A stretch of DNA of 64,000 nucleotides from Flexistipes sp. GTDB taxonomy: Bacteria > Chrysiogenota > Deferribacteres > Deferribacterales > Flexistipitaceae. Below the pieces are notes generated by a model. It searched no databases. It was not told the origin of the DNA and saw nothing but the letters and a program-made list of their open reading frames with translations. Of this stretch, positions 1 through 64,000 are shown one piece after another. The stretch is taken from assembly GCF_036172515.1 (NCBI RefSeq), contig NZ_JAXKVW010000001.1, positions 186,001 to 250,000 on the forward strand, given 5' to 3'. Every line of letters starts with the position of its first letter. Positions within the stretch are counted from its first letter, which is position 1. The translations under genes and the position numbers were made by a program.

Positions 1-39
1 AAGCGGGAAAAAATACAAAAAATGCTGCGGAGCAAATGA
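1..39 (+). CDS. possible C-terminal tail of a gene starting before the window
   Basis: Frame 1 is open from the first base and encodes twelve mostly basic residues (KREKIQKMLRSK) before a TGA at 37-39. A lysine/arginine-rich end is common for bacterial proteins, but the stretch is too short to identify. It could be chance. If real it would converge on the UPF0316 gene. No clear terminator is visible between them. Confidence 0.2.
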   Translation, partial: KREKIQKMLRSK

Positions 40-91
40 AAAAGCGGGTTAAGCAATGCGCTTTTCAAATTTTTAACTCCAATTTTAAGAA

Positions 92-640
92 TTATTTCTT
101 TTTTACAATCCCTCTGCCGAACCTCCTTAATGGCTTATGGTAGTAAGGTGTACTTACCTGCCTGACATCTTCAACGGTGTAAAATGCTTTAGGGTTATAT
201 TTATGGACTACATCCAGAAACTTTTGCAGTTCTTTCCTTTTGACCACACTGAAAAGAAGTTTTACGGGGCCGTCCCTTCCCTGACCGTCAACATCGGTAA
301 CAAGGTACCCGATTTTTCTTAAATCGTTTATAATGACATATGCATCTTTCCCGGTAATAACCCTGACAATAAGATTACCCATAGCAATCTTATTTTCTAT
401 TGATATGCCTATAAAATTTCCCACCGAAAAACCTGCAGCATAAGCCAGATATGCATACATATTTGCTTCGTTACCCATTACCTTTGCCACAACCACAATC
501 CAGATAAGAATCTCAAAAAAGCCCAGAAAGCTGGCAAAATATCTCATCCCTCTGGCAACAAAAATAATTCTCAAGGTACCTATAGTAACATCACAAATTC
601 TGGCAACAAAAATAAGGAGACATGTAAAAAGTATGCTCAT
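92..640 (-). CDS. UPF0316 / DUF2179-type membrane protein
   Basis: This 182-residue protein has hydrophobic segments at about 3-25, 35-55 and 60-80, followed by a soluble C-terminal domain from about 90. The N-terminus (ARICDVTIGTLRIIFVARG) and the pattern VITGKDAYVIINDLRKIGYLVTD-like in the soluble part match the UPF0316 (DUF5698 plus DUF2179) family. Function is unknown; the soluble domain resembles small regulatory or ligand-binding domains. It starts 5 bases after the corA stop, so it is the last gene of the ubiE-ubiD-nth-corA run. The ribosome site is weak, which fits translational coupling. Family call is by recognition. Confidence 0.75.
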   Translation of the reverse strand: MSILFTCLLIFVARICDVTIGTLRIIFVARGMRYFASFLGFFEILIWIVVVAKVMGNEANMYAYLAYAAGFSVGNFIGISIENKIAMGNLIVRVITGKDAYVIINDLRKIGYLVTDVDGQGRDGPVKLLFSVVKRKELQKFLDVVHKYNPKAFYTVEDVRQVSTPYYHKPLRRFGRGIVKKK

Positions 641-644
641 ATAT

Positions 645-1724
645 CTATATCCAGTCTTTCTTTTTGAAAAACAGCAGCATCAGTCCGGCAATAATAATCA
701 TAACAAGCCAAACCACCGGATAAGCCCAACGCACATCCAGCTCAGGCATATATTTAAAATTCATCCCGTAAACGCCCACTATAAATGTGAGCGGTATAAA
801 GAGTGTTGATATGATTGTCAGCATTTTCATGATCTCATTCATTCTGTTGCTCAAATCGGTCATATGCAGATCAAGCAGACTGGCCGTCACATCTCTCAGT
901 GACTCCACTGTTTCAACCAAGTGCATTATATGGTCATAAATATCTTTAATATAAAATTTTATTCCGTCTGAAATTAACCTTGAAGCACCGCTGTCAAGAT
1001 AGGCAATGATATCCCTTATCGGCCAGATAGCCCTTCTGACTGATGTAAGGAGGCGTCTTAAGTCATATACCGAACCGACAAAATCCTTTACATCTTTTTC
1101 ACGAAGTTTCTTTTCAAGATCATCCAGATTATCGGAAATCCCTTCAAGAACAATAAAATAACTGTCCACAATCAAATCAACTACAGCATTTACAAAATAA
1201 TCATGCCCCTTTCCTCTTATCCTGCCCTCGCTTCTTTTTACCCTGTCAAGAATCAGATCCAGGTAAGGTTCCCTGGCTTCGTTGAGAGTGATAACACAAT
1301 TATCCATTAAAATAATATTCATCTGATGTGCATTTATATCGTGGAGAGTTTTGCCTCCCTCAAAAACTTTAAGTGTAATGTACAAATAATTGCCCATATC
1401 CTCCACTTTAGCCCGCTGATACGGATTTAGAGCATCCTCAAGAACCAGTGAATTAATATCAAAAACTTCTCCTATTTGCCTGATTTTAGAAATATCCCTG
1501 AAACCGTGCAGTCTTATCCAGTTTACTTTCCCTTTTGGCAACTCTCTATTCAGCTCCTGTACATCGTCAACCTCATTTTCTGAAAAACTCTCAGTATCAA
1601 AGGAGTACATAATTATCGACGTCGGCTCTGCCTTATAATCACCCGTATATTCAAGAGTCCCCGGAGCTTTCCCGAATTTTTTGGAGGTTCTTTTCAGTGC
1701 GCTGTGTATATCAAAACCTTTCAC
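645..1724 (-). CDS. corA: CorA-family magnesium/cobalt transporter
   Basis: This 359-residue protein has a long cytoplasmic N-terminal domain with a coiled-coil region around 190-290, then two C-terminal membrane helices (about 295-320 and 330-352). The signature YGMNF lies at the end of the first helix, which is the pore selectivity motif of CorA channels. CorA works as a homopentamer in the inner membrane and admits Mg2+ (also Co2+ and Ni2+). The C-terminus is basic (FFKKKDWI). The start codon overlaps the nth stop by 4 bases, so the two are translationally coupled. An Mg2+ role is family knowledge; a divergent member could prefer another divalent ion. Confidence 0.92.
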   Translation of the reverse strand: MKGFDIHSALKRTSKKFGKAPGTLEYTGDYKAEPTSIIMYSFDTESFSENEVDDVQELNRELPKGKVNWIRLHGFRDISKIRQIGEVFDINSLVLEDALNPYQRAKVEDMGNYLYITLKVFEGGKTLHDINAHQMNIILMDNCVITLNEAREPYLDLILDRVKRSEGRIRGKGHDYFVNAVVDLIVDSYFIVLEGISDNLDDLEKKLREKDVKDFVGSVYDLRRLLTSVRRAIWPIRDIIAYLDSGASRLISDGIKFYIKDIYDHIMHLVETVESLRDVTASLLDLHMTDLSNRMNEIMKMLTIISTLFIPLTFIVGVYGMNFKYMPELDVRWAYPVVWLVMIIIAGLMLLFFKKKDWI

Positions 1725-2365
1725 CTGACTCCTCCTTTATCCAAAAAATAAGCACAGGATTTATTCATTTCGCATTCATTACACTTTGGTGCCCGGGATC
1801 TGCATATATCTCTTCCAAAAGCAATAACCTGATGGCTGAATTTATTCCATCTGTTTTTAGGAATTAATACCATCAACTCTTTTTCAATCTTTTCAGGATC
1901 ATCGGCACTGGCAATTCCGATTCGTGTCGTAACTCTCTTTACATGGGTATCCACAACAATTCCTTCAGCCACGCCAAGATTACCCAATACGACATTGGCC
2001 GTTTTTCTGCCCACGCCAGGCAGCTCAGTCAGTTTTCCCATATCAAGAGGAAGTTTGCCCTGATAATCTCCTGCAATTTTCTTTGAAATTTTCAGAATAT
2101 TTGATGCTTTATTTTTATAAAAACCCGTTGGTCTGACTATCTCCATTAACTCTTCAGGATCGGAGTCAGACATACTTTTTGCATCGGGATATTTATCAAA
2201 TAAAACACGTGTTACCTTGTTTACCCTTTCATCCGTACACTGTGCACTTAGTACGGTAGCAATGAGCAGTTCGAAAGGATTTCTATGAACAAGGGAGCAC
2301 TCGGCATCAGAGTATTTTTCATTAAGAAACGTCAAAAAAATCTTAGTTTTCTGCTGTTTACTCAT
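1721..2365 (-). CDS. nth: endonuclease III (DNA glycosylase/AP lyase)
   Basis: Base-excision repair enzyme that removes oxidised pyrimidines and cuts the AP site. The 214-residue length is normal. Visible are the helix-hairpin-helix LPGVGRKTANVVL with the catalytic lysine (K of GRKTA, about 121), the catalytic aspartate in VVDTHVKR (about 139), and the C-terminal iron-sulfur loop C-X6-C-X2-C-X5-C (CRSRAPKCNECEMNKSC). Its start overlaps the end of ubiD by 8 bases and its stop overlaps corA. No oddities are seen. Confidence 0.96.
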   Translation of the reverse strand: MSKQQKTKIFLTFLNEKYSDAECSLVHRNPFELLIATVLSAQCTDERVNKVTRVLFDKYPDAKSMSDSDPEELMEIVRPTGFYKNKASNILKISKKIAGDYQGKLPLDMGKLTELPGVGRKTANVVLGNLGVAEGIVVDTHVKRVTTRIGIASADDPEKIEKELMVLIPKNRWNKFSHQVIAFGRDICRSRAPKCNECEMNKSCAYFLDKGGVR

Positions 2366-3821
2366 TATCCAGCTTTATGCCGTATTTTTTCCATTTTTTA
2401 TCCACAAGTTTCTTAATTTCTTTTTCCATGACAATATCAGGCGGCCACTCTCTTGTGTGCCCCTCCGTTTCCCATTTTTTGGTTGCATCTATCCCGATTT
2501 TCGAACCCCAGTGAGGGTATGGCGATGAGTGGTCCAGTGCATCAAGGGGGCCTTCCATCACTACTGCATCCCTTTTCCAGTCCACATTATTGCCCATCCG
2601 CCATAGTACTTCAGATGTATTCTGGACATCCACATCTTCATCAACAATAACTATCATTTTGGTGAACATCATCTGCCCTGTTCCCCAGATAAAATTCATT
2701 ATTTTTTTTGCATGCTGAGGGTATTTTTTATCTATTGAAATAAACATCATATTATGAAATACACCTTCCAGGGGCAGGGCCATATAAACTATTTCCGGAA
2801 CCTGCTTCTTTAAAAGGGGCAAAAAGATTTTCCCGGTGGCAATCCCCATATAACAGTCCTCCATAGGAGGTTTGCCAACTATTGTGGTGGGGTAGACAGC
2901 ATCTTTCCTGTGGGTTATACATGTAATATGAAACACAGGATATTCATCCGCCAGGGAATAATATCCGGTATGATCACCAAAAGGGCCTTCTGTCCTGAAT
3001 TCATCAACGTTGACATACCCTTCCACGACAATTTCGCTGTTGGAAGGTACTTCTAAATCAACAGTTTCACATTTAACAAGCTCCACCGATTGCTTACGTA
3101 TAAAACCGGCCAGAAGCATTTCATCAACCCCGTCAGGAGCAGGTGCTGTGGCAGCATATGTGACAGCCGGATCGCTTCCCAAAACCACGGCCACTTCAAT
3201 CTTTTCAAGACCGGCCTTTCTGGCTTTTCTGAAATGATCAGCTCCGTGATGATGAAGATGCCAGTGCATTCCTGTGGTCTGTTTATCGTAAACATGCATA
3301 CGATACATCCCACAGTTTCTGGCACCTGTTTCGGGGTCTTTTGTAAAAACATTCGGCAGTGTAATAAAACGTCCGCCGTCCAAAGGCCAGCATTTCAGTA
3401 TAGGAAACTTTTCTATGTTTACTTCATCGCCTTTAATTATAACCTCTTTACATGGGCCGGTCTTCACCATTTTGGGCAGGATCTGGTTGAGCTCTTTGAG
3501 CATGGGCAGAGACTTGAGCTTATCCATAAAGTTCTGAGGGACATTCCTGTCCACCAGGTTAATAATGCGACTGCCAAGCTCATTAAGGTCATCCACTTCC
3601 AATGCCAGATTCATACGCTTCTCTGAACCAAAAGCGTTAATCAAAAGGGGGTGTTTTGAACCTTTTACCTTTTCAAACAATAGGGCAGGGCCGTGCTTTT
3701 TTGAAACTCTGTCCGTGATTTCTGTTATCTCCAATACCGGGTCAACTTCTTCCTTAACCCTGACAAGCTCCCCCTCTTTTTCCAGCTTTTTTATAAAGGA
3801 GCGCAAATCTTTATATGCCAT
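2358..3821 (-). CDS. ubiD: UbiD-family prenylated-FMN decarboxylase
   Basis: This 487-residue protein is of full UbiD length. It begins AYKDLRSFIKKLEKEGELVRV and carries family blocks such as GPFGDHTGYYS, which includes the acidic residues of the UbiD active site, and PTTIVGKPPMEDCYMG. UbiD enzymes use prenylated FMN, made by UbiX, to decarboxylate aromatic or alpha,beta-unsaturated acids. The adjacent UbiE/MenG methyltransferase suggests a menaquinone (possibly futalosine-route) precursor as substrate; that is inference. No ubiX is in the window. Only 35 bases separate it from ubiE, so they are probably co-transcribed. Confidence 0.9.
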   Translation of the reverse strand: MAYKDLRSFIKKLEKEGELVRVKEEVDPVLEITEITDRVSKKHGPALLFEKVKGSKHPLLINAFGSEKRMNLALEVDDLNELGSRIINLVDRNVPQNFMDKLKSLPMLKELNQILPKMVKTGPCKEVIIKGDEVNIEKFPILKCWPLDGGRFITLPNVFTKDPETGARNCGMYRMHVYDKQTTGMHWHLHHHGADHFRKARKAGLEKIEVAVVLGSDPAVTYAATAPAPDGVDEMLLAGFIRKQSVELVKCETVDLEVPSNSEIVVEGYVNVDEFRTEGPFGDHTGYYSLADEYPVFHITCITHRKDAVYPTTIVGKPPMEDCYMGIATGKIFLPLLKKQVPEIVYMALPLEGVFHNMMFISIDKKYPQHAKKIMNFIWGTGQMMFTKMIVIVDEDVDVQNTSEVLWRMGNNVDWKRDAVVMEGPLDALDHSSPYPHWGSKIGIDATKKWETEGHTREWPPDIVMEKEIKKLVDKKWKKYGIKLDNE

Positions 3822-3856
3822 ATATCCTCCAGTTCAGTATCAATACTTTTCAATAT

Positions 3857-4537
3857 TTATTTGAAACAAATAGTAGCGTCACAGATTCCGAATGTCATAG
3901 GGTTAAACTGTACCCTTTCAAAGCCTGATTCGATAATCATTTTTTTATACTCATTTTTGGGGGGAAATTTGTACACAGAATCAGGGAGATATTCATATGC
4001 TTTTCTGTCCCCGGAAATCAACCCCCCAAGGAAAGGAAGTATTTTCGTAAAATACAGCCTGTAAAGTCTGCTGAATATAAAGCCCTCCGGCTGAGAAAAT
4101 TCCAGTATGCATAATCGTCCGCCTGGCTTGACAACCCGAAACAACTCTTCCAGACCTTTATTTTTATCCGTAACATTGCGAAAACCGAAAGCAATCATAA
4201 CCCTGTCAAAACTTTCCGATTTAAAGGGCTGATAATGAGCATCGCCGGCAATGAGCATTATATCGGGCTGTTTTCTTTTAGCCTTAAACAGCATATTTTT
4301 GCTGAAGTCTGCACCGATAATATTCGCATTTTTTGTCTGTCTTTTAAGCTCGCTTATCATATCACCTGTGCCGCAAGCCAGATCGAGGATTTTATGATTC
4401 TCTTTCACTTCAAGCAGTTCAATAGCCTTTTTACGCCAGGCAACATCTCTTCTGAAACTCAGCAGCCTGTTGAGCAAATCATACCTGTCGGCAATGCCGT
4501 CAAACATCCGCTGTATTTTTTTAGATTTTTCTTCCAA
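3857..4537 (-). CDS. ubiE: UbiE/MenG demethylmenaquinone methyltransferase
   Basis: SAM-dependent C-methyltransferase for the last step of menaquinone (or ubiquinone) synthesis. The family signature FDGIADRYDLLNRLLSF is near the N-terminus. SAM motif I is ILDLACGTGDM, motif II is the region around DRVMIAFGFRNV, and LRVVKPGGRL-like motif III reads FRVVKPGGRLCILEFSQP. I place the start at a TTG (4535-4537), because GGAGGA lies directly upstream and residue 2 onward (EEKSKKIQRMFDGIADRYD) matches the family start; this gives 226 residues. A longer reading from 4564 adds nine residues with no ribosome site. First gene of the ubiE-ubiD-nth-corA operon. Confidence 0.93.
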   Translation of the reverse strand: MEEKSKKIQRMFDGIADRYDLLNRLLSFRRDVAWRKKAIELLEVKENHKILDLACGTGDMISELKRQTKNANIIGADFSKNMLFKAKRKQPDIMLIAGDAHYQPFKSESFDRVMIAFGFRNVTDKNKGLEELFRVVKPGGRLCILEFSQPEGFIFSRLYRLYFTKILPFLGGLISGDRKAYEYLPDSVYKFPPKNEYKKMIIESGFERVQFNPMTFGICDATICFK

Positions 4538-4649
4538 GATTCCTCCAGACAATAATACCAACAAAATTCAGCCATAAAAAACTCTGGGTAAACAAAATAT
4601 TAAATTCCGGTCTCCCGCTGCCAGACATTACTAATACAAAATGTGCTTA

Positions 4650-5018
4650 TTAGAAATTGACTCTGACAAAATCCGCTTTCGTTTCAACGGCTGTTTTTCC
4701 ATCTCTGTTTTTTATGCTTGTTTTTATCGTGGGCATGGCAATTTTTGTTTCACCGTTCTCAATCTCTACAAGTGCCGTGGATTCATAAACACCGAAGAAA
4801 GTTCCCACTATGGCACCTGTGGCTGCTCCGTAGGCTATATAATCCAGATTGTCCTCCGGCTCCTCAGTAAAAACTATTGCCGCAGTACCGATAATGGCTC
4901 CTGTTATTGTTCCGTATAATGTATCCTGCAGAACAATGGAACCTCTCGTCTCAGCAGAAGCCGGCATTACAGACATTAAGAAAACAATCAGTACTCCTGC
5001 ACCTATAAATTTTTTCAT
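4650..5018 (-). CDS. small exported protein with glycine-zipper-like hydrophobic core, unknown function
   Basis: Not recognised. The 122 residues start with a clear signal peptide (MKKFIGAGVLIVFLMSVMPASA, probable cleavage after ASA at about 22). Two glycine-rich hydrophobic stretches follow, TITGAIIGTAAIVF and AYGAATGAIVGTFFGVY, with the GxxxG spacing of glycine-zipper outer-membrane or channel-like proteins. The C-terminal 40 residues are polar. It begins 20 bases after the HAD gene stop with a good ribosome site (GGGGTG), so both are likely in one transcript. It is probably periplasmic or outer-membrane associated; that is inference from composition. Confidence 0.75.
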   Translation of the reverse strand: MKKFIGAGVLIVFLMSVMPASAETRGSIVLQDTLYGTITGAIIGTAAIVFTEEPEDNLDYIAYGAATGAIVGTFFGVYESTALVEIENGETKIAMPTIKTSIKNRDGKTAVETKADFVRVNF

Positions 5019-5038
5019 AACGCACCCCTTTATTATTT

Positions 5039-5677
5039 CTATTCACAGCACATCTGTCCCTTTTCAGTCAGTGAAACTATATCATAAATTGAAGTAAAAT
5101 GATAATCAAACCCGCTCCCGTTTCCAACCCCTATAAGGGCTGTTTTGAATCCAAGTTTTGCCGCGGCTGTCAGATTGACACAACTGTCCTCGAACAATAT
5201 AGAATCACCGGGAATAATCCCTGACATATCCATCATTTTTTTAAAACTTTCAATATAAATTTTAGGTATATAATCAACATCTTCAATGGCAAAAATATCA
5301 TCAAAACACTCATACACCCCGAGTTTTGAAAGAATGTTCACAGCGTGGGATTTTGCACCGTTTGTAAATACTGCCCTGTATCCTTCCAAAGTTTCAAGGC
5401 AACTATTTAAAAGGGGATCTTTGCCTATAAACTCATCGTAAGCCAGATCGTGAACATAATCCAAATAATCCGAAGGCCTTACGGAATAATGATACATTAA
5501 CCCACGCAATGTCACACCGTACTTCTCTCTGTAAGTACGCCTTAAGAAATCAACCTTATCAAAATGAATACCTACCTTATGAATCATGAAACTGTTTATT
5601 CTGTGGTTTACTTCCTCCAGAATTCCTGTGTCCGGATGATAAAGGGTGTTATCAAGATCAAATACATAATTTTGCAT
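5039..5677 (-). CDS. HAD-superfamily hydrolase, pyrimidine 5'-nucleotidase-like
   Basis: A soluble 212-residue HAD phosphatase. Motif I is FDLDNTLYHP (two aspartates, nucleophile first), motif II is VFTNGAKSH, motif III the lysine region around KIYIESFKK, and motif IV FEDSCVN. The DLDNTLY start and the helical cap between motifs I and II are typical of the SDT1/pyrimidine 5'-nucleotidase group, which hydrolyse UMP, CMP and related phosphates. The substrate here is inferred only. It is followed by a small exported protein and lies divergent from the HIT gene across a 76-base gap. Confidence 0.88.
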   Translation of the reverse strand: MQNYVFDLDNTLYHPDTGILEEVNHRINSFMIHKVGIHFDKVDFLRRTYREKYGVTLRGLMYHYSVRPSDYLDYVHDLAYDEFIGKDPLLNSCLETLEGYRAVFTNGAKSHAVNILSKLGVYECFDDIFAIEDVDYIPKIYIESFKKMMDMSGIIPGDSILFEDSCVNLTAAAKLGFKTALIGVGNGSGFDYHFTSIYDIVSLTEKGQMCCE

Positions 5678-5753
5678 AGTTTCCTTTACTTTTGTTTTTT
5701 ATAATACTAAATTATTAAGATAATACTGTCAATTAAGTAATAGGAGGGCATAC

Positions 5754-6170
5754 ATGGATTGTCTCTTTTGTAAAATGAAGGAAGGGGAAATCCCCTGTCA
5801 AAGAGTTTATGAAGACGATGACTTTTTTGCAATACTGGATATTAACCCAATTAACTACGGGCATACATTGCTTATTCCCAAAAAACACTTCAACAATATT
5901 CTGGATGCTCCTGAGGATGTTGGGGAAAAAACATACCCCGTTGCCCAGAAAATAGCCAAAGGAATTAAACAGGCGCTTAAGTGCGACGGAATAAATATAA
6001 TTCAGAATGTTGAAGAAGCAGGAGGTCAGGAGGTTTTTCACTCCCATCTTCATATTGTTCCAAGGTTTAAGGATGACAATATAAGATTCTCCATGAAAAA
6101 GAAAAAGTATGCTTCTGATGATGACATGTGTAAATTCGCGAAGAAAATTGCCGATGTATTAAACAGATAG
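5754..6170 (+). CDS. HIT-family nucleotide hydrolase/transferase (Hint-like)
   Basis: The 138-residue protein starts CLFCKMKEGEIPCQRVYEDDDFFAILDINP, the usual HIT start, with a Cys pair that can bind zinc. The histidine triad HSHLHIVPRF is near position 100; the central His is the AMP-forming nucleophile in this family. Hint proteins cleave purine nucleoside phosphoramidates and AMP-amino acid adducts. The gene has a strong ribosome site (AGGAGG) and ends before a bidirectional terminator shared with groEL. Confidence 0.94.
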   Translation: MDCLFCKMKEGEIPCQRVYEDDDFFAILDINPINYGHTLLIPKKHFNNILDAPEDVGEKTYPVAQKIAKGIKQALKCDGINIIQNVEEAGGQEVFHSHLHIVPRFKDDNIRFSMKKKKYASDDDMCKFAKKIADVLNR

Positions 6171-6195
6171 TCTGTTCATAAATCTTGTCAAAACC

Positions 6196-6227
6196 AAAAA
6201 AAGGGAGCCATTCAGGCTCCCTTTTTT
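6196..6227. terminator. bidirectional rho-independent terminator between the HIT gene and groEL
   Basis: GGGAGCC (6203-6209), 5-base loop, GGCTCCC (6215-6221), flanked by an A run on the left and a T run on the right. It can therefore stop transcription arriving from either gene. Confidence 0.9.
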
Positions 6228-6249
6228 AATATCTGAAAGAAGGCCGGGC

Positions 6250-8204
<1,955 letters not shown>

Positions 8205-8239
8205 TTCTACCTCCTTGTTTTGTTTTATATTTTATTTTA

Positions 8240-8266
8240 TTAGCAGTCACCATCAACGAGTGCTAA
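8240..8266. promoter_or_regulatory. CIRCE operator (HrcA binding site) of groES-groEL
   Basis: TTAGCAGTC - 9 bases - GAGTGCTAA. This matches the CIRCE consensus (TTAGCACTC-N9-GAGTGCTAA) with one change in the left arm. It lies between the promoter and groES, in the transcribed leader. HrcA is encoded in the same window and its gene carries a second CIRCE. Confidence 0.95.
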
Positions 8267-8277
8267 CAGCTTTTATA

Positions 8278-8305
8278 TTTATATAAATCATGTAAAAAAA
8301 ATCAA
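8278..8305 (-). promoter_or_regulatory. probable sigma-70 promoter of groES-groEL
   Basis: On the minus strand TTGATT (8300-8305), a 16-base spacer and TATAAA (8278-8283) lie just upstream of the CIRCE element, the normal arrangement for HrcA-controlled promoters. Confidence 0.6.
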
Positions 8306-8370
8306 GAGAAAATTTTTAAAAATTTTATTTTTGTTTAGTTGAATTTTTTTTGGTAAAACTAAACTTTTGT

Positions 8371-8399
8371 TTGAAAAAAAACAGAAAATACACTATATT
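8371..8399 (+). promoter_or_regulatory. sigma-70 promoter of leuCD
   Basis: TTGAAA (8371-8376), exactly 17 bases, TATATT (8394-8399). Transcription would start near 8406, giving a 25-base leader with ribosome site GAGGTG. The leader is too short for a leucine attenuator peptide. Confidence 0.7.
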
Positions 8400-8430
8400 C
8401 TCCTGCATCAGACTAAACCGAGGTGTATAA

Positions 8431-9819
8431 ATGGGAAAAACATTATTCCAAAAGGTATTTGACGGACACAAAATAGCCGAGCTGAAAGGGGGGAAGTATC
8501 AGCTTTTCATCGGCCTGCACTTAATACATGAAGTTACCAGCCCACAGGCATTTGCAATGCTTGAGGAACTTGGACTGGGTGTGGCATACCCGGAAAGGAC
8601 TTTTGCCACATGCGACCATATCATCCCCACAGATAATATCGAAAGACCGTTCCAGGATAAAATAGCTGAGGAAATGATAAAAGCCATCGAAAATAACACA
8701 AAAAAACACGGCATAAAATTTTTCAGCCCCGAAAGCGGAGAGCAGGGGGTGGTTCATATTGTCGGCCCGGAAATGGGTTTGACACAGCCCGGCATTACTA
8801 TGGTTTGCGGTGATTCCCATACTGCTACGCACGGTGCATTCGGTGCCATCGCTTTCGGAATTGGCACAAGCCAGGTCAGAGACGTTCTTGCCACCCAGAC
8901 AATTGCCATGAGCCCCTTCAAGGTTCGCAGGATAGAGGTGAACGGAGAGCTGAACAGGGGTGTTTATGCCAAAGACATAATTCTCCATATAATCGGAAAA
9001 TTGGGAGTGAACGGAGGAATAGGCTACGCTTATGAGTTCGGCGGTTCGGTCATATCTGCCCTATCAATGGAAGGAAGAATGACAATATGCAATATGGCAA
9101 TAGAAGGAGGAGCAAGGGTTGGATACATAAATCCGGATGAAAAAACGTATGAATTTCTCAAAAATAAGCCTTATGCACCCAAGAATGAGAAGTGGGATGA
9201 AATGATATCTTACTGGGAAAGTATAAAATCAGACAGCGATGCGGATTACGATGACGTCGTAATAATTGATGCTGCAGAAATCAAACCCACAGTGACATGG
9301 GGGATCAATCCCGCACAATGCATAGGGATAGATGAGATTATCCCAAAAGGGGGCACCGACGGAGAAAAAGAAGCCCTTGATTATATGAAACTGGAAGGCG
9401 GAAAGCCTATAGAAGGTACAAACGTTGATGTTGTTTTTATCGGCAGCTGCACGAACGGGCGCATTGAGGATTTCAGAGAAGCTGCACGGGTTTTAAAAGG
9501 GCAAAAAGTCAGTTCTGATGTTACTGCTTTAGCGGTACCGGGCTCATATTCCGTTATGAGACAGGCTGAAAAAGAAGGTTTGGATAAAATCTTTACAGAA
9601 GCCGGCTTTGAATGGCGAAGGCCCGGTTGCTCCATGTGTCTCGCAATGAACCCGGATAAACTGGAAGGTGATCAGCTTTGCGCTTCAACGTCAAACAGAA
9701 ATTTTAAGGGACGCCAGGGTTCATCATCCGGCAGAACAGTGTTAATGAGCCCGGTTATGGCAGCTGCAGCTGCTGTAACTGGCAAAATTTCAGATGCTAG
9801 AATAGTATTCGACTTATAA
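8431..9819 (+). CDS. leuC: 3-isopropylmalate dehydratase large subunit
   Basis: Leucine synthesis: isomerises 2- to 3-isopropylmalate with the small subunit LeuD and a [4Fe-4S] cluster. The 462 residues are full length for the bacterial (E. coli-like) type. Visible are [24 protein letters not shown], the [14 protein letters not shown] block and the three cluster cysteines in GSCTNGR and [12 protein letters not shown]. The RQG-containing end ([12 protein letters not shown]) is conserved. leuD follows after 11 bases; leuA and leuB are not in the window. A homoaconitase role cannot be excluded from sequence alone, but the length class favours LeuC. Confidence 0.95.
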
Positions 9820-9830
9820 GGAGGTTTTAA

Positions 9831-10436
9831 ATGTCAATAAATCCGATTTCCAAGGTTGAAGGGCGTGCGGTACCTATTGTACTGGATGACATAGATACAG
9901 ACAGAATTATTCCTGCAAGGTATTTAAAATGCGTAACATTTGATGGGTTGGGGGGATACGCTTTTTATGATGACAGGTTCAATACTGACGGTACAGAAAA
10001 GAAACATCCCCTCAATGACAAACGATTTAAGGGTGCAAACATCATAATTTCCGGAGCAAACTTCGGATGCGGCTCTTCACGGGAACATGCGCCTCAGGCA
10101 ATAAAAAGAGCCGGCATTGATGCGGTTGTTGCAGAAAGTTTTGCGGAAATTTTTCACGGCAATGCAACAACCCTCGGGATTGTGTGCATCACACTGAGCC
10201 GCAGTGAAATAAATGAACTTAAATCCCTTGTTGAAAAGTCTCCGGAAACAAAACTTTTAATAGATGTTGAAAAGGAAACACTGCATACGCCTGGGAAAAC
10301 ATACAAGTTTCAAATCAACCAGAATGCAAAAAAAGATTTACTGGCAGGAACTTATGATAGCCTGGCCGAATTGCTTGCAAACATGGACAAAGTACGCAGG
10401 TTCGAAAAAGAACTGCAGTATTTTTTTTCAAGATAA
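9831..10436 (+). CDS. leuD: 3-isopropylmalate dehydratase small subunit
   Basis: Swivel-domain partner of LeuC. The 201 residues include the start VPIVLDDIDTDRIIPARYLK, the substrate-contacting FGCGSSREHAP at about 82-92, and AESFAEIFHGNATTLGI. The ribosome site AAGGAGG is strong. The last codons run into a terminator hairpin shared with the convergent TRAP permease gene. Confidence 0.95.
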   Translation: MSINPISKVEGRAVPIVLDDIDTDRIIPARYLKCVTFDGLGGYAFYDDRFNTDGTEKKHPLNDKRFKGANIIISGANFGCGSSREHAPQAIKRAGIDAVVAESFAEIFHGNATTLGIVCITLSRSEINELKSLVEKSPETKLLIDVEKETLHTPGKTYKFQINQNAKKDLLAGTYDSLAELLANMDKVRRFEKELQYFFSR

Positions 10437-10439
10437 CAA

Positions 10440-10479
10440 AAATCCCCGTTTTATGCGGGGATTTCTTCTGTTTTTTTTG
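10440..10479. terminator. terminator after leuD, overlapping the 3' end of the convergent TRAP permease gene
   Basis: AAATCCCCG (10440-10448), 7-base loop, CGGGGATTT (10456-10464), followed within 8 bases by a run of eight T. The right arm also encodes the last residues and stop of the TRAP permease on the minus strand (its CDS ends at 10451), so the two genes share the hairpin. Confidence 0.8.
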
Positions 10480-12496
10480 CTTTGATTTTTGTACAATAAA
10501 TCCACATTAATACAACAAGAATAATTCCGCCTATATTAGTCAAACGCTCAGGCCAAAAAAGCAGTACTGCTGTAACAGCAAGAATGATACGCTCAACCCA
10601 ATTAATAATACGGAAATAATACCCCTCAAAAAATGAAGCAAATACAAACAAACCCGCGGTTCCGGTAATTATATTTTCAAAAGTCCTTATAAGCGGCCCC
10701 TGGAACAGAATTGCCGGATCATAGATAAACATTATTGGGATAAGGTACAATCCTTTTGCAAGCTTCCAGGACTCTAAGCCCGTTTTCAAGGGATCACTGC
10801 CGGCGATACCTGATGCCGTATAAGCTGCCAGGCAAACAGGAGGTGTTACATTAGCATCCTGAGAATACCAAAAAATTAATAAATGCGCAGCAAGAAGAGA
10901 GCCTTCCGAAACTTCCTTAGGAATAAGTCCTATCATATTGTTTACAATATTAGGGTCAAGTGCCTGCTGTGCTGTTAAACCGAAATTAGCTATCAAATGG
11001 TCCTTCAGCATCAGCATCTCTATGGAAGGAGCAGCCAAAACGGCCAGAACAATATAAGAAGCAGTAACAGGAAGACCCATACCGAGAATTAGTGAAGCCA
11101 AAGCTACCAAAACAATAGTTATAAACAAACTTCCACCGGCTATTGTGGAAATAAGCATTGAAAATTTAATCCCCATTCCCACCATAAGTACAATGCCAAC
11201 TACAATACCGGAGCATAAAAGAATAACACCTGTACTGACCATATTCTGTGCTCCCAAAGCCAATGCATCCAGGATGTCTTTTGGCCCCATACGGGTGCTT
11301 TTGTTAAACCAGCTCGCTATAACAATGGAAATAATACCCATTGAAGCAGCATATGTGGGTGTATTCCCCTTTATTAAAAAATACATCAGAACACCAATAG
11401 GTATAAAAAAGTTCCATCCTTCCTTTAAAACCTCTGTAAACTTAGGCAAATCTTCTTTCGGCATAGGTTTCAGGCCTTTCTTTTTCGCTCTTAAATGAAT
11501 AAAGAATGCCACACTCAAAAAATACATTACAGCCGGAATAAAAGCTACACCTATAATTTTAAGATAAGATATCTGGGTCCACTGAGCCATAATAAAAGCT
11601 CCGGCTCCCATAATTGGCGGCATAAGCTGTCCACCTGTACTTGCAGCAGCTTCAACACCACCTGCAAACTGTGGTTTAAATCCCATCCTTTTCATCATTG
11701 GAATTGTGATAGAGCCTGTACCCACTGTATTAGCAACAGCGCTCCCTGAAATGGACCCCATAAATCCACTGGCAAATACCGCCATTTTGGCAGGACCGCC
11801 GGTGGTATGACCTAAAAGGGAAACAGCAAGTTTTATAATAAATTCTCCTGCCCCCGACTTAAGAAGAAATGCTGCAAATAAGACAAACAAAAATACGAAA
11901 GTGGATGAAATTGTAGCAATAGTTCCAAATAAACCGTCAGGAGCAAAATACATTCTGTACAAAAGCCTCTCTATTGTTACACCGGAAAAACTCCAAACAC
12001 CCGGAAACACTTTACCCAAAAACAGTGCATAAGAGATAAAAAAACCTGCCAATGCAGGGATAAGCCAGCCGGTCGTTCTCCTCGTAACTTCCAGCATAAG
12101 TATGACGGCAAGTCCTGCAAATATAAGATCACGAAGTATGGGCACCTCATTTCTGGCGTGCAGAGCATCTTCAAACAGCACCAGATAAACAGCTGCCGCC
12201 ATTGACAAAACAGCTAAAATGATGTCCAACCATAGTGTCTTGTCCGCCCATTTTTTCCTCATAGGATAGAAAAGATATCCCAAAAAAACCACAAAACCAA
12301 AATGCATTGCATTACGCTGGATCTCCGGCATTACACCTATGGTATTAATCCATAAATGGAACAAAGACATGATGATCGCGAACCAGTATATAAAATTTTT
12401 CTGCCAACCGGCAAAACTTCTCTTATATGTTAAAACCTCACCTGAGTCTTCAATTCCTTCATTATTTTGTCCCAGCAGATCATCGACTTTAGCCAT
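10451..12496 (-). CDS. TRAP transporter permease, fused small (4TM) and large (12TM) subunits
   Basis: A 681-residue polytopic inner-membrane protein. The N-terminal four-helix DctQ-like part (about 30-150) is fused to a DctM-like part. The large part carries SGSAVANTVGTGSITIPMMKRMGF and ASTGGQLMPPIMGAGAF, typical of TAXI-TRAP permeases, and GMGLPVTASYIVLAVLAAP. It takes up an organic acid with Na+ or H+, using the periplasmic TAXI receptor encoded upstream. A hairpin separates the two genes and may make the receptor more abundant than the permease. The substrate is unknown; TAXI systems carry glutamate, 2-oxoglutarate and others. Confidence 0.93.
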   Translation of the reverse strand: MAKVDDLLGQNNEGIEDSGEVLTYKRSFAGWQKNFIYWFAIIMSLFHLWINTIGVMPEIQRNAMHFGFVVFLGYLFYPMRKKWADKTLWLDIILAVLSMAAAVYLVLFEDALHARNEVPILRDLIFAGLAVILMLEVTRRTTGWLIPALAGFFISYALFLGKVFPGVWSFSGVTIERLLYRMYFAPDGLFGTIATISSTFVFLFVLFAAFLLKSGAGEFIIKLAVSLLGHTTGGPAKMAVFASGFMGSISGSAVANTVGTGSITIPMMKRMGFKPQFAGGVEAAASTGGQLMPPIMGAGAFIMAQWTQISYLKIIGVAFIPAVMYFLSVAFFIHLRAKKKGLKPMPKEDLPKFTEVLKEGWNFFIPIGVLMYFLIKGNTPTYAASMGIISIVIASWFNKSTRMGPKDILDALALGAQNMVSTGVILLCSGIVVGIVLMVGMGIKFSMLISTIAGGSLFITIVLVALASLILGMGLPVTASYIVLAVLAAPSIEMLMLKDHLIANFGLTAQQALDPNIVNNMIGLIPKEVSEGSLLAAHLLIFWYSQDANVTPPVCLAAYTASGIAGSDPLKTGLESWKLAKGLYLIPIMFIYDPAILFQGPLIRTFENIITGTAGLFVFASFFEGYYFRIINWVERIILAVTAVLLFWPERLTNIGGIILVVLMWIYCTKIKAKKTEEIPA

Positions 12497-12554
12497 ATTT
12501 CTCCCCAGAAAAGTTTATGGACATTGTGTTCTTTAATTTAATTGCTTAGTAAAG

Positions 12555-12579
12555 AGGGAACCGGGATATCCGGCTCCCT
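12555..12579 (-). terminator. intercistronic hairpin between TAXI receptor and TRAP permease
   Basis: On the minus strand AGGGAGCCGG, 5-base loop, CCGGTTCCCT form a 10-bp stem with one G-U pair, followed by TCTTTA. The T run is weak, so partial termination or mRNA protection of the receptor transcript is more likely than a full stop. The hairpin starts 8 bases after the receptor stop. Confidence 0.6.
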
Positions 12580-12586
12580 TCTACTT

Positions 12587-13588
12587 TTATTCTCTCAGTT
12601 CGTCGGGTATATCCAATCCGGCTTCTTCATAGTATCTGGCTGCTCCGGGGTGCAGCGGAACGGGCAGACCGTCCAGAGCTTCCTGAAGGCTCATTGCTTT
12701 AGTAGCTTTGTGAATATTGTTTAAAAAAGGAAGATTTTCATATATTGTTTTGGTAACAAGATAAACCACCTCTTCAGGCAAATTCTTCCTGACAACCAGC
12801 AAATTTGGCTGAGCTATTGTGTTGATAGGTTTTTTCTGGCCGGGGTAAACACCGGGCTCAATGACATAACGTGTCCATATAGGATATGACTCCCTAACTT
12901 TTGCCAGCTGTTCATCAGTAAAGTCGAGTACAGTCGCTTCATCTCCCATTTGGGCATAAAGCTGTGTAATGGCAGCCACAGGAGGGCCGGCAGGGATATT
13001 TGCTCCGCCTATCCTTTTATCTATCATTGCCTGTACAGAAGGATTGTATCCCAAATATTCCAGACTTAAACTTTCAGGCTCAATACCTAATGCTTTCAGA
13101 ATAGTACGTCCGGAGCCTTCTGTTCCGCTTCCCCTTTTTCCTATGGAAAATTTTGCAGGAAAACCTTTTAAATCCATGATTGTGCCTGTTTTTACATACT
13201 CATCAAGAATGGCAAAATGTTCCACATTTTTCCACAGCATTGTAACTGCCCGGAAATCTTTTACAGGGTTCCCTTCATAAGGGCCATCTCCCCTGTAAGC
13301 ATTCAAACCGAACAGGGCTTGTAAAATACCAAAATCAGCCTCGCCGTTCTTCAACATCTGAACATTCTCACCGGAGCCTGCAGAGTTTATAGCTGTAGCT
13401 GTAATCCCATGTTCTTTTGCAAGTTTAATACTGATCAATGTCCCGATAGCCACACCAACCGGATAATAGGTTCCACCTGTTGTGGCTGTAGTAATAATAA
13501 GATTTTTCTCATCAGCTTTTGCCTGAGGCAGCGAAAACACCATAAAAAAAACTGCCACAAAAATAATACTTAGTACCCTTTTAAACAT
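12587..13588 (-). CDS. TAXI-family TRAP transporter solute receptor
   Basis: Periplasmic receptor of a TRAP transporter. I place the start at the ATG 13586-13588 (MFKRVLSIIF), giving 333 residues, because GGAGGTG lies 5 bases upstream; a 5-residue longer reading would start inside that ribosome site. A signal peptide ends after QAKA (about residue 25). The TAXI signature TTATTGGTYYPVGVAIGTLI follows the mature N-terminus, and GSGTEGSGRTILKALGI is in the second half of the first lobe. A near-perfect sigma-54 promoter precedes the gene and a sigma-54-dependent regulator is encoded just upstream, so the pair is probably inducible. Confidence 0.94.
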   Translation of the reverse strand: MFKRVLSIIFVAVFFMVFSLPQAKADEKNLIITTATTGGTYYPVGVAIGTLISIKLAKEHGITATAINSAGSGENVQMLKNGEADFGILQALFGLNAYRGDGPYEGNPVKDFRAVTMLWKNVEHFAILDEYVKTGTIMDLKGFPAKFSIGKRGSGTEGSGRTILKALGIEPESLSLEYLGYNPSVQAMIDKRIGGANIPAGPPVAAITQLYAQMGDEATVLDFTDEQLAKVRESYPIWTRYVIEPGVYPGQKKPINTIAQPNLLVVRKNLPEEVVYLVTKTIYENLPFLNNIHKATKAMSLQEALDGLPVPLHPGAARYYEEAGLDIPDELRE

Positions 13589-13625
13589 AATATGCACCTC
13601 CATAACAATTTATTGCAATAATTCT

Positions 13626-13641
13626 TGCAAAAAGCATACCA
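13626..13641 (-). promoter_or_regulatory. sigma-54 promoter of the TAXI-TRAP operon
   Basis: Minus strand TGGTATGCTTTTTGCA. It has the -24 GG and -12 GC exactly 10 bases apart and fits the consensus TGGYAYR-N4-TTGCW. Transcription would begin near 13615, about 27 bases before the ATG. Further upstream (13742-13790) are dyads such as AGCG-AGCTAAATA-CGCT and GCGG-AAA-CCGC, which could be activator sites or simply 3' structure of the upstream gene. Confidence 0.8.
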
Positions 13642-13797
13642 GAACAAAAATAGTTTTATTTCCGGGAATAAACAGACGTATATTTGGACTTTCATTGTAT
13701 AATTTACTGTTATAATTATTTTTTAAAAACTGTATAAAATTATTCAAGATATGGGATAAGCGAGCTAAATACGCTCAAGAGCGGAAACCGCCCATCT

Positions 13798-14712
13798 CTA
13801 ACGTATTATATCCATAGCTGTAAGCAATAATTCAAGCGGTACATCTACGTTTATCCTCTCCGCTTCTGCCAGGTTAACCACAAGTCTGAAATATCTAATA
13901 GTCTGCACAGGAATTTCGGACGCCTTTCTCCCTGATAAGACAGCCGCCGCTTTATCACTTAATAATCTTCCGGCCCTGTACATATCAACAACCGTTGCTA
14001 TCATTCCATAGCCGTTAACTACCATTTCAGGCTTTTCAGCCATTACAGGAATGTTAAGTTTTTTTATTCCTCTGCCGATTTCAGAAGAAACACTGCCGGT
14101 AAGGTATGCTGCTGATTTTGCTTTATTGAAAGGCTTTAACATATGTTTTTTGATATTTTTAATATCCTTAATTAAGACTGAATCAAATTTAAGATATTTC
14201 CCAAGTCTTTCCATTTCACGAAATTTTTCATCCGATTTTTTTGTCCGGCTGCCGGACAAAAAATATATTGTTTCAAAGTTTCGTACCGCCTTAAGCTCAA
14301 GCAGCTCTTCCAAAACTGGTATGGATACATCTATCCCTGTTGCATTGGTCAATGTCCGCCACTTACTGGCTATTATATCATTTTTTACAGGGTCATCCTC
14401 AACAATAAAAACTATCGGCGTCTCAGGAAATCTTTTTATTAATTTTGAAGCTGCCCGAAAACCGTTCACATAAATTAAATCTTTTGGCAGTTTATCAATA
14501 AATGCCAACTGCTTTTCAAGAACTCCCATATCCCTGTTTGTTCCAAATGTATAAAAACGTGCATCTATATTTCTGGATATTATTCCATCCCTGAAACCGT
14601 CTTCAGCACTGCCGTCATTAAACCAGCTAAGGATCACAATATGTTGTGTCTCAGCAGCATAAGAAAAACATGCAAAACTAAATATTATTAAAATTATATA
14701 GCAAATCCTCAT
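13798..14712 (-). CDS. periplasmic ABC-type substrate-binding protein (PF04392-like), orphan
   Basis: This 304-residue protein has a signal peptide (cleavage near SYAAE, about residue 18), then a type-1 periplasmic binding fold with two lobes. Blocks such as LPKDLIYVNGFRAASKLIKRFPETPIVF, NATGIDVSIPV and IPVMAEKPEMVVNGYGM recall the ABC_sub_bind (TrpX-like) family. No ABC permease or ATPase gene is nearby. The start overlaps the response regulator stop by 4 bases, so it belongs to the two-component operon. I infer that it works as a periplasmic co-sensor feeding the histidine kinase rather than as a transporter part. The family call is by recognition. Confidence 0.75.
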   Translation of the reverse strand: MRICYIILIIFSFACFSYAAETQHIVILSWFNDGSAEDGFRDGIISRNIDARFYTFGTNRDMGVLEKQLAFIDKLPKDLIYVNGFRAASKLIKRFPETPIVFIVEDDPVKNDIIASKWRTLTNATGIDVSIPVLEELLELKAVRNFETIYFLSGSRTKKSDEKFREMERLGKYLKFDSVLIKDIKNIKKHMLKPFNKAKSAAYLTGSVSSEIGRGIKKLNIPVMAEKPEMVVNGYGMIATVVDMYRAGRLLSDKAAAVLSGRKASEIPVQTIRYFRLVVNLAEAERINVDVPLELLLTAMDIIR

Positions 14713-16085
14713 TCTGTTTTCTCATCGAATTTTTGTAACCTCCTTTTTAGCGAATGCCTGCTTATCCCCAGCATATCGGCTGCAACAGATTTCACACCTT
14801 TTGCTTTGATCAATGCATCTCTGATTAGCTCGTACTCAACATTCAACAACATATCATCCAGACATTTGCCATGATCACTTAAGATTTTCGCATTAGAGGA
14901 CTTTATATTTCCCGCCTTTTTTATCTCATCGGGTAAATCTTTCAATTCTATTAAGCTGCCGGATTTTAAAATGACAAGTCGTTCGATAAGATTCTTTAAC
15001 TCACGGACATTGCCAGGCCAGTGGTATTCCAACAACGCCTTTTCTGCCTGTTTCGAAAAAGTTATATTTGACTTTGCAAATTTCTTTTTAAAATAACTCA
15101 AAAAATGCTTGGATAAAATTGCGGCATCAGCTCCCCTTTCTCTTAAAGGGGGCACAGATATCGGAACAACATTTAAGCGGTAATATAAATCTTCTCTGAA
15201 TTTTTTTTCCTTAATGTTTTTTTCAAGATTTGTATTTGTTGCTGCAATAACTCTTACATCAACCACGATTTCCTTTTCTCCTCCTATTCTTCTGAAACTC
15301 CTGCTTTCAAGAAATCTCAAAATTTTAGTCTGTAAATTTAAGGGCATGTCACCTATTTCATCAAGAAAGAGCGTTCCTTTATCAGCCAACTCCAATAATC
15401 CCACTTTTTTATGCTTTGCGTCAGTAAATGCCCCTTTTTCATACCCAAACAACTCACTCTCCAATAGTTGCTCAGGCAGAGCGGAACAGTTAATATCGAT
15501 AAAAGGCATCTTTTTTCTTTCAGGACTCTCGTTATGGATAGCTTTCGCAACCAATTCTTTGCCGGTACCGCTTTCTCCTCTTATCAAAACGGTGCATTCG
15601 TCTATACCTGCAACCTTTTTAATCTTTTCTTTAACCTCTAAAATTTCTTTTGACTCACCCACTATTGTTTCCTGCTGAAAACGTTTGCTGCGTAACAGCT
15701 CAACTTCGTTGTAAAGTTTTGCCTCTGCCTGGCTTTTATCAACCAACATTGTAATCTCTTCCAACTCAAAAGGCTTCAGTATAAAGTCAAACGCACCAAG
15801 TTTCATGGCATTTATAGCACTATTGATATCTCCGTGGGCAGTAATAACAATTGTTGGCAGATTGGAGTTCATCCCTTTAATTTTCCGCAGTATATCCAGT
15901 CCATGCATATCGGGCAGACGCAAATCAAGCAAAATCAAATCAGGCTCATGATTTATTAAATAATGCATCGCAGAATTCCCCTCATAAAAAGGCATAACTT
16001 TATGCCCATCATTTTCCAGAGCAAATTTAAGAGAATTTACCAAAACTACTTCGTCATCAACTATCATTATATTAGCCATTTTCAT
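14709..16085 (-). CDS. NtrC-family sigma-54-dependent response regulator
   Basis: A 458-residue activator from the ATG at 16083-16085, chosen because AAGGTG lies upstream and the receiver begins at once (MKMANIMIVDDE); the ATG at 16077-16079 is equally possible. The receiver has Asp10/11 and phospho-acceptor Asp54 (LLDLRLPD). The AAA+ domain has Walker A GESGTGKELVAKAIH and a sigma-54 contact loop reading GAFTDA instead of GAFTGA. A Fis-type helix-turn-helix closes the protein (VAADMLGISRHSLKRRLQ). The kinase stop overlaps the start. Likely target: the sigma-54 promoter at 13626-13641. Confidence 0.93.
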   Translation of the reverse strand: MKMANIMIVDDEVVLVNSLKFALENDGHKVMPFYEGNSAMHYLINHEPDLILLDLRLPDMHGLDILRKIKGMNSNLPTIVITAHGDINSAINAMKLGAFDFILKPFELEEITMLVDKSQAEAKLYNEVELLRSKRFQQETIVGESKEILEVKEKIKKVAGIDECTVLIRGESGTGKELVAKAIHNESPERKKMPFIDINCSALPEQLLESELFGYEKGAFTDAKHKKVGLLELADKGTLFLDEIGDMPLNLQTKILRFLESRSFRRIGGEKEIVVDVRVIAATNTNLEKNIKEKKFREDLYYRLNVVPISVPPLRERGADAAILSKHFLSYFKKKFAKSNITFSKQAEKALLEYHWPGNVRELKNLIERLVILKSGSLIELKDLPDEIKKAGNIKSSNAKILSDHGKCLDDMLLNVEYELIRDALIKAKGVKSVAADMLGISRHSLKRRLQKFDEKTE

Positions 16086-17793
16086 TATCACCTTTGAATT
16101 TAAGTTTAACTTTTGTACCTGCATTTTCAGCACTATCAATTTCAATATCAATATTGTTCTGCTTTGCAAGACTGTATACAACAGAAAGACCTAAGCCGGT
16201 TCCCTCTTTTGACATGCTAAAAAACGGATCATATATTTTATCCAGTTTGTCCTCTGGTATTCCAATACCATTATCCTCAATTATCAATGCTTCCCCGCTG
16301 TCATTTTCCTGGTGGATATTGATAAAGCCTCCTTCGGACTTTATTGAAGCAAGTGCGTTTAACATAAGATTAATAAGTATCTGCAAAAACTGATCCTCGT
16401 CCAGATATTTTTCAGAGGGTTTTAAACGATTATATACCTTAACTTTTTTGTTTTTCAGATCATTCGTCAAAAAAGTGAGTGCCTTTTCCACAACTGCATC
16501 AACGCGAACATTGCTTTTAACTGAAGGAATAGGTTTGGCAAAATTAAGCATTTCAGTAACAATTTTATTGAGTCTGTCAACCTCACTGGTAACGTTATTA
16601 AGGATTTCCCTTTCAGATGAATCGTAAATTTTTCTTTTGGATATAGCCTGAACACTTGTTTTTATTCCTGCCAGAGGATTTTTAATTTCATGAGCTATAC
16701 TGGCTGAAAGCAAGCCCAGGGAAACGAGTTTATTTGTCTGAATCAGTTCATTCTGCCTGCTCTGCAACTGCTGAGCCATGTTATTAAAAGCTTCAGAGAG
16801 AACCTTTAACTCTTTACCCGTTTCCAGATTAATACGATAATCCAAATCCCCTTCAGCAAAGCGTTTTGTACCGTCAATAACTTTTCTTATGGGCACAAGG
16901 ATTCTTTTGATAAAAAAAAGTGCAGAAGTAAAAGCTATAAGAGCAACAAGAATCGAAAAAAACAGACTTTTATTTCTCAGGTTGTAGATATCCTCAAAAA
17001 GAACTTTTTCAGGTATAGATATACTTATATCCCAGCCTAAAGAGCTGACATTTGTTGAATATTTGACGAAACTGGAATCAGGCAACGTTGATTTATTAAC
17101 ATTGCCCTCATTATGCTCATAAATTTTCTCCCCGTTTTTGCCTATTATACTTTTCACTATTCCTTCTCCAATATCCACCTGATCCAGGAAGTCGGTGAAC
17201 ATGTCATTGGATATTTCATAAACCACCAAACCTACCGGCTCTTCGTTGTTTTCAAAGTCGTAAACACGTTTAATAAATAACAAACTACCTGCCTCACCTC
17301 TGTTAATCCTATAAAGAGAGAAATCTCTTGAAAAAGCATCGGTGATTATGGACGTGGAAACAAGTCTTTTGCTTTCGGTTTTGTTTACCTTAGGCGTTGT
17401 TAGAACAAGTTCGGCAGTTGGTGTATAAAGGCTGATCCTGTCATAATTAACAGAATTTGTTCTGTATTTAGCCAGTTTATCCCATAAATACTGTACGCGC
17501 TGGCTGTAACTAAACTGCAGAAATACCAGCTGTACAATGGGATTATCAGACAGTTGATAGATATCCCCTTTTATTTTATAGTAAAAAGCGTCCATTCTTT
17601 GACTTACTCCATTCATAAGCTCTTTCACCTGTTTTTCTGTAGTGGAACTTATGGATTTGGAAGATATAAAAAAAGAATAATATGAAATAAAAACCAAAGG
17701 TATAAACCCAAAGAAAAAATAAAATATTATTATCCGCCACTTTAATGATAGATTTAATATTTCATTTTTTGTTTTATTTATGCGTCTGAACAT
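16072..17793 (-). CDS. membrane sensor histidine kinase (periplasmic sensor, HAMP, HisKA, HATPase)
   Basis: This 573-residue kinase has a membrane helix at about 19-41, a periplasmic sensor of about 225 residues resembling a Cache domain, a second helix at about 272-294 and a HAMP linker. The HisKA box ASIAHEIKNPLAGIKTSVQ holds the phospho-accepting His. The ATPase domain has N box LINLMLNAL, G1 IEDNGIGIPEDKL, and GTGLGLSVVYSLA. This layout matches DctB/NtrB-type kinases that signal to sigma-54 activators. It is the first gene of a three-gene operon with the response regulator and the binding protein. Confidence 0.93.
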   Translation of the reverse strand: MFRRINKTKNEILNLSLKWRIIIFYFFFGFIPLVFISYYSFFISSKSISSTTEKQVKELMNGVSQRMDAFYYKIKGDIYQLSDNPIVQLVFLQFSYSQRVQYLWDKLAKYRTNSVNYDRISLYTPTAELVLTTPKVNKTESKRLVSTSIITDAFSRDFSLYRINRGEAGSLLFIKRVYDFENNEEPVGLVVYEISNDMFTDFLDQVDIGEGIVKSIIGKNGEKIYEHNEGNVNKSTLPDSSFVKYSTNVSSLGWDISISIPEKVLFEDIYNLRNKSLFFSILVALIAFTSALFFIKRILVPIRKVIDGTKRFAEGDLDYRINLETGKELKVLSEAFNNMAQQLQSRQNELIQTNKLVSLGLLSASIAHEIKNPLAGIKTSVQAISKRKIYDSSEREILNNVTSEVDRLNKIVTEMLNFAKPIPSVKSNVRVDAVVEKALTFLTNDLKNKKVKVYNRLKPSEKYLDEDQFLQILINLMLNALASIKSEGGFINIHQENDSGEALIIEDNGIGIPEDKLDKIYDPFFSMSKEGTGLGLSVVYSLAKQNNIDIEIDSAENAGTKVKLKFKGDNENG

Positions 17794-17887
17794 ACTAACT
17801 TTATAGCAAAAGAATATAAAAAAGAAAGAGTATTTGACTTATGATTCATCTAATATGTAAAATATAAAGAAAAAGTAAGGGACGCTT

Positions 17888-19165
17888 TTGGAAAAAATTT
17901 TTTTTATTATTGCCGTCACTGCAATAAGTATCCCCGTTTTTCTTTCCGGAAAATCCACTTCAACAGAGAAAGATTTTTCACTGGCAGACCGACAGGCATC
18001 TTCGTTTTCTGTTGCCGCCATCATAATCGGGACTCTTGTTGGCGGGGCTTCAACAATAGGGACTGTACAACTTGCTTATAAATTCGGGCTGTCGGCCTGG
18101 ATTTTTACTCTCGGCAGCGGTATTGCATGTCTGCTTTTGGGGTTGTTTTTTGCCCGTCCGTTGAGAAATGCTGAAACAACCACCGTTTCTGAATATATAG
18201 GTCTTTCTTTAGGAGAAGGTTTCCGGAAATACAGCAGTATCTTTACTTCAGCTGGTATTTTTGTACATATTATAGCCCAAATTTTAGCATCAGCATCAAT
18301 ACTGATTGTCGTTTTCCATATGAGCTTAAAAGAAGCAAGCATTACATCAACAGCCATTCTGGGAATCTTCACTCTAAGCGGCGGGATAAAAAGTACTACT
18401 GCAATGGGTAAAATAAAAATTGTTATTCTCTACGTCGTTATTCTGAGCTGTTTTCTCATAGCGGCATTTAAATCCGACGGATTTGCAGACCTGTCATCCC
18501 AGCTGCCGAAAAATATCAAATGGTTTAGCCTTTTCAGTTACGGTCAGAAAGATGCCGCCCTTGACCTGTTATCCATGGTCATCGGAGTTCTTGCCACGCA
18601 AACATACCTGCAGGCAATATTTTCTGCACGCTCCGTTTCAGAGGCTAAAAAAGGCGCTTTTCTGAGTGCACTGTTTATCCCTCCTATTGGACTTATGGGA
18701 GTTTTTATTGGAATGTATTTAAAAGTATCCCATCCGGAACTTGAATCAGTAACCACTGCAGCCCTGCCTTATTTTATAGAAAATTATTTTCCGGCCGCAT
18801 TATCCACACTTTTCATGGCTTTTGTTTTCATCATAATCATAGGCACGGGCTCCGGTCTGACATTGGGTGTCATTACAAATATTTACAGAGACATACTCCC
18901 TGCGCAAAATAAAAGCAGCCAGCTGAAAAGGATAAGGATTATCGGCGTTATACTGCTTATGACCGCTTTAGCGGTGGTACTGATGGAGCTGAATAATGTT
19001 ATCCTTGAGTGGAGTTATCTTTCGATGGGGATCAGAGGATCTGCTGTATTTTTACCGCTTTTCCTTTGCATCTTTATCAAAAGAATCACTGTCAATAAAA
19101 TAGTACGTATACTTCTGTATGCAACACCGATAGTCTATCTGATTTTAAACTTAATAATCATATAG
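17888..19165 (+). CDS. sodium:solute symporter (SSS) family transporter
   Basis: A 425-residue polytopic membrane protein with about twelve hydrophobic segments. The first segment starts at residue 3, and a short loop STSTEKDFSLADRQASSFSV precedes the block IIIGTLVGGASTIGTVQLAYKFGLSAWIFTLGSG, which is typical of SSS carriers. GGIKSTTAMGKIKI and QTYLQAIFSARSVSEAKKG are also conserved family regions. It is somewhat shorter than the usual 480-500 residues. Start is TTG (17888) after AAGGGA; no nearby ATG fits. The substrate is unknown. It is divergent from the kinase operon across 94 bases, which hints at, but does not prove, shared control. Confidence 0.85.
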   Translation: MEKIFFIIAVTAISIPVFLSGKSTSTEKDFSLADRQASSFSVAAIIIGTLVGGASTIGTVQLAYKFGLSAWIFTLGSGIACLLLGLFFARPLRNAETTTVSEYIGLSLGEGFRKYSSIFTSAGIFVHIIAQILASASILIVVFHMSLKEASITSTAILGIFTLSGGIKSTTAMGKIKIVILYVVILSCFLIAAFKSDGFADLSSQLPKNIKWFSLFSYGQKDAALDLLSMVIGVLATQTYLQAIFSARSVSEAKKGAFLSALFIPPIGLMGVFIGMYLKVSHPELESVTTAALPYFIENYFPAALSTLFMAFVFIIIIGTGSGLTLGVITNIYRDILPAQNKSSQLKRIRIIGVILLMTALAVVLMELNNVILEWSYLSMGIRGSAVFLPLFLCIFIKRITVNKIVRILLYATPIVYLILNLIII

Positions 19166-19216
19166 CAAAATTCACCCAGTGAATACATTAATAAGCCGTC
19201 TGTCAGGATAAAATCC

Positions 19217-19523
19217 CTGGCGTCACCCCAAAAATTATATAAAAGTATTGTTTTACATATACTTATTCAAGTTTCGCACTTACACTGTTTTCACGTCTTT
19301 GTTCACCCTGTTAAATATCAGCTTCGCTGATTGCCTGTGGCATTTAACAGGGCAGGGAGTGAAAACGACGAAGCAATCTCACTATTTTTCTTGTTTTGAG
19401 ATTGCCACAACCCTGTTTCCACAGGGTTTCGCAAGGATGCCTATGGCTATCACCAGTCTTTTAGACTGGTGATAGTCGAAGTCAATCAATTTGTGTACAC
19501 AATAAAAAATGGGGTGACGTCAG
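19217..19523. repeat. 14-bp inverted repeat pair flanked by 9-bp direct repeats, enclosing a family 1 element
   Basis: CTGGCGTCACCCCA (19217-19230) and TGGGGTGACGTCAG (19510-19523) are inverted copies with 13 of 14 positions matching. Just outside are ATAAAATCC (19208-19216) and ATAAAATCC (19525-19533), with one extra T on the right. Inverted ends plus flanking direct repeats are the mark of an inserted element with a target duplication. The interior, 19267-19494, is a family 1 repeat, so this may be an element nested in an element. No transposase gene is present. The gap 19166-19559 holds nothing else I can identify. Confidence 0.6.
19267..19494 (-). mobile_element. family 1 MITE-like element, copy at 19.3 kb (one end degenerate)
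   Basis: This starts with the terminal repeat TCAAGTTTCGCACTT (19267-19281) and runs in the opposite orientation to the copy at 46277-46547, with long near-identical stretches. It includes the CCCTGTTAAAT/ATTTAACAGGG stem, the ACCCTGT-loop-ACAGGGT hairpin and ACCAGTC-loop-GACTGGT. The far end near 19479-19494 (GAAGTCAATCAATTTGT) is a decayed terminal repeat. No target duplication is recognisable next to it. Confidence 0.7.
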
Positions 19524-19559
19524 TATAAAATCCCCGTTGAAAAACACCGCCAAAAAAAA

Positions 19560-21005
19560 TTACACTTTTGGCAGAGTCAGCAAATTTATTCCTGCTATAT
19601 TTTGCACAATTCTCACAACCTGCGTACAATATCCGAATTCATTATCATACCACACGTATAAAACACATCTGTCACCGTCAATAATTGTGGCTTGGGAATC
19701 AAAGATACAGGCGAAACGCGATCCCACAAAGTCTGAAGAAACCACTTCCGGAGAGTTCGTATAATCTATCTGCCACTGCAAGTCAGAGTTCAGAGATTTA
19801 CCCCTGACATGATAATTAAGGCTTTCCCTGTCAGTTTCCTTTTCCAATTGAAGCATCAAAACAGCCATCGAGACATTGGGAGTGGGAACTCTTATAGCAT
19901 TACCCGTTAATTTTCCGGAAAGATTGGGCAGGGCTTTAGCAACAGCTTTTGCAGCCCCTGTTTCGGTAATCACCATATTCAGCGGTGCACTCCTGCCGCG
20001 CCTGCTTTTTTTGTGGTAATTATCGATTAAGTTCTGATCGTTTGTATATGAATGGCATGTCTCTATATGCCCGGTTTTTATTTTATATTCATCATCAATA
20101 ACTTTAAGCACCGGCACAATGGCATTCGTTGTACAACTTGCAGCCGAAAAAATGTCCTCATTTACACTGTTTATTTCCGAGTGATTAACACCGTAGACAA
20201 TATTGGGGATATCCCCTTTCCCGGGAGCTGTCAGGACAACTTTGGAAGCCCCTTTCGCTTTCAAATGCTGGTTTAGACCTTCCCTGTCCCTCCATTTGCC
20301 CGTATTATCTACGATGATGGCGTTGTTAATCCCGTGTGCCGTATAATCCAGCTCTTCAGGCGAGTTGGCGTAAAGAACTTTTATCATTACACCGTTTGCA
20401 ATGATAGCATTTTCTTCTTCATCAACTCTCACTGTACCGTTGAACTGTCCGTGAACCGAATCCCGTCTTAAAAGTGCAGCTCTTTTCACAAGGTCATCTT
20501 TACCGCCTTTCCTGACCACAATAGCTTTTAATCTCAGTTTGTCACCACGCCCGGTTTTATCTATTAAAATACGGGCAATAAGCCTTCCTATCCTGCCGAA
20601 TCCGTATAAAACAACATCCCTGGGATTTTTCAGTACATTTTTATCTTCTCGGAATGCTTCTTTTAATTCATTTTCCAGAAATTTTTTAATATCGCCCGGT
20701 TTTTGTTCAAGATATTTGACGGTAAGCTTACCGATATCAATTTTACACGGAGAGAGCTCCATATTTTGAATTGTGCTCATAATAGGATATGTATCGTTAA
20801 CTGAAAGCTCATTTTCCAGAATTTTTCTTGCAAAACGATGCTCTTTTATTATATCTATTGCCGTTTTATTTACCAGTGATCTGCCGTATAAGGTTATGAT
20901 TACACTTTTTTCTCTATAAAGTTTACCAATAATCGGTATCATCATTTCGGCTTTCATGCTGCGTTCGTTCCAGTCTTCAAAGTATTCTGTCTCTTTACTG
21001 CTCAT
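19560..21005 (-). CDS. glyceraldehyde-3-phosphate dehydrogenase with long N-terminal extension
   Basis: NAD(P)-dependent GAPDH of the long form. From the ATG at 21003-21005 (MSSKETEYFEDWNERS), which has GAGGAG 7 bases upstream, it is 481 residues against about 335 for standard GAPDH. An extra domain of about 120 residues precedes the Rossmann start VVLYGFGRIGRLIARIL. The catalytic Cys is in SAASCTTNAIVPVLK, the partner His in HSYTNDQ, and the C-terminal YDNEFGYCTQVVRI is conserved. Long GAPDHs occur in several bacteria, often beside a normal one, and may serve gluconeogenesis; no second copy is here. A reading nine residues longer starts at 21032. Confidence 0.9.
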   Translation of the reverse strand: MSSKETEYFEDWNERSMKAEMMIPIIGKLYREKSVIITLYGRSLVNKTAIDIIKEHRFARKILENELSVNDTYPIMSTIQNMELSPCKIDIGKLTVKYLEQKPGDIKKFLENELKEAFREDKNVLKNPRDVVLYGFGRIGRLIARILIDKTGRGDKLRLKAIVVRKGGKDDLVKRAALLRRDSVHGQFNGTVRVDEEENAIIANGVMIKVLYANSPEELDYTAHGINNAIIVDNTGKWRDREGLNQHLKAKGASKVVLTAPGKGDIPNIVYGVNHSEINSVNEDIFSAASCTTNAIVPVLKVIDDEYKIKTGHIETCHSYTNDQNLIDNYHKKSRRGRSAPLNMVITETGAAKAVAKALPNLSGKLTGNAIRVPTPNVSMAVLMLQLEKETDRESLNYHVRGKSLNSDLQWQIDYTNSPEVVSSDFVGSRFACIFDSQATIIDGDRCVLYVWYDNEFGYCTQVVRIVQNIAGINLLTLPKV

Positions 21006-21160
21006 TTGTGACTCCTCGGCTTTTTGAATCATCTTTTAGCAGTAAATTGACACTTTATTCAACAACTTTTTAATTTTGCAGCGCACTGGCCGTAAAACGT
21101 GACGCGTAATGCGTGATGAGAAGTGTGGTTCAAGTTCAATGATGGATTCTTAAATAAAAT

Positions 21161-21188
21161 AAAAAAAGCGCCCTGAGGCGCTTTTTTT
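21161..21188. terminator. terminator of glnK-amtB, bidirectional in form
   Basis: A7 run, AGCGCC (21167-21172), CTGA loop, GGCGCT (21177-21182), T run. On the minus strand it lies 18 bases after the amtB stop. Confidence 0.88.
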
Positions 21189-21205
21189 ATTCTTTACATT
21201 TCTTT

Positions 21206-22459
21206 TTATTTACTTGTTTTAGTGAATTCAGGATAAGCTTCCATTCCGCATTCGATAAAATCGAGTCCTTCGTATTCTTCCTCTTCACCCACACGAATGC
21301 CTATGAGCAATTTCAGAATAAGCCATACTATGGAACTGACTGCAAAAACCCATGCAAAAATACTCAAAGCTCCCAACACCTGAACCCCTAATAATGCATC
21401 TGGATTTGTTATTGGAACTGCAATGAGTCCCCAGGTCCCTACAACCCCATGTACGGAAATGGCACCTACGGGGTCATCTATTTTCAACGTTTTATCTATA
21501 AAGATAATGGAGAAAACCACGATAACCCCTCCTACAGCACCTATGAGTGTAGCTCCCAAAGCTGATGGTGCTGAAGGACCAGCTGTTATGGCAACAAGGC
21601 CTGCTAAAGCACCGTTCAATATCATTGTTAAATCTGCCTTCTTAAACAGTATTGTTGCTACAATAAGAGCAGCCACCAATCCGCCTGCTGCCGCTGCATT
21701 GGTGTTCACAAAAACCTGAGCGACATTGTTGGCTGAAGTTATATCGGACATTTTTAACTCTGAACCGCCGTTAAATCCGAACCAACCCATCCACAATATA
21801 AAAGTTCCGAGTGTTGCAAGCGGCAGATTAGCACCGGGAATAGCATTCACCTGCCCTTTGGGACCGTATTTTCCCCTTCTTGGTCCCAAAAAAATAGCAC
21901 CCGACAGAGCAGCTGACGCTCCGGCAAGATGAACAATACCGGATCCCGCATAATCTGAAAAGCCCATTGCACTCAACCATCCACCGCCCCATGTCCAGAA
22001 ACCTTCCACAGGGTAGATAAAGCCGGTTAAAATAACACAGAAAATTACAAATGCCCATAATTTCATCCTTTCGGCAACCGCACCGGAAACGATGGACATC
22101 GCAGTGGCAACAAAAACCACCTGAAAGAAAAAATCTGATCTAGCCGAATAATAAGGAGCAGAATCACCACCGGCAAGGATATCTGCTGCAGAATTCTCTG
22201 AGCCTATTAAAAAACCAAAGTTCGGCACAATTCCGCCTGCACTGCTTGAATACATAATATAGTAGCCTATCAGCAAATACATCACGCATGCTATCGCAAA
22301 CAAAACAACATTTTTTGTTAAAATAACCGTGGTGTTTTTGGACCTTACCAAACCAGCTTCAAGCATAGCAAAACCGGCAGCCATCCACATAACGAGCGCA
22401 CCGCATATTAAAAAATAAAACGTATCAATTGCATAACTTAAATGTACAATACTTTCCAT
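21206..22459 (-). CDS. amtB: ammonium transporter AmtB
   Basis: Trimeric inner-membrane ammonia/ammonium channel. The 417 residues have eleven expected hydrophobic helices. Visible signatures are DTFYFLICGALVMWMAAGFAMLEAGLVR, DYAGSGIVHLAGASAAL with the first pore His, and the second pore His in AISVHGVVGTWG. There is no long signal peptide. It lies 25 bases after glnK, whose PII product blocks the channel when nitrogen is plentiful. Both are driven by the sigma-54 promoter at 22855-22870. Confidence 0.97.
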   Translation of the reverse strand: MESIVHLSYAIDTFYFLICGALVMWMAAGFAMLEAGLVRSKNTTVILTKNVVLFAIACVMYLLIGYYIMYSSSAGGIVPNFGFLIGSENSAADILAGGDSAPYYSARSDFFFQVVFVATAMSIVSGAVAERMKLWAFVIFCVILTGFIYPVEGFWTWGGGWLSAMGFSDYAGSGIVHLAGASAALSGAIFLGPRRGKYGPKGQVNAIPGANLPLATLGTFILWMGWFGFNGGSELKMSDITSANNVAQVFVNTNAAAAGGLVAALIVATILFKKADLTMILNGALAGLVAITAGPSAPSALGATLIGAVGGVIVVFSIIFIDKTLKIDDPVGAISVHGVVGTWGLIAVPITNPDALLGVQVLGALSIFAWVFAVSSIVWLILKLLIGIRVGEEEEYEGLDFIECGMEAYPEFTKTSK

Positions 22460-22484
22460 AACCTATACCTCCGAAAATTTATGT

Positions 22485-22850
<366 letters not shown>

Positions 22851-22854
22851 CTAA

Positions 22855-22870
22855 AGCAACAAAGATGCCA
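22855..22870 (-). promoter_or_regulatory. sigma-54 promoter of glnK-amtB
   Basis: Minus strand TGGCATCTTTGTTGCT. GG and GC are 10 bases apart, as the consensus requires. It is 32 bases upstream of the glnK ATG. Nitrogen-regulated sigma-54 control of glnK-amtB is common; the NtrC that would act here is not obviously in the window. Confidence 0.8.
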
Positions 22871-23110
22871 GATATGCTAATTATTTGGTAACTTGAGACA
22901 AATGAATTCAGAAGTTATAAATGAGCAAAGAAGTGTGATTAAATATTAATCACTTTTGCAATAAACGATTATATTTTATTCAACGCGATTAAGGACACCT
23001 GTTCAATAGGGTGTTTCAACTAATTGTTTTACTATTCATTCCATTTTGGATATCTGCAGCATGACTTTTGGCTGCAACTCAAAAATTAAAAGTTTTGAAT
23101 ATTTGGGATA

Positions 23111-23185
23111 TTGTCACCCTGAACTTGTTTCAGGGTCTCATAACTTATTGATATACGAGATGCTGAAATAAATTCAGCATGACAA
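23111..23185. repeat. large imperfect palindrome (REP-like)
   Basis: Arms at 23113-23139 and 23157-23183 are inverted with about 21 of 27 positions matching, and the TTGTCA/TGACAA ends extend them. Each arm also contains its own small dyad (CCCTGAA..TTCAGGG and GCTGAA..TTCAGC). This type of palindrome is seen repeated in many bacterial genomes; only one copy is in this window. It lies in the long gap 22824-23639 upstream of glnK and downstream of dnaJ. Confidence 0.6.
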
Positions 23186-23206
23186 ATAGAGTTATTCAAA
23201 AGTCTC

Positions 23207-23444
23207 AAATTAAGAATTTTGCACAAGTCAGGAAGCGCGGGTTTAGCCGGGCAAATCTTTTTTTGTAATTCATTATTTACAGGTTTGCGGGACTGAAGTA
23301 ATGTATCCCACTAGCATCGGTCGAAGACCGATTAGCAGCTATGTAAATAGCTAAATTGAATGCTTGACAACTATCGCAAGCCTATAAGGCTGGTGCTACC
23401 CACTTCCAAAACGCAAAAAGTAGTTTGTGCAAAGCTCTCAATTT
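23207..23444. mobile_element. family 2 repeat element, copy A
   Basis: Ends are inverted repeats AAATTAAGAATTTTGCACAA (23207-23226) and the complement of AAATTGAGAGCTTTGCACAA (23425-23444), with 17 of 20 matching. The interior is shared with the element at 41872-42083: GGAAGCGCGG and TTTAGCCGGGCA, GCGGGACTGAAGTAATGTAT, the hairpin ATCGGTC-GAA-GACCGAT, and GGCTGGTGCTACCCACTTCC. No long reading frame and no clear target duplication are seen. Confidence 0.65.
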
Positions 23445-23490
23445 TTACATTTGAATGTTTAGAATAAATGAACGTTATGTTTTAAATAAA

Positions 23491-23522
23491 AAAAGCCTGC
23501 CAAAAAGATATTGATGGCAGGC
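23491..23522 (-). terminator. terminator downstream of dnaJ
   Basis: GCCTGCCA (23495-23502) and TGGCAGGC (23515-23522) form an 8-bp stem. On the minus strand a T7 run follows at once. It is about 118 bases after the dnaJ stop. The intervening 23523-23639 has GC-rich, partly self-complementary sequence but no gene I can identify. Confidence 0.75.
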
Positions 23523-23639
23523 CGGAAAATATGTTTGGCAAAAACGCAGAAACTATTAGCATCTATATGGGTCCTCACCAGGGCTGAAGGAAATCTCCAC
23601 CATAAGAAACGATTTATCTAACAAATATGCAAGAGCGCT

Positions 23640-24779
23640 TTATATCGTCAGGCAACTTGCAAAAAAACTTTTCATTTTATTCCACAGGGAATTGTGAGAT
23701 TTATACGTTTCTTCATCAGAGTTTTCCTTAAATTCTTCTAACAGTGCCCGCTGCTTTTTATTAAGCTTTGTTGGCATAATGACTTTAAGTACAATCCTCA
23801 TATTCCCGATACCGTAACCCTGTACATCGGCAATACCTTTTCCTTTCAAAACAATATTATCCCCCGGCTGTGACCCGGGTTTGATTTTAATGGTTTCGCT
23901 TCCGTCAAGCGTCGGCACATCGACCGTTGTCCCCAGCGAAGCATCGGCAAAAGAAACGGGGAGTTCCAAAACAATATCCCTACCGTCTCTTTTAAAATAT
24001 TCATGCTCTTTTACATTAACATGAACAAAAAGATCACCGGCAGGGCCGCCGTTGCTGCCGTCATTACCTTCTCCGCTTACTCTTAAAGTCATCCCGGATT
24101 CAATGCCCGCCGGAATTTTTACCTCAAGCTTCTTATTTTTCCTTAAAGACCCCTCTCCATGGCATTCCTTGCACTTCTCTTTTATAAACTGACCTGTTCC
24201 GTTACATTCCGGGCAGGGTGTAGAAATCTGGAAAAGACCTTGCCTGCGTACAAACTGGCCGGTTCCGTTACACCTTGAGCATGTAGTTACTCCGCCCGGT
24301 TCCGCTCCTTTACCATTGCATCTGTGACAATTAACGACCTTGGGAATATCAACGGTTTTCTTTACACCGAAAGCCGCTTCTTTAAACTCCACATCAACTT
24401 TCATTTCTATATTGGAGCCGCGTCTCGGACGTTTTTGAGCTCTTCTTCCTGCTCCGCCGCCGAAGAAGTCTCCAAAAGCATCTCCGAAAAATTCTTCGAA
24501 TATTGTGGAAGCAAAATCATCGTTATTAAATCCGCCGCCGCCTCCGGCAAATCCTTCGTCAAAAACACGGCCGTACTGATCGTACTGTGCCCTTTTTTGG
24601 GGATCGCTAAGAATCTGGTAAGCCTCGCTTACCTCTCTGAATTTTTCCTCGGCTTCCTTGTCATCAGGGTTTCTGTCAGGATGATACTTCAGCGCAAGTT
24701 TCCTGTATGCCTTTTTTATTTCGGCATCGGAAGCGTTTTTATGTATATCCAGAATTTCATAATAATCTTTCGTCAACAT
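23640..24779 (-). CDS. dnaJ: chaperone DnaJ (HSP40)
   Basis: Co-chaperone that delivers substrates to DnaK and stimulates its ATPase. The 379 residues have the full type I layout: J domain (about 4-70) with the HPD motif in KYHPDRNP, a glycine/phenylalanine-rich linker ([11 protein letters not shown]), four CXXCXGXG zinc repeats ([32 protein letters not shown]) and the C-terminal substrate domain. It is separated from dnaK by a terminator and a 216-base gap, so it probably has its own promoter. No CIRCE is visible there. Confidence 0.97.
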
Positions 24780-24963
24780 CTACCTCCAAATCATCGTACA
24801 TAAATCTATATCAAAGCTAAACTGCGCTTATTATCATATTTAATACTCTTTAGCAACTATTCGTAACTACAAACGTCTTCCCAAAATCAGGGAGACTGTG
24901 ATAAAATTTACAATAGTTTAGTTATACAAAATTTTCACTGTGTTTGTATATAAATCCCCGGAT

Positions 24964-24987
24964 AAAAAAAGCGGGCATTCTGCCCGC
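24964..24987 (-). terminator. terminator of the hrcA-grpE-dnaK operon
   Basis: GCGGGCA (24971-24977), TTC loop, TGCCCGC (24981-24987), with a T7 run on the minus strand. It begins 9 bases after the dnaK stop. Confidence 0.92.
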
Positions 24988-24995
24988 TTTTTGCT

Positions 24996-26957
24996 TTACT
25001 GTTTGTCTTTGTTTTCGTCGTTTACCTCTTCATAATCTGCATCAACAACATCTTCTTCTTTGTTGCCCTTAGATTGGTCGGCTCCGCCGGCGCCTGTTTC
25101 CGCACCTGCCTGGCCGGCATCCTGACCTGTTTCCTGGCCGCCGGTCGCCTGATAAACGGCCTCAGCAAGTTTGTGAGAAACATTGGAAAGATTTTCGATG
25201 GCTTTTTTCAGCTCTTCGGTATCCTCGCCAGCCTGAGCTTTTTTCAATTCATCAAGTGCCTTTTCGATGTTTTCCTTTGTCTCAGCATCTACCTTGTCAC
25301 CGTGGTCTTTCAATGATTTTTCAGTGGAATATACCAAAGTATCCGCCTGATTTCTAAGTTCTGCAAGCTCTTTCTTTTTCTTGTCCGCTTCAGCATTGGC
25401 TTCCGCTTCTTTTACCATTCTGTCAACTTCCTCTTCACTAAGACCGCTGCTTGCAGTGATACGAATGGACTGTTCCTTGCCTGTTCCCAAATCTTTAGCG
25501 GAAACATTCATAATACCGTTGGCATCTATATCAAACGTAACTTCGATCTGGGGAACGCCTCTTGGTGCAGGCGGAATACCTACGAGATCGAACCTGCCAA
25601 TCGATTTATTATCGGCAGACATCTCCCTTTCACCCTGAAGTACGTGAACGGTAACAGATGTCTGATTATCTGCTGCAGTTGTAAACACCTGGCTCTTCTT
25701 AGTAGGTATAGTGGTATTGCGGGGGATTATTTTCGTCATAACACCACCCATTGTCTCAATTCCAAGGGACAGAGGTGTTACATCCAGCAGAAGAACGTCT
25801 TTAACATCACCTCTAAGCACACCGGCCTGGATAGCTGCACCGATGGCAACGACCTCATCCGGATTAATACCTTTGTGTGGTTCTTTACCAAAAAACTCCT
25901 TAACTTTTTGCTGGACAAGGGGCATTCTAGTCATACCGCCGACAAGAATAACCTCATCTATTTCAGAAGCGGAGATTCCGGAATCTTCAAGTGATTTTTT
26001 ACATGGCTCCAGAGTTCTTTCAACAAGATCACTGACAAGAGATTCAAACTTACCTCTGGAAAGTTTTTTAACAAGATGCTTCGGTCCTGACTGATCCGCT
26101 GTGATAAAAGGCAGATTTATTTCCGTTTCAACAGAAGAGGAAAGTTCGTGTTTAGCCTTTTCCGCTGCCTCTTTAAGTCTCTGAAGAGCCATTTTATCTT
26201 TGCCCAAATCTATGCCGTTTTCTTTCTTGAACTCGTCAATCAGCCATTCAACAAGTCTCATGTCGAAATCGTCACCGCCAAGAAAAGTATCGCCGTTTGT
26301 AGCTTTCACTTCGAAAACACCGTCACCGAGCTCCAGTATTGAAATATCGAAGGTACCGCCTCCTAAGTCATAGACAGCCACTTTTTCATCATTTTTCTTG
26401 TCCAGACCGTATGCAAGAGACGCAGCCGTAGGCTCATTTATAATTCTGAGAACATTGAGCCCCGCTATTTTGCCGGCATCTTTTGTGGCCTGGCGCTGAG
26501 CGTCGTTAAAATATGCAGGGACCGTGATTACAGCATCTGTAACCGTCTCCCCAAGATATTCCTCAGCTGTTTTTTTCAGTTTCTGCAGAATCATAGCGGA
26601 AATTTCCTGAGGAGCATATTTTTTATCTTTCACCTCAACCCAAGCATCTCCGTTATCTGCAGGAACGATTTTATAGGGGAGAATATCCTTTGCTTTATCC
26701 ACCTGCTTGGCTTCATACTTTCTGCCTATCAGCCTTTTGATACTAAAAACCGTATTGGTGGGGTTTGTAATGGACTGCCTTTTGGCAAGCATTCCCACAA
26801 GTTTTTCGTCGCTGTCTGTAAAAGCTACAACCGAAGGTGTGGTTGTCATACCTTCGGCATTTACTATCACTTTAGGCTGACCGCCCTCCATTATCGAAAC
26901 AACAGAGTTGGTGGTACCCAAATCAATTCCTATAACTCTTCCGCCTGTGTTACTCAT
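24996..26957 (-). CDS. dnaK: chaperone DnaK (HSP70)
   Basis: ATP-dependent chaperone. The 653 residues start [19 protein letters not shown] and include the ATPase signatures [14 protein letters not shown] and [14 protein letters not shown], the interdomain linker [14 protein letters not shown] and a Gly/Ala/Gln-rich tail. The tail ends [15 protein letters not shown], a Gram-negative-like acidic terminus. Its ATG lies within the last codons of grpE (8-base overlap) and has ribosome site CAGGAGG. Confidence 0.99.
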
Positions 26958-27600
26958 TATTTTCCTCCTGTGTATTATTTTTTTCTTCTTTCTTATTCAC
27001 TCTGACTTTGCTGGATCGTATCACCCTGTTATGAAGCTTATATCCCTTCTGCATAACTGTAGAGATACAGTTGTTACCAAGATCATGCCTCTCATCCAGC
27101 ATCATTGCTTCATGGATGTTGGGGTCAAAAGTATCCCCTTCTTTGGCTTTTATCTCCTCAACCCCGTATTTTTTAAGTACGTCTTTAAACTGTTTCAATG
27201 TAAGTTCCACTCCGTTTCTTAAAGCCTCAACATTAGAATCTTCCGCGCTGTGATCCAAAGCCATTTCAAGGTGATCCACAACATTAAGCAGTTCAAGGAT
27301 CAAACCCTGGTTAGCGTATTTTACTTTATCTTCAGATTCTTTAGCCAAACGTTTCCGGTAATTATCCGTATCAGCAGAAATACGCAAAACTTTATCTTTA
27401 GCTTCCTGAAGTTCTTTTGCAAGTTTTTCCCTATCCTTTTTCAGAATCTCAACCTCCTCATCCTTCTCCTCTTCGTCAGACTTTTTTGAATCATTTTCAA
27501 AAGCCGCTTCCGGTTCAGCTTCATATTCATTGTTTTCCTTTTCATCCTCTTTTTCTTCTACATTCTCCTTATTAACAAATTCATCTTCTTTATTTTTCAT
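26950..27600 (-). CDS. grpE: nucleotide exchange factor GrpE
   Basis: Releases ADP from DnaK. From the ATG at 27598-27600 (MKNKEDEF), which has GGAGGAAACA in front, it is 216 residues; a TTG reading four residues longer starts within that ribosome site. The N-terminal 60 residues are highly charged and probably disordered, followed by a long coiled coil (about 65-130) and the beta domain with [21 protein letters not shown]-like signature ([16 protein letters not shown]). The start overlaps the hrcA end by 11 bases. Confidence 0.95.
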
Positions 27601-28639
27601 TGTTTCCTCCAAGTTTTTTTAATAAATTTGTTATAATTTCCGCAGTAAAATCCACAATGGGGATAACTTCAGGGTACTTCATCCTTTTCGGGCCGATGAC
27701 CCCTAATGTTCCTATCGTTTTATCATCCCTGAGATAGGGTTTGGTAACCAATCCCAACTCCTCTACACTATCGGAACCCAAATCTGAGCCTATAAAAATC
27801 TTCACTCCATTTTCACGCATACACCTTTCAAGGATTTGATAAGCAAAGTGTTTCTCTTCAAAAGCCCTTAAAAAGTCTTTAAGTTTTTCCGTATCCTTGA
27901 ACTCGGGCTGTCCTATAATATTAGACGTACCGTGTAAAATGATTTCAGATCCAAAATCGGCATCGTTAAAGAGATTCTGGCTGACATGCATAACCTTTTC
28001 CGTCAGTTCGTTGACCTTATCCTTTTTGTCTCTCATTTCATTAACAAGCTGCTCCTTAACCTCCAGAAGCGTTTTGTCCTTAAACTTTTCATTCAGATAA
28101 TTAGCAACCCTTACCAGATCATTATCCTTAATCGACTCATTAATATTCATAAGCATGTTGTGGACTATGCCCGATTTTGTAACTATCACAGTTAATACGG
28201 TGTCAGAATTAAGTCTTATAAATTCTATATGCTTAAGGTACATGGTATTAAGCTTAGGGGAAATAACAAACCCGATGGAATGGGTAAGATCCCCGAGCTT
28301 TCTGCTTATACTGTCAAACATACTTCTGACATTTACAGCATTAAGATCCTGGAATTCATTTTCCAGCTCCCGAATGTCATTGCTGGAGATAGCTATAAAT
28401 TTATCTATATAATATTTAAAACCTGAATCAGTGGGAACGCGCCCTGAAGAAGTATGGGGCTGTATTATAAAGCCCTTATCTTCCAGATCACTCATGATAT
28501 TCCTTATGGAAGCGGGGCTTAAACTCAGAAATCCTGTTTTGGAAACATACCTTGAGCCCACAGGCTGACTGCTGTTAATATATTCATCTACAATAACCCT
28601 GAGTACTGTTTCCTCTCTATCGGACAATTTAATGTTCAT
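27590..28639 (-). CDS. hrcA: heat-inducible transcription repressor HrcA
   Basis: Repressor that binds CIRCE and needs GroEL for activity. From the ATG at 28637-28639 (MNIKLSDREE, with AGGA 6 bases ahead) it has 349 residues. The N-terminal winged helix includes QPVGSRYVSKTGFLSLSPASIRNIMSDLEDKGFI and the block PHTSSGRVPTDSGFKYYID. The C-terminal part has IGPKRMKYPEVIPIVDF. Two CIRCE sites occur in the window: its own (28670-28696) and that of groES (8240-8266), so repression is autoregulated. Confidence 0.97.
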   Translation of the reverse strand: MNIKLSDREETVLRVIVDEYINSSQPVGSRYVSKTGFLSLSPASIRNIMSDLEDKGFIIQPHTSSGRVPTDSGFKYYIDKFIAISSNDIRELENEFQDLNAVNVRSMFDSISRKLGDLTHSIGFVISPKLNTMYLKHIEFIRLNSDTVLTVIVTKSGIVHNMLMNINESIKDNDLVRVANYLNEKFKDKTLLEVKEQLVNEMRDKKDKVNELTEKVMHVSQNLFNDADFGSEIILHGTSNIIGQPEFKDTEKLKDFLRAFEEKHFAYQILERCMRENGVKIFIGSDLGSDSVEELGLVTKPYLRDDKTIGTLGVIGPKRMKYPEVIPIVDFTAEIITNLLKKLGGNNEK

Positions 28640-28669
28640 CAACATTCCTGCTGTTTTTTAAAAAATTTG

Positions 28670-28696
28670 TTGGCACTCTCCCTTGCTGAGTGCTAA
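28670..28696. promoter_or_regulatory. CIRCE operator of hrcA-grpE-dnaK
   Basis: TTGGCACTC - 9 bases - GAGTGCTAA, one change from the CIRCE consensus in the left arm. It overlaps the expected transcription start of the promoter at 28701-28729. Confidence 0.96.
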
Positions 28697-28700
28697 AGTA

Positions 28701-28729
28701 AAAATAAAAAGACTAACTCAATATGTCAA
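28701..28729 (-). promoter_or_regulatory. sigma-70 promoter of hrcA-grpE-dnaK
   Basis: Minus strand TTGACA (28724-28729), 17 bases, TATTTT (28701-28706). The CIRCE element lies directly downstream, so HrcA would block initiation. Confidence 0.8.
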
Positions 28730-28906
28730 GGACTTATTTAAATTTTTTATCATATTATTAACAAAGAATAAATTTAAAACCCTTCCATTTTTTTACCGTA
28801 ATTTTTAAAATAATTTAAATATTCGCCTCAAATTTCAAAGTTTCCAGGTTTTTTGGTCAGCTTTCACAATAAACTGCGGGGCAAATTCTTTGGAAGAATT
28901 AAAGTT

Positions 28907-29695
28907 TTAAAATTCACTTTCAACTATTTTTTTCGTATCCAGGGCATTTACTGCAGCATTTCCCCCTGTTACATTGCAATAGCTTATAAAAATCCCTTTG
29001 CTGAGGACACTGGCATCGATGCACCTGTTTAATATTTTTTTAATTTCATCTTGCTTGTATCTGTAGCCAGTATCTTTGTCATCCGGAACAACCCAAAGCC
29101 TGCTTTTGCCGTACAGTCTTAGATAAGTAAAATAATTGGTACTAACCGGGTAAAAAGGTGCAAGTCCTGGTATTTCCGGCAAATGAAGACCTATCAGGCC
29201 TATTCTGTTTTCCTTGAACTCTTCAATATACCTTTCCTTGTACCATGTACTACTTGGCAGTTCTGCAAAGAACGGAACTTCAGCAGGCAGTTTTCCAGCC
29301 AGTTCTTTAATAATACTCATGTTTGCTCTGCATGAGGTAAATTTATAATTGTAGTCGGCAAAAAACGCTTTAATTTTATTGTTTTCCAGCAAAGGGCTTA
29401 AACCGTATAAAAAATCATTAAATTCTCTTTGTGTATTTCTTCCTCGCAATAAGTTTTTATGAAGCCTTACTGAAAAGAATACATTATCAGGAGTCCTTGA
29501 TAATATGCTCTGAATTGTTTTGGCATATGGTATTTTATAAAAAGTAAATGTTATTTCTATAAGATTAAAATGTTTTGTATAGTATTCCAGCATATTGTAA
29601 TGAGAAGTACCGGCAGGGTAAAACACATCCATCCAGTCGTCATATTTGTAACCGCTTGTCCCCAAATAAAGTGGAGTTGAATTTAACAGCATCAT
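28907..29695 (-). CDS. DUF72 (YecE-like) protein
   Basis: A soluble 262-residue protein that begins LYLGTSGYKYDDWMDVFYP, the hallmark of the DUF72 family, which has a TIM-barrel-like fold. Later blocks FNLIEITFTFYKIP, FFSVRLHKNL and PFFAELPSSTWYKE also fit. Molecular function is not established for the family. The start could be either of two adjacent ATGs; the ribosome site is weak. It lies between the hrcA operon and the origin genes. Confidence 0.88.
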   Translation of the reverse strand: MMLLNSTPLYLGTSGYKYDDWMDVFYPAGTSHYNMLEYYTKHFNLIEITFTFYKIPYAKTIQSILSRTPDNVFFSVRLHKNLLRGRNTQREFNDFLYGLSPLLENNKIKAFFADYNYKFTSCRANMSIIKELAGKLPAEVPFFAELPSSTWYKERYIEEFKENRIGLIGLHLPEIPGLAPFYPVSTNYFTYLRLYGKSRLWVVPDDKDTGYRYKQDEIKKILNRCIDASVLSKGIFISYCNVTGGNAAVNALDTKKIVESEF

Positions 29696-29836
29696 AAAAT
29701 TTAAAAACCTCTTTTAAGTAACGTTATACTACAACCGTCTATACTTATAGATGATTAACTCCGATTGCTCAAGATAAGATGTTGCAGAAACATCTAAATT
29801 TATGATATATTTTTATTAAATACAGGAGGTGCGCTG

Positions 29837-30484
29837 ATGGATCAGGAAAAAATAAAATCTTTTGCCAGAGAATTTGATATTTCAGAAAAGCTAGCCGAAG
29901 AAATATTGACTGCATGCGATGAAAACAAACTTAATGAAACGGTAATAAAAGGAAAAATCTCCGAACTTGCTTCTGAACACCAAAAAAAGCGTGAAGAGGA
30001 GAATCTGGAAGAAGGGCTTACACCGTATATAAGAAGGAAATTTTTCGAATATTTGGATGAAATTGAAGAGGAAGAGTTTGAAGAATCGATAAGCAGCAGT
30101 TATTATGAGAAAATATCCCAAAAAATTGATAACTGGGGCAATGACTTACTCACAAAGTTCGAGAAAAAGGGCAATGGTAATATTTTCAATATTTTTTTAC
30201 CGGCCTCTATAATTCTCTTTATCCTTGTTATACTTCTTCTATTCCTTACAGACGGTTTTAAAAGCGATTCCGTACCGGCAATAACCGCTGTTGACAAGGA
30301 ACAGACTGAAGTGATGACAGAAAGCCAAATGGATTGTTACAGAAAAATATTTTATTTAACTTCGGATATGGAACCGAAAAATGTTTTTCTTTCTTCAGCT
30401 ATCATTCAGGAAGAGGGAGCCTGTGATGCATATAAAATCATCGAAGAACTTTTCAGCAAAGATATCGAAGATAACGATAACTAA
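29837..30484 (+). CDS. unknown single-pass membrane protein next to dnaA
   Basis: Not recognised. Its 215 residues consist of an acidic, mostly helical cytoplasmic part (about 1-115), one strong membrane helix (IFLPASIILFILVILLLFL at about 118-136) and an outer part of about 75 residues. The N-terminus FAREFDISEKLAEEILTAC resembles a small helix-turn-helix or UBA-like helix bundle. Ribosome site AGGAGGTG is strong, so translation is likely. It is the first plus-strand gene left of the origin, 426 bases upstream of dnaA, and has no obvious partner. Confidence 0.7.
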   Translation: MDQEKIKSFAREFDISEKLAEEILTACDENKLNETVIKGKISELASEHQKKREEENLEEGLTPYIRRKFFEYLDEIEEEEFEESISSSYYEKISQKIDNWGNDLLTKFEKKGNGNIFNIFLPASIILFILVILLLFLTDGFKSDSVPAITAVDKEQTEVMTESQMDCYRKIFYLTSDMEPKNVFLSSAIIQEEGACDAYKIIEELFSKDIEDNDN

Positions 30485-30506
30485 AATTTTTAACACTTTT
30501 TCAACA

Positions 30507-30541
30507 GGCGGTAAAATTGTAAATGCATAATATTTACCGCC
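30507..30541. other. 9-bp perfect hairpin after the 215-residue membrane protein gene
   Basis: GGCGGTAAA (30507-30515) and TTTACCGCC (30533-30541) with a 17-base loop, starting 22 bases after the stop codon. No T run follows, so it is not a standard terminator; it may stabilise the 3' end. The rest of 30542-30745 is AT-rich with no gene that I can support. Confidence 0.5.
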
Positions 30542-30745
30542 GGTTGCCTTATAAATCCGTAATATACAAGCTCTAATTATTATATGCAATTTTCCTGATA
30601 TTTTTTTAAACACAATTTCCACTTGTGTATTGTAATAATTAATTTTATAAAAAAATATCTTTGAATAATTGAGTCCACTTTGTTAAAGTGCAGAAAGTTG
30701 AGTTTTTTGTTATAGAAAACGACTTTCTACCGTTTTTAGTATAAC

Positions 30746-30879
30746 TCAAGTTTTGTACTTCGTTTGAGATTGCTTCGGCGTTTTCACTCCCTGCCCTGTT
30801 AAATGCCACAGGTAATCAGCGAAGCTGATATTTAACAGGGTGAACAAAGACATGAAAACAGTGTAAGTGCGAAACTTGA
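30746..30879 (+). mobile_element. family 1 MITE-like element, short (internally deleted) copy upstream of dnaA
   Basis: A 134-bp element. Ends are TCAAGTTTTGTACTT (30746-30760) and the complement of TCAAGTTTCGCACTT (30865-30879), with 13 of 15 matching. AGTATAAC (30738-30745) on the left and AGTATAAT (30880-30887) on the right look like a target duplication with one change. The interior keeps the CCCTGTTAAAT/ATTTAACAGGG stem found in the 271-bp copy but lacks the other hairpins. It ends 31 bases before the dnaA start codon. Confidence 0.8.
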
Positions 30880-30910
30880 AGTATAATTTATTTTTATGGT
30901 GGTTTAGACT

Positions 30911-32245
30911 TTGGATAATGTAAAAATATGGGATGAAGTGCTAAAAGAAGCTTCCTATAAATTAAATGAACAAGAGATTAATACATGGCTTAAACCTTTA
31001 AGTGTTGCCGAGCTGAGAGGTGATATAGTCACAATTTCAGTGCCAAACAGGTTTTATAAAACGTGGGTGCAAGATAAATATCTGACTCTCATAAAAAATA
31101 TTTTTAATAACACTCTTTCTATTGAAGCAGATATAGAGTTGGTTATAAAAAATCAAACAAAGAAAAAGAATAACAATATACAAGCCTCCAGTCCTACATA
31201 TCATATAAATATCAATAATCATAACAGCAATATAAACAAGCAGTACACCTTTGACACTTTTGTTGTAGGCGGCTCCAACCAGTTTTCACATGCTGCATGT
31301 ATGGCGGTGGGCGAGGGTTTTTTCCATACATATAATCCTCTTTTTATTTACGGCGGAGTCGGGCTTGGAAAAACACACCTGATGCACGCTGTAGGAAATA
31401 AACTGATGCAAAGCTATCCCAAACTTAAAATTTTATATATATCAAGTGAAAATTTCACTAATGAGATGATATATTCATTAAAAACAAAAAGCATGGATGA
31501 TTTCAGAGGAAAATACAGAAGCATTGATGTGCTGCTTTTCGATGATGTCCAGTTTCTGGCCGGTAAAGAAAGGAGTACCGAGGAATTTTTCTATACTTTT
31601 AACTCCCTTTACGACTCACAAAAGCAGATTATAATAACATGCGATAAAACTCCCAATGAAATACCGACAATGGAAGACAGACTCAAAAGCAGATTCGCCT
31701 GGGGTCTTATCGCAGATATTCAGGCACCTTCAAATGAAGAGAAAACGGCCATTTTGATGAAAAGAGCAGAATTGATGAATCTTGAACTTAGTGAAGAAGT
31801 GGCCCTTTTTATTGCTGAAAATCTCAAAAGTGACAACATCAGGGAGCTAATAGGTGCATTGATCAGATTGAGTGCTTTTGCATCATTTCACAATGAAGAG
31901 CTGAGCATTGAGCTGGCAAAAAGATCTTTGGATAAATTTCTTATAAAAAAAGACAGAGCTCTCAATCCCGAAGTGATAATTGACACGGTCACCTCATTTT
32001 TCAACATAAAGCCGTCAGAGTTAAAATCCAAAAAGAGAACGAAAAGTATTTCCTATCCAAGGCAGATATGTATGTATATTCTAAGAGAAAAGCTGAATAT
32101 TTCACTGCAGGAAGTGGGTGAATATTTCGGCGGCAGAGATCATGCAACAGTTTTGCATTCAATAAAAAATATAGAAAACAAAATCAAAACAGATAGTGAA
32201 CTTAAAGAGCTGATAAACGTCATTTACAAAAAGCTATACAGCTGA
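30911..32245 (+). CDS. dnaA: chromosomal replication initiator DnaA
   Basis: ATP-dependent initiator that opens oriC. The 444 residues contain an N-terminal domain I (WDEVLKEASYKLNEQEINTWLKPL), a short Asn/Lys-rich linker, the AAA+ domain with YTFDTFVVGGSNQFSHAA, Walker A GGVGLGKTHLMHAVG and Walker B LLFDDVQFLAGK, and the DNA-binding domain ending with GGRDHATVLHSIKNIE. Start is TTG (30911), with GGTGG 7 bases upstream; the residues MDNVKIWDEVLKE fit the family start. A family 1 element lies just upstream. Confidence 0.98.
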   Translation: MDNVKIWDEVLKEASYKLNEQEINTWLKPLSVAELRGDIVTISVPNRFYKTWVQDKYLTLIKNIFNNTLSIEADIELVIKNQTKKKNNNIQASSPTYHININNHNSNINKQYTFDTFVVGGSNQFSHAACMAVGEGFFHTYNPLFIYGGVGLGKTHLMHAVGNKLMQSYPKLKILYISSENFTNEMIYSLKTKSMDDFRGKYRSIDVLLFDDVQFLAGKERSTEEFFYTFNSLYDSQKQIIITCDKTPNEIPTMEDRLKSRFAWGLIADIQAPSNEEKTAILMKRAELMNLELSEEVALFIAENLKSDNIRELIGALIRLSAFASFHNEELSIELAKRSLDKFLIKKDRALNPEVIIDTVTSFFNIKPSELKSKKRTKSISYPRQICMYILREKLNISLQEVGEYFGGRDHATVLHSIKNIENKIKTDSELKELINVIYKKLYS

Positions 32246-32521
32246 CTTTCCACAAACTCATCAACACATTTAAACATTCAAAAATGTATAATTGTAGAAT
32301 ATTATCTTAACAATCGGAGTATAAAATGTGGAAAACAAACTTCTCAATTATTTTTAACATCATTTTGTTTAAATGGTTGAAAACTTTTCAATAAACTCCA
32401 CAGAATTTTCAGCACCAAAAAGTACTCTCACAATATTCAAATTTTAACTTGTCAACATTTTCCAAATACTTTACTATTATTACTACTATTTATTATATTA
32501 AATAAATTAATAGGAGCTCAT
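32246..32521. other. probable chromosomal replication origin (oriC) between dnaA and dnaN
   Basis: The gap holds DnaA-box-like sites: CTTTCCACA (32246-32254), TTTTCCACA on the minus strand (32327-32335) and weaker ones such as AACTCCACA near 32394. An AT-rich tract at 32470-32510 follows. Within it, 32474-32488 reads CTA TTA TTA CTA CTA, whose complement 3'-GAT AAT AAT GAT GAT is a run of five DnaA-trio triplets, the unwinding motif known from Bacillus subtilis. Gene direction switches on either side of dnaA. No perfect TTATCCACA is present, so box assignment is tentative. Confidence 0.7.
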
Positions 32522-33628
32522 ATGCAATTCAGCATAATTAAAGAAAATATTCTTCCGTTAATTCAACATGCAAACAATTTTACAAGTTCCAAAGGAATTA
32601 ATACAATACTGGAAAATATACTTATCGAAGCTGAAGAAGAGGAAATCCAATTAAAGGCATCCAATACCCACATGGGCTTTTCAGCCAAAATAAAAGCAAA
32701 TATTGAAGAAACAGGCACAACAACTGTATCATGCAAAAAATTACACGATATTATAAAAGAACTTCCAAATGCAGCTGTAATAGATTTTAAATATGACGGA
32801 AGCAAGTTGAAACTTACCTCCGGGAAGTCAAAATTCACACTTTCCACAATAGAACCGGAATTTTTTCCCACAATGACACCTATAACCCCTGAATACAGAA
32901 TAAAAATGAAGAGTGGATCTCTTGAAAAACTGCTGCAGAAAACAATTTTCTGCATATCAAACGATCCATCAAAAACAGAATATACCGGTGCTCATTTTAA
33001 AGTATTCGGCAACAAACTTGAAATAGGTTCAGCTGATTTCCAAAGGATAGCAACAGCGGAAACTGTATTTGACGAGGAATTCAGTGATGAGTTTACCATA
33101 AATATCCCCAAAAAGACAGCCATTGAGGTCTCTAAACTTCTGGATTTGGATGATGAAGTCGAAATTGAAACCGATAAAAAACAGGTACAGTTTAAAATAG
33201 ATAATATTGTTGTTTATTCAAAGCTTATCGAAAAATTTATCAAGAACATTGGTTCTCTCTTTAAAACAAATTATCCCATATCAGCAAGAATTCCAACAAG
33301 GCAGTTTGAGGAGGTCGTCAGAAGAATTTCCACAATTACAAGTGAAGTTTCCAGAGGTATAGTACTCTCTTTTAATGAAAACGCTTTAAATATATTCAGC
33401 CTTGAAACCGAATATGGTCAGGGGAATGAAATAATCGACGGTGTTGAATTAGAAGGTGAATCAATTGATATAATATTTAATTCAAAACTTCTGCTGGAAA
33501 TTATAAATCATATTGATTCGGAATTTTTCACAATAAAAATGATTGGAAGAAAAAATCCGGCAATAATAGTACCTGAAAACGGTAAATATCAATATCTGCT
33601 TGTTGCTATATCAATAGACAGATATTAG
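32522..33628 (+). CDS. dnaN: DNA polymerase III beta subunit (sliding clamp)
   Basis: Ring-shaped processivity clamp, a homodimer. The 368 residues begin MQFSIIKENILPLIQHANNF and comprise three similar domains of about 120 residues. The C-terminal end (YLLVAISIDRY) replaces the usual PVRL/PMRL-like finish seen in many clamps, so the tail is somewhat divergent. Ribosome site AGGAGC. It lies right after the origin and before recF, the standard order. Confidence 0.96.
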   Translation: MQFSIIKENILPLIQHANNFTSSKGINTILENILIEAEEEEIQLKASNTHMGFSAKIKANIEETGTTTVSCKKLHDIIKELPNAAVIDFKYDGSKLKLTSGKSKFTLSTIEPEFFPTMTPITPEYRIKMKSGSLEKLLQKTIFCISNDPSKTEYTGAHFKVFGNKLEIGSADFQRIATAETVFDEEFSDEFTINIPKKTAIEVSKLLDLDDEVEIETDKKQVQFKIDNIVVYSKLIEKFIKNIGSLFKTNYPISARIPTRQFEEVVRRISTITSEVSRGIVLSFNENALNIFSLETEYGQGNEIIDGVELEGESIDIIFNSKLLLEIINHIDSEFFTIKMIGRKNPAIIVPENGKYQYLLVAISIDRY

Positions 33629-33647
33629 AGGTAAATTTTTAAAAAAA

Positions 33648-34670
33648 GTGCTCATACAAAATTTGTTTCTTTTGAATTTTAGAAATCATAAAGAATTAAA
33701 TCTGTCCTTTTCTAAAAATATCAATTATATAAAAGGTGCAAACGCCGCCGGCAAAACAAGTATTGTTGAAGGCATTTCCACAGCTTTAAATTTAAAAAGT
33801 TTCAGGCAGTCTCAGCTTAAACACCTTGTGAATTTCAATTCTGACAATTTTTTCATAGAAACTAACGTCATGCGTAATTTTTATGACTATGATGAATATC
33901 TGTACAATATAAAATTTAAATATAGCAACGGAAGTTTTGTATATGAAAACAATAAGAAAATAAAAAGGGTCGAAGATTATATATTTAACTACCCTGTTCT
34001 TGTTTATTCTCCTGAAAATGAAGGACTTATAAGTGAAAATCAGGAAAAAAAACGTAAATTTTTGGATAAAATTTCTTTTTATACAAATAAGGTTCATTTT
34101 AATAACCTTAAGAATTACAACAAGCTTCTGAGAATCAAAAAGAGCTATCTTTATCATAATCATCCGGATCACAGATATCTCGAATCCATAACAGAAAGTA
34201 TGTATAATTTTTCAGCAGATATACAGAAATCCAGAAAATATGTAGTAAATCAAATCAACGACAAAATTTTGGAGTTTTATAATAATGTTCCCGGTAAAAT
34301 AGAAAACTTTTATTTTATATACGAGCCAGCACCGGTTGACATTGAAAAGATTAATGAAGAGAAAGCAAAAAAAAGAGTTTTAAGCGGAGCTCATCTGGAC
34401 AGAATTTATGTCTTTTACAACGGCAAAAAGTATGAATCGTTTGCAAGTTTCGGACAGAAGAAAACATTTGCTCTTTGCTCACTATTCACTTCTGTTTTAA
34501 TAGTTGAAGAATTTTTAAATAGTGGTATAATAATCATTTTAGACGATCTTGAGGTTGGTCTGGATAGTTCCAGAATAAATTTTTTCAAGGGATTACTTGG
34601 GAAAAACCAGACATTCATTACAGGTGTTAGCAACAGGTATTTCAAAGACGCAAAAAACATTGCTTTATAA
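33648..34670 (+). CDS. recF: DNA replication and repair protein RecF
   Basis: SMC-like ATPase acting at gaps with RecO and RecR. The 340 residues start MLIQNLFLLNFRNHKELNLSF, with Walker A GANAAGKTS, the signature LSGAHLDRI and Walker B IIIILDDLEVGLDSSR. It is a little shorter and more divergent than typical RecF (about 360) but has all ATPase elements. Start is GTG (33648), 20 bases after the dnaN stop; the ribosome site is weak and may depend on coupling. Confidence 0.93.
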   Translation: MLIQNLFLLNFRNHKELNLSFSKNINYIKGANAAGKTSIVEGISTALNLKSFRQSQLKHLVNFNSDNFFIETNVMRNFYDYDEYLYNIKFKYSNGSFVYENNKKIKRVEDYIFNYPVLVYSPENEGLISENQEKKRKFLDKISFYTNKVHFNNLKNYNKLLRIKKSYLYHNHPDHRYLESITESMYNFSADIQKSRKYVVNQINDKILEFYNNVPGKIENFYFIYEPAPVDIEKINEEKAKKRVLSGAHLDRIYVFYNGKKYESFASFGQKKTFALCSLFTSVLIVEEFLNSGIIIILDDLEVGLDSSRINFFKGLLGKNQTFITGVSNRYFKDAKNIAL

Positions 34671-34692
34671 ATAATATGTTTCACATATTTAT

Positions 34693-37130
<2,438 letters not shown>

Positions 37131-37142
37131 CATGGGTGAAAA

Positions 37143-39554
37143 ATGAAAAAAAAGGGGATTATAGAGCTTAGTATAGAAGACTCTATTAAAGAAAGTTATC
37201 TCGACTATGCAATGAGCGTGATTGTCGGCAGAGCTCTGCCTGATGTGAGGGATGGACTAAAACCCGTTCACAGAAGAGTTCTCTTTGCAATGAATGAAAT
37301 GGGCATAGTTCATAACAAGCCTTATAAAAAATCTGCAAGGATTGTTGGTGATGTTATCGGGAAATATCATCCTCATGGAGATGCAGCAGTCTATGATACA
37401 GCTGTCCGTATGGCACAGGATTTTTCAATGCGCTATCCGCTTATAGACGGTCAGGGCAACTTTGGGTCAATAGATGGGGATTCCCCTGCTGCAATGAGAT
37501 ATACAGAGATAAGAATGGCCAGGATTGCAGAGGAAATGCTGACAGATCTTGATAAGAATACTGTTGATTTTATCGATAATTATGACGGTTCTCTTAGTGA
37601 GCCCGTTGTTCTGCCCACTAAAATTCCTAATTTGCTGGTTAACGGAGGCAGCGGGATTGCTGTGGGGATGGCTACAAATATTCCACCTCATAACCTTACA
37701 GAGGTAATCGATGCATTGCAGTATATGCTTAAAAATGATGATTACACTGCTGAGGACGTTCTTACATTTATAAAAGGCCCTGATTTTCCCACTGCAGGCA
37801 TTATAATGGGTAAATCAGATATTAAAAATGCATACTTGACAGGTCGATCATCCATAAAAGTCAGAGCACGCACAAATATTGAAGAAACAAAAAGCGGTAA
37901 AGAGCGGATAATTGTTACCGAACTTCCTTACCAAGTGAATAAAGCTAATCTTATAGAAAAGATTGCAGAACTAGTCAGAGATAAGAAAATTACCGGCATT
38001 ACGGATTTAAGGGATGAGTCCGACAGAGACGGTATCAGAGTGGTTATAGAAATTAAAAAGGGTGACCACCCTGATATTGTTTTAAACCAGCTTTACAAAT
38101 ATACACAAATGGAAACGTCTTTTGGTATTAATATGGTGGCACTTGTTGAGGGTAAGCCGAAAACGTTTTCTCTTCTGAGGATATTGGAAGAATTTATCAA
38201 GCACAGAGTTGTTGTGGTTACCAGAAGAACCGAATACCTTCTTAAAAACGCAGAAAATCGCCTGCATATTCTTGAAGGGTTGAAAACTGCCGTTGAATAT
38301 ATTGATGAAGTTATAAAAATTATTCGCGGCTCTGCTGACGGAAAGGATGCAAAATCAAGACTAATCGAGCGGTTTAATTTTAGTGATACACAGTCTCAGG
38401 CTATTCTTGATATGAGACTTCAGAAGCTTACCGGCCTTGAAATTGAAAAGCTTGAGGATGAATATAGAAATATTTTGCAAAATATAGAGTATTTCAAAAA
38501 TATTCTTACTAATAAAAATGTTCTGAAAGATGTTATTTATGAAGAAATGTCAGAAATTAAGGAGAAATACGGCGATAAAAGGAAAACTGAAATATCTGCA
38601 TCTTCTGAAGAGATTAATATTGAGGATCTTATCCCTGATGATGAAGCTGTAGTTACTATCACACACAATGGATATATAAAAAGAACTCCTCTTAACTCTT
38701 TTTCCGCACAAAAACGCGGTGGAAAAGGCAAATCCGGTGCGCTGAGTAAAGGTGACGATTTTATTGAGAGGCTTATCGTTTCCTCTAACCACTCCAAGCT
38801 GATGTTTTTTACTAATCTCGGTCGAATTTATTTTCTCAAAGTTTACGAGCTTCCCGAGTCTGCTCCGGGAACCCGCGGCAGACATGTTTCAAATTTCATA
38901 CACTTTTCAGAGGATGAGTTCATCGCTTCTGTGCTTTCTGTTTCAGATAATGTTGAGGAGAAGGATATTGTTTTCGGAACTAAAAAGGGACTTGTAAAGC
39001 GTTCTCCCGTAAGTCTCTTTAAAAGCGGCAGAAGTGGGATAATAGCAATAAAGTTAAGGGATGGAGATGAAATTGTTTCCACTGATTTTGTTTCTGATGA
39101 TGATAATATTTTGATTGCCACGAAAAAGGGCAAAGCCATTCACTTTTCAGCAAATGACATCAGATCGATGGGAAGAAATGCAACCGGTGTAAAAGGTATT
39201 GATTTGGCAAAAAATGATGAGGTGGTTTCAATGGAGATTGCATCCGGTGCACCTTATCTTCTTACAGTGACTGAAAACGGTTACGGAAAATGCACCCCTG
39301 TTAATGAGTACAGATTACAATCAAGGGGCGGCAAGGGTATTAAATTGTCAAAAGTTACTTCAAAAACCGGAAAGATATGCGGTGCAAAACAGGTCAGACA
39401 AAGCGATGATGTAATGCTTATTATAAAAAGCGGTAAAATAATTCGCATAGGAGTATCTCAGATATCTGTATTGAGCCGTGATACTCAGGGTGTAACACTT
39501 ATGAATACCGGAGATGATTATATAGTTTCTTTTGCTGTGGTTAAGGAGGTATAG
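37143..39554 (+). CDS. gyrA: DNA gyrase subunit A
   Basis: DNA-cleaving subunit. The 803 residues have catalytic Tyr at about 120 ([11 protein letters not shown]), the QRDR in [12 protein letters not shown] (74-85) and, in the C-terminal beta-pinwheel, the GyrA box [10 protein letters not shown] that is needed for DNA wrapping. This box, with the strand-passage partner gyrB next to it, makes gyrase rather than topoisomerase IV the right call. The residue equivalent to E. coli Ser83 is Ala81. folD starts directly after the stop and uses a ribosome site within the last gyrA codons. Confidence 0.97.
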
Positions 39555-40406
39555 ATGTCCAAGCTGCTTGATGGCAGGGCCTTATCAAATAAATTTAAGG
39601 ACAGTTTCAGGGAGCAAGTGCCTTCTCTTAAAAAACGTTTTGGTAGAATACCCGGCATTGCAGTGATTTTGGTTGGTGAAGATTATGCCAGCAATTTATA
39701 TGTGGGAATGAAAGAAAAAGCATGTTTGGATGTCGGTTTCAAATCCGTTGTAAAAAAACTGGATTCTTCTGTAACTACTAAAGAATTGCTCAGGCTCATT
39801 GAGGAATATAACAACGATGAGAGTATAGATGGAATACTCGTCCAGCTTCCTTTACCCGATCATATTGATGAGGAAAATGTTCTTTTGGCTATAGACCCTG
39901 CTAAGGATGTAGACGGATTTCATCCTTATAATGTGGGTTTACTGAATATTGGTGCTGACACGCTGTTCCCATGTACTCCCTACGGTGTTATTAAAATACT
40001 TCAGGAGTATGATATAAATCCTGACGGAAAACATGCAGTTGTGGTTGGTGCCAGTAATATAGTTGGTAAACCAATGGCTTCTCTGTTGCTGAGAAAAAAT
40101 GCCACAGTCACTATATGTCATATTAGAACTAAAAATATGTGTGAGATTACAAATCAGGCAGATATACTTGTTGCTGCCGCAGGCAAAGCACATCTTATTA
40201 CTTCAGAGTTTGTCAAAGATGGCGCTGTAGTTGTGGATGTGGGGATGAACCGGCTTAATGGCAAGATAATAGGAGATGTTGATTTTGAAGGCGTACGCAC
40301 AAAAGCGTCCTATATTACTCCTGTGCCTGGGGGCGTTGGCCCTATGACAATTACGATGTTATTGTATAATACACTGAAATCTTTTAAAATACGTATGAAC
40401 GCATAA
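39555..40406 (+). CDS. folD: methylenetetrahydrofolate dehydrogenase/cyclohydrolase FolD
   Basis: Interconverts methylene-, methenyl- and formyl-tetrahydrofolate. The 283 residues include the Tyr/Lys region VGEDYASNLYVGMKEKACLDVGF with catalytic Lys, ILVQLPLPDHI, DVDGFHPYNVG, the nucleotide site VVVGASNIVGKPMASLLL and the end TPVPGGVGPMTITML. All key residues are present. Its stop shares a base with the mnmE start (TAATG), so the genes are coupled. Confidence 0.97.
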   Translation: MSKLLDGRALSNKFKDSFREQVPSLKKRFGRIPGIAVILVGEDYASNLYVGMKEKACLDVGFKSVVKKLDSSVTTKELLRLIEEYNNDESIDGILVQLPLPDHIDEENVLLAIDPAKDVDGFHPYNVGLLNIGADTLFPCTPYGVIKILQEYDINPDGKHAVVVGASNIVGKPMASLLLRKNATVTICHIRTKNMCEITNQADILVAAAGKAHLITSEFVKDGAVVVDVGMNRLNGKIIGDVDFEGVRTKASYITPVPGGVGPMTITMLLYNTLKSFKIRMNA

Positions 40407-41764
40407 TGGACACTATTGTAGCACCAATTACACCTCTTGTTACTTCGGCAGTTATTATGCTTAGAATTTCAGGGGAAAAAGCTTTTGACTGTGCTGATAA
40501 CCTTATATTACCCGGTGGAAAGCACTTAGAGAGAGGTAATATAAAATATAGACATGTTTATACAGGCAGTTTTATAGATTCAGACGGCTCTGTGCTGGAT
40601 GAAGTTGTTTTTTATTTTTTCAAATCACCTTCTTCGTATACGGGTGATGATGTCCTGGAAATTTCTTTCCATGGTAATCCTCAAATTGTCCGCAAGGCTC
40701 TTTCTGTAATATATGAGAAAGGCATAAGAGCAGCGGAGCCCGGAGAATTCACAAAGCGTGCGTTTCTTAACGGCAAACTTGATTTAACCCAGGCAGAATC
40801 TGTTGCCAGTTTAATTGAAAGTAAAACGGATAAAGGTATTTATTATTCTTTCAGACAGCTGAAGGGGTCATTGTCAAAAAAAGTTATTGATATTAAAAAT
40901 TCACTTGTGGATATAAGCAGTGTAATAGAGGCGTATGTTGATTTTCCCGAAGATGATCTATCTGATCATGATGTTGATTTCGTAACTCAAAAAATTTCTG
41001 ATGTACTTGACGATATTTCAAAACTTATAGAGTCATATAAAAAATACAGATATCAGAGAGAAGGCTTAAAAATCGTTATCGTCGGCAAGCCAAATGTGGG
41101 GAAATCTTCACTGTTAAACAGTCTGCTTGAAGAGGAGCGTGCGATAGTTTCTGAGATACCCGGAACAACAAGGGATTTTATTGAGGAAGTTATCAGTATA
41201 AAGGGCATTCCGGTAAGATTGATGGATACAGCAGGTCTTAGGGGAGACGGTGATGCTATTGAAAGCAGAGGTATCGAAAAGGCTCGCGACAAAATCCAGG
41301 ATGCCGATATTGTTTTGGTTGTTTTTGATCTTTCTAATGAAATTGACGCTGAAGACAGAAAAATTCTTGGGATGACTGAGAATAAAAACCGTATTGTTTT
41401 AGGTAACAAAGATGATTTGGCCGGGGATGTATCCGGTTCTGCAAAATCTCTTGTTGAATTATCTGTATCTGCAAAATACAAAACCAATTTTAAGCTGTTA
41501 GAGGATATGATTTATAACAGAGTATGTTCTGATGACTCTGATCTGTATTCCGGTGAAGTTATTACTACTGAGAGACATGTTGTTTTACTTAAGAATCTTT
41601 ATGATATTTTAATCTCCGTTAAGGACAAAATTATTTCCGAGCATCTGGATTTGATATCTATAGATATGGGGATGGCTCTGGATATTGTTTCTGAATTTAC
41701 CGGGGAGAAATATACCGAGGAGATTTTGGACAATATATTTGAGAAGTTCTGCCTTGGCAAATAA
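40406..41764 (+). CDS. mnmE: tRNA modification GTPase MnmE (TrmE)
   Basis: With MnmG it installs the carboxymethylaminomethyl group on U34 of certain tRNAs. The 452 residues have an N-terminal folate-binding domain (DTIVAPITPLVTSAVIMLRISG), a helical domain into which the G domain is inserted, G1 GKPNVGKSSLLNSLL, G3 DTAGLR, G4 GNKDDL, and the essential C-terminal FCLGK (usually FCIGK). mnmG follows after a gap holding parS and a repeat. Confidence 0.97.
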   Translation: MDTIVAPITPLVTSAVIMLRISGEKAFDCADNLILPGGKHLERGNIKYRHVYTGSFIDSDGSVLDEVVFYFFKSPSSYTGDDVLEISFHGNPQIVRKALSVIYEKGIRAAEPGEFTKRAFLNGKLDLTQAESVASLIESKTDKGIYYSFRQLKGSLSKKVIDIKNSLVDISSVIEAYVDFPEDDLSDHDVDFVTQKISDVLDDISKLIESYKKYRYQREGLKIVIVGKPNVGKSSLLNSLLEEERAIVSEIPGTTRDFIEEVISIKGIPVRLMDTAGLRGDGDAIESRGIEKARDKIQDADIVLVVFDLSNEIDAEDRKILGMTENKNRIVLGNKDDLAGDVSGSAKSLVELSVSAKYKTNFKLLEDMIYNRVCSDDSDLYSGEVITTERHVVLLKNLYDILISVKDKIISEHLDLISIDMGMALDIVSEFTGEKYTEEILDNIFEKFCLGK

Positions 41765-41772
41765 TTCTATAA

Positions 41773-41788
41773 TGTTTCACGTGAAACA
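41773..41788. promoter_or_regulatory. parS chromosome partition site (ParB binding)
   Basis: TGTTTCACGTGAAACA, a perfect 16-bp match to the bacterial parS consensus, extended to AATGTTTCACGTGAAACATT here. It is 8 bases after mnmE and about 9.5 kb from the probable oriC. Confidence 0.95.
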
Positions 41789-41871
41789 TTATTGGATATT
41801 TAAGCTTCCATAAAAATAAACATTTATCACGGTAACGCTTAATTCGTGCAGAGAAGGTGTTTATGGTCGAT

Positions 41872-42083
41872 TCGAGAGCTTTGCATAAATCAGGAAGCGC
41901 GGCTTTAGCCGGGCAGATCTTTTTTTGTACTTCAGTGTTTACAGGCTTGCGGGACTGAAGTAATGTATTCCACTAGCATCGGTCGAAGACCGATAAATTT
42001 GTGATACACAATATAGTTACCAGCCTCCGGCTGGTGCTACCCACTTCCAAAACACAAAAAAGCACATTGTACAAATTTCTTGA
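41872..42083. mobile_element. family 2 repeat element, copy B
   Basis: Shares its interior with the copy at 23207-23444: the GGAAGCGCGG block, GCGGGACTGAAGTAATGTAT, hairpin ATCGGTC-GAA-GACCGAT, and GGCTGGTGCTACCCACTTCC. Ends are TCGAGAGCTTTGCATAA (from 41872) and the complement of TCAAGAAATTTGTACAA (to 42083), with 12 of 17 matching. It lies in the 608-base gap between mnmE and mnmG, just after parS. Confidence 0.65.
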
Positions 42084-42251
42084 TTCTGTTAAATCCTGCA
42101 CAGCCCGCCTAACATTAACTGATGCCTGGTAAATTTGCTCCATTCTTGAGTCTATATTTGTGTTGGATTTTACATATTCGCTCCAGATTAATAAGTATAT
42201 ATTGAATTGTAAAATTACTATTAAGTCATCTCTAACCCCTTTTATTGCCAT
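42084..42251 (-). pseudogene. possible gene remnant cut by the family 2 element
   Basis: A minus-strand frame from the ATG at 42251 encodes about 57 residues (beginning MAIKGVRDDLIVILQFNIYL) of plausible helical composition. It then passes at 42083 exactly into the repeat element, where it continues as meaningless sequence to a stop at 41973. No ribosome site is visible and I do not recognise a family. It may be a gene truncated by insertion, or chance. Nothing else is seen in 42252-42372. Confidence 0.25.
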
Positions 42252-42372
42252 AGCGTTTAATCGATATTAGGGTAAATATTTAAAAGCGTCACAATGGTAA
42301 AAAGTCTGAATTTCTGTTTTCAATTTTATAAATTATATATTATATATGTCTGACTCAAAAGAGGTGAATGGA

Positions 42373-44247
42373 ATGGTGAAGAATGAAGCATGTTATGATG
42401 TGATTGTTGTCGGGGCTGGACATGCAGGCTGTGAAGCAGCCTTGGCTGCCTCCCGAATGGGAGCTAAAACGTTATTGTTAACAATATATATGGAAACGAT
42501 AGCCCAGATGAGCTGTAATCCCGCTATTGGTGGACTGGCAAAAGGTAATTTGGTAAGGGATCTGGATGCACTGGGCGGTGAAATGGCAAAATGCATTGAT
42601 AATACAGGCATACAGTTTCGCGTGCTTAATACTAAAAAAGGCCCTGCAGTCAGAAGCTCACGGGCACAGGCTGATAAGGCAAAATACCGGGAGTATATGA
42701 CGGAAATATTAACCACAACACCTCTGCTGGATGTTAAACAGGGCGCTGTTGTTGATATTTTGGCAGAGGGCTCCGGTGTGAAAGGTGTTGTGACAGATTA
42801 TGGACAAAACTTTTATTCTCAGCGAGTCATTCTGTGCACAGGTACTTTTTTAAACGGTTTGATTCATATCGGTGAGAAAAGATATAAAGCCGGAAGAGCC
42901 AATGAATTTTCCTCAGAGCAGCTTGTAAATTCACTTAAAAATTATGGATTCAATTTCGAAAGACTTAAAACAGGAACGCCTGCAAGGCTCCATGAGTCAT
43001 CAATTGATTTTAACAGTTTTGAGGAACAAAGGGGAGATTGCAATCCTTCCTTCTTTTCATTTGAAACCAATGGTCATAAACTGCCGCAGCGATCCTGCTA
43101 TATCGCTTTTACTAATGAGTATACTCACCAAATAATCAGGGAGAATATGCACAGGTCACCCTTATATGCAGGGTTAATTACTGGAATAGGACCGCGATAT
43201 TGTCCATCTATTGAGGATAAAGTGAAGAAGTTTCCTGAAAAAACCCGGCATCAGATTTTTCTTGAGCCAGAGGGCTTACAGAGTAAAGAATACTATGCTA
43301 ACGGACTTTCGTCATCTTTGCCCATTGATGTGCAGCTAAAATTATACAGAAGCATAAAAGGGTTGGAAAGGGTTGAATTCACGCGCCCGGCCTATGCTAT
43401 TGAGTACGATTTTGTGCAACCTACCGCACTGCGTCTTACACTTGAAACAAAGAATTTAAAAGGCCTGTATTTTGCCGGACAGATTAACGGTACTACGGGT
43501 TATGAAGAGGCGGCAGTTCAGGGGTATATGGCAGCTGTAAATGCCGTTCTCAGCTACGATGGCAGGGAATTTATCCTGAACCGGGACGAAAGTTATATAG
43601 GAGTTATGATAGATGATTTGGTAACAAAAGGAGTTGATGAGCCTTATCGCGTTTTTCACTCCAGGGGGGAATTCAGGCTGTTGCTGCGAGAGGACAATGC
43701 TGAATACAGACTGCTGAAAAAAGGATATGATCTTGGACTTGTCAGCAAATTAAGGTATGAGCGCTTTGTAAAGGATAAGGATCAGTTAAATGCGCTTATT
43801 CAAAAACTGAAAAACGTAATGCTTAAGCCCGACGGTAGTACAAAATCATATTTTCTTGAGAAAGACATAAATCTTAACAACCCTGTATCATTGTATAACT
43901 TTTTAAAAAGACCTGAAGTGAAAATTGATGATATTGGCGACTTTCTTGAAGAGGATTATTCTGAAGAGGTGAAAAAGGAAGCCGAGATTACTATAAAATA
44001 CGAAGGTTATATAAAAAAGCAGCAGGATGAGGTCAATAAGTTCAGGAAGATTGAGAATGTGAAGATACCACAGAGTATAGATTACTCCAATATAAAAGGT
44101 TTAAGAGCAGAATATGTTGAAAAGCTTAACAGGGTAAAACCGGCAACACTAGGGCAGGCAAGCAGGATAAAGGGTATTACCCCTTCCGCACTATCACTTT
44201 TGCATATTCATATTGAGAAGATGGTAAGGGGAAATGGATCTAAATAA
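42373..44247 (+). CDS. mnmG: tRNA uridine-34 modification enzyme MnmG (GidA)
   Basis: FAD-dependent partner of MnmE. I start at the ATG 42373 (MVKNEACYDV) because GAGGTG lies 6 bases upstream; a nine-residue longer reading begins at 42346. The 624 residues have the FAD motif VIVVGAGHAGCEAALAASRMG, MSCNPAIGGLAKGNLVRDLDALGG, GTFLNGLIHIG, and the later signatures FAGQINGTTGYEEAAVQG and the C-terminal helical domain. The last 14 bases overlap rsmG. Confidence 0.97.
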   Translation: MVKNEACYDVIVVGAGHAGCEAALAASRMGAKTLLLTIYMETIAQMSCNPAIGGLAKGNLVRDLDALGGEMAKCIDNTGIQFRVLNTKKGPAVRSSRAQADKAKYREYMTEILTTTPLLDVKQGAVVDILAEGSGVKGVVTDYGQNFYSQRVILCTGTFLNGLIHIGEKRYKAGRANEFSSEQLVNSLKNYGFNFERLKTGTPARLHESSIDFNSFEEQRGDCNPSFFSFETNGHKLPQRSCYIAFTNEYTHQIIRENMHRSPLYAGLITGIGPRYCPSIEDKVKKFPEKTRHQIFLEPEGLQSKEYYANGLSSSLPIDVQLKLYRSIKGLERVEFTRPAYAIEYDFVQPTALRLTLETKNLKGLYFAGQINGTTGYEEAAVQGYMAAVNAVLSYDGREFILNRDESYIGVMIDDLVTKGVDEPYRVFHSRGEFRLLLREDNAEYRLLKKGYDLGLVSKLRYERFVKDKDQLNALIQKLKNVMLKPDGSTKSYFLEKDINLNNPVSLYNFLKRPEVKIDDIGDFLEEDYSEEVKKEAEITIKYEGYIKKQQDEVNKFRKIENVKIPQSIDYSNIKGLRAEYVEKLNRVKPATLGQASRIKGITPSALSLLHIHIEKMVRGNGSK

Positions 44248-44830
44248 GTGGATAACTGTTGATACACCAATAGAAAATAAACTTAATATTATTTATGAGA
44301 AACATATGAACTCTGTCCACAATCTTACTTCAATAAAGGATAAGGACGAGTTTTTTGTTAAGCACTATTTGGACAGTATTTATATTTTTAACATATATGA
44401 TTTTCAGTTCAAAACAGTTATGGATGTGGGAAGCGGGGGTGGATTCCCCGGAGTTGTAATAGCACTGTTTAATCCAGAGTCCACTGTTTATCTTGTTGAA
44501 AGTATTCGTAAAAAATGCGATTTTTTGGTAGAATTGGTGAGAGATTTACATCTGGAAAATGTTGAGGTGATAAACAGCAGAGTGGAAAATCTAAAAGAAC
44601 CGGCATGTGATCTGATAGTTTCCCGAGGCGTAGGGAAAATAAAAAATATACTCAATTGGACAACGGGTGTTTCACGTGAAACATCATGCTGGCTCTTTTA
44701 CAAAGGCGAAAATGTCTTTGAAGAAATCAAGGATGCTGATAAGCTGATTAAGAAAAAAAACATGAGGTTCGAAAATGTCAGAGTGGAAAATCCGTTTAAG
44801 AGGACTTATACCATTATTAATTATATTTAG
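44234..44830 (+). CDS. rsmG: 16S rRNA m7G527 methyltransferase RsmG (GidB)
   Basis: A 198-residue SAM methyltransferase. Visible are NLTSIKDKDEFFVKHYLDS, SAM motif MDVGSGGGFPGVVIAL and SRGVGK. It overlaps the end of mnmG by 14 bases, with ribosome site AAGGGG. A perfect parS (44668-44683) lies inside the coding sequence and encodes GVSRET. The next gene starts within its last 56 bases. Confidence 0.94.
   Translation: MDLNKWITVDTPIENKLNIIYEKHMNSVHNLTSIKDKDEFFVKHYLDSIYIFNIYDFQFKTVMDVGSGGGFPGVVIALFNPESTVYLVESIRKKCDFLVELVRDLHLENVEVINSRVENLKEPACDLIVSRGVGKIKNILNWTTGVSRETSCWLFYKGENVFEEIKDADKLIKKKNMRFENVRVENPFKRTYTIINYI
44668..44683. promoter_or_regulatory. parS chromosome partition site inside rsmG
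   Basis: TGTTTCACGTGAAACA, perfect parS, 2.9 kb from the first site. It is embedded in the rsmG reading frame. No parA or parB gene is in the window, so they lie elsewhere. Confidence 0.95.
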
Positions 44831-46235
44831 CTTTCTTTTTAGCTGTGCTAAAAAAAATGATGTGATTGCACCCCCGGGGGCAGCATCTTTTTCTGTTGAC
44901 TACTTTATTACTAAAGCACCAGAGCCGAATGACGAAACAAAGCTGATTGATATAATAAGGGGTAACTATAAAACTGAAATAAAAAATAAGGCCAAGATAC
45001 TACTCGGAGGCTATTATTATAAGCAGGGACAGGATGAAAACAGCCTGTTAATTTTAGAAAATACTGCACCTACAGATAATCAGGGGCTGAACAATGCGGC
45101 ATATCTCTGGCTGGCGTCCCAGTACAAATTTTTTGGAAATGAGAAAAAAATGGAAAGCATCCTTGCCAAAATTAAAAAACCCGGGGAGATAACCAGTTAT
45201 ATAATCGGACAAACATGCGAGAAAGGAAAAGCATACTGTATTAAGCGTACAGACATCCCCGTTTTCATGGAGAAAGAGAAAACAGAACAAAAAACTGAAA
45301 GCAAAGAAACAGTGAAGCAGGCGGAAGAAAAAAAGGCAAATATTGTTAAAGAAAAACAGCCGAAAAGAGAAAAATTGAAAATTATTGCGCTAAACGGCAA
45401 TTTTGATAACCCGGCCTTTAAAGGGATGCTTTTGGCAGCAAGCCGGAACAACAGGACAGAGATAATAAGCATGGATAATCAGACGAAAAACATTGCAGCT
45501 GTTGATGTGGAAAATCTCAGTGTTGTGGCAGATGAAGAGATAAGTTTTAAAATAGACTATCAAAGTGCAATCGATGAGCTCCTCCATGATACGGATTTCA
45601 GCAGATGCACAGAGTTTGTGATTGGTGTAAACGACAGATTTGTTAGGGCAGGTGAATATACCAAACAGCGGCTGATGAAATTCTATGACAATGTTAGTAT
45701 CAGCAACTATGAGACGGAAGGTTTTAAGCATTTATATGAGAAGCCGGATAATGAAACTGTGACAACGAGATGTTTCATTGGAATAGGAAGAGAAGAGTCT
45801 ATGACTTCGTTTGTTCCGCTGGTTCGGTTTGTTTCCCCTGACAACAATGAAACTGAAATATTCCTTGTTACGGATATGTACACAGGAATGTATAAAAATG
45901 AGAATTTTATCGGTTATTTTGGGGATGTGAACATCTACACATATATTGATACTGTATATAATGCAGAAAGCAGAACATTTAAAAGAAAATATGAAGAAGT
46001 ATACGGCAAACAACCCTCCTTTAAGGCGTATATCGGTTATGACATGATTCAGTATCTTGAAACTAAATTTTTTAAAAATAAAGACAACTTATATGTGAGC
46101 TCCATCAAAAGTATTCAGTTGCCTGTTGTTGAAAGATATGTACATAAAATAAGAATCGATAATAACTATAACACGAGGTTTTTGTTTATGCCGGACGGCA
46201 AGCAGATTCCGCTGCTGTCAATTCCGGCTGAATAA
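44775..46235 (+). CDS. large lipoprotein with probable periplasmic-binding-like C-terminal domain (LpoA-like?)
   Basis: The 486 residues begin with a lipoprotein signal ending FLFSCAKK (lipidated Cys at about 24). Residues 55-150 look like short helical repeats (TPR/Sel1-like: NKAKILLGGYYYKQGQDENSLLIL). A Lys/Glu-rich linker (about 165-198) leads to an alpha/beta domain of about 280 residues with the run YEEVYGKQPSFKAYIGYDMIQYL, typical of type-1 binding folds. This architecture recalls LpoA-type activators of penicillin-binding proteins, but I cannot confirm it. Its start overlaps rsmG by 56 bases, in the position where parA often sits. Confidence 0.7.
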   Translation: MSEWKIRLRGLIPLLIIFSFLFSCAKKNDVIAPPGAASFSVDYFITKAPEPNDETKLIDIIRGNYKTEIKNKAKILLGGYYYKQGQDENSLLILENTAPTDNQGLNNAAYLWLASQYKFFGNEKKMESILAKIKKPGEITSYIIGQTCEKGKAYCIKRTDIPVFMEKEKTEQKTESKETVKQAEEKKANIVKEKQPKREKLKIIALNGNFDNPAFKGMLLAASRNNRTEIISMDNQTKNIAAVDVENLSVVADEEISFKIDYQSAIDELLHDTDFSRCTEFVIGVNDRFVRAGEYTKQRLMKFYDNVSISNYETEGFKHLYEKPDNETVTTRCFIGIGREESMTSFVPLVRFVSPDNNETEIFLVTDMYTGMYKNENFIGYFGDVNIYTYIDTVYNAESRTFKRKYEEVYGKQPSFKAYIGYDMIQYLETKFFKNKDNLYVSSIKSIQLPVVERYVHKIRIDNNYNTRFLFMPDGKQIPLLSIPAE

Positions 46236-46276
46236 CAATGAAAGCCGAAAAAGTGGTCAAGTGTATAATAATTAAA

Positions 46277-46547
46277 TCAAATTTTGCACTTCGCTTTGTC
46301 TAGCATTCGCTTCTAGCGAATATATAGAATGTTAAACATATTTACCAGTCTAAAGGACTGGTGCTAGCCATAGGCATCCTTGCGAAACCCTGTGGAAACA
46401 GGGTTGTGGCAATCTCAAAACAAGAAAAATAGAGAGATTGCTTCGTCGTTTTCACTCCCTGCCCTGTTAAATGCCACAGGCAATCAGCGAAGCTGATATT
46501 TAACAGGGTGAACAAAGACGCAAAAACAGTGTAAGTGCGAAACTTGA
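46277..46547 (+). mobile_element. family 1 MITE-like element, complete copy with perfect 9-bp target duplication
   Basis: A 271-bp element bounded by TCAAATTTTGCACTT (46277-46291) and the complement of TCAAGTTTCGCACTT (46533-46547), with 13 of 15 matching. ATAATTAAA occurs immediately outside on both sides (46268-46276 and 46548-46556). Inside are four hairpins: ATTCGC-loop-GCGAAT, ACCAGTC-loop-GACTGGT (46344-46362), ACCCTGT-loop-ACAGGGT, and an 11-bp stem CCCTGTTAAAT/ATTTAACAGGG (46462-46508) that encloses ATCAGC-GAA-GCTGAT. It has no plausible gene. Confidence 0.88.
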
Positions 46548-46606
46548 ATAATTAAATGATTCAAAGTTTACAATTTAAAGGTAGTAACGTGTTTTCTTGA
46601 TAAATT

Positions 46607-46635
46607 TTACCGGCTAATCAACGATCAGCCGGTAA
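46607..46635. other. perfect 9-bp hairpin downstream of the DUF362 gene
   Basis: TTACCGGCT (46607-46615), 11-base loop, AGCCGGTAA (46627-46635). It lies 62 bases past the DUF362 stop on that gene's strand. The flanking T content is modest, so it is at best a weak terminator. The remainder of 46236-46697 holds only the family 1 element. Confidence 0.5.
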
Positions 46636-46697
46636 TGATTGAACTTCTGAAATGATCATTGAAGAAACTATCTGTTTTTACTAACAGCATCGATAAA

Positions 46698-47768
46698 TTA
46701 TTTAACCATTTTGATTTCATAAGATGTCGAACCCAGACCGATTTTCTCAGCATGTTTTAATTGTATTATTGGGTCAATTTCCTCGTAAATTTTTCCGAAA
46801 GGATCAATACCGCCCGGAGAGTGTTTAGCAACCAAATCAAAGGAAGCTTTATCTATTGCCACAGGGTCAGTGGAAGCGAGGAAGCCCAAATCAGGACAGA
46901 CCGGAGTGTCATTAGCCGGAAAACAGTCACAAGTCGGTGCGACATCAGTAATAAAATTTAGGTATATCATTTTATTTTCAAAATGATCATGAATTGCTTT
47001 TGCATATTCAGCCATTTTCCGTTGAGTATTGTCTGAGCTTTCGTTCCAGTCTATTCCAATAGCACCTTCAGGGCAAACGGCTACGCATCGGGTACAACCG
47101 GTGCATGCTTGAGTTATTTCCGCCTTGGGTCCGAATACAATAGCATCAGCAGCACAGTTAGCTGCACAAAGCCCGCAGGAGGTACATTTTTCTTTATGTA
47201 CAACAGGCTTGGAGGTGGAGTGCATAATCAATTTACCCTGTCGGCTGGCACACCCCATGGAAATATTTTTTACAGCACCGCCTATCCCTGTCAACTCATG
47301 CCCTTTAAAATGCGAAACTACAACCATGGCATCAGCATTATAAATATCCGATGCAATTTTAACATGGTCAAGCAGTTCCCCATCTACAGGAATATCAAGA
47401 GAATTTTCCCCCCTTAGTCCGTCAGCTATAACAACCGGAATTTGAAAGGTTGAATAGTTAAAACCGTTAAGAAAAGCATTGTGCAGGTGGTCGACAGTGT
47501 TTGTCCTCATCCCTACATAAAGTGTGTTTGTATCTGTCAAAAACGGATTGCATTTCAACTGTTTAAGTTTTTCGATAACAGGCCTGAGATAGACCGGCTT
47601 TAAAAATGCTGTGTTACCGTATTCTCCAAAATGAGTTTTTACCGCAACAAGTTGTTTGCTGCCGTATTTTGATTTGGGGTCACATTTATTGAGAAGTCTT
47701 GTTATTTTACTCAACGGAGACTGCAGGCCTTTATTTTGCATGGTAGAATAAAAAACTTTTGATGACAT
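46698..47768 (-). CDS. DUF362 protein with two [4Fe-4S] ferredoxin motifs
   Basis: A 356-residue soluble protein. An N-terminal DUF362 part (about 1-180, with LVAVKTHFGEYGN and MVVVSHFKGHELTGIGGAVKNISMG-like blocks) is followed by two cluster motifs, CTSCGLCAANCAAD and CTGCTRCVAVCPEG (about 193-238). The end of the DUF362 part (DPVAIDKASFDLV) is typical. It is probably an electron-transfer or iron-sulfur protein of anaerobes; its exact function is not established. It is divergent from a nitroreductase gene 57 bases away. Ribosome site AAGGAGG. Confidence 0.88.
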   Translation of the reverse strand: MSSKVFYSTMQNKGLQSPLSKITRLLNKCDPKSKYGSKQLVAVKTHFGEYGNTAFLKPVYLRPVIEKLKQLKCNPFLTDTNTLYVGMRTNTVDHLHNAFLNGFNYSTFQIPVVIADGLRGENSLDIPVDGELLDHVKIASDIYNADAMVVVSHFKGHELTGIGGAVKNISMGCASRQGKLIMHSTSKPVVHKEKCTSCGLCAANCAADAIVFGPKAEITQACTGCTRCVAVCPEGAIGIDWNESSDNTQRKMAEYAKAIHDHFENKMIYLNFITDVAPTCDCFPANDTPVCPDLGFLASTDPVAIDKASFDLVAKHSPGGIDPFGKIYEEIDPIIQLKHAEKIGLGSTSYEIKMVK

Positions 47769-47825
47769 TATCTGCCTCCTTATGTTAACGTATTATCAGT
47801 ATAGAATATTTTGGAGGTGAAATCA

Positions 47826-48332
47826 ATGGGACTTAAAAATCTGTTTGAAAAAAGATACAGTGTAAGATCATTTCAACCAAAACAGGTTGAAAAGGATACG
47901 GTTATAAGAATACTGGAAACAGCAAGGCTTGCTCCCAGTGCAGTCAACTTCCAACCGTGGAAAGTTTATTTAGTATCCCAAGGAGAAACCAGATCAGAAA
48001 TTAATAGTGCGTATCCGAAAAAATGGTTTGAAAATGCACCACATGTGGCGGTGTTTACAGGTTTAGAGGGGCAAAACTGGAAGCGTCAGGATGGAAAAGA
48101 TTATCTGATGTGTGATGTTACTATTGTCACAGATTATTTTGTTCTTGCTGCAACCGAAGAGGGTCTTGGTACCTGCTATGTAGGGGCTTTTGATGCAGGA
48201 ATTGTTGCAGATGCACTTAAGCTGAAAGATGAAGATCCTATACTGATGGTACCTTTCGGCTACATTTCAGAAAATGTCAAATTTAAAGATAAAAAAAGAA
48301 AAAGTGTAGATGAAATTGCAGTGTGGCTGTAA
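47826..48332 (+). CDS. nitroreductase-family flavoprotein
   Basis: A 168-residue FMN protein from the ATG at 47826 (MGLKNLFEKRYSVRSF), which has GGAGGTG in front; a TTG reading five residues longer starts inside that site. Visible are KRYSVRSFQPKQV, ARLAPSAVNFQPWKVYLV, and the glycine-rich end GLGTCYVGAFDAG with VPFGY. It is expected to reduce nitro or quinone substrates with NAD(P)H, or to act in a related flavin reaction. The small size is usual for one subgroup. Confidence 0.9.
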   Translation: MGLKNLFEKRYSVRSFQPKQVEKDTVIRILETARLAPSAVNFQPWKVYLVSQGETRSEINSAYPKKWFENAPHVAVFTGLEGQNWKRQDGKDYLMCDVTIVTDYFVLAATEEGLGTCYVGAFDAGIVADALKLKDEDPILMVPFGYISENVKFKDKKRKSVDEIAVWL

Positions 48333-48450
48333 ATTAAGACTTGTGGAATAAAAAATTTTTTGATATTACAACGAGTTCTATAATTCATTTGTTGACAAAA
48401 AAAGAGATGAGAGTTAAAATAAAACTATATTTTATTGAAAGGTGACTATG

Positions 48451-49224
48451 ATGAAAAGAGAAAAATCCGAATATGCTGTTCAGGCGGTAAATAATGCCAT
48501 TGATATTCTTGACCTTTTAGGGGACACTGAAGGTGAACTGAGTATGAGTGAGGTCGGCGCCAAACTCAGTCTTACAAGGAGTAATGTTAATAAACTTTTG
48601 GCCACACTTGAAGGGTTCGGTTATGTAGAATATAACAGATATACTGGTAACTTCAGGCTCGGCGTGAAGACATTCCAGATTTCCCAGGCTTATATAAACA
48701 AGCTGAATCTGATTGAGATTTCAGTCCAGATATTGACGTTGGTCAAAGAGAAACTTAATGAATCTGTTTATATCAGTGTGTTAAGAGACGGAAATGTGGT
48801 TTATCTGAATATGGTGGAGACAGACCATGCTGTCAGAGTGCTGCCGCGGATCGGAAATGTGGGACCGGCATATGCAACAGCTACGGGCAAAGCTCAGCTT
48901 GCATATAAATCCAATGAAGAGATTGAGCGTCTGTACAAGGAAGGGCTTACCAAGGTAACGGACAATACTATCGCTGACGTTGATGAACTCGAAGAGGAAC
49001 TTGAAAAAGTCAAAGAACAGGGATACGCCGTAGATGATGAAGAGTATGAGATGGGTGTAAGATGTGTAGGAGCTCCGATATTTGATTTTATGAACAATGT
49101 CATCGCCGGAATCAGTGTCAGCGCTCCATTGGAAAGACTCAGCGAAGAGAGAATTGAAAAGGAAGTTATACCCGTGATTGTTGATGCTGCCGAAAAACTT
49201 TCAGGGAAATTTGGAAGCAAATAA
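48451..49224 (+). CDS. IclR-family transcriptional regulator
   Basis: From the ATG 48451 (MKREKSEYAVQAV), about 6 bases after AGGTGA, it has 257 residues. The N-terminal winged helix covers about 8-70 (NNAIDILDLLGDTEGELSMSEVGAKLSLTRSNVNKLLATLE). The C-terminal effector domain has YATATGKAQLAY and GVRCVGAPIFDFMNNVIAGISVSAP, the IclR signature. It lies 118 bases after the nitroreductase and 5 bases before a thioesterase gene, which it may control. The effector is unknown. No operator is evident. Confidence 0.93.
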   Translation: MKREKSEYAVQAVNNAIDILDLLGDTEGELSMSEVGAKLSLTRSNVNKLLATLEGFGYVEYNRYTGNFRLGVKTFQISQAYINKLNLIEISVQILTLVKEKLNESVYISVLRDGNVVYLNMVETDHAVRVLPRIGNVGPAYATATGKAQLAYKSNEEIERLYKEGLTKVTDNTIADVDELEEELEKVKEQGYAVDDEEYEMGVRCVGAPIFDFMNNVIAGISVSAPLERLSEERIEKEVIPVIVDAAEKLSGKFGSK

Positions 49225-49229
49225 ATGTT

Positions 49230-49628
49230 ATGGAAAATTTCCGGTTAGTAAGACCTGAGCACCTGAATCACCACGGGTACCTTTTTGGCGGGGTCCTGCT
49301 CAAATGGCTTGACGAGTTCGGATGGATGGCCGCCACACTTGATTTTCCCGGCTCAACCTTTGTTACTGTCGCGATGGATGAAATAAACTTCAAGAAAAGG
49401 ATAGAAAACGGTTCAATTTTACGCTTTATTATCAAGCCTCAAAGTACAGGAAAAACTTCTGTAACTTATATTGCAAAAGTTTATACCAATCAAGCGGGAG
49501 CACAACAGGACGAAGTGTTTACTACGAAACTTACTTTTGTGAATGTTGGTGAAAACGGTAAACCCACACCTCTTCCAACCAAATGCCAGTATAATTCCCA
49601 GAAAAAAGAGAATGAGCTACTATTTTGA
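49230..49628 (+). CDS. acyl-CoA thioesterase, hotdog fold (YciA/BFIT-like)
   Basis: A 132-residue single hotdog domain. Visible are the N-terminal motif HLNHHGYLFGGVLLKWLDEFGWMAA, which includes the conserved GG and catalytic Asp, and DEINFKKRIENGSILRF, both typical of short acyl-CoA hydrolases. These cleave acyl-CoA to free acid and CoA. It follows the IclR gene by 5 bases. The last 9 bases overlap the convergent rseP gene, with no terminator in between. Confidence 0.9.
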   Translation: MENFRLVRPEHLNHHGYLFGGVLLKWLDEFGWMAATLDFPGSTFVTVAMDEINFKKRIENGSILRFIIKPQSTGKTSVTYIAKVYTNQAGAQQDEVFTTKLTFVNVGENGKPTPLPTKCQYNSQKKENELLF

Positions 49629-50681
49629 AATAATACGTGTAATATCATTATAAAAGGCAAAGACCATAAGCGCCAGCAACAGAGCTAACCCCACCATCTG
49701 TGTTACCTCCCGGGTTCTAAGACTGACAGGTTTTCCTTTAACAGCTTCAATTCCATAAAACAACAGATGACCGCCGTCTAAAACCGGAATAGGCAGCAGA
49801 TTTAAAATTGCCAAATTGATACTTATTACAGCCATGAAAAGCAAGAGGCTGTTAATGCCGGCGGCAGCTGTTTCCTTGGCCATCTGGAAAATAAGGATAG
49901 GGCCGCCTATATTATCAGCAGGAACGACCTGTTGAAAGATTTTGACAATACCCACAATTGTCAGTTTTGTAATTTCATAGGTTTTAAAAGCTCCAAGATA
50001 CACCGCCTTAATGGGATTATGCCTAACTGTAATGATACTTTTCGTGGATGGTGCAATACCTATCAAGCTGACTTTGATTTTTTCCCCGAATATATTTTTA
50101 ACCTCGGCAACTGTTGGTATAATCGTTTTTTCTATTGTTTCATCACCCCTTTTTATAAGAAGGGAGACAGATTTATTTGGATTGCTTTTTATGCTGTCAC
50201 TTATCTGTTGCCAGTAGGTGATCGCTTTCCCGTTCACTTTCAGTATTTCATCTCCTTCTTGAAGTCCAGCAGCTGCAGCAGGCATATCTTTTTGCACTTT
50301 GCCGATAACGGGTTTTAGTTTGGGTGTCCCAATCGCATTTACCAGACTGAAAAGCAAAAAGGCCAGAAGAAAATTAAAGACCGGACCTGCTAAAACAATA
50401 AGAGATCTTTTACCGACTGACTTGTGGGAAAAAGACCGGTGGGTCATAGATTCTTCCACCTCATCATTAAGATTCTCTCCGTACATTTTTACATACCCGC
50501 CCAGCGGAATAGCGGAAATACTGTATTCAGTTTCCTTTGCCTTTTTTGTGAACAGTGCCGGTCCGAATCCTATTGAAAACTTTTCAACATACACGCCGAA
50601 AAGTTTTGCGAACAAAAAATGACCCAGCTCGTGGAAAAAAATCAGTAATCCAAAAACAATTATTGCAGCAAGTATAGACAT
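49620..50681 (-). CDS. rseP: RseP/site-2-type intramembrane zinc metalloprotease
   Basis: A 353-residue inner-membrane protease. The zinc motif HELGH lies in the first helix (about 17-21), with a PDZ domain in the middle (about 125-200, KPVIGKVQKDMPAAAAGLQEGDEILKVNG). The second metal motif NLLPIPVLDGGHLLFY is near the end. In E. coli the homologue cleaves anti-sigma E and clears signal peptides. It is the last gene of the pyrH-frr-uppS-cdsA-dxr cluster, the normal bacterial order. Confidence 0.95.
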   Translation of the reverse strand: MSILAAIIVFGLLIFFHELGHFLFAKLFGVYVEKFSIGFGPALFTKKAKETEYSISAIPLGGYVKMYGENLNDEVEESMTHRSFSHKSVGKRSLIVLAGPVFNFLLAFLLFSLVNAIGTPKLKPVIGKVQKDMPAAAAGLQEGDEILKVNGKAITYWQQISDSIKSNPNKSVSLLIKRGDETIEKTIIPTVAEVKNIFGEKIKVSLIGIAPSTKSIITVRHNPIKAVYLGAFKTYEITKLTIVGIVKIFQQVVPADNIGGPILIFQMAKETAAAGINSLLLFMAVISINLAILNLLPIPVLDGGHLLFYGIEAVKGKPVSLRTREVTQMVGLALLLALMVFAFYNDITRIISK

Positions 50682-50684
50682 ATA

Positions 50685-51839
50685 TTACCTTCCAAAATCT
50701 TTTGATATTTTCATTGCATTTTCTCTGACTACATTATCCAATGAAACAATTTCGTCAATGTTTGAGATATCCCGCGGCTCAAAAAGTTCTAATGTATTTC
50801 TTATCACCCGATGTATGTCAGTAAACTTAATTGAACCGCTTAAAAAAGTATCAACAGCTATTTCGTTAGCAGCATTCATTGCAATCATGAGGCTGTTTTT
50901 CCCTTCCTTTAAAACGTCCAAAGCAACTTCAAAACAAGGGTATTTCTTCTTATCCGGCTTGAAAAATGTTAATCCGTTCAAAATTTGCGGAGTTAACGGT
51001 TCAGCCCCCCAGTCCAATCTGTCTGGAAATCCAAGTGCATAGGAAATAGGTGTTTTCATATCAGGCAGTCCTATCTGTGCCAGGTTGCTGCCGTCTATAA
51101 AAGATACAATTGAGTGAAATATGCTCTGTGGGTGGACGAAAACATCAAGTTTTTCCGGTGCTATATTAAAAAGATAATGTGCCTCAATGAGTTCAAGGCC
51201 TTTATTCATCATGGTAGCAGAGTCAACCGTGATCTTATTGCCCATACTCCAGTTGGGATGCTTTAATGTTTCGTTAATATTTACAAAATCCATTGAGTCA
51301 GAAGGTCGATATCTAAAGGGACCACCGCTTGCAGTAAGTATAACTTTATCAACAAAATTTTTATCGTGTCCTTTTAAACACTGATAAATTGCTGAATGCT
51401 CACTATCAACAGGTATTATTGAGGCATTGGCTTTTTCTGCGGTCTGAATCATTGTCCTGCCAGCTGTCACTATAGACTCTTTGTTGGCGAGTGCAACATC
51501 CACACCATTTTTTAGCGCAGTGTACGTTGGCATAATGCCGGCAAAACCGACAGCAGCGGATAATACAATATCCAGTTCTCCGGACAACTCGGAAATTAAT
51601 GTTGTCAGGGAGTGTGTGCCATACAGAATTTTTGTCTCGGTTAAGCCCTCAGGAATAGTTTTATCTCCTGTAATAACTGCATATTCAGGTCTAAGAAGGG
51701 AAATCAGGTCCAATAACTCGTTTACATTGTTGTGGCAGGATAAAAACTTGACATTAAAAAATTCACTGTGCTTATAAATAATTTCTGCGGCCTGGATGCC
51801 GATTGAACCGGTTGCCCCTATTATTCCGATATTCTTCAT
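50685..51839 (-). CDS. dxr: 1-deoxy-D-xylulose-5-phosphate reductoisomerase
   Basis: Second step of the MEP isoprenoid pathway, NADPH-dependent. The 384 residues begin [18 protein letters not shown]; later come [22 protein letters not shown], the loop [32 protein letters not shown] and HPQSIFHS, with all metal and substrate residues intact. Its ATG overlaps the cdsA stop by 4 bases. The neighbouring uppS consumes the isoprenoid made by this pathway. Confidence 0.97.
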
Positions 51840-52636
51840 AATTTGGTTACCAGTGTTAAATAGAAATAAAGCACCGGAGCAGCGAATATCAGAGAATCCA
51901 GCCTGTCCAGCATCCCTCCGTGGCCGGGAAAAAGATTCCCGCTGTCCTTAACGCCGGCGCGCCGCTTAAACATGGATTCGATTAGGTCACCAATTGAGCC
52001 GGATGCTACAATTAGCAGTGCAGTAACTATTGTATGCATTATGTTGAAGAGACCAAAAATATTTGAATAAATTAGCCCACCGATAATGCCGCCCGCAAAA
52101 GCAGCTATCAGGCCTTCGACACTTTTTTTGGGGCTGATTATTTTATAAAGTTTGGTTCTGCCGAATTTTGTCCCGAAAAAATAAGCAAAAGTGTCGCTAA
52201 TCCAGATTATGATCAGGAGGTAGAATATATGATGATAACTGAAATGTCTCAAAAGTTGAATAAAAGAGAGAAAAAAGGGTATATAGAAAACATTCAGCAT
52301 AGTGACAGATACGGTTTTGAAATTGTCATCCAGAGGCTTTGAACCAAAAAGCTTTATAACAAGCGATAGAAAGGAAACAAGAAAAACAGTGAAAAGAAAA
52401 ATGTTAAGATCCTTCATCAGAAATGCAAAAGGGATAAGGAATGCTCCAATAAAGGTCGGGAACCGAAGAAACGATAACCCCGATTTAGTCAATAAAGAAG
52501 AAAACTCTATTGTTGCAATCAGTATAATGACTTCAAGCCCGATAAAAAAAGCGACATCATTAAAGTAAATAATGGCAATAATAATAGGAGGAATGATTAA
52601 TACGGCAGTCAATACTCTCTTTAAAAGATTACTCAA
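51836..52636 (-). CDS. cdsA: phosphatidate cytidylyltransferase
   Basis: Makes CDP-diacylglycerol from CTP and phosphatidic acid at the inner membrane. The 266 residues have about seven to eight hydrophobic helices. Conserved blocks are [30 protein letters not shown] and the CdsA signature [37 protein letters not shown]. uppS precedes it by 14 bases and dxr overlaps its end. Confidence 0.95.
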
Positions 52637-52650
52637 AAACGCTCCTCATT

Positions 52651-53367
52651 TTATTTGTGTATTTGTTCATCTGTCTTGCCGAAACGCCTAATTCTTGCAG
52701 CATACTCTTCCAAAGCGAGATCGAACTCATCTTCAAAAAAGCCGGGCCACAATGTCTGGGTGAAGTAAAGTTCAGCATATGCAAGCCGCCAAAGCATAAA
52801 ATTGCTTATGCGCTTTTCCCCGCTTGTCCTTATCAACAAATCAACATCCGGTATGTCCGGGTTATATAAATAATTCTCAAAAATTTTATCGGCATCTTCG
52901 AGCTGTAACTTATTGTTTGAATAATCCCGGGCAAATTTAACAGCAGCATCAATTATTTCATGTCTTCCGCCATAGCTGAGGCATAAATTCAAATTAAGGC
53001 CGGTGTTTGAATCTGACAGGTGAAGTGCGTTATCAAGCTTGGCAATGACATTTGCAGGGAGCATATCGGTACGTCCGGAAACGGTCAACTTAATGTTTTC
53101 ATTAATGATATTATTGAGCTCTTTATCAATAAACTCGCTCAATATTTTCATCAGGGCGTTTATTTCTTCAGCAGGTCTCAACCAGTTTTCAGTGGAAAAA
53201 GCGAAAAGAGAAAGATGTTTAATCCCGCATTTTGCAGCATGACTTACAATACGCTTTACAGCCTTTACGCCTTCCCTGTGACCAAAAATCCTCGGCAGAC
53301 CCCTGCGTTTAGCCCATCGGCCGTTGCCATCCATGATGATAGCAACGTGTCGCGGCAAGGACTCCAT
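52651..53367 (-). CDS. uppS: undecaprenyl diphosphate synthase
   Basis: Cis-prenyltransferase that makes the C55 lipid carrier for cell-wall precursors. The 238 residues start with HVAIIMDGNGRWAKRRGLPRIFGHREGVKAV (catalytic Asp in MDGN), then LSLFAFSTENWLRP and the C-terminal RTSGEKRISNFMLWRLAYAELYFT. Its ATG shares a base with the frr stop (TAATG). Confidence 0.96.
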   Translation of the reverse strand: MESLPRHVAIIMDGNGRWAKRRGLPRIFGHREGVKAVKRIVSHAAKCGIKHLSLFAFSTENWLRPAEEINALMKILSEFIDKELNNIINENIKLTVSGRTDMLPANVIAKLDNALHLSDSNTGLNLNLCLSYGGRHEIIDAAVKFARDYSNNKLQLEDADKIFENYLYNPDIPDVDLLIRTSGEKRISNFMLWRLAYAELYFTQTLWPGFFEDEFDLALEEYAARIRRFGKTDEQIHK

Positions 53368-53924
53368 TATATTTGCATTACCTCGTCTTCTTTTTTGCTT
53401 GTAAGCTCATCAATTTTGTCGATATATTCATCCGTTAGATTCTGAATTTGTTCCAAAGCTTTCTTGGCTTCATCTTCAGAGATTTCTTTTTCCTTTTCTA
53501 ATCTTTTTATATCCTCGTTACCGCTTCGACGCTCGTTCCTTATAGCGATTTTGGCTTCTTCCGACATTTTTTTAACCATTTTCATTATCTCTTTACGCCT
53601 CTCTTCAGTAAGCTGAGGGATGGGAACGCGTATGATATTCCCGTCATTGGATGGGTTGAATCCCATGTTGCTCGATTGAATAGCTTTCTCAATTTCAGCA
53701 ATCATATTGGGATCCCACGGCTGAATTGTTACAAGTCTCGCATCCGGCGCCTGCAATGTGGCAACCTGTGAAACCGGAGTCGGAGACCCGTAATAATTCA
53801 CCTTTACATTGTCAAACATAGTAACGGAAGCCCTGCCTGTCCTGACACTTCTCAGCTCATCCCTGTAATGTTCAAGTGTTTTCTTCATTTGTTTTTTTAA
53901 ATCTTTGATTACATCATTATACAT
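53367..53924 (-). CDS. frr: ribosome recycling factor
   Basis: Splits post-termination ribosomes with EF-G. The 185 residues match the family length. Visible are RTGRASVTMFDNVKVNYYGSPTPVSQVA, the IQPWDP block, and NDGNIIRVPIPQLTEERRKE. It lies 4 bases after pyrH. The first residues (MYNDVIKDLKKQMKKTLE) are standard. Confidence 0.97.
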   Translation of the reverse strand: MYNDVIKDLKKQMKKTLEHYRDELRSVRTGRASVTMFDNVKVNYYGSPTPVSQVATLQAPDARLVTIQPWDPNMIAEIEKAIQSSNMGFNPSNDGNIIRVPIPQLTEERRKEIMKMVKKMSEEAKIAIRNERRSGNEDIKRLEKEKEISEDEAKKALEQIQNLTDEYIDKIDELTSKKEDEVMQI

Positions 53925-53928
53925 ATGG

Positions 53929-54642
53929 CTATCCCTCCACCAATGTTCCTATTTTTTCTCCGGTAACAACTCTTTTTAAATTACCTTTACCGAAAAGATC
54001 GAATACTATTATCGGTATGCTGTTGTCCATACACATACTAATAGCAGTTGAATCCATAACCTTCAATCCCTTGTTTAACACATCCAGATATTTTATTGTG
54101 GAATACTTTGTGGCATCCGGATCTTTTACAGGATCGGAGGAATAAACGCCGTCAACCTTTGTTGCCTTCATGACAACTTCGGCATTAATTTCCGATGCCC
54201 TCAGCGTTGCGGCTGTATCTGTTGTAAAATAAGGGTTGCCCGTTCCTCCACCGAAAATAACCACTCTGTCCTTTTCAAGGTGCCTCATGGCTCTCCGCCT
54301 GATAAAGGGTTCAGCAATCTCTCTCATTTCAATAGCCGTTTGAACACGTGTTTGTACGTTTAATGTTTCCAGGGCGTTCTGCAGCGCAAGGGAATTCATT
54401 ATCGTGGCCAGCATCCCCATATAATCAGCCGATACTCTGTCCATATCTTTGGCTGATTCAGATACACCTCGGAAAATGTTGCCTCCGCCTATTACAACAC
54501 CTATTTTTACGCCGAGATTATGAATGCTTTGTATCTCTTCGGCAATGTACTTTACCGTGTCGCCGTCAATACCATAATTCAGCCTGCCCATAAGGGCTTC
54601 GCCGCTGAGTTTTAAAAGAATTCTGTCAAATTTCAGAGACAT
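53929..54642 (-). CDS. pyrH: UMP kinase
   Basis: Phosphorylates UMP to UDP; hexameric. From the ATG at 54640-54642 ([19 protein letters not shown]), with GAGGG five bases ahead, it is 237 residues; the GTG at 54648 would add two. Visible are [11 protein letters not shown], the [15 protein letters not shown] block, [14 protein letters not shown], and [13 protein letters not shown]. Usual upstream neighbours rpsB and tsf are absent. The start overlaps the end of a small membrane protein gene by 17 bases. Confidence 0.96.
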
Positions 54643-54982
54643 TTCCACCCTCTATCGGTTCTATTTGCTCAATTTTATGTTTAAATATAATGTTTTTTTT
54701 CAATAAAGGTATGCTCACATTATCAGAATACTGAACGGTGTAAGAGGTTGCTTTTCCTAAATCCTCTATTTTTATAGCATTTTTCCCGAGTGTTATATTC
54801 AGATCATGAGCCTGCTCTTTGATACTGTCGGTCAGTGCTTTTCGTGAAATCTTTTCGTCATTACTTATAATTTCAAGTGTAGCGGATTTGAATATGTAAT
54901 ATTTTATCCAAGGTAGCGTCAGGATAAAAGCAAGGTAGATGAAAATGACAATGACTGCTATTTTTATAATCCTAAATATCAT
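54626..54982 (-). CDS. small single-pass membrane protein, possibly DUF4845-like
   Basis: Its 118 residues have one N-terminal membrane helix (about 4-25) and a basic-acidic mixed soluble part. The pattern after the helix ([13 protein letters not shown], then [13 protein letters not shown], then [25 protein letters not shown]) resembles DUF4845 proteins, which sit next to lepB in proteobacteria; lepB is the next gene upstream here too. That is a weak, position-supported guess. Its end overlaps pyrH, so the two are coupled. Confidence 0.65.
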
Positions 54983-55139
54983 TGGCTTTTCCTGTGAAAA
55001 TGTTTTTTAAATCGGGATTAAATGTAACTTTGTCCAATCCTGATATATGATTCCGCCTAAACATATATCATAAGTATTACAGACTCAGTACCACTGTCTG
55101 CCTTATATTTTTAATTATAGCATTAAAATAAAAAATTTT

Positions 55140-55724
55140 TCAATTAATAAGATTTAGAATTCTGTTAAATCGGATATCAATACCGTCTCTTGTATCCCAT
55201 GACCAGTATATGATAAAAGCTTCACCCTTTATCATATCTCTGGAAACAAATCCCCAGTACCTTCCGTCAAAGCTGGAGTCTCTGTTATCACCCATGACAA
55301 AATATTTCCCTTCAGGGACAGTAAAATTTTCTGTGTGAAATCTGTTCCCCAAAAAAGTGCTTAGCTGACTTGAGTCTGTATATCGTGCGTACTTTTCTTT
55401 CAAAAGGTGCCCGTTCCGATACACGTTCTTACCGTCCAGTCTGATTTCATCACCTGGTGTGCCGATAACCCTTTTGATAAAATCTTTGGACGGGTCAAGG
55501 GGGTATTCAAAAACAATTATATCTTTGTAATCAGGCTTACTGAAAGAATACGCCAACTTATTGACCAAAATATGATCACCTATTAAAAGTGTGTTGAGCA
55601 TAGAGCCGGAGGGTATTTTGTACGCCTGTACAAAAAAAGCTCTTATGATCATTGCAATTACAAAAGCTACAATAATTGAATCAAAGGTATCTCTGAATTT
55701 ACTTTTATGTTCTTTTTCTGCCAT
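55140..55724 (-). CDS. lepB: signal peptidase I
   Basis: Inner-membrane Ser/Lys protease that removes signal peptides. I start at the ATG 55722-55724 (MAEKEHKSKF) because GAGG lies 7 bases ahead; a GTG reading four residues longer abuts the lepA stop. The 194 residues have one membrane helix (about 15-32), the catalytic Ser in KIPSGSMLNTLLIGD, the general-base Lys in DFIKRVIGTPGDEI, and the end GDNRDSSFDGRYWGFV. The single-helix form is the standard bacterial type outside gamma-proteobacteria. Confidence 0.95.
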   Translation of the reverse strand: MAEKEHKSKFRDTFDSIIVAFVIAMIIRAFFVQAYKIPSGSMLNTLLIGDHILVNKLAYSFSKPDYKDIIVFEYPLDPSKDFIKRVIGTPGDEIRLDGKNVYRNGHLLKEKYARYTDSSQLSTFLGNRFHTENFTVPEGKYFVMGDNRDSSFDGRYWGFVSRDMIKGEAFIIYWSWDTRDGIDIRFNRILNLIN

Positions 55725-55735
55725 ATTTTTCCTCA

Positions 55736-57541
55736 CTAACTGTCATCGCCGATCTTTAAAATTGCAAGGAAAGCATCCTGAGGGACATCAACTTTACCTA
55801 CTCGTTTCATGCGCCTTTTGCCTTCCTTCTGCTTTTCAAGCAGTTTTTTCTTACGGGTGATGTCACCTCCGTAACATTTGGCCGTAACGTTTTTACGGTA
55901 AGCCTTTACAGTTGAACGGGCTATAATTTTATTACCCAGAGCCGCCTGTATTGCAACATCGAACATCTGTCTCGGTATTACTTCTTTTAATTTTTCCACG
56001 AGTTCCTTACCTTTGTAATAAGCCTGATCTCTGTGTACAATTATGCTTAATGCGTCCACAGGCTCTTTATTGATAAGAATATCCAGTTTTACCATATCCG
56101 ATTCTTTGTAACCCGCCGGCTCATAATCAAATGAAGCGTATCCTTTCGATGATGATTTCAGTTTATCGTAAAAATCCATGACAACTTCTGCCAGAGGAAT
56201 GTCGTATTCAAGAATGACTCTTGTCTCAGAGAGAAAATTCATGTTTTTCTGGATGCCTCTTCTGTGCTGTAAAAGCTGAATCACCGGCCCCACAAAGTCG
56301 CTGGGTAGTATTATTGTTGCTCTTATAAACGGCTCTTCTATCTTTTCAATTTCCGTAACCTCCGGCAGATCAACCGGACTGTCCACTTCAACCATTTCTC
56401 CGTCTTTTTTGAAAACATGGTAAACAACGGTGGGGGCAGTTGTTATAAGATTGAGATCGTATTCCCTTTCAAGCCTTTCCTGTATAATTTCCATGTGCAG
56501 CAAACCTAAAAATCCGCATCTGAAACCAAAGCCCAGAGCGACTGAATTTTCAGGTTCGAATGTTATTGAGCTGTCGTTTAAAATCAGCTTTTCCAGAGCA
56601 TCTCTCAAGTCGTCATAATCTTTTGTATCAACTGGATAAATCCCGCAAAAAACAACAGGTTTCACATCTTTAAACCCCGGCAGTAAGTCGGTTGCAGGAT
56701 TACTTACCAGTGTTATAGTATCCCCTATTTTTACATCTTTCAGCCTTTTCACTCCGGCCATAATAAAACCAACTTCCCCGGAATAAAGTTCTTCCTCGAA
56801 AATAGGCAGAGGATTAAACACCCCTATTTTGTCCACTTCATACTCTCTACCCGTCGCTAAAAATTTAATGCTGTCGCCTACCCTGATATTGCCGTCATAC
56901 AGCCTCACAAGTATTATTACACCCTGATAGGGGTCGTACCAGGAATCAAAGACAAGGGCTTTGGTGGGTTTTGTTCCGTCACCTGAAGGTGGAGGTATCT
57001 TTTTAACAATTGCCTCCATTATCTCTTTTGTCCCTATATTGTCTTTTGCGCTGGCAGGGATTGCTTCGGAGGCATCTAAACCTATAAAGTCCTCTATCTC
57101 TTTTTTTACCTTTTCCGGCTCAGCGCTGGGCAGGTCGATTTTGTTTATTACGGGTATAAGCTCAAGCCCCTGGTCCACTGCCATATAGACATTGGCAATT
57201 GTTTGTGCTTCCACTCCCTGGGAAGCGTCCACCACAATTAAAGCACCTTCACATGCTGCAAGACTTCTCGATACTTCATAAGTAAAATCCACGTGCCCCG
57301 GCGTGTCTATGAGGTTCAGCTGATAAATGCTGCCATCATCAGCTTTGTAATGCAGCCTGACTGTCTGTGCCTTGATTGTTATTCCTCTTTCCCTTTCTAT
57401 ATCCATGCGATCAAGATACTGTTCTTTCATCAAACGCTTTTCCAATGCACCAGTATGCTCTATCAGACGGTCAGCCAGGGTAGACTTACCGTGGTCTATA
57501 TGTGCAATAATTGAAAAATTTCGTATAAACTTTTTATCCAT
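55736..57541 (-). CDS. lepA: elongation factor 4 (LepA)
   Basis: Ribosome-associated GTPase. The 601 residues match LepA exactly in length. Visible are G1 [14 protein letters not shown], switch [12 protein letters not shown]3 DTPGHVDF, G4 NKIDLPSA, the domain IV signature [13 protein letters not shown] and the LepA-specific C-terminal part ([26 protein letters not shown]-like). It sits between ugd and lepB; the lepA-lepB pairing is very common. Confidence 0.98.
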
Positions 57542-57551
57542 AAAACTTAAA

Positions 57552-58877
57552 TTAACCCCGCCCTACACTCGTGTATTTAAATCCGAGTTTATGCATTTTT
57601 TCCGGCTCATAAATATTCCTTAAATCAGCCAGGTAGTGCTTTTTCATCAAATTTTTTATTCTTTGCATGTCAAGCTTTCTGAACTGGTTCCACTCAGTCA
57701 GTATTACAAGACAATCCGCACCCTCAACAGCGGAATACTCATCTTCACAGTAGTTTATTGAATTGCCGAAAATCTTCTTGGCATTATCGGTAGCAATGGG
57801 ATCAAATGCTTTAATTTTGCCCTTTTTGCTGACTATTTCGTTAATTATTGTAATAGACGGGGATTCCCGCATATCATCGGTATTAGGCTTGAAAGATAAG
57901 CCCAAAACCCCGATGGTAAGATTTTCAAAAGCATTTTCCTTTGTATGATCAACTTCAAGCAGTTGGGCAATTTTTTCAACCATTTTGAATTTCTGCTGCT
58001 CATTAACCTTAATGGTGGTGTTAATAAGATTGAAATCATATCCGTACTCTTTTGCAATATAAGCCAAGGCCTGGGTGTCTTTAGGGAAACAGGAGCCCCC
58101 ATAGCCGGGACCGGGGTGCAGAAATTTAGGGCTAATCCTGCCGTCCATTCCCATTGCTTTAGCGACTTTATGCACATCAGCTCCGGCAAGATCGCAGAGA
58201 TTCGCGATTTCATTAATATAAGTGATTTTTAAAGCCAGAAAAGCATTTGATGCATATTTTATCATCTCCGCTGTCTCGATGTTTGTAATAACAAAAGGTG
58301 CTTCATTCAGATAGTGGGCACTGTAAACATCTTTCATAATGGCAACAGCTTCTTCACTCTCTGCACCTATGACTATCCTGTCAGGTTTCATAAAGTCGTG
58401 AACAGCAGCGCCCTCTCTTAAAAATTCCGGGTTACTGACCACATCAAATCTTTTGCTCTCCCCGGCGACATCTCTGATTATTTTTTTAACATGCTGGCCT
58501 GTTCCAACAGGTACGGTACTTTTGTCCACAACCACTTTATATCCGTTTAGGTTTTCTGCAATTTTGCGTGCAACATTCTCTACAAATGTTAAGTCGGCTG
58601 ACCCGTTTTCTTTTGGTGGTGTTCCAACTGCTATAAAAACCACCAGATTGTTTTTTATTGTTTCATCGATGTCTGTGGTGAATTTGAGCCTCTCTTCCTT
58701 TACATTTTTTTCTATTATCGGCTCTAATCCCGGCTCATAAATGGGTATTTCCCCGTTATTTAACTTATCTATTTTTTCCTTGTCTATGTCCACACAAGTG
58801 ACATACATACCGTATTCTGCCAGGCATGAGCCCGTCACCAGCCCGACATAACCTGTTCCAATTACAGCAACTCTCAT
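57552..58877 (-). CDS. ugd: UDP-glucose 6-dehydrogenase
   Basis: Oxidises UDP-glucose to UDP-glucuronate using two NAD+. The 441 residues begin [22 protein letters not shown]; later come the helix [42 protein letters not shown], and the catalytic Cys in [21 protein letters not shown]-mannose dehydrogenase is less likely because of the overall match to the UDP-glucose type. The product serves surface polysaccharide or lipid A modification. It is 10 bases upstream of lepA. Confidence 0.95.
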
Positions 58878-59184
58878 CTTTTACTCCTGAATACCAATGT
58901 TTAAAAGCTGCTTTGTTTTATATTAAAGCTGATTCTTTTTCAAGAATTAGTTTATCTGCCAACCGTGCATACAACTTTATAAATTTCCTTAACCTCAACC
59001 ACCTCAAAATACCTTTAACCACCGCTCTTTCAACCATCAATAATTTATATTATTACTTGCAGCTAAATTTTAATTTAGTATATTTATACTTTAGTTTTAA
59101 ACGACGCAGACTCAGCTTTAACTTGAATTTTTTGTCAAATATATTTATAGTGCCGGAGTTTCAGCCGCAGGAATCGGAGGTAAT
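58878..59184. other. intergenic gap between ugd and korD
   Basis: A 307-base AT-rich stretch separating divergent genes. It holds the korD promoter (59123-59151) and ribosome site. No repeat element, RNA gene or protein-coding frame I would support is seen in the rest. Confidence 0.6.
59123..59151 (+). promoter_or_regulatory. sigma-70 promoter of korDABC
   Basis: TTGAAT (59123-59128), 17 bases, TATAGT (59146-59151). Transcription would start near 59158, 27 bases before the korD ATG. Confidence 0.65.
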
Positions 59185-59415
59185 ATGAAAAAGGTTAACA
59201 TAAATACTGAAAAATGCAAAGGGTGCGGACTATGTATAGATGTCTGCCCAAAAAATATTTTACAATTTTCAAACAGATTTAATGAGGCAGGCTATAATTA
59301 TGTCGAATGCATAGACGATGAAAGCTGCATAGTTTGTAAAAGCTGCGCTGTCGTGTGTCCTGATCTGGTTTTTACACTTAACAAGCCTGCAAAGCAAGGA
59401 GCTGGAAATGGCTGA
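59185..59415 (+). CDS. korD: 2-oxoacid:ferredoxin oxidoreductase delta subunit (ferredoxin)
   Basis: A 76-residue dicluster ferredoxin, with C-X2-C-X2-C-X3-C motifs CKGCGLCIDVCPK and CIVCKSCAVVCPD. It carries electrons from the KorAB catalytic core to free ferredoxin. It leads the operon and overlaps korA by 8 bases. Ribosome site GGAGGT. Confidence 0.93.
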   Translation: MKKVNINTEKCKGCGLCIDVCPKNILQFSNRFNEAGYNYVECIDDESCIVCKSCAVVCPDLVFTLNKPAKQGAGNG

Positions 59416-60457
59416 AAAAATACTCATGAAAGGTAATGAAGCAATAGCTGAAGCTGCCGTAAGAGCTGGGTTAAAAGGATACTTTGGTTATCCCATAACC
59501 CCTCAGAATGAAATAACGGCATATATGTCTGCAAGGATGCCCGATCTTGAAAGAGCTTTTGTGCAGGCAGAAAGTGAAGTAGCAGCTATAAATATGGTTT
59601 ACGGAGCAGCATCAACCGGTGAGCGTTGTATGACTACGTCATCAAGCCCCGGTATAGCTCTTATGCAGGAAGGTATTTCCTACATGTGTGGAGCAGAAGT
59701 TCCTGCTGTTATTGTGAATATTACCAGAGGCGGCCCAGGACTGGGAAATATCGGCCCTAGTCAGTGCGATTACAATCAGGCCACACGGGGCGGCGGTAAC
59801 GGTGATTATGACCTGATTGTTTACGCTCCTCATACAGTACAGGAGGCTGTGGATTTGACATACAGATCCTTTGAGATATCCGAAAAATACAGAAACCCTG
59901 TAATAATTCTGGGTGACGGTGCATTGGGACAGATGGCGGAAACGGTTATTTTACCGCCATTTAAGGAAAAAGGAAAAACTGATGAAGGCTGGGAGTTAAC
60001 CGGCGCAAAATCAAGGGACCCACGCTCTGTTAAATCGTTAAGACTGGCCGAGGGTACACTGCTGGAGCACAACCTTCATTTGGAAAATAAGTTTAAACTT
60101 ATAAGCAGAAATGAAACAGAGTACAGTTACGAGGAAGGCGCATATGATGTCCTTGTGGTGGCTTTTGGAACAGCTGCAAGGGTTGCCAAAACAGCTCTGA
60201 AAAATTTTAAAGAAAAGGGGCATAATGTTGGACTGTTCAGACCTGTGACTGTTCATCCATTCCCATATGAAGAGCTCAAAAAAGCTGCATCCCAATCGAA
60301 AAAAATACTGGTTGTTGAAATGAACAGAGGGCAGATGCTTTTTGACGTAAGATTATCTGTTCAGAATGATGAGAAGATAGATTTTGCAGGCAAGCCGGGC
60401 GGGGAAACATTCAGCCCTGAGGAAATTGAAAATAAAATACTTTCCTGCCTGAAATAA
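59408..60457 (+). CDS. korA: 2-oxoglutarate (2-oxoacid):ferredoxin oxidoreductase alpha subunit
   Basis: Binds the substrate and part of thiamine diphosphate. The 349 residues contain GNEAIAEAAVRAGLKGYFGYPITPQNEI, ESEVAAINMVYGAASTGERCMTTSSSPGIALMQEG and GPGLGNIGPSQCDYNQ, hallmarks of the PorA/KorA group. It lacks a fused gamma domain. With KorB, KorC and KorD it reversibly converts 2-oxoglutarate to succinyl-CoA and CO2, as in the oxidative or reductive TCA cycle of anaerobes. A different 2-oxoacid substrate (e.g. 2-oxoisovalerate, VorA) is the main alternative. Confidence 0.88.
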   Translation: MAEKILMKGNEAIAEAAVRAGLKGYFGYPITPQNEITAYMSARMPDLERAFVQAESEVAAINMVYGAASTGERCMTTSSSPGIALMQEGISYMCGAEVPAVIVNITRGGPGLGNIGPSQCDYNQATRGGGNGDYDLIVYAPHTVQEAVDLTYRSFEISEKYRNPVIILGDGALGQMAETVILPPFKEKGKTDEGWELTGAKSRDPRSVKSLRLAEGTLLEHNLHLENKFKLISRNETEYSYEEGAYDVLVVAFGTAARVAKTALKNFKEKGHNVGLFRPVTVHPFPYEELKKAASQSKKILVVEMNRGQMLFDVRLSVQNDEKIDFAGKPGGETFSPEEIENKILSCLK

Positions 60458-60466
60458 GGAGGCGTT

Positions 60467-61213
60467 ATGACAGTTGCTTTTAAGAAGCCTGAAAGTCTTC
60501 TTGATGCGAAGACAATATACTGCCCGGGATGCGGGCATGGTGTAATACATAGACTGGTTGGCGAAACTCTGGACGAGCTTGATCTCAGGGAAAAAACAGT
60601 CGGAGTTGCACCGGTTGGCTGTGCGGTTCTGCTTTACGACTATTTCAATACGGATATCATTGAAGCTCCCCACGGAAGGGCTCCGGCCCTTGCCACAGGA
60701 ATTAAAAGGGTGAAAAGTGATTTGACTGTTTTCAGCTATCAGGGAGACGGAGACCTTGCATCCATAGGCATGGGTGAAATAATGCATGCGGCCGGAAGAG
60801 GTGAAAATATAACGATTATTTTTGTAAATAACGCCAATTACGGCATGACGGGCGGGCAGATGGCACCAACGACATTGCCCGAACAGGTTACAACAACAAC
60901 ACCGAAAGGAAGAAAGACAGCTACTGACGGGTTCCCCTTTAAAATGGCTGAGCTTATAGCTGGTCTTGATGCCCCTGTTTTTTCAGCAAGGGTGAAGATA
61001 ACTGACCCGAAAAATATTAACAAAGCTAAAAAAGCTATTAAATATGCCTTTGGTCTTCAAAAGGAAAACAAAGGGTTTTCTTTTGTTGAAATACTTTCTG
61101 CATGTCCCACTAACTGGGGTAAAACACCTGCTGAAGCCGTTAGGTGGGTGGGCGATGCTATGGAAAGTTATTACCCGCTCGGAGTATTTAAAGATATCGG
61201 GGGAGAAGAATAA
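60467..61213 (+). CDS. korB: 2-oxoglutarate (2-oxoacid):ferredoxin oxidoreductase beta subunit
   Basis: Thiamine diphosphate and [4Fe-4S]-binding subunit. The 248 residues include YCPGCGHGVIHRLVGE (a cluster-type Cys pair), APHGRAPALATGIKRV, the diphosphate motif GDGDLASIGMGE-like (QGDGDLASIG) and NNANYGMTGGQMAPTT. The last is shared with KorB and VorB. It is followed by korC with a TAATG overlap. Confidence 0.9.
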   Translation: MTVAFKKPESLLDAKTIYCPGCGHGVIHRLVGETLDELDLREKTVGVAPVGCAVLLYDYFNTDIIEAPHGRAPALATGIKRVKSDLTVFSYQGDGDLASIGMGEIMHAAGRGENITIIFVNNANYGMTGGQMAPTTLPEQVTTTTPKGRKTATDGFPFKMAELIAGLDAPVFSARVKITDPKNINKAKKAIKYAFGLQKENKGFSFVEILSACPTNWGKTPAEAVRWVGDAMESYYPLGVFKDIGGEE

Positions 61214-61758
61214 TGTATTTTGACTGTATAATGGCCGGTCACGGCGGACAGGGGATATTGAGTGCGGGTATGATTCTGGCACATATGGCAGTTCACAGCG
61301 ACCTGCATGTGACATGGTTTCCGTCTTACGGAGCCGAACAGAGGGGCGGAACGGCAAACTGTGCTGTTGTGATTTCCAGTGAGGAAATAGGCTCTCCGAT
61401 AATATCCAATCCTCTTTACGGACTTATTATGAACTACCCTTCTCTTGTTAAGTTTCAACCTAAATTCAAAAAAAACGCCAAAGCGGTGGTTGACTTATCT
61501 CTGGTTTCGGAAGAATATTTAACCAGAGAGGATGTTACCTTTTATGGAATAAATGCTACTAAAACTGCTAATGAGCTGGGCAGTCCGAAAATTTCAAATA
61601 TGGTGATGATAGGAGGTCTTTTGAAGGTCTCAAAGCTTTTTGATATTGATGTTGCCAAAGATATGCTGAAAAGTGCATTGAGCAAAAGACATCATGATCT
61701 TCTTCCGCTAAACAGGGAAGCCCTCCAGAAAGGTTTTGACGGTATAAAAGAGGTGTAG
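61213..61758 (+). CDS. korC: 2-oxoglutarate (2-oxoacid):ferredoxin oxidoreductase gamma subunit
   Basis: A 181-residue subunit with GHGGQGILSAGMILAHMAV and SYGAEQRGGTANCAVVIS, the standard gamma-subunit motifs. It completes the four-subunit set encoded in the order delta-alpha-beta-gamma. The acylphosphatase gene follows after 3 bases and is probably co-transcribed. Confidence 0.92.
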   Translation: MYFDCIMAGHGGQGILSAGMILAHMAVHSDLHVTWFPSYGAEQRGGTANCAVVISSEEIGSPIISNPLYGLIMNYPSLVKFQPKFKKNAKAVVDLSLVSEEYLTREDVTFYGINATKTANELGSPKISNMVMIGGLLKVSKLFDIDVAKDMLKSALSKRHHDLLPLNREALQKGFDGIKEV

Positions 61759-61761
61759 TTC

Positions 61762-62034
61762 ATGCCGAGATATGAGATTATTGTTAAGGGCAGAGTACAG
61801 GGAGTTGGTTTTAGAGCTTTTACTGAAAGTATAGCTGATAAACTGGGAATTAAAGGCTATGTAAAAAACCTGCCTGACGGAACGGTTGAAGTAGTTGCTG
61901 AAGGGGATGACCGAGCATTGAACGAATTATGCAGCAGTCTGAAAGCCGGCCCGAGTATGGCGTATGTAGATGATCTTGACATTATTGAAAAGGAATACAC
62001 AGGTGAATTCAGGGGTTTTTCTGTTAAATTCTGA
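61762..62034 (+). CDS. acyP: acylphosphatase
   Basis: The 90 residues form the usual small acylphosphatase. Key residues are the phosphate-binding Arg in GRVQGVGFRAFT and the catalytic Asn in GYVKNLPDGTVEVVAEG. It hydrolyses acyl phosphates such as 1,3-bisphosphoglycerate and carbamoyl phosphate. Its role in the kor operon is unclear; it may be a passenger. The stop at 62034 is followed by the TPP riboswitch region. Confidence 0.96.
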   Translation: MPRYEIIVKGRVQGVGFRAFTESIADKLGIKGYVKNLPDGTVEVVAEGDDRALNELCSSLKAGPSMAYVDDLDIIEKEYTGEFRGFSVKF

Positions 62035-62084
62035 TTTTACCTTTAAAAAATATATTTATATATTATAATAAATTAAATATGGGA

Positions 62085-62163
62085 AACCGTGGGGGTGCTC
62101 ATTCTGGGCTGAGAAAATACCCCTCGAACCTGATCGGGTAATTCCGGCGCAGGGAACGGGTGA
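62085..62163 (+). promoter_or_regulatory. TPP riboswitch (THI element) upstream of thiC
   Basis: It carries the thi-box landmarks: GGGGGTGC (62091-62098), CTGAGA (62109-62114), ACCC, then GAACCTGATC (62125-62134), GGTAATTCCGGCGCAGGGAA. The closing stem is 5' ACCGT with 3' ACGGGT. Thiamine diphosphate binding represses thiamine synthesis genes; here the target would be thiC and thiE. A terminator follows, so control is probably by transcription termination. Confidence 0.95.
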
Positions 62164-62175
62164 GTTTATAATAAA

Positions 62176-62210
62176 ACCATCTGGCGCGTCGGTGTCAGGT
62201 GGTTTTTTTG
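62176..62210 (+). terminator. riboswitch-controlled terminator
   Basis: ACCATCTG (62176-62183) pairs with CAGGTGGT (62196-62203), with one G-T pair, followed by seven T. It lies 12 bases after the TPP aptamer, as expected for an expression platform. Confidence 0.85.
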
Positions 62211-62228
62211 TTTTAGTATGCAAAATGT

Positions 62229-62352
62229 AAGCTTTGAACAATGTGCTTTTTCATATTTTTGGAAGTGGGACTTTAGTCCCGCAAACTTCTAAATGCTGAG
62301 TTTTAAAAAACTTTGCCGACTGAAGCCGCGCTTCCTGAATTATTCAAAGCTT
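62229..62352. mobile_element. family 2 repeat element, short copy C, between riboswitch and thiC
   Basis: A 124-bp sequence bounded by AAGCTTTGAACAAT (62229-62242) and the inverted copy ATTATTCAAAGCTT (62339-62352), with 13 of 14 matching. Inside are TTTGGAAGTGGG, the hairpin GGGAC-TTTA-GTCCC, and GAAGCCGCGCTTCCTGAAT, all matching parts of the copies at 23.2 and 41.9 kb in reverse orientation. It ends 21 bases before the thiC ATG. With the riboswitch and terminator it fills the gap 62035-62373. Confidence 0.65.
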
Positions 62353-62373
62353 TAAAAATTGAGGAGATTGCTT

Positions 62374-63639
62374 ATGACACAACTTGAAGCTGCAAAAAAG
62401 GGCAGGATTACACCTGAAATGGGAATTGCCGCTAAACATGAAGACCTGGCTGCTGAGGAAATTAGAAAGAAAATAGCCGAAGGCGTGGCCGTAATCCCCA
62501 AAAATATAAACCATGATTTTAAGAACATTATGGCCATAGGTCAGGGCTTAAAAACAAAGATAAATGCCAATATCGGTACCAGCGGTGACTGCCCTTCCAT
62601 AGAGAGAGAGGTGCGGAAACTTGAGGTTGCTCTGAAATACGGCACTGACAGTGTGATGGATCTTTCCACGGGCGATGACCTCAATGAAGCGAGGATGAGT
62701 ATACTTAAAAATTCCACTGTGATGGTGGGTGCAGTGCCTCTGTATGCAGTGGCTGCAAAAATGGCGGATGAAGATATTCCAACCCACAGGATGGACGGTG
62801 AAGAACTTCTCAAATCGATAGATGAGCAATGCCGGCAGGGGATAGATTACATAACGGTTCACTGTGGAGTAACAAAAGAATCTGTAAAAAGGATGGATGC
62901 AAGTGACAGGGTTTGCGGCATTGTCAGCCGGGGTGGTTCAATTCTCGCCGACTGGATAAGGAAAAACGGTAAAGAAAATCCGTTATATGAATATTTTGAC
63001 GAGTTGCTTGAAATTGCTTACAAATATGATGTTACATTGAGCCTCGGTGACGGCTTCAGGCCGGGCTCAATAGCGGATGCTACAGACAGACCCCAGATTG
63101 ATGAATTAATTATTTTAGGTGAGCTTTCCAAAAGGGCTTATGAAAAAAATGTACAGGTAATAATCGAAGGTCCGGGTCATGTACCGCTTGACCAGATTGA
63201 GACGAACATGAAGCTGCAAAAAAGCTTGTGTAACAATGCTCCGTTTTATATACTTGGGCCTCTTCCCACGGATATCGCGCCGGGGTATGATCATATAACG
63301 AGTGCCATCGGAGGGGCAATTGCCGCATCGGCCGGAGCTGATTTTCTGTGTTACGTTACGCCCGCCGAGCACCTCTGTCTGCCGGATGAAGATGATGTCA
63401 GGGAAGGTGTGATTGCCTCTAAAATAGCTGCCCATATCGCTGATATCTCAAAAGGTGTGAAAGGGGCTTTGCAGAGGGATATTAAAATGAGCGAATACAG
63501 AAAGAATTTGGACTGGGAAGGTATGTTTAAAACTTCGGTGGATCCTGAAAAAGCCAGATCCAGGTTCAGACAGAATATGGATATCAATTCGTGTACAATG
63601 TGTGGTAAATTATGTGCAGTAAAAATAGATCAGAAGTAG
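62374..63639 (+). CDS. thiC: phosphomethylpyrimidine synthase ThiC
   Basis: Radical-SAM enzyme that makes the thiamine pyrimidine (HMP-P) from aminoimidazole ribotide. I start at ATG 62374 (MTQLEAAKKG), with GAGGAGA in front; 421 residues, the short ThiC form. Visible are KINANIGTSGDCPS, MDLSTGDDLNEAR, SLGDGFRPGS, and EGPGHVPLDQI. The cluster motif reads C-X2-C-X3-C (CTMCGKLC) rather than the often quoted C-X2-C-X4-C. The close paralogue BzaF (hydroxybenzimidazole synthase) is an alternative, but the TPP riboswitch and following thiE favour ThiC. Confidence 0.92.
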   Translation: MTQLEAAKKGRITPEMGIAAKHEDLAAEEIRKKIAEGVAVIPKNINHDFKNIMAIGQGLKTKINANIGTSGDCPSIEREVRKLEVALKYGTDSVMDLSTGDDLNEARMSILKNSTVMVGAVPLYAVAAKMADEDIPTHRMDGEELLKSIDEQCRQGIDYITVHCGVTKESVKRMDASDRVCGIVSRGGSILADWIRKNGKENPLYEYFDELLEIAYKYDVTLSLGDGFRPGSIADATDRPQIDELIILGELSKRAYEKNVQVIIEGPGHVPLDQIETNMKLQKSLCNNAPFYILGPLPTDIAPGYDHITSAIGGAIAASAGADFLCYVTPAEHLCLPDEDDVREGVIASKIAAHIADISKGVKGALQRDIKMSEYRKNLDWEGMFKTSVDPEKARSRFRQNMDINSCTMCGKLCAVKIDQK

Positions 63640-64000
63640 CAGATTTCCTGAAACTTTATCTTGTTTTTGAGAGCTCCATGCTCAAGCTTCCACTTGATGA
63701 ATTTATGGAGCAGGTGATTGAAGGGGGGATAACAGCTTTTCAGCTTCGGGATAAAAATGTGCCTGCAAGAAAAAGAGCGGAGAACGGCAAAAGGGCTGCC
63801 GAATTTTGCAGAAACAGCAACATCCCCTTTATTGTGAATGACAGACTTGATATAGCCAGGATATTGGCAGCAGACGGGGTGCATCTGGGAGATAAGGACA
63901 TACCGCTTGATATTGCCGGGAATGAGTTCGGTGAATTTTTTTACGGATATTCATGTAACAATTCCGATGATGTTAAGTATGCTGCTTCCTGCAGTGCCGC
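63612..64000 (+). CDS. thiE: thiamine phosphate synthase, truncated by the window end
   Basis: The frame starts at an ATG inside the last 28 bases of thiC and stays open to the window edge (129 residues). Features are LKLYLVFESSML, GGITAFQLRDKN (conserved pyrimidine-binding Gln/Arg), FIVNDRLDIAR, and ADGVHLGDKDIP. Together these mark ThiE, which joins HMP-diphosphate with the thiazole phosphate. It is co-transcribed with thiC and under the same TPP riboswitch. The start is inferred from frame; the ribosome site is weak. Confidence 0.88.
   Translation, partial: MCSKNRSEVADFLKLYLVFESSMLKLPLDEFMEQVIEGGITAFQLRDKNVPARKRAENGKRAAEFCRNSNIPFIVNDRLDIARILAADGVHLGDKDIPLDIAGNEFGEFFYGYSCNNSDDVKYAASCSA

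Follow-up and report, generated by a model that had tools for sequence, protein, structure and literature searches.

Did the insertion of a short mobile element directly upstream of dnaA change how this replication initiator gene is transcribed? The question arises in a 64,000-nucleotide stretch of the genome of Flexistipes sp. (the window; all coordinates are counted from its first letter), where dnaA (30911..32245, + strand; 444 aa; TIGR00362 at 534.6 bits, above cut-off) opens with a TTG codon that is kept, together with its frame, in both genus relatives, F. sinusarabici and a third member of the genus. A GGTGG at 30898..30902 (+) reads as a putative Shine-Dalgarno-like site, and the GC skew changes sign at ~30 kb of the window, which places the site near the replication origin. 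Searches with the DnaA protein assign the window to the Deferribacterales. The three genomes are referred to below as G000 (that of the window), G001 (F. sinusarabici), and G002 (the third genus member).

The dnaA-proximal element is a MITE, that is, a non-autonomous mini-transposon with IS ends. The copy is 134 bp long (30746..30879, +) and is bounded by 15-bp terminal inverted repeats (TIRs), TCAAGTTTTGTACTT on the left (30746..30760, +), with two changes relative to the family sequence TCAAGTTTCGCACTT, and AAGTGCGAAACTTGA (as read on the + strand) on the right (30865..30879, -). RNA folding places a large internal hairpin, CCCTGTTAAAT...ATTTAACAGGG, at 30794..30840 (+); this module A is gained or lost in other copies and is present or absent at orthologous sites. 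Folded alone as RNA, the 134 nt pair from one end to the other, with an energy of -45 kcal/mol. Compared with a full 271-bp copy in the same window (46277..46547, +), ~137 bp are missing between CGTTT(T)G and AGATTGC, in agreement with a sequence-only reading of this DNA, which had described a 134-bp copy that retains both ends and the large stem and has lost the other hairpins; its coordinates, ends, and length all held. The short, internally deleted form is found at three places in F. sinusarabici (in one case truncated past the junction), and hence dnaA is not alone in having the deletion next to it.

The element stops 31 nt before the TTG at 30911, as that reading had it, and lies between the imperfect 8-bp duplications that it reported, AGTATAAC (30738..30745, +) and AGTATAAT (30880..30887, +), the latter containing TATAAT (30882-30887) 23 nt upstream of the start codon. 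AGTATAA is common to both flanks, and among mismatched flank pairs 1.5% reach a duplication score this high. Comparison with the related IS described below suggests that one extra base (C...A) probably belongs to each element end; counted in this way, the element spans 30745-30880, and the strict duplication is perhaps GTATAA (6 bp), or else 8 bp and imperfect.

The copy at dnaA belongs to a large family. Used as a query, it finds 40 matching places in its own genome at E<=1e-3, and a TIR pattern allowing two mismatches has 126 genome matches, compared to 4 for the reversed-pattern control. Scripted pairing of ends yields 52 elements of 132-489 bp in G000 (one is an alternative pairing of another, giving a true number of ~50) and 29 in G001, the commonest sizes being 142 bp (the base form), 193 bp (the base form plus a 51-bp hairpin module), 220 bp, and 271 bp. 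Target duplications scoring at least 6 flank 34 of 52 copies in G000 and 17 of 29 in G001, while mismatched left and right flanks give such duplications in 3.6% and 3.3% of controls, respectively. These duplications are 92% A+T, and 8 of 51 contain TATAA or TTATA. With TIRs, target duplications, short length, many copies, and no transposase gene, the family shares these features with bacterial MITEs. Of 51 gene-facing ends, 13 are located 20-40 nt ahead of a start codon (14 when one gene missed by the script, at L021, is counted), where 9.0 would be expected if AT-rich targets within those gaps were hit (P=0.07), an excess that is suggestive only. At least 12 other copies lie as near to a start codon as the dnaA copy does, and the arrangement at dnaA is thus typical for the family.

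Two further observations concern copies elsewhere in the window. The interior of the base form in the 142-271-bp copies (e.g. 46380-46520) consists of two inverted GTC[AT]TTGCGA...GCAATCTC units, which look like a repeat motif widespread among unrelated bacteria. A partial copy without a recognizable left TIR (19267..19381, -) sits, within 19200-19530, between two arms holding CGTCACCCCA that resemble the ends of another IS4-like IS, from F. sinusarabici; the region is possibly one MITE nested in another.

A candidate for the parent of the family emerged when 60 genomes were searched for the TIR with one mismatch allowed: one genome (G032, probably Denitrovibrio acetiphilus) carried pairs of ends 1.5 kb apart. 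These delimit 14 full copies of an IS of 1,524 bp (range 1,524-1,526 bp) with ends CTCAAGTTTCGCAYCT, near-identical to those of the MITE, and a 466-aa transposase that scores 335 bits against the NCBIfam IS4 model NF049925 (cut-off 250) and carries a YREK motif, YGQRWAVEVLFKDAK, at residue 343. Many copies are flanked by ~7-bp AT-rich duplications outside CTCAAG...CTTGAG (TTAACTA, TTACTCA, TAGGTAT, ATAATAA), and several show a shorter repeat or no clear one. Members of the ISPepr1 subgroup of the IS4 family have ends of the form YT-AA-YTT---A, lengths of 1,500-1,600 bp, and 7-8-bp duplications with an AT-rich preference (De Palmenaer et al. 2008, PMC2266710). The ends of the G032 IS (CTCAAGTTTCGCA) and of the MITE fit this pattern exactly, and the IS also shares with the subgroup its AT-rich duplications and an IS4 transposase with YREK. 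The MITE in turn resembles the subgroup (PMC2266710) in its ends, AT-rich targets, and duplications of ~6-9 bp, and through the occurrence of a YREK-transposase IS of 1,524-1,526 bp in a relative of the same order; it differs in that the window copy measures 134 bp and is without a transposase. Beyond the ends, an unsystematic comparison noticed no similarity between the MITE interior and the G032 IS. Judged from its ends, the G032 IS likely represents the family that mobilizes the MITE, although it sits in another family of the order and mobilization is deduced from end identity.

A profile search of G000, G001, and G002 with NF049925 found no transposase above cut-off. The best G001 matches below it belong to an IS with other ends, and a second weak group is also present in that genome. 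Two resident candidates for the mobilizer were rejected: F. sinusarabici has a 473-aa IS4-like transposase, but it is that of another IS, which carries CGTCACCCCA close to its termini, and the sole PF01609 transposase gene found in G000 is broken and lacks MITE ends. This gene (L199, G000:C4:161106-161549) is interrupted by in-frame stops.

Comparison with close relatives, which the sequence-only reading had proposed, dates the insertion. The element is present in F. sinusarabici, whose record begins inside it, at the same dnaA site with the same flanks (94-97% identical), and the internal deletion is shared as well; the insertion is therefore older than the split between G000 and G001. The region upstream of dnaA in G002 is without the element and without ~95 bp of the preceding segment. 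Identity between G000 and G001 is 94.1% in the element, 94.6% in the upstream intergenic DNA, and 96.7% at the start of dnaA; the dnaA copy drifts at the intergenic rate. The 31-nt spacer between element and gene is identical in the two species, which has a chance of ~17% at 5.5% divergence. Copies persist at other orthologous sites too, about a dozen in all. The preceding segment (30657-30737; ~80-95 bp found in G000 and G001 and absent from G002) contains a hairpin, AGAAAGTTG...CGACTTTCT, as well as AAGTGCAGAAAGTTGAG, a stretch similar to the element TIR; the segment may be what remains of an older element, or a leader element. An Rfam search returned no match near its cut-off.

It had been claimed that the right-hand duplication supplies a perfect -10 hexamer. 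The hexamer is indeed there, but it is the target's own and was not created by the insertion: the empty site, reconstructed by joining the flanks, already contains AGTATAAT, and since both flanks carry AGTATAA, TATAAT is older than the insertion and was not brought by the element. Preference for an AT-rich landing site explains its promoter-like appearance. Under an E. coli-type sigma-70 matrix built on approximate frequencies, TATAAT has its best -35 partner in GTGTAA at 15 nt in the filled site (score 6.7) and in ACGACT at 15 nt in the empty site (score 5.9), both below the mean best-site score of 8.0 in shuffled sequence. Across the junction, no acceptable -35 was found at 16-18 nt from TATAAT, alternatives scoring 2.7 or less; no site in a scan of the filled and empty sites stood out from shuffles, and no promoter was found inside the dnaA-proximal element.

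A better candidate for the ancestral dnaA promoter, judged from conservation, is the pair TTGTGT-N17-TATAAA at 30623..30651 (+). It is overlapped by a 19-nt block, AAACACAATTTCCACTTGT (30608..30626, +), that the three Flexistipes genomes share without a single difference in front of dnaA, G002 otherwise aligning poorly there. The G002 counterpart is TTGTAA-N17-TATAAA, with its -10 starting 40 nt before dnaA. The upstream -35 is thus TTGTGT (score 5.1) in the two element-bearing species versus TTGTAA (6.7) in G002, and this weakening leaves room for a promoter shift. Upstream regions of dnaA in other members of the order were rejected as a means of polarizing the promoter, having different neighboring genes or overlapping coding sequence, and no paper on MITEs and a dnaA promoter was found among those searched.

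Most likely, the dnaA leader harbors an ageing insertion that is tolerated there, and we regard as probable the whole account of an ISPepr1-type MITE, inserted long ago, with transcription starting upstream of it and a small or neutral effect. An ISPepr1-type transposase, which these genomes have since lost or never contained, would have moved the MITE in trans into an AT-rich AGTATAA site upstream of dnaA, duplicating ~6-8 bp before G000 and F. sinusarabici diverged. Since then the copy has drifted, with no resident transposase above the family cut-off to move it. Our best guess is that dnaA transcription would still start upstream of the element, from TTGTRW-N17-TATAAA or a neighbor, and that the element would be transcribed as a stable leader hairpin, possibly subject to RNase III-type processing, that leaves the ribosome-binding site free. 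Masking of that site by the element was considered and rejected, as leader folding at 37 C gives the site essentially the same accessibility whether or not the element is present (0.39 vs 0.38). The weaker upstream -35 in G000 and G001 counts against this account, since it would fit a promoter shift.

That insertion changed dnaA transcription, as had also been proposed, stands in part: a transposition product does separate dnaA from the upstream intergenic DNA, making a changed leader or promoter context likely, but the TATAAT pre-existed and is without a good -35. Were TATAAT nevertheless a working -10, the insertion would have swapped the -35 and upstream sequence for element DNA. Its position leaves room for GGTGG, 13-14 of 51 gene-facing ends fall 20-40 nt before starts against 9.0 expected (P=0.07), the upstream -35 is weaker in just those species that bear the element, and promoters are carried by other MITEs (PMC10969869); the unacceptable -35 sequences at 16-18 nt, scores below the shuffle mean in filled and empty sites alike, conservation of the element no greater than drift, and the recurrence of TATAA-type targets in the family nonetheless make such a replacement unlikely. 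Control might instead operate on the RNA, with the transcribed hairpin cut by RNase III or setting mRNA stability and thereby governing DnaA post-transcriptionally. The end-to-end fold and the candidate promoters upstream of the element are compatible with this, as is the cutting of transcripts by RNase III within Correia-type MITEs (PMC10969869); we consider it quite unlikely given that TIR pairing has been weakened differently in the two species (G-U pairs, mismatches) and that predicted access to the ribosome site is unaltered.

We give similarly little credence to the broader proposal that the MITE is part of dnaA control and reset initiator expression in the common ancestor of the two Flexistipes species. 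In that event, the ancestral promoter would have been left ~260 nt from the gene and the target's TATAAT taken up as the new -10, or, alternatively, the MITE would have added a processed hairpin leader; dnaA would then belong to a group of genes that the family has rewired alike. It is hardly credible that the sequence, instead of being a transposon, is a repeat-like structure with an origin or regulatory role at dnaA. The skew change at ~30 kb would suit such a structure, but dozens of unrelated sites have the same sequence between target duplications, dnaA of G002 is without it, and the dnaA-proximal element contains no TTWTNCACA box.

With the tolerated insertion as the preferred reading, the locus shows that the leader of a gene that is essential, dosage-sensitive, and located at the replication origin can take up a mobile element and keep it through speciation. 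It also ties an unnamed MITE family of the Deferribacterota to a specific IS4 subgroup, and an apparently perfect -10 accounted for by target preference calls for caution when promoters are read beside such insertions. Among known systems, the Correia elements of Neisseria and other bacterial MITEs are likewise short, TIR-bounded, and hairpin-forming, with dozens of copies that are mostly intergenic and often directly 5' of start codons, and they can affect nearby transcription or undergo RNase III cutting (PMC10969869); the Flexistipes MITE differs in its ends, parent transposase family, and target. Its interior of exchangeable hairpins recalls REP/BIME-type palindromic repeats, from which its TIRs and target duplications set it apart.

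Such exchange is visible between the two Flexistipes species, where a 51-bp hairpin has been gained or lost at orthologous sites (L019 vs L229, L048 vs L231, L059 vs L253, L289 vs L261, L008 vs L265). The alternative change at these sites is a swap between two unrelated hairpins, CCTGTGGAAACAGG and GAGCACTTAAG...CTTAAGTGCTC, and the changes are flanked on both sides by near-identical sequence. Gene conversion between copies, or exchange of hairpin cassettes, would explain them, and their interest is perhaps greater than that of the dnaA copy. The hairpin lost from the dnaA copy holds, in full copies, GTTTCCACA (window 19415-19423 and 46391-46399), which differs from a DnaA box at one position; sites of this kind, numbering in the dozens, could conceivably titrate DnaA.

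Follow-up and report, generated by a model that had tools for sequence, protein, structure and literature searches.

The 271-bp element that spans exactly positions 46277-46547 of the window (the whole 64,000-nucleotide stretch of DNA analyzed here) is a mobile, non-autonomous element (MITE) with alternative hairpin modules, its cassettes probably being reassorted by ectopic gene conversion. This model is the best explanation of the evidence as a whole. We compared the genome containing the window (the own genome, a 2.47 Mb draft in 31 contigs) with a sister genome (G001, complete in one contig of 2,526,590 bp), which we took to be that of Flexistipes sinusarabici MAS10T (PMC3236037). In these two closely related genomes, insertion can be followed at individual sites, as can hairpin modules that were gained, lost, or exchanged.

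The element occupies an intergenic region between two convergent genes. A reading made from the sequence alone had described identical flanks, 15-bp terminal inverted repeats, an interior built of hairpins, and no transposase. We found ATAATTAAA at both 46268-46276 and 46548-46556, identical at 9/9 positions. The 15-bp ends were read correctly as to their consensus but are not perfect in this copy: TCAAATTTTGCACTT on the left and TCAAGTTTCGCACTT on the right (other strand) match at 13/15 positions, and many other family copies match at 15/15. The hairpin-rich interior was borne out by single-strand DNA folding (-58.5 vs -27.9 kcal/mol for shuffled sequences, z = -8.4), and no open reading frame of at least 80 amino acids overlaps 46277-46547. 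We scanned for 15-bp inverted ends (up to 2 mismatches) with perfect 9-bp repeats around them. The window holds one such case, while 20 Markov-simulated windows averaged 0.0, so that chance alone would not be expected to place a 9-bp repeat around ends of this kind. The parts of this copy, its neighbors, and the other copies in the window are as follows.

Stop at 46235: upstream neighbor, a gene of 486 aa.
46268-46276, no strand: left flanking repeat ATAATTAAA, single copy in the sister empty site; TAATTAA (7 bp) within it is probably the duplication proper.
46277-46291, plus strand: left terminal inverted repeat TCAAATTTTGCACTT, which differs from the consensus TCAAGTTTCGCACTT at 2 positions.
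46301-46379, plus strand: optional left cassette, TAGCATTCGC...GGCATCC, 79 bp long and hairpin-bearing; it interrupts the scaffold between GTC and TTGCGA.
46380-46385, plus strand: scaffold TTGCGA, REP-like left arm, which reads GTCATTGCGA in the 142-bp form.
46386-46405, plus strand: hairpin slot, occupied in this copy by the type A hairpin AACCCTGTGGAAACAGGGTT and swapped at orthologous sites.
46406-46441, plus strand: central inverted repeat GGCAATCTC ... GAGATTGC with an A-rich loop, the core of the REP-like dimer.
46459-46512, plus strand: optional right cassette of 54 bp, CTGCCCTGTTAAATGCC...GATATTTAACAGGGTGAA.
46513-46520, plus strand: scaffold CAAAGACG, which reads CGTCTTTG on the opposite strand and forms the CGTC-tagged end of the REP-like arm.
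46533-46547, minus strand: right terminal inverted repeat TCAAGTTTCGCACTT.
46548-46556, no strand: right flanking repeat ATAATTAAA (compare the sister empty site).
End at 46698, minus strand: downstream neighbor, a DUF362/4Fe-4S gene.
19267-19470, minus strand: second window copy, truncated (without element positions 1-67), 97.5% identical.
30746-30879, plus strand: third window copy, 134 bp, internally deleted; the sister genome carries this form there as well.

The family is large and confined to one genus. About 50 matches to the element DNA were found in the own genome, where the consensus end (up to 2 mismatches) occurs 86 + 89 times against 13 + 11 for the reversed control. Halving this excess of ends gives, very roughly, 75 copies. 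Matches beyond the short REP-motif type occurred in 3 of 60 genomes, all within the genus, and two other genomes of the order (L064, L065) contained the short REP-like motif only. An exact search for the terminal repeat in 385 genomes yielded three matches among the 382 others, all inside coding sequence, and these are chance matches. The MITE family is therefore restricted to the genus. A scan of a genome collection gave one named record (Deferribacteraceae bacterium UBA1873), and plasmid and phage collections searched for the element gave no match.

Copies consist of a REP-like scaffold, a hairpin slot with three alternative occupants, and the optional 79- and 54-bp cassettes. The commonest form is 142 bp long and folds as one long hairpin (z = -8.5). 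Besides type A, the slot holds CCGCCCACTTAA..TTAAGTGGGCGG or CCGAGCACTTAA..TTAAGTGCTCGG in other copies. The left cassette, which folds by computation, is missing from the 142- and 193-bp copies and carried by those of 218-281 bp; it also occurs without the family ends in sister genomes. The right cassette folds with z = -6.3 and joins the scaffold at CACTCC/CAAAGAC, and copies lacking it have TCG in its place. The sequence-only reading saw these interior hairpins but missed that they are exchangeable as cassettes.

Three hairpin types, with the left and right cassettes each present or absent, allow 12 combinations; ten of these were seen, on several arm haplotypes, a count that takes L084 and L095 as right-cassette carriers despite their orientation. 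Varied combinations were present within the complete sister genome alone. Which left arm a copy has is strongly tied to its right arm (Cramer's V 0.76, p = 0.0005), whereas the cassettes are nearly unlinked from the arms and from one another (V 0.03 for right cassette and hairpin, V 0.18 for hairpin and right arm); the two optional cassettes retain a weak association with the arms (p 0.02-0.08). All p-values are indicative, as the copies share descent and were partly gathered by similarity to the window copy. Slot types scored by hairpin-independent pattern matches, a pattern that leaves out copies bearing the left cassette, stood at 19 A : 2 B for the own genome, compared with 7:7 for the sister (p = 0.015). 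One hairpin of the finished sister genome, CCGCCCACTTAAGAATTTAAGTGCTCGG (L107:999-1150; G001:C1:817998-818149), is a hybrid. Its left half comes from one cassette type and its right half from another, the breakpoint falls within the hairpin, and the hairpin is mispaired at its base. It is likely a recombination product.

Sites occupied in both species allowed a direct comparison. Cassette content differs at 6 of 10 such sites; these are differences between two species, not polarized changes. At L050/L070, the sister alone has the right cassette (141 vs 192 bp, the rest of the sequence being identical), and at L025/L076, the own genome alone has it. The hairpin is swapped at L119/L103 and L126/L100, and several blocks differ at L008/L084 and L118/L095. 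Wherever the hairpin slot differed, the own copy was type A (4/4). Neighboring substitutions change together with the cassette at L126/L100 and L008/L084, and the exchanged stretch at L119/L103 and L050/L070 has no neighboring differences, which speaks against gene conversion unless its tracts at the latter sites were short or the donors nearly identical.

The MITE inserted into an A/T-rich target of the form T-N4/5-A between convergent genes and duplicated about 7 bp, as the empty allele described below shows. Its interior is a long imperfect hairpin built around an inverted REP-like pair (GTCATTGCGA..GCAATCTC / GAGATTGC..GAC). We propose that a transposase from elsewhere in the cell, present or past, would have recognized the ends of about 16 bp (YTCAAGTTTCGCACTT) and moved the element, and that dispersed copies would swap cassettes by ectopic gene conversion, the cassettes themselves not transposing. 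Against the model weigh the lack of a transposase with matching ends in the two families searched, the weak association that the optional cassettes retain with the arms, and the draft state of the own genome, since repeats may be mis-assembled in a draft. Linked arms together with nearly unlinked cassettes are predicted by non-crossover gene conversion between dispersed copies. The pattern suggests that the interior of a MITE can evolve by concerted evolution apart from its ends, which bears on sequence-based classification of such elements.

We considered whether the exchange could be an artefact of assembly, with real insertions whose interiors were filled in the draft by a wrong or majority copy. 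The fragmentation of the own genome would allow for this, and it is the majority type A that the own copy carries at all four hairpin-slot differences and in the skewed slot count given above. Against such filling, the left and right arms stay linked, and the own type A hairpins carry private substitutions (e.g., GGATAC at L118; GACCC..GGGTC at L025). The right-cassette differences also run both ways, and the varied combinations and the hybrid hairpin lie within a complete genome. An assembly artefact is thus an unlikely source of the pattern.

Alternatively, the MITE could be no more than a carrier of hairpin cassettes that are mobile in their own right, moved by a transposase of the REP type (Y1/RAYT) or by some other enzyme that acts on structure. 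Y1_Tnp genes exist in both genomes, one of them flanked by its own palindromes, and both optional cassettes are also found outside the family defined by these ends. No cassette flanks the RAYT-like gene in L219, however, and its palindromes differ in sequence. Private junction bases accompany both states of the right cassette (TCG vs CTGCC..GTGAA), unlike a simple insertion, and the breakpoint of the hybrid lies inside a hairpin. We regard independent cassette movement as quite unlikely, and reassortment by gene conversion remains our preferred model.

Insertion of the element could be demonstrated directly. At the window site in the sister genome, the left flank runs straight into the right flank with one ATAATTAAA, and this exact empty allele establishes that the element inserted. 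Of 25 own-genome sites tested, 15 were empty in the sister (the window site and 14 of 24 further sites, including L020, which was scored by eye). The sequence-only reading, which had called the element mobile and suggested looking for empty sites in relatives, held that mobility would be unlikely if copies in related strains always occupied orthologous sites and the 9-bp flanks were not duplicated elsewhere; the copies do not always occupy orthologous sites. Among sister sites other than empty, several were unresolved or partial matches, and L012 is a remnant. At the L018 site (L244), the sister has no clean empty site; the place is taken by another repeat of about 200 bp that is rich in hairpins and unrelated. 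Overall, the element is short and lacks a transposase gene, has terminal inverted repeats and a target-site duplication with an empty site, and belongs to a multicopy, dispersed family, as expected for a MITE.

Comparing filled with empty sites revised the length of the target duplication. The base touching the tip of the element often differs from the empty site, and the inner bases are exact. At L014, the filled allele reads CTTAAAAA (C TCAAG...CTTGA A) TTAAAAAT, with the inserted stretch in parentheses, and the empty allele reads CTTAAAAAT; 7 bp were duplicated, and one base on each side arrived with the element. Duplications measured 6 bp at L120 and L024 and 7 bp at L003 and L004. Across copies, C/T predominates as the outer base at the left end, and A/G at the right end. 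From these observations, we infer that the ends are 16 bp long (Y + 15) and that the duplication is 6-7 bp of the form T-N4/5-A. The perfect 9-bp target duplication described earlier is therefore real as a flank match, of which probably 7 bp are the duplication: the 9/9 match at the window site is partly coincidence, neighboring target bases extending it. The family duplication of 6-7 bp also makes it unsafe to narrow the parent transposase from 9 bp, as had been suggested, and a single copy with perfect 9-bp flanks overstates the duplication, which calls for caution in assigning parent families.

An IS that duplicates 9 bp, as the sequence-only reading had it, might still move the element if the mismatched outer bases were later mutations. 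The window site and a few others (e.g., L044, L100, and the second element in L114) match at 9/9, but the empty sites for L014, L120, L024, and L003 place the mismatch at the base next to the tip and agree fully with the inner 6-7 bp, and random mutation would not hit only that base. We judge a 9-bp-duplicating IS very unlikely. The strong hairpin and the intergenic position between convergent genes might suggest a structural RNA or a terminator repeat that does not move and was duplicated along with its surroundings. This is extremely improbable, since precise empty sites and target duplications refute immobility and an Rfam search of the element up to E = 1 gave no match; a role after insertion is possible.

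We searched for a transposase that could have mobilized the family. None with the family ends was found among the DDE_Tnp_1 and IS256 genes of three genomes. The only DDE_Tnp_1 gene in the own genome is an IS5-like pseudogene with unrelated ends, and its only IS256 gene also has unrelated ends. DDE_Tnp_1 families examined in two relatives (115 and 1 matches) had unrelated ends, as did IS256 (one gene each in the own and sister genomes, fragments in the third) where examined. The exact end search of 385 genomes revealed no autonomous IS sharing the family ends. The element was rightly called a non-autonomous MITE, and an IS encoded elsewhere, with ends unlike those of the DDE_Tnp_1 and IS256 elements examined, may have mobilized it. 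The IS load differs strongly within the genus, with 115 DDE_Tnp_1 matches in the sister vs one (the pseudogene) in the own genome.

One segment of the sister genome was considered as an autonomous element. It is 1260 bp long (G001:C1:1346346-1347605; L088:1847-3106) and bounded on both sides by exact copies of the 15-bp ends. Inside it lie the gene for a ParE-like toxin and, upstream of this gene, a small ORF that is probably its antitoxin; there is no transposase. The gene pair is possibly cargo between MITE ends.

We compared the family with known modular repeats. BOX elements of Streptococcus pneumoniae and S. suis are modular MITEs of 67-637 bp with terminal inverted repeats, target duplications, and variable modules, and in S. 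suis the end families boxAC and boxEF surround one shared boxB module (Croucher 2011, PMC3049150). Our family resembles them as an element bounded by inverted repeats with recombinable internal modules and in having end families that share modules. In BOX, however, it is mainly the number of tandem boxB modules that varies, whereas here the cassettes are single-copy and sit in fixed slots, and one slot takes alternative hairpins. This comparison, drawn from the published description, concerns architecture and makes no claim of membership. Correia/NEMIS elements of Neisseria come in two size forms, of about 107 and 155 bp, set apart by 50 bp of internal sequence (Delihas 2007, PMC2229807). They share with our family a small size, terminal inverted repeats, and size forms set by an internal insert, but one optional insert is described for them, and they have another host and other ends.

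The scaffold recalls the CGTC-tagged REPs, including RPE of Rickettsia and dRS3 of Neisseria, for which no dedicated transposase has been reported (Di Nocera 2013, PMC3733652); that paper does not mention Flexistipes or Deferribacter. As in CGTC REPs, the arms begin with CGTC/TGTC followed by a mostly AT-initiated stem and form inverted dimers (TGTCATTGC..GCAAT, CGTCTTTG..), and free scaffold-like copies (GTCATTGCGAGGAG..GCAATCTC) are present in the genome. The dimer here, however, lies inside transposon-like ends, and the scaffold departs from the CGTC REP layout of an 8-9-bp stem, a 4-5-bp loop, and a CCA tail. Because hairpins replace the loop and the tail is CTC, we call the scaffold REP-like and do not assign it to that class. 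The GTAG REP/RAYT arrangement, in which copies flank a Y1 gene, does not apply either. A RAYT-like Y1 transposase gene is present in the own genome (L219:948-1619, C25) with its own palindromes, CCCAATCTCACACTTACGAAGTGTGAGATT, so the genus has a REP/RAYT system; these palindromes are unrelated to the cassettes, and we rejected the gene as their mobilizer.

What appears to be new is a slot that can take different hairpins, even in copies at orthologous sites. A literature search with partial coverage found no account of such an arrangement; no paper joined Flexistipes with MITEs, and motif strings led to unrelated papers only. Cassettes also occur in elements with other ends, including a second MITE family of the genus with ends TTGGCACCCTCCC. 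A more far-reaching reading, rather unlikely in our estimation, is that several unrelated mini-transposon families share hairpin blocks as a common currency. The blocks would be exchanged in a structure-directed manner at fixed slots of a REP-like scaffold, faster than by ordinary gene conversion, with REP palindromes that lack a transposase spreading inside differing transposon ends. Such exchange may involve template switching, or an enzyme that guides it where hairpins are extruded. The family itself offers a possible answer to an open question about REPs, namely how CGTC-type palindromes with no dedicated transposase spread, in that they can ride inside transposon ends.

The TTGGCACCCTCCC family carries the same cassette kinds (L158-L160). 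It differs from the window family, for which no parent was found, in that a candidate parent IS is present in the sister: a 1436-bp DDE_Tnp_1 IS with the same ends (L199:514-1949) is likely the parent. Repeat families with the same hairpin cassettes on other scaffolds (GTCATCCCGAGCGAAGCCGAGGGATCTC type) were seen at L157, L158, L159, L160, and L171. At L031:1501-1989 (own genome C1:51898-52386), a TTGGCACCCTCCC MITE is nested in a left cassette and flanked by a 9-bp AAAAGACTG repeat.
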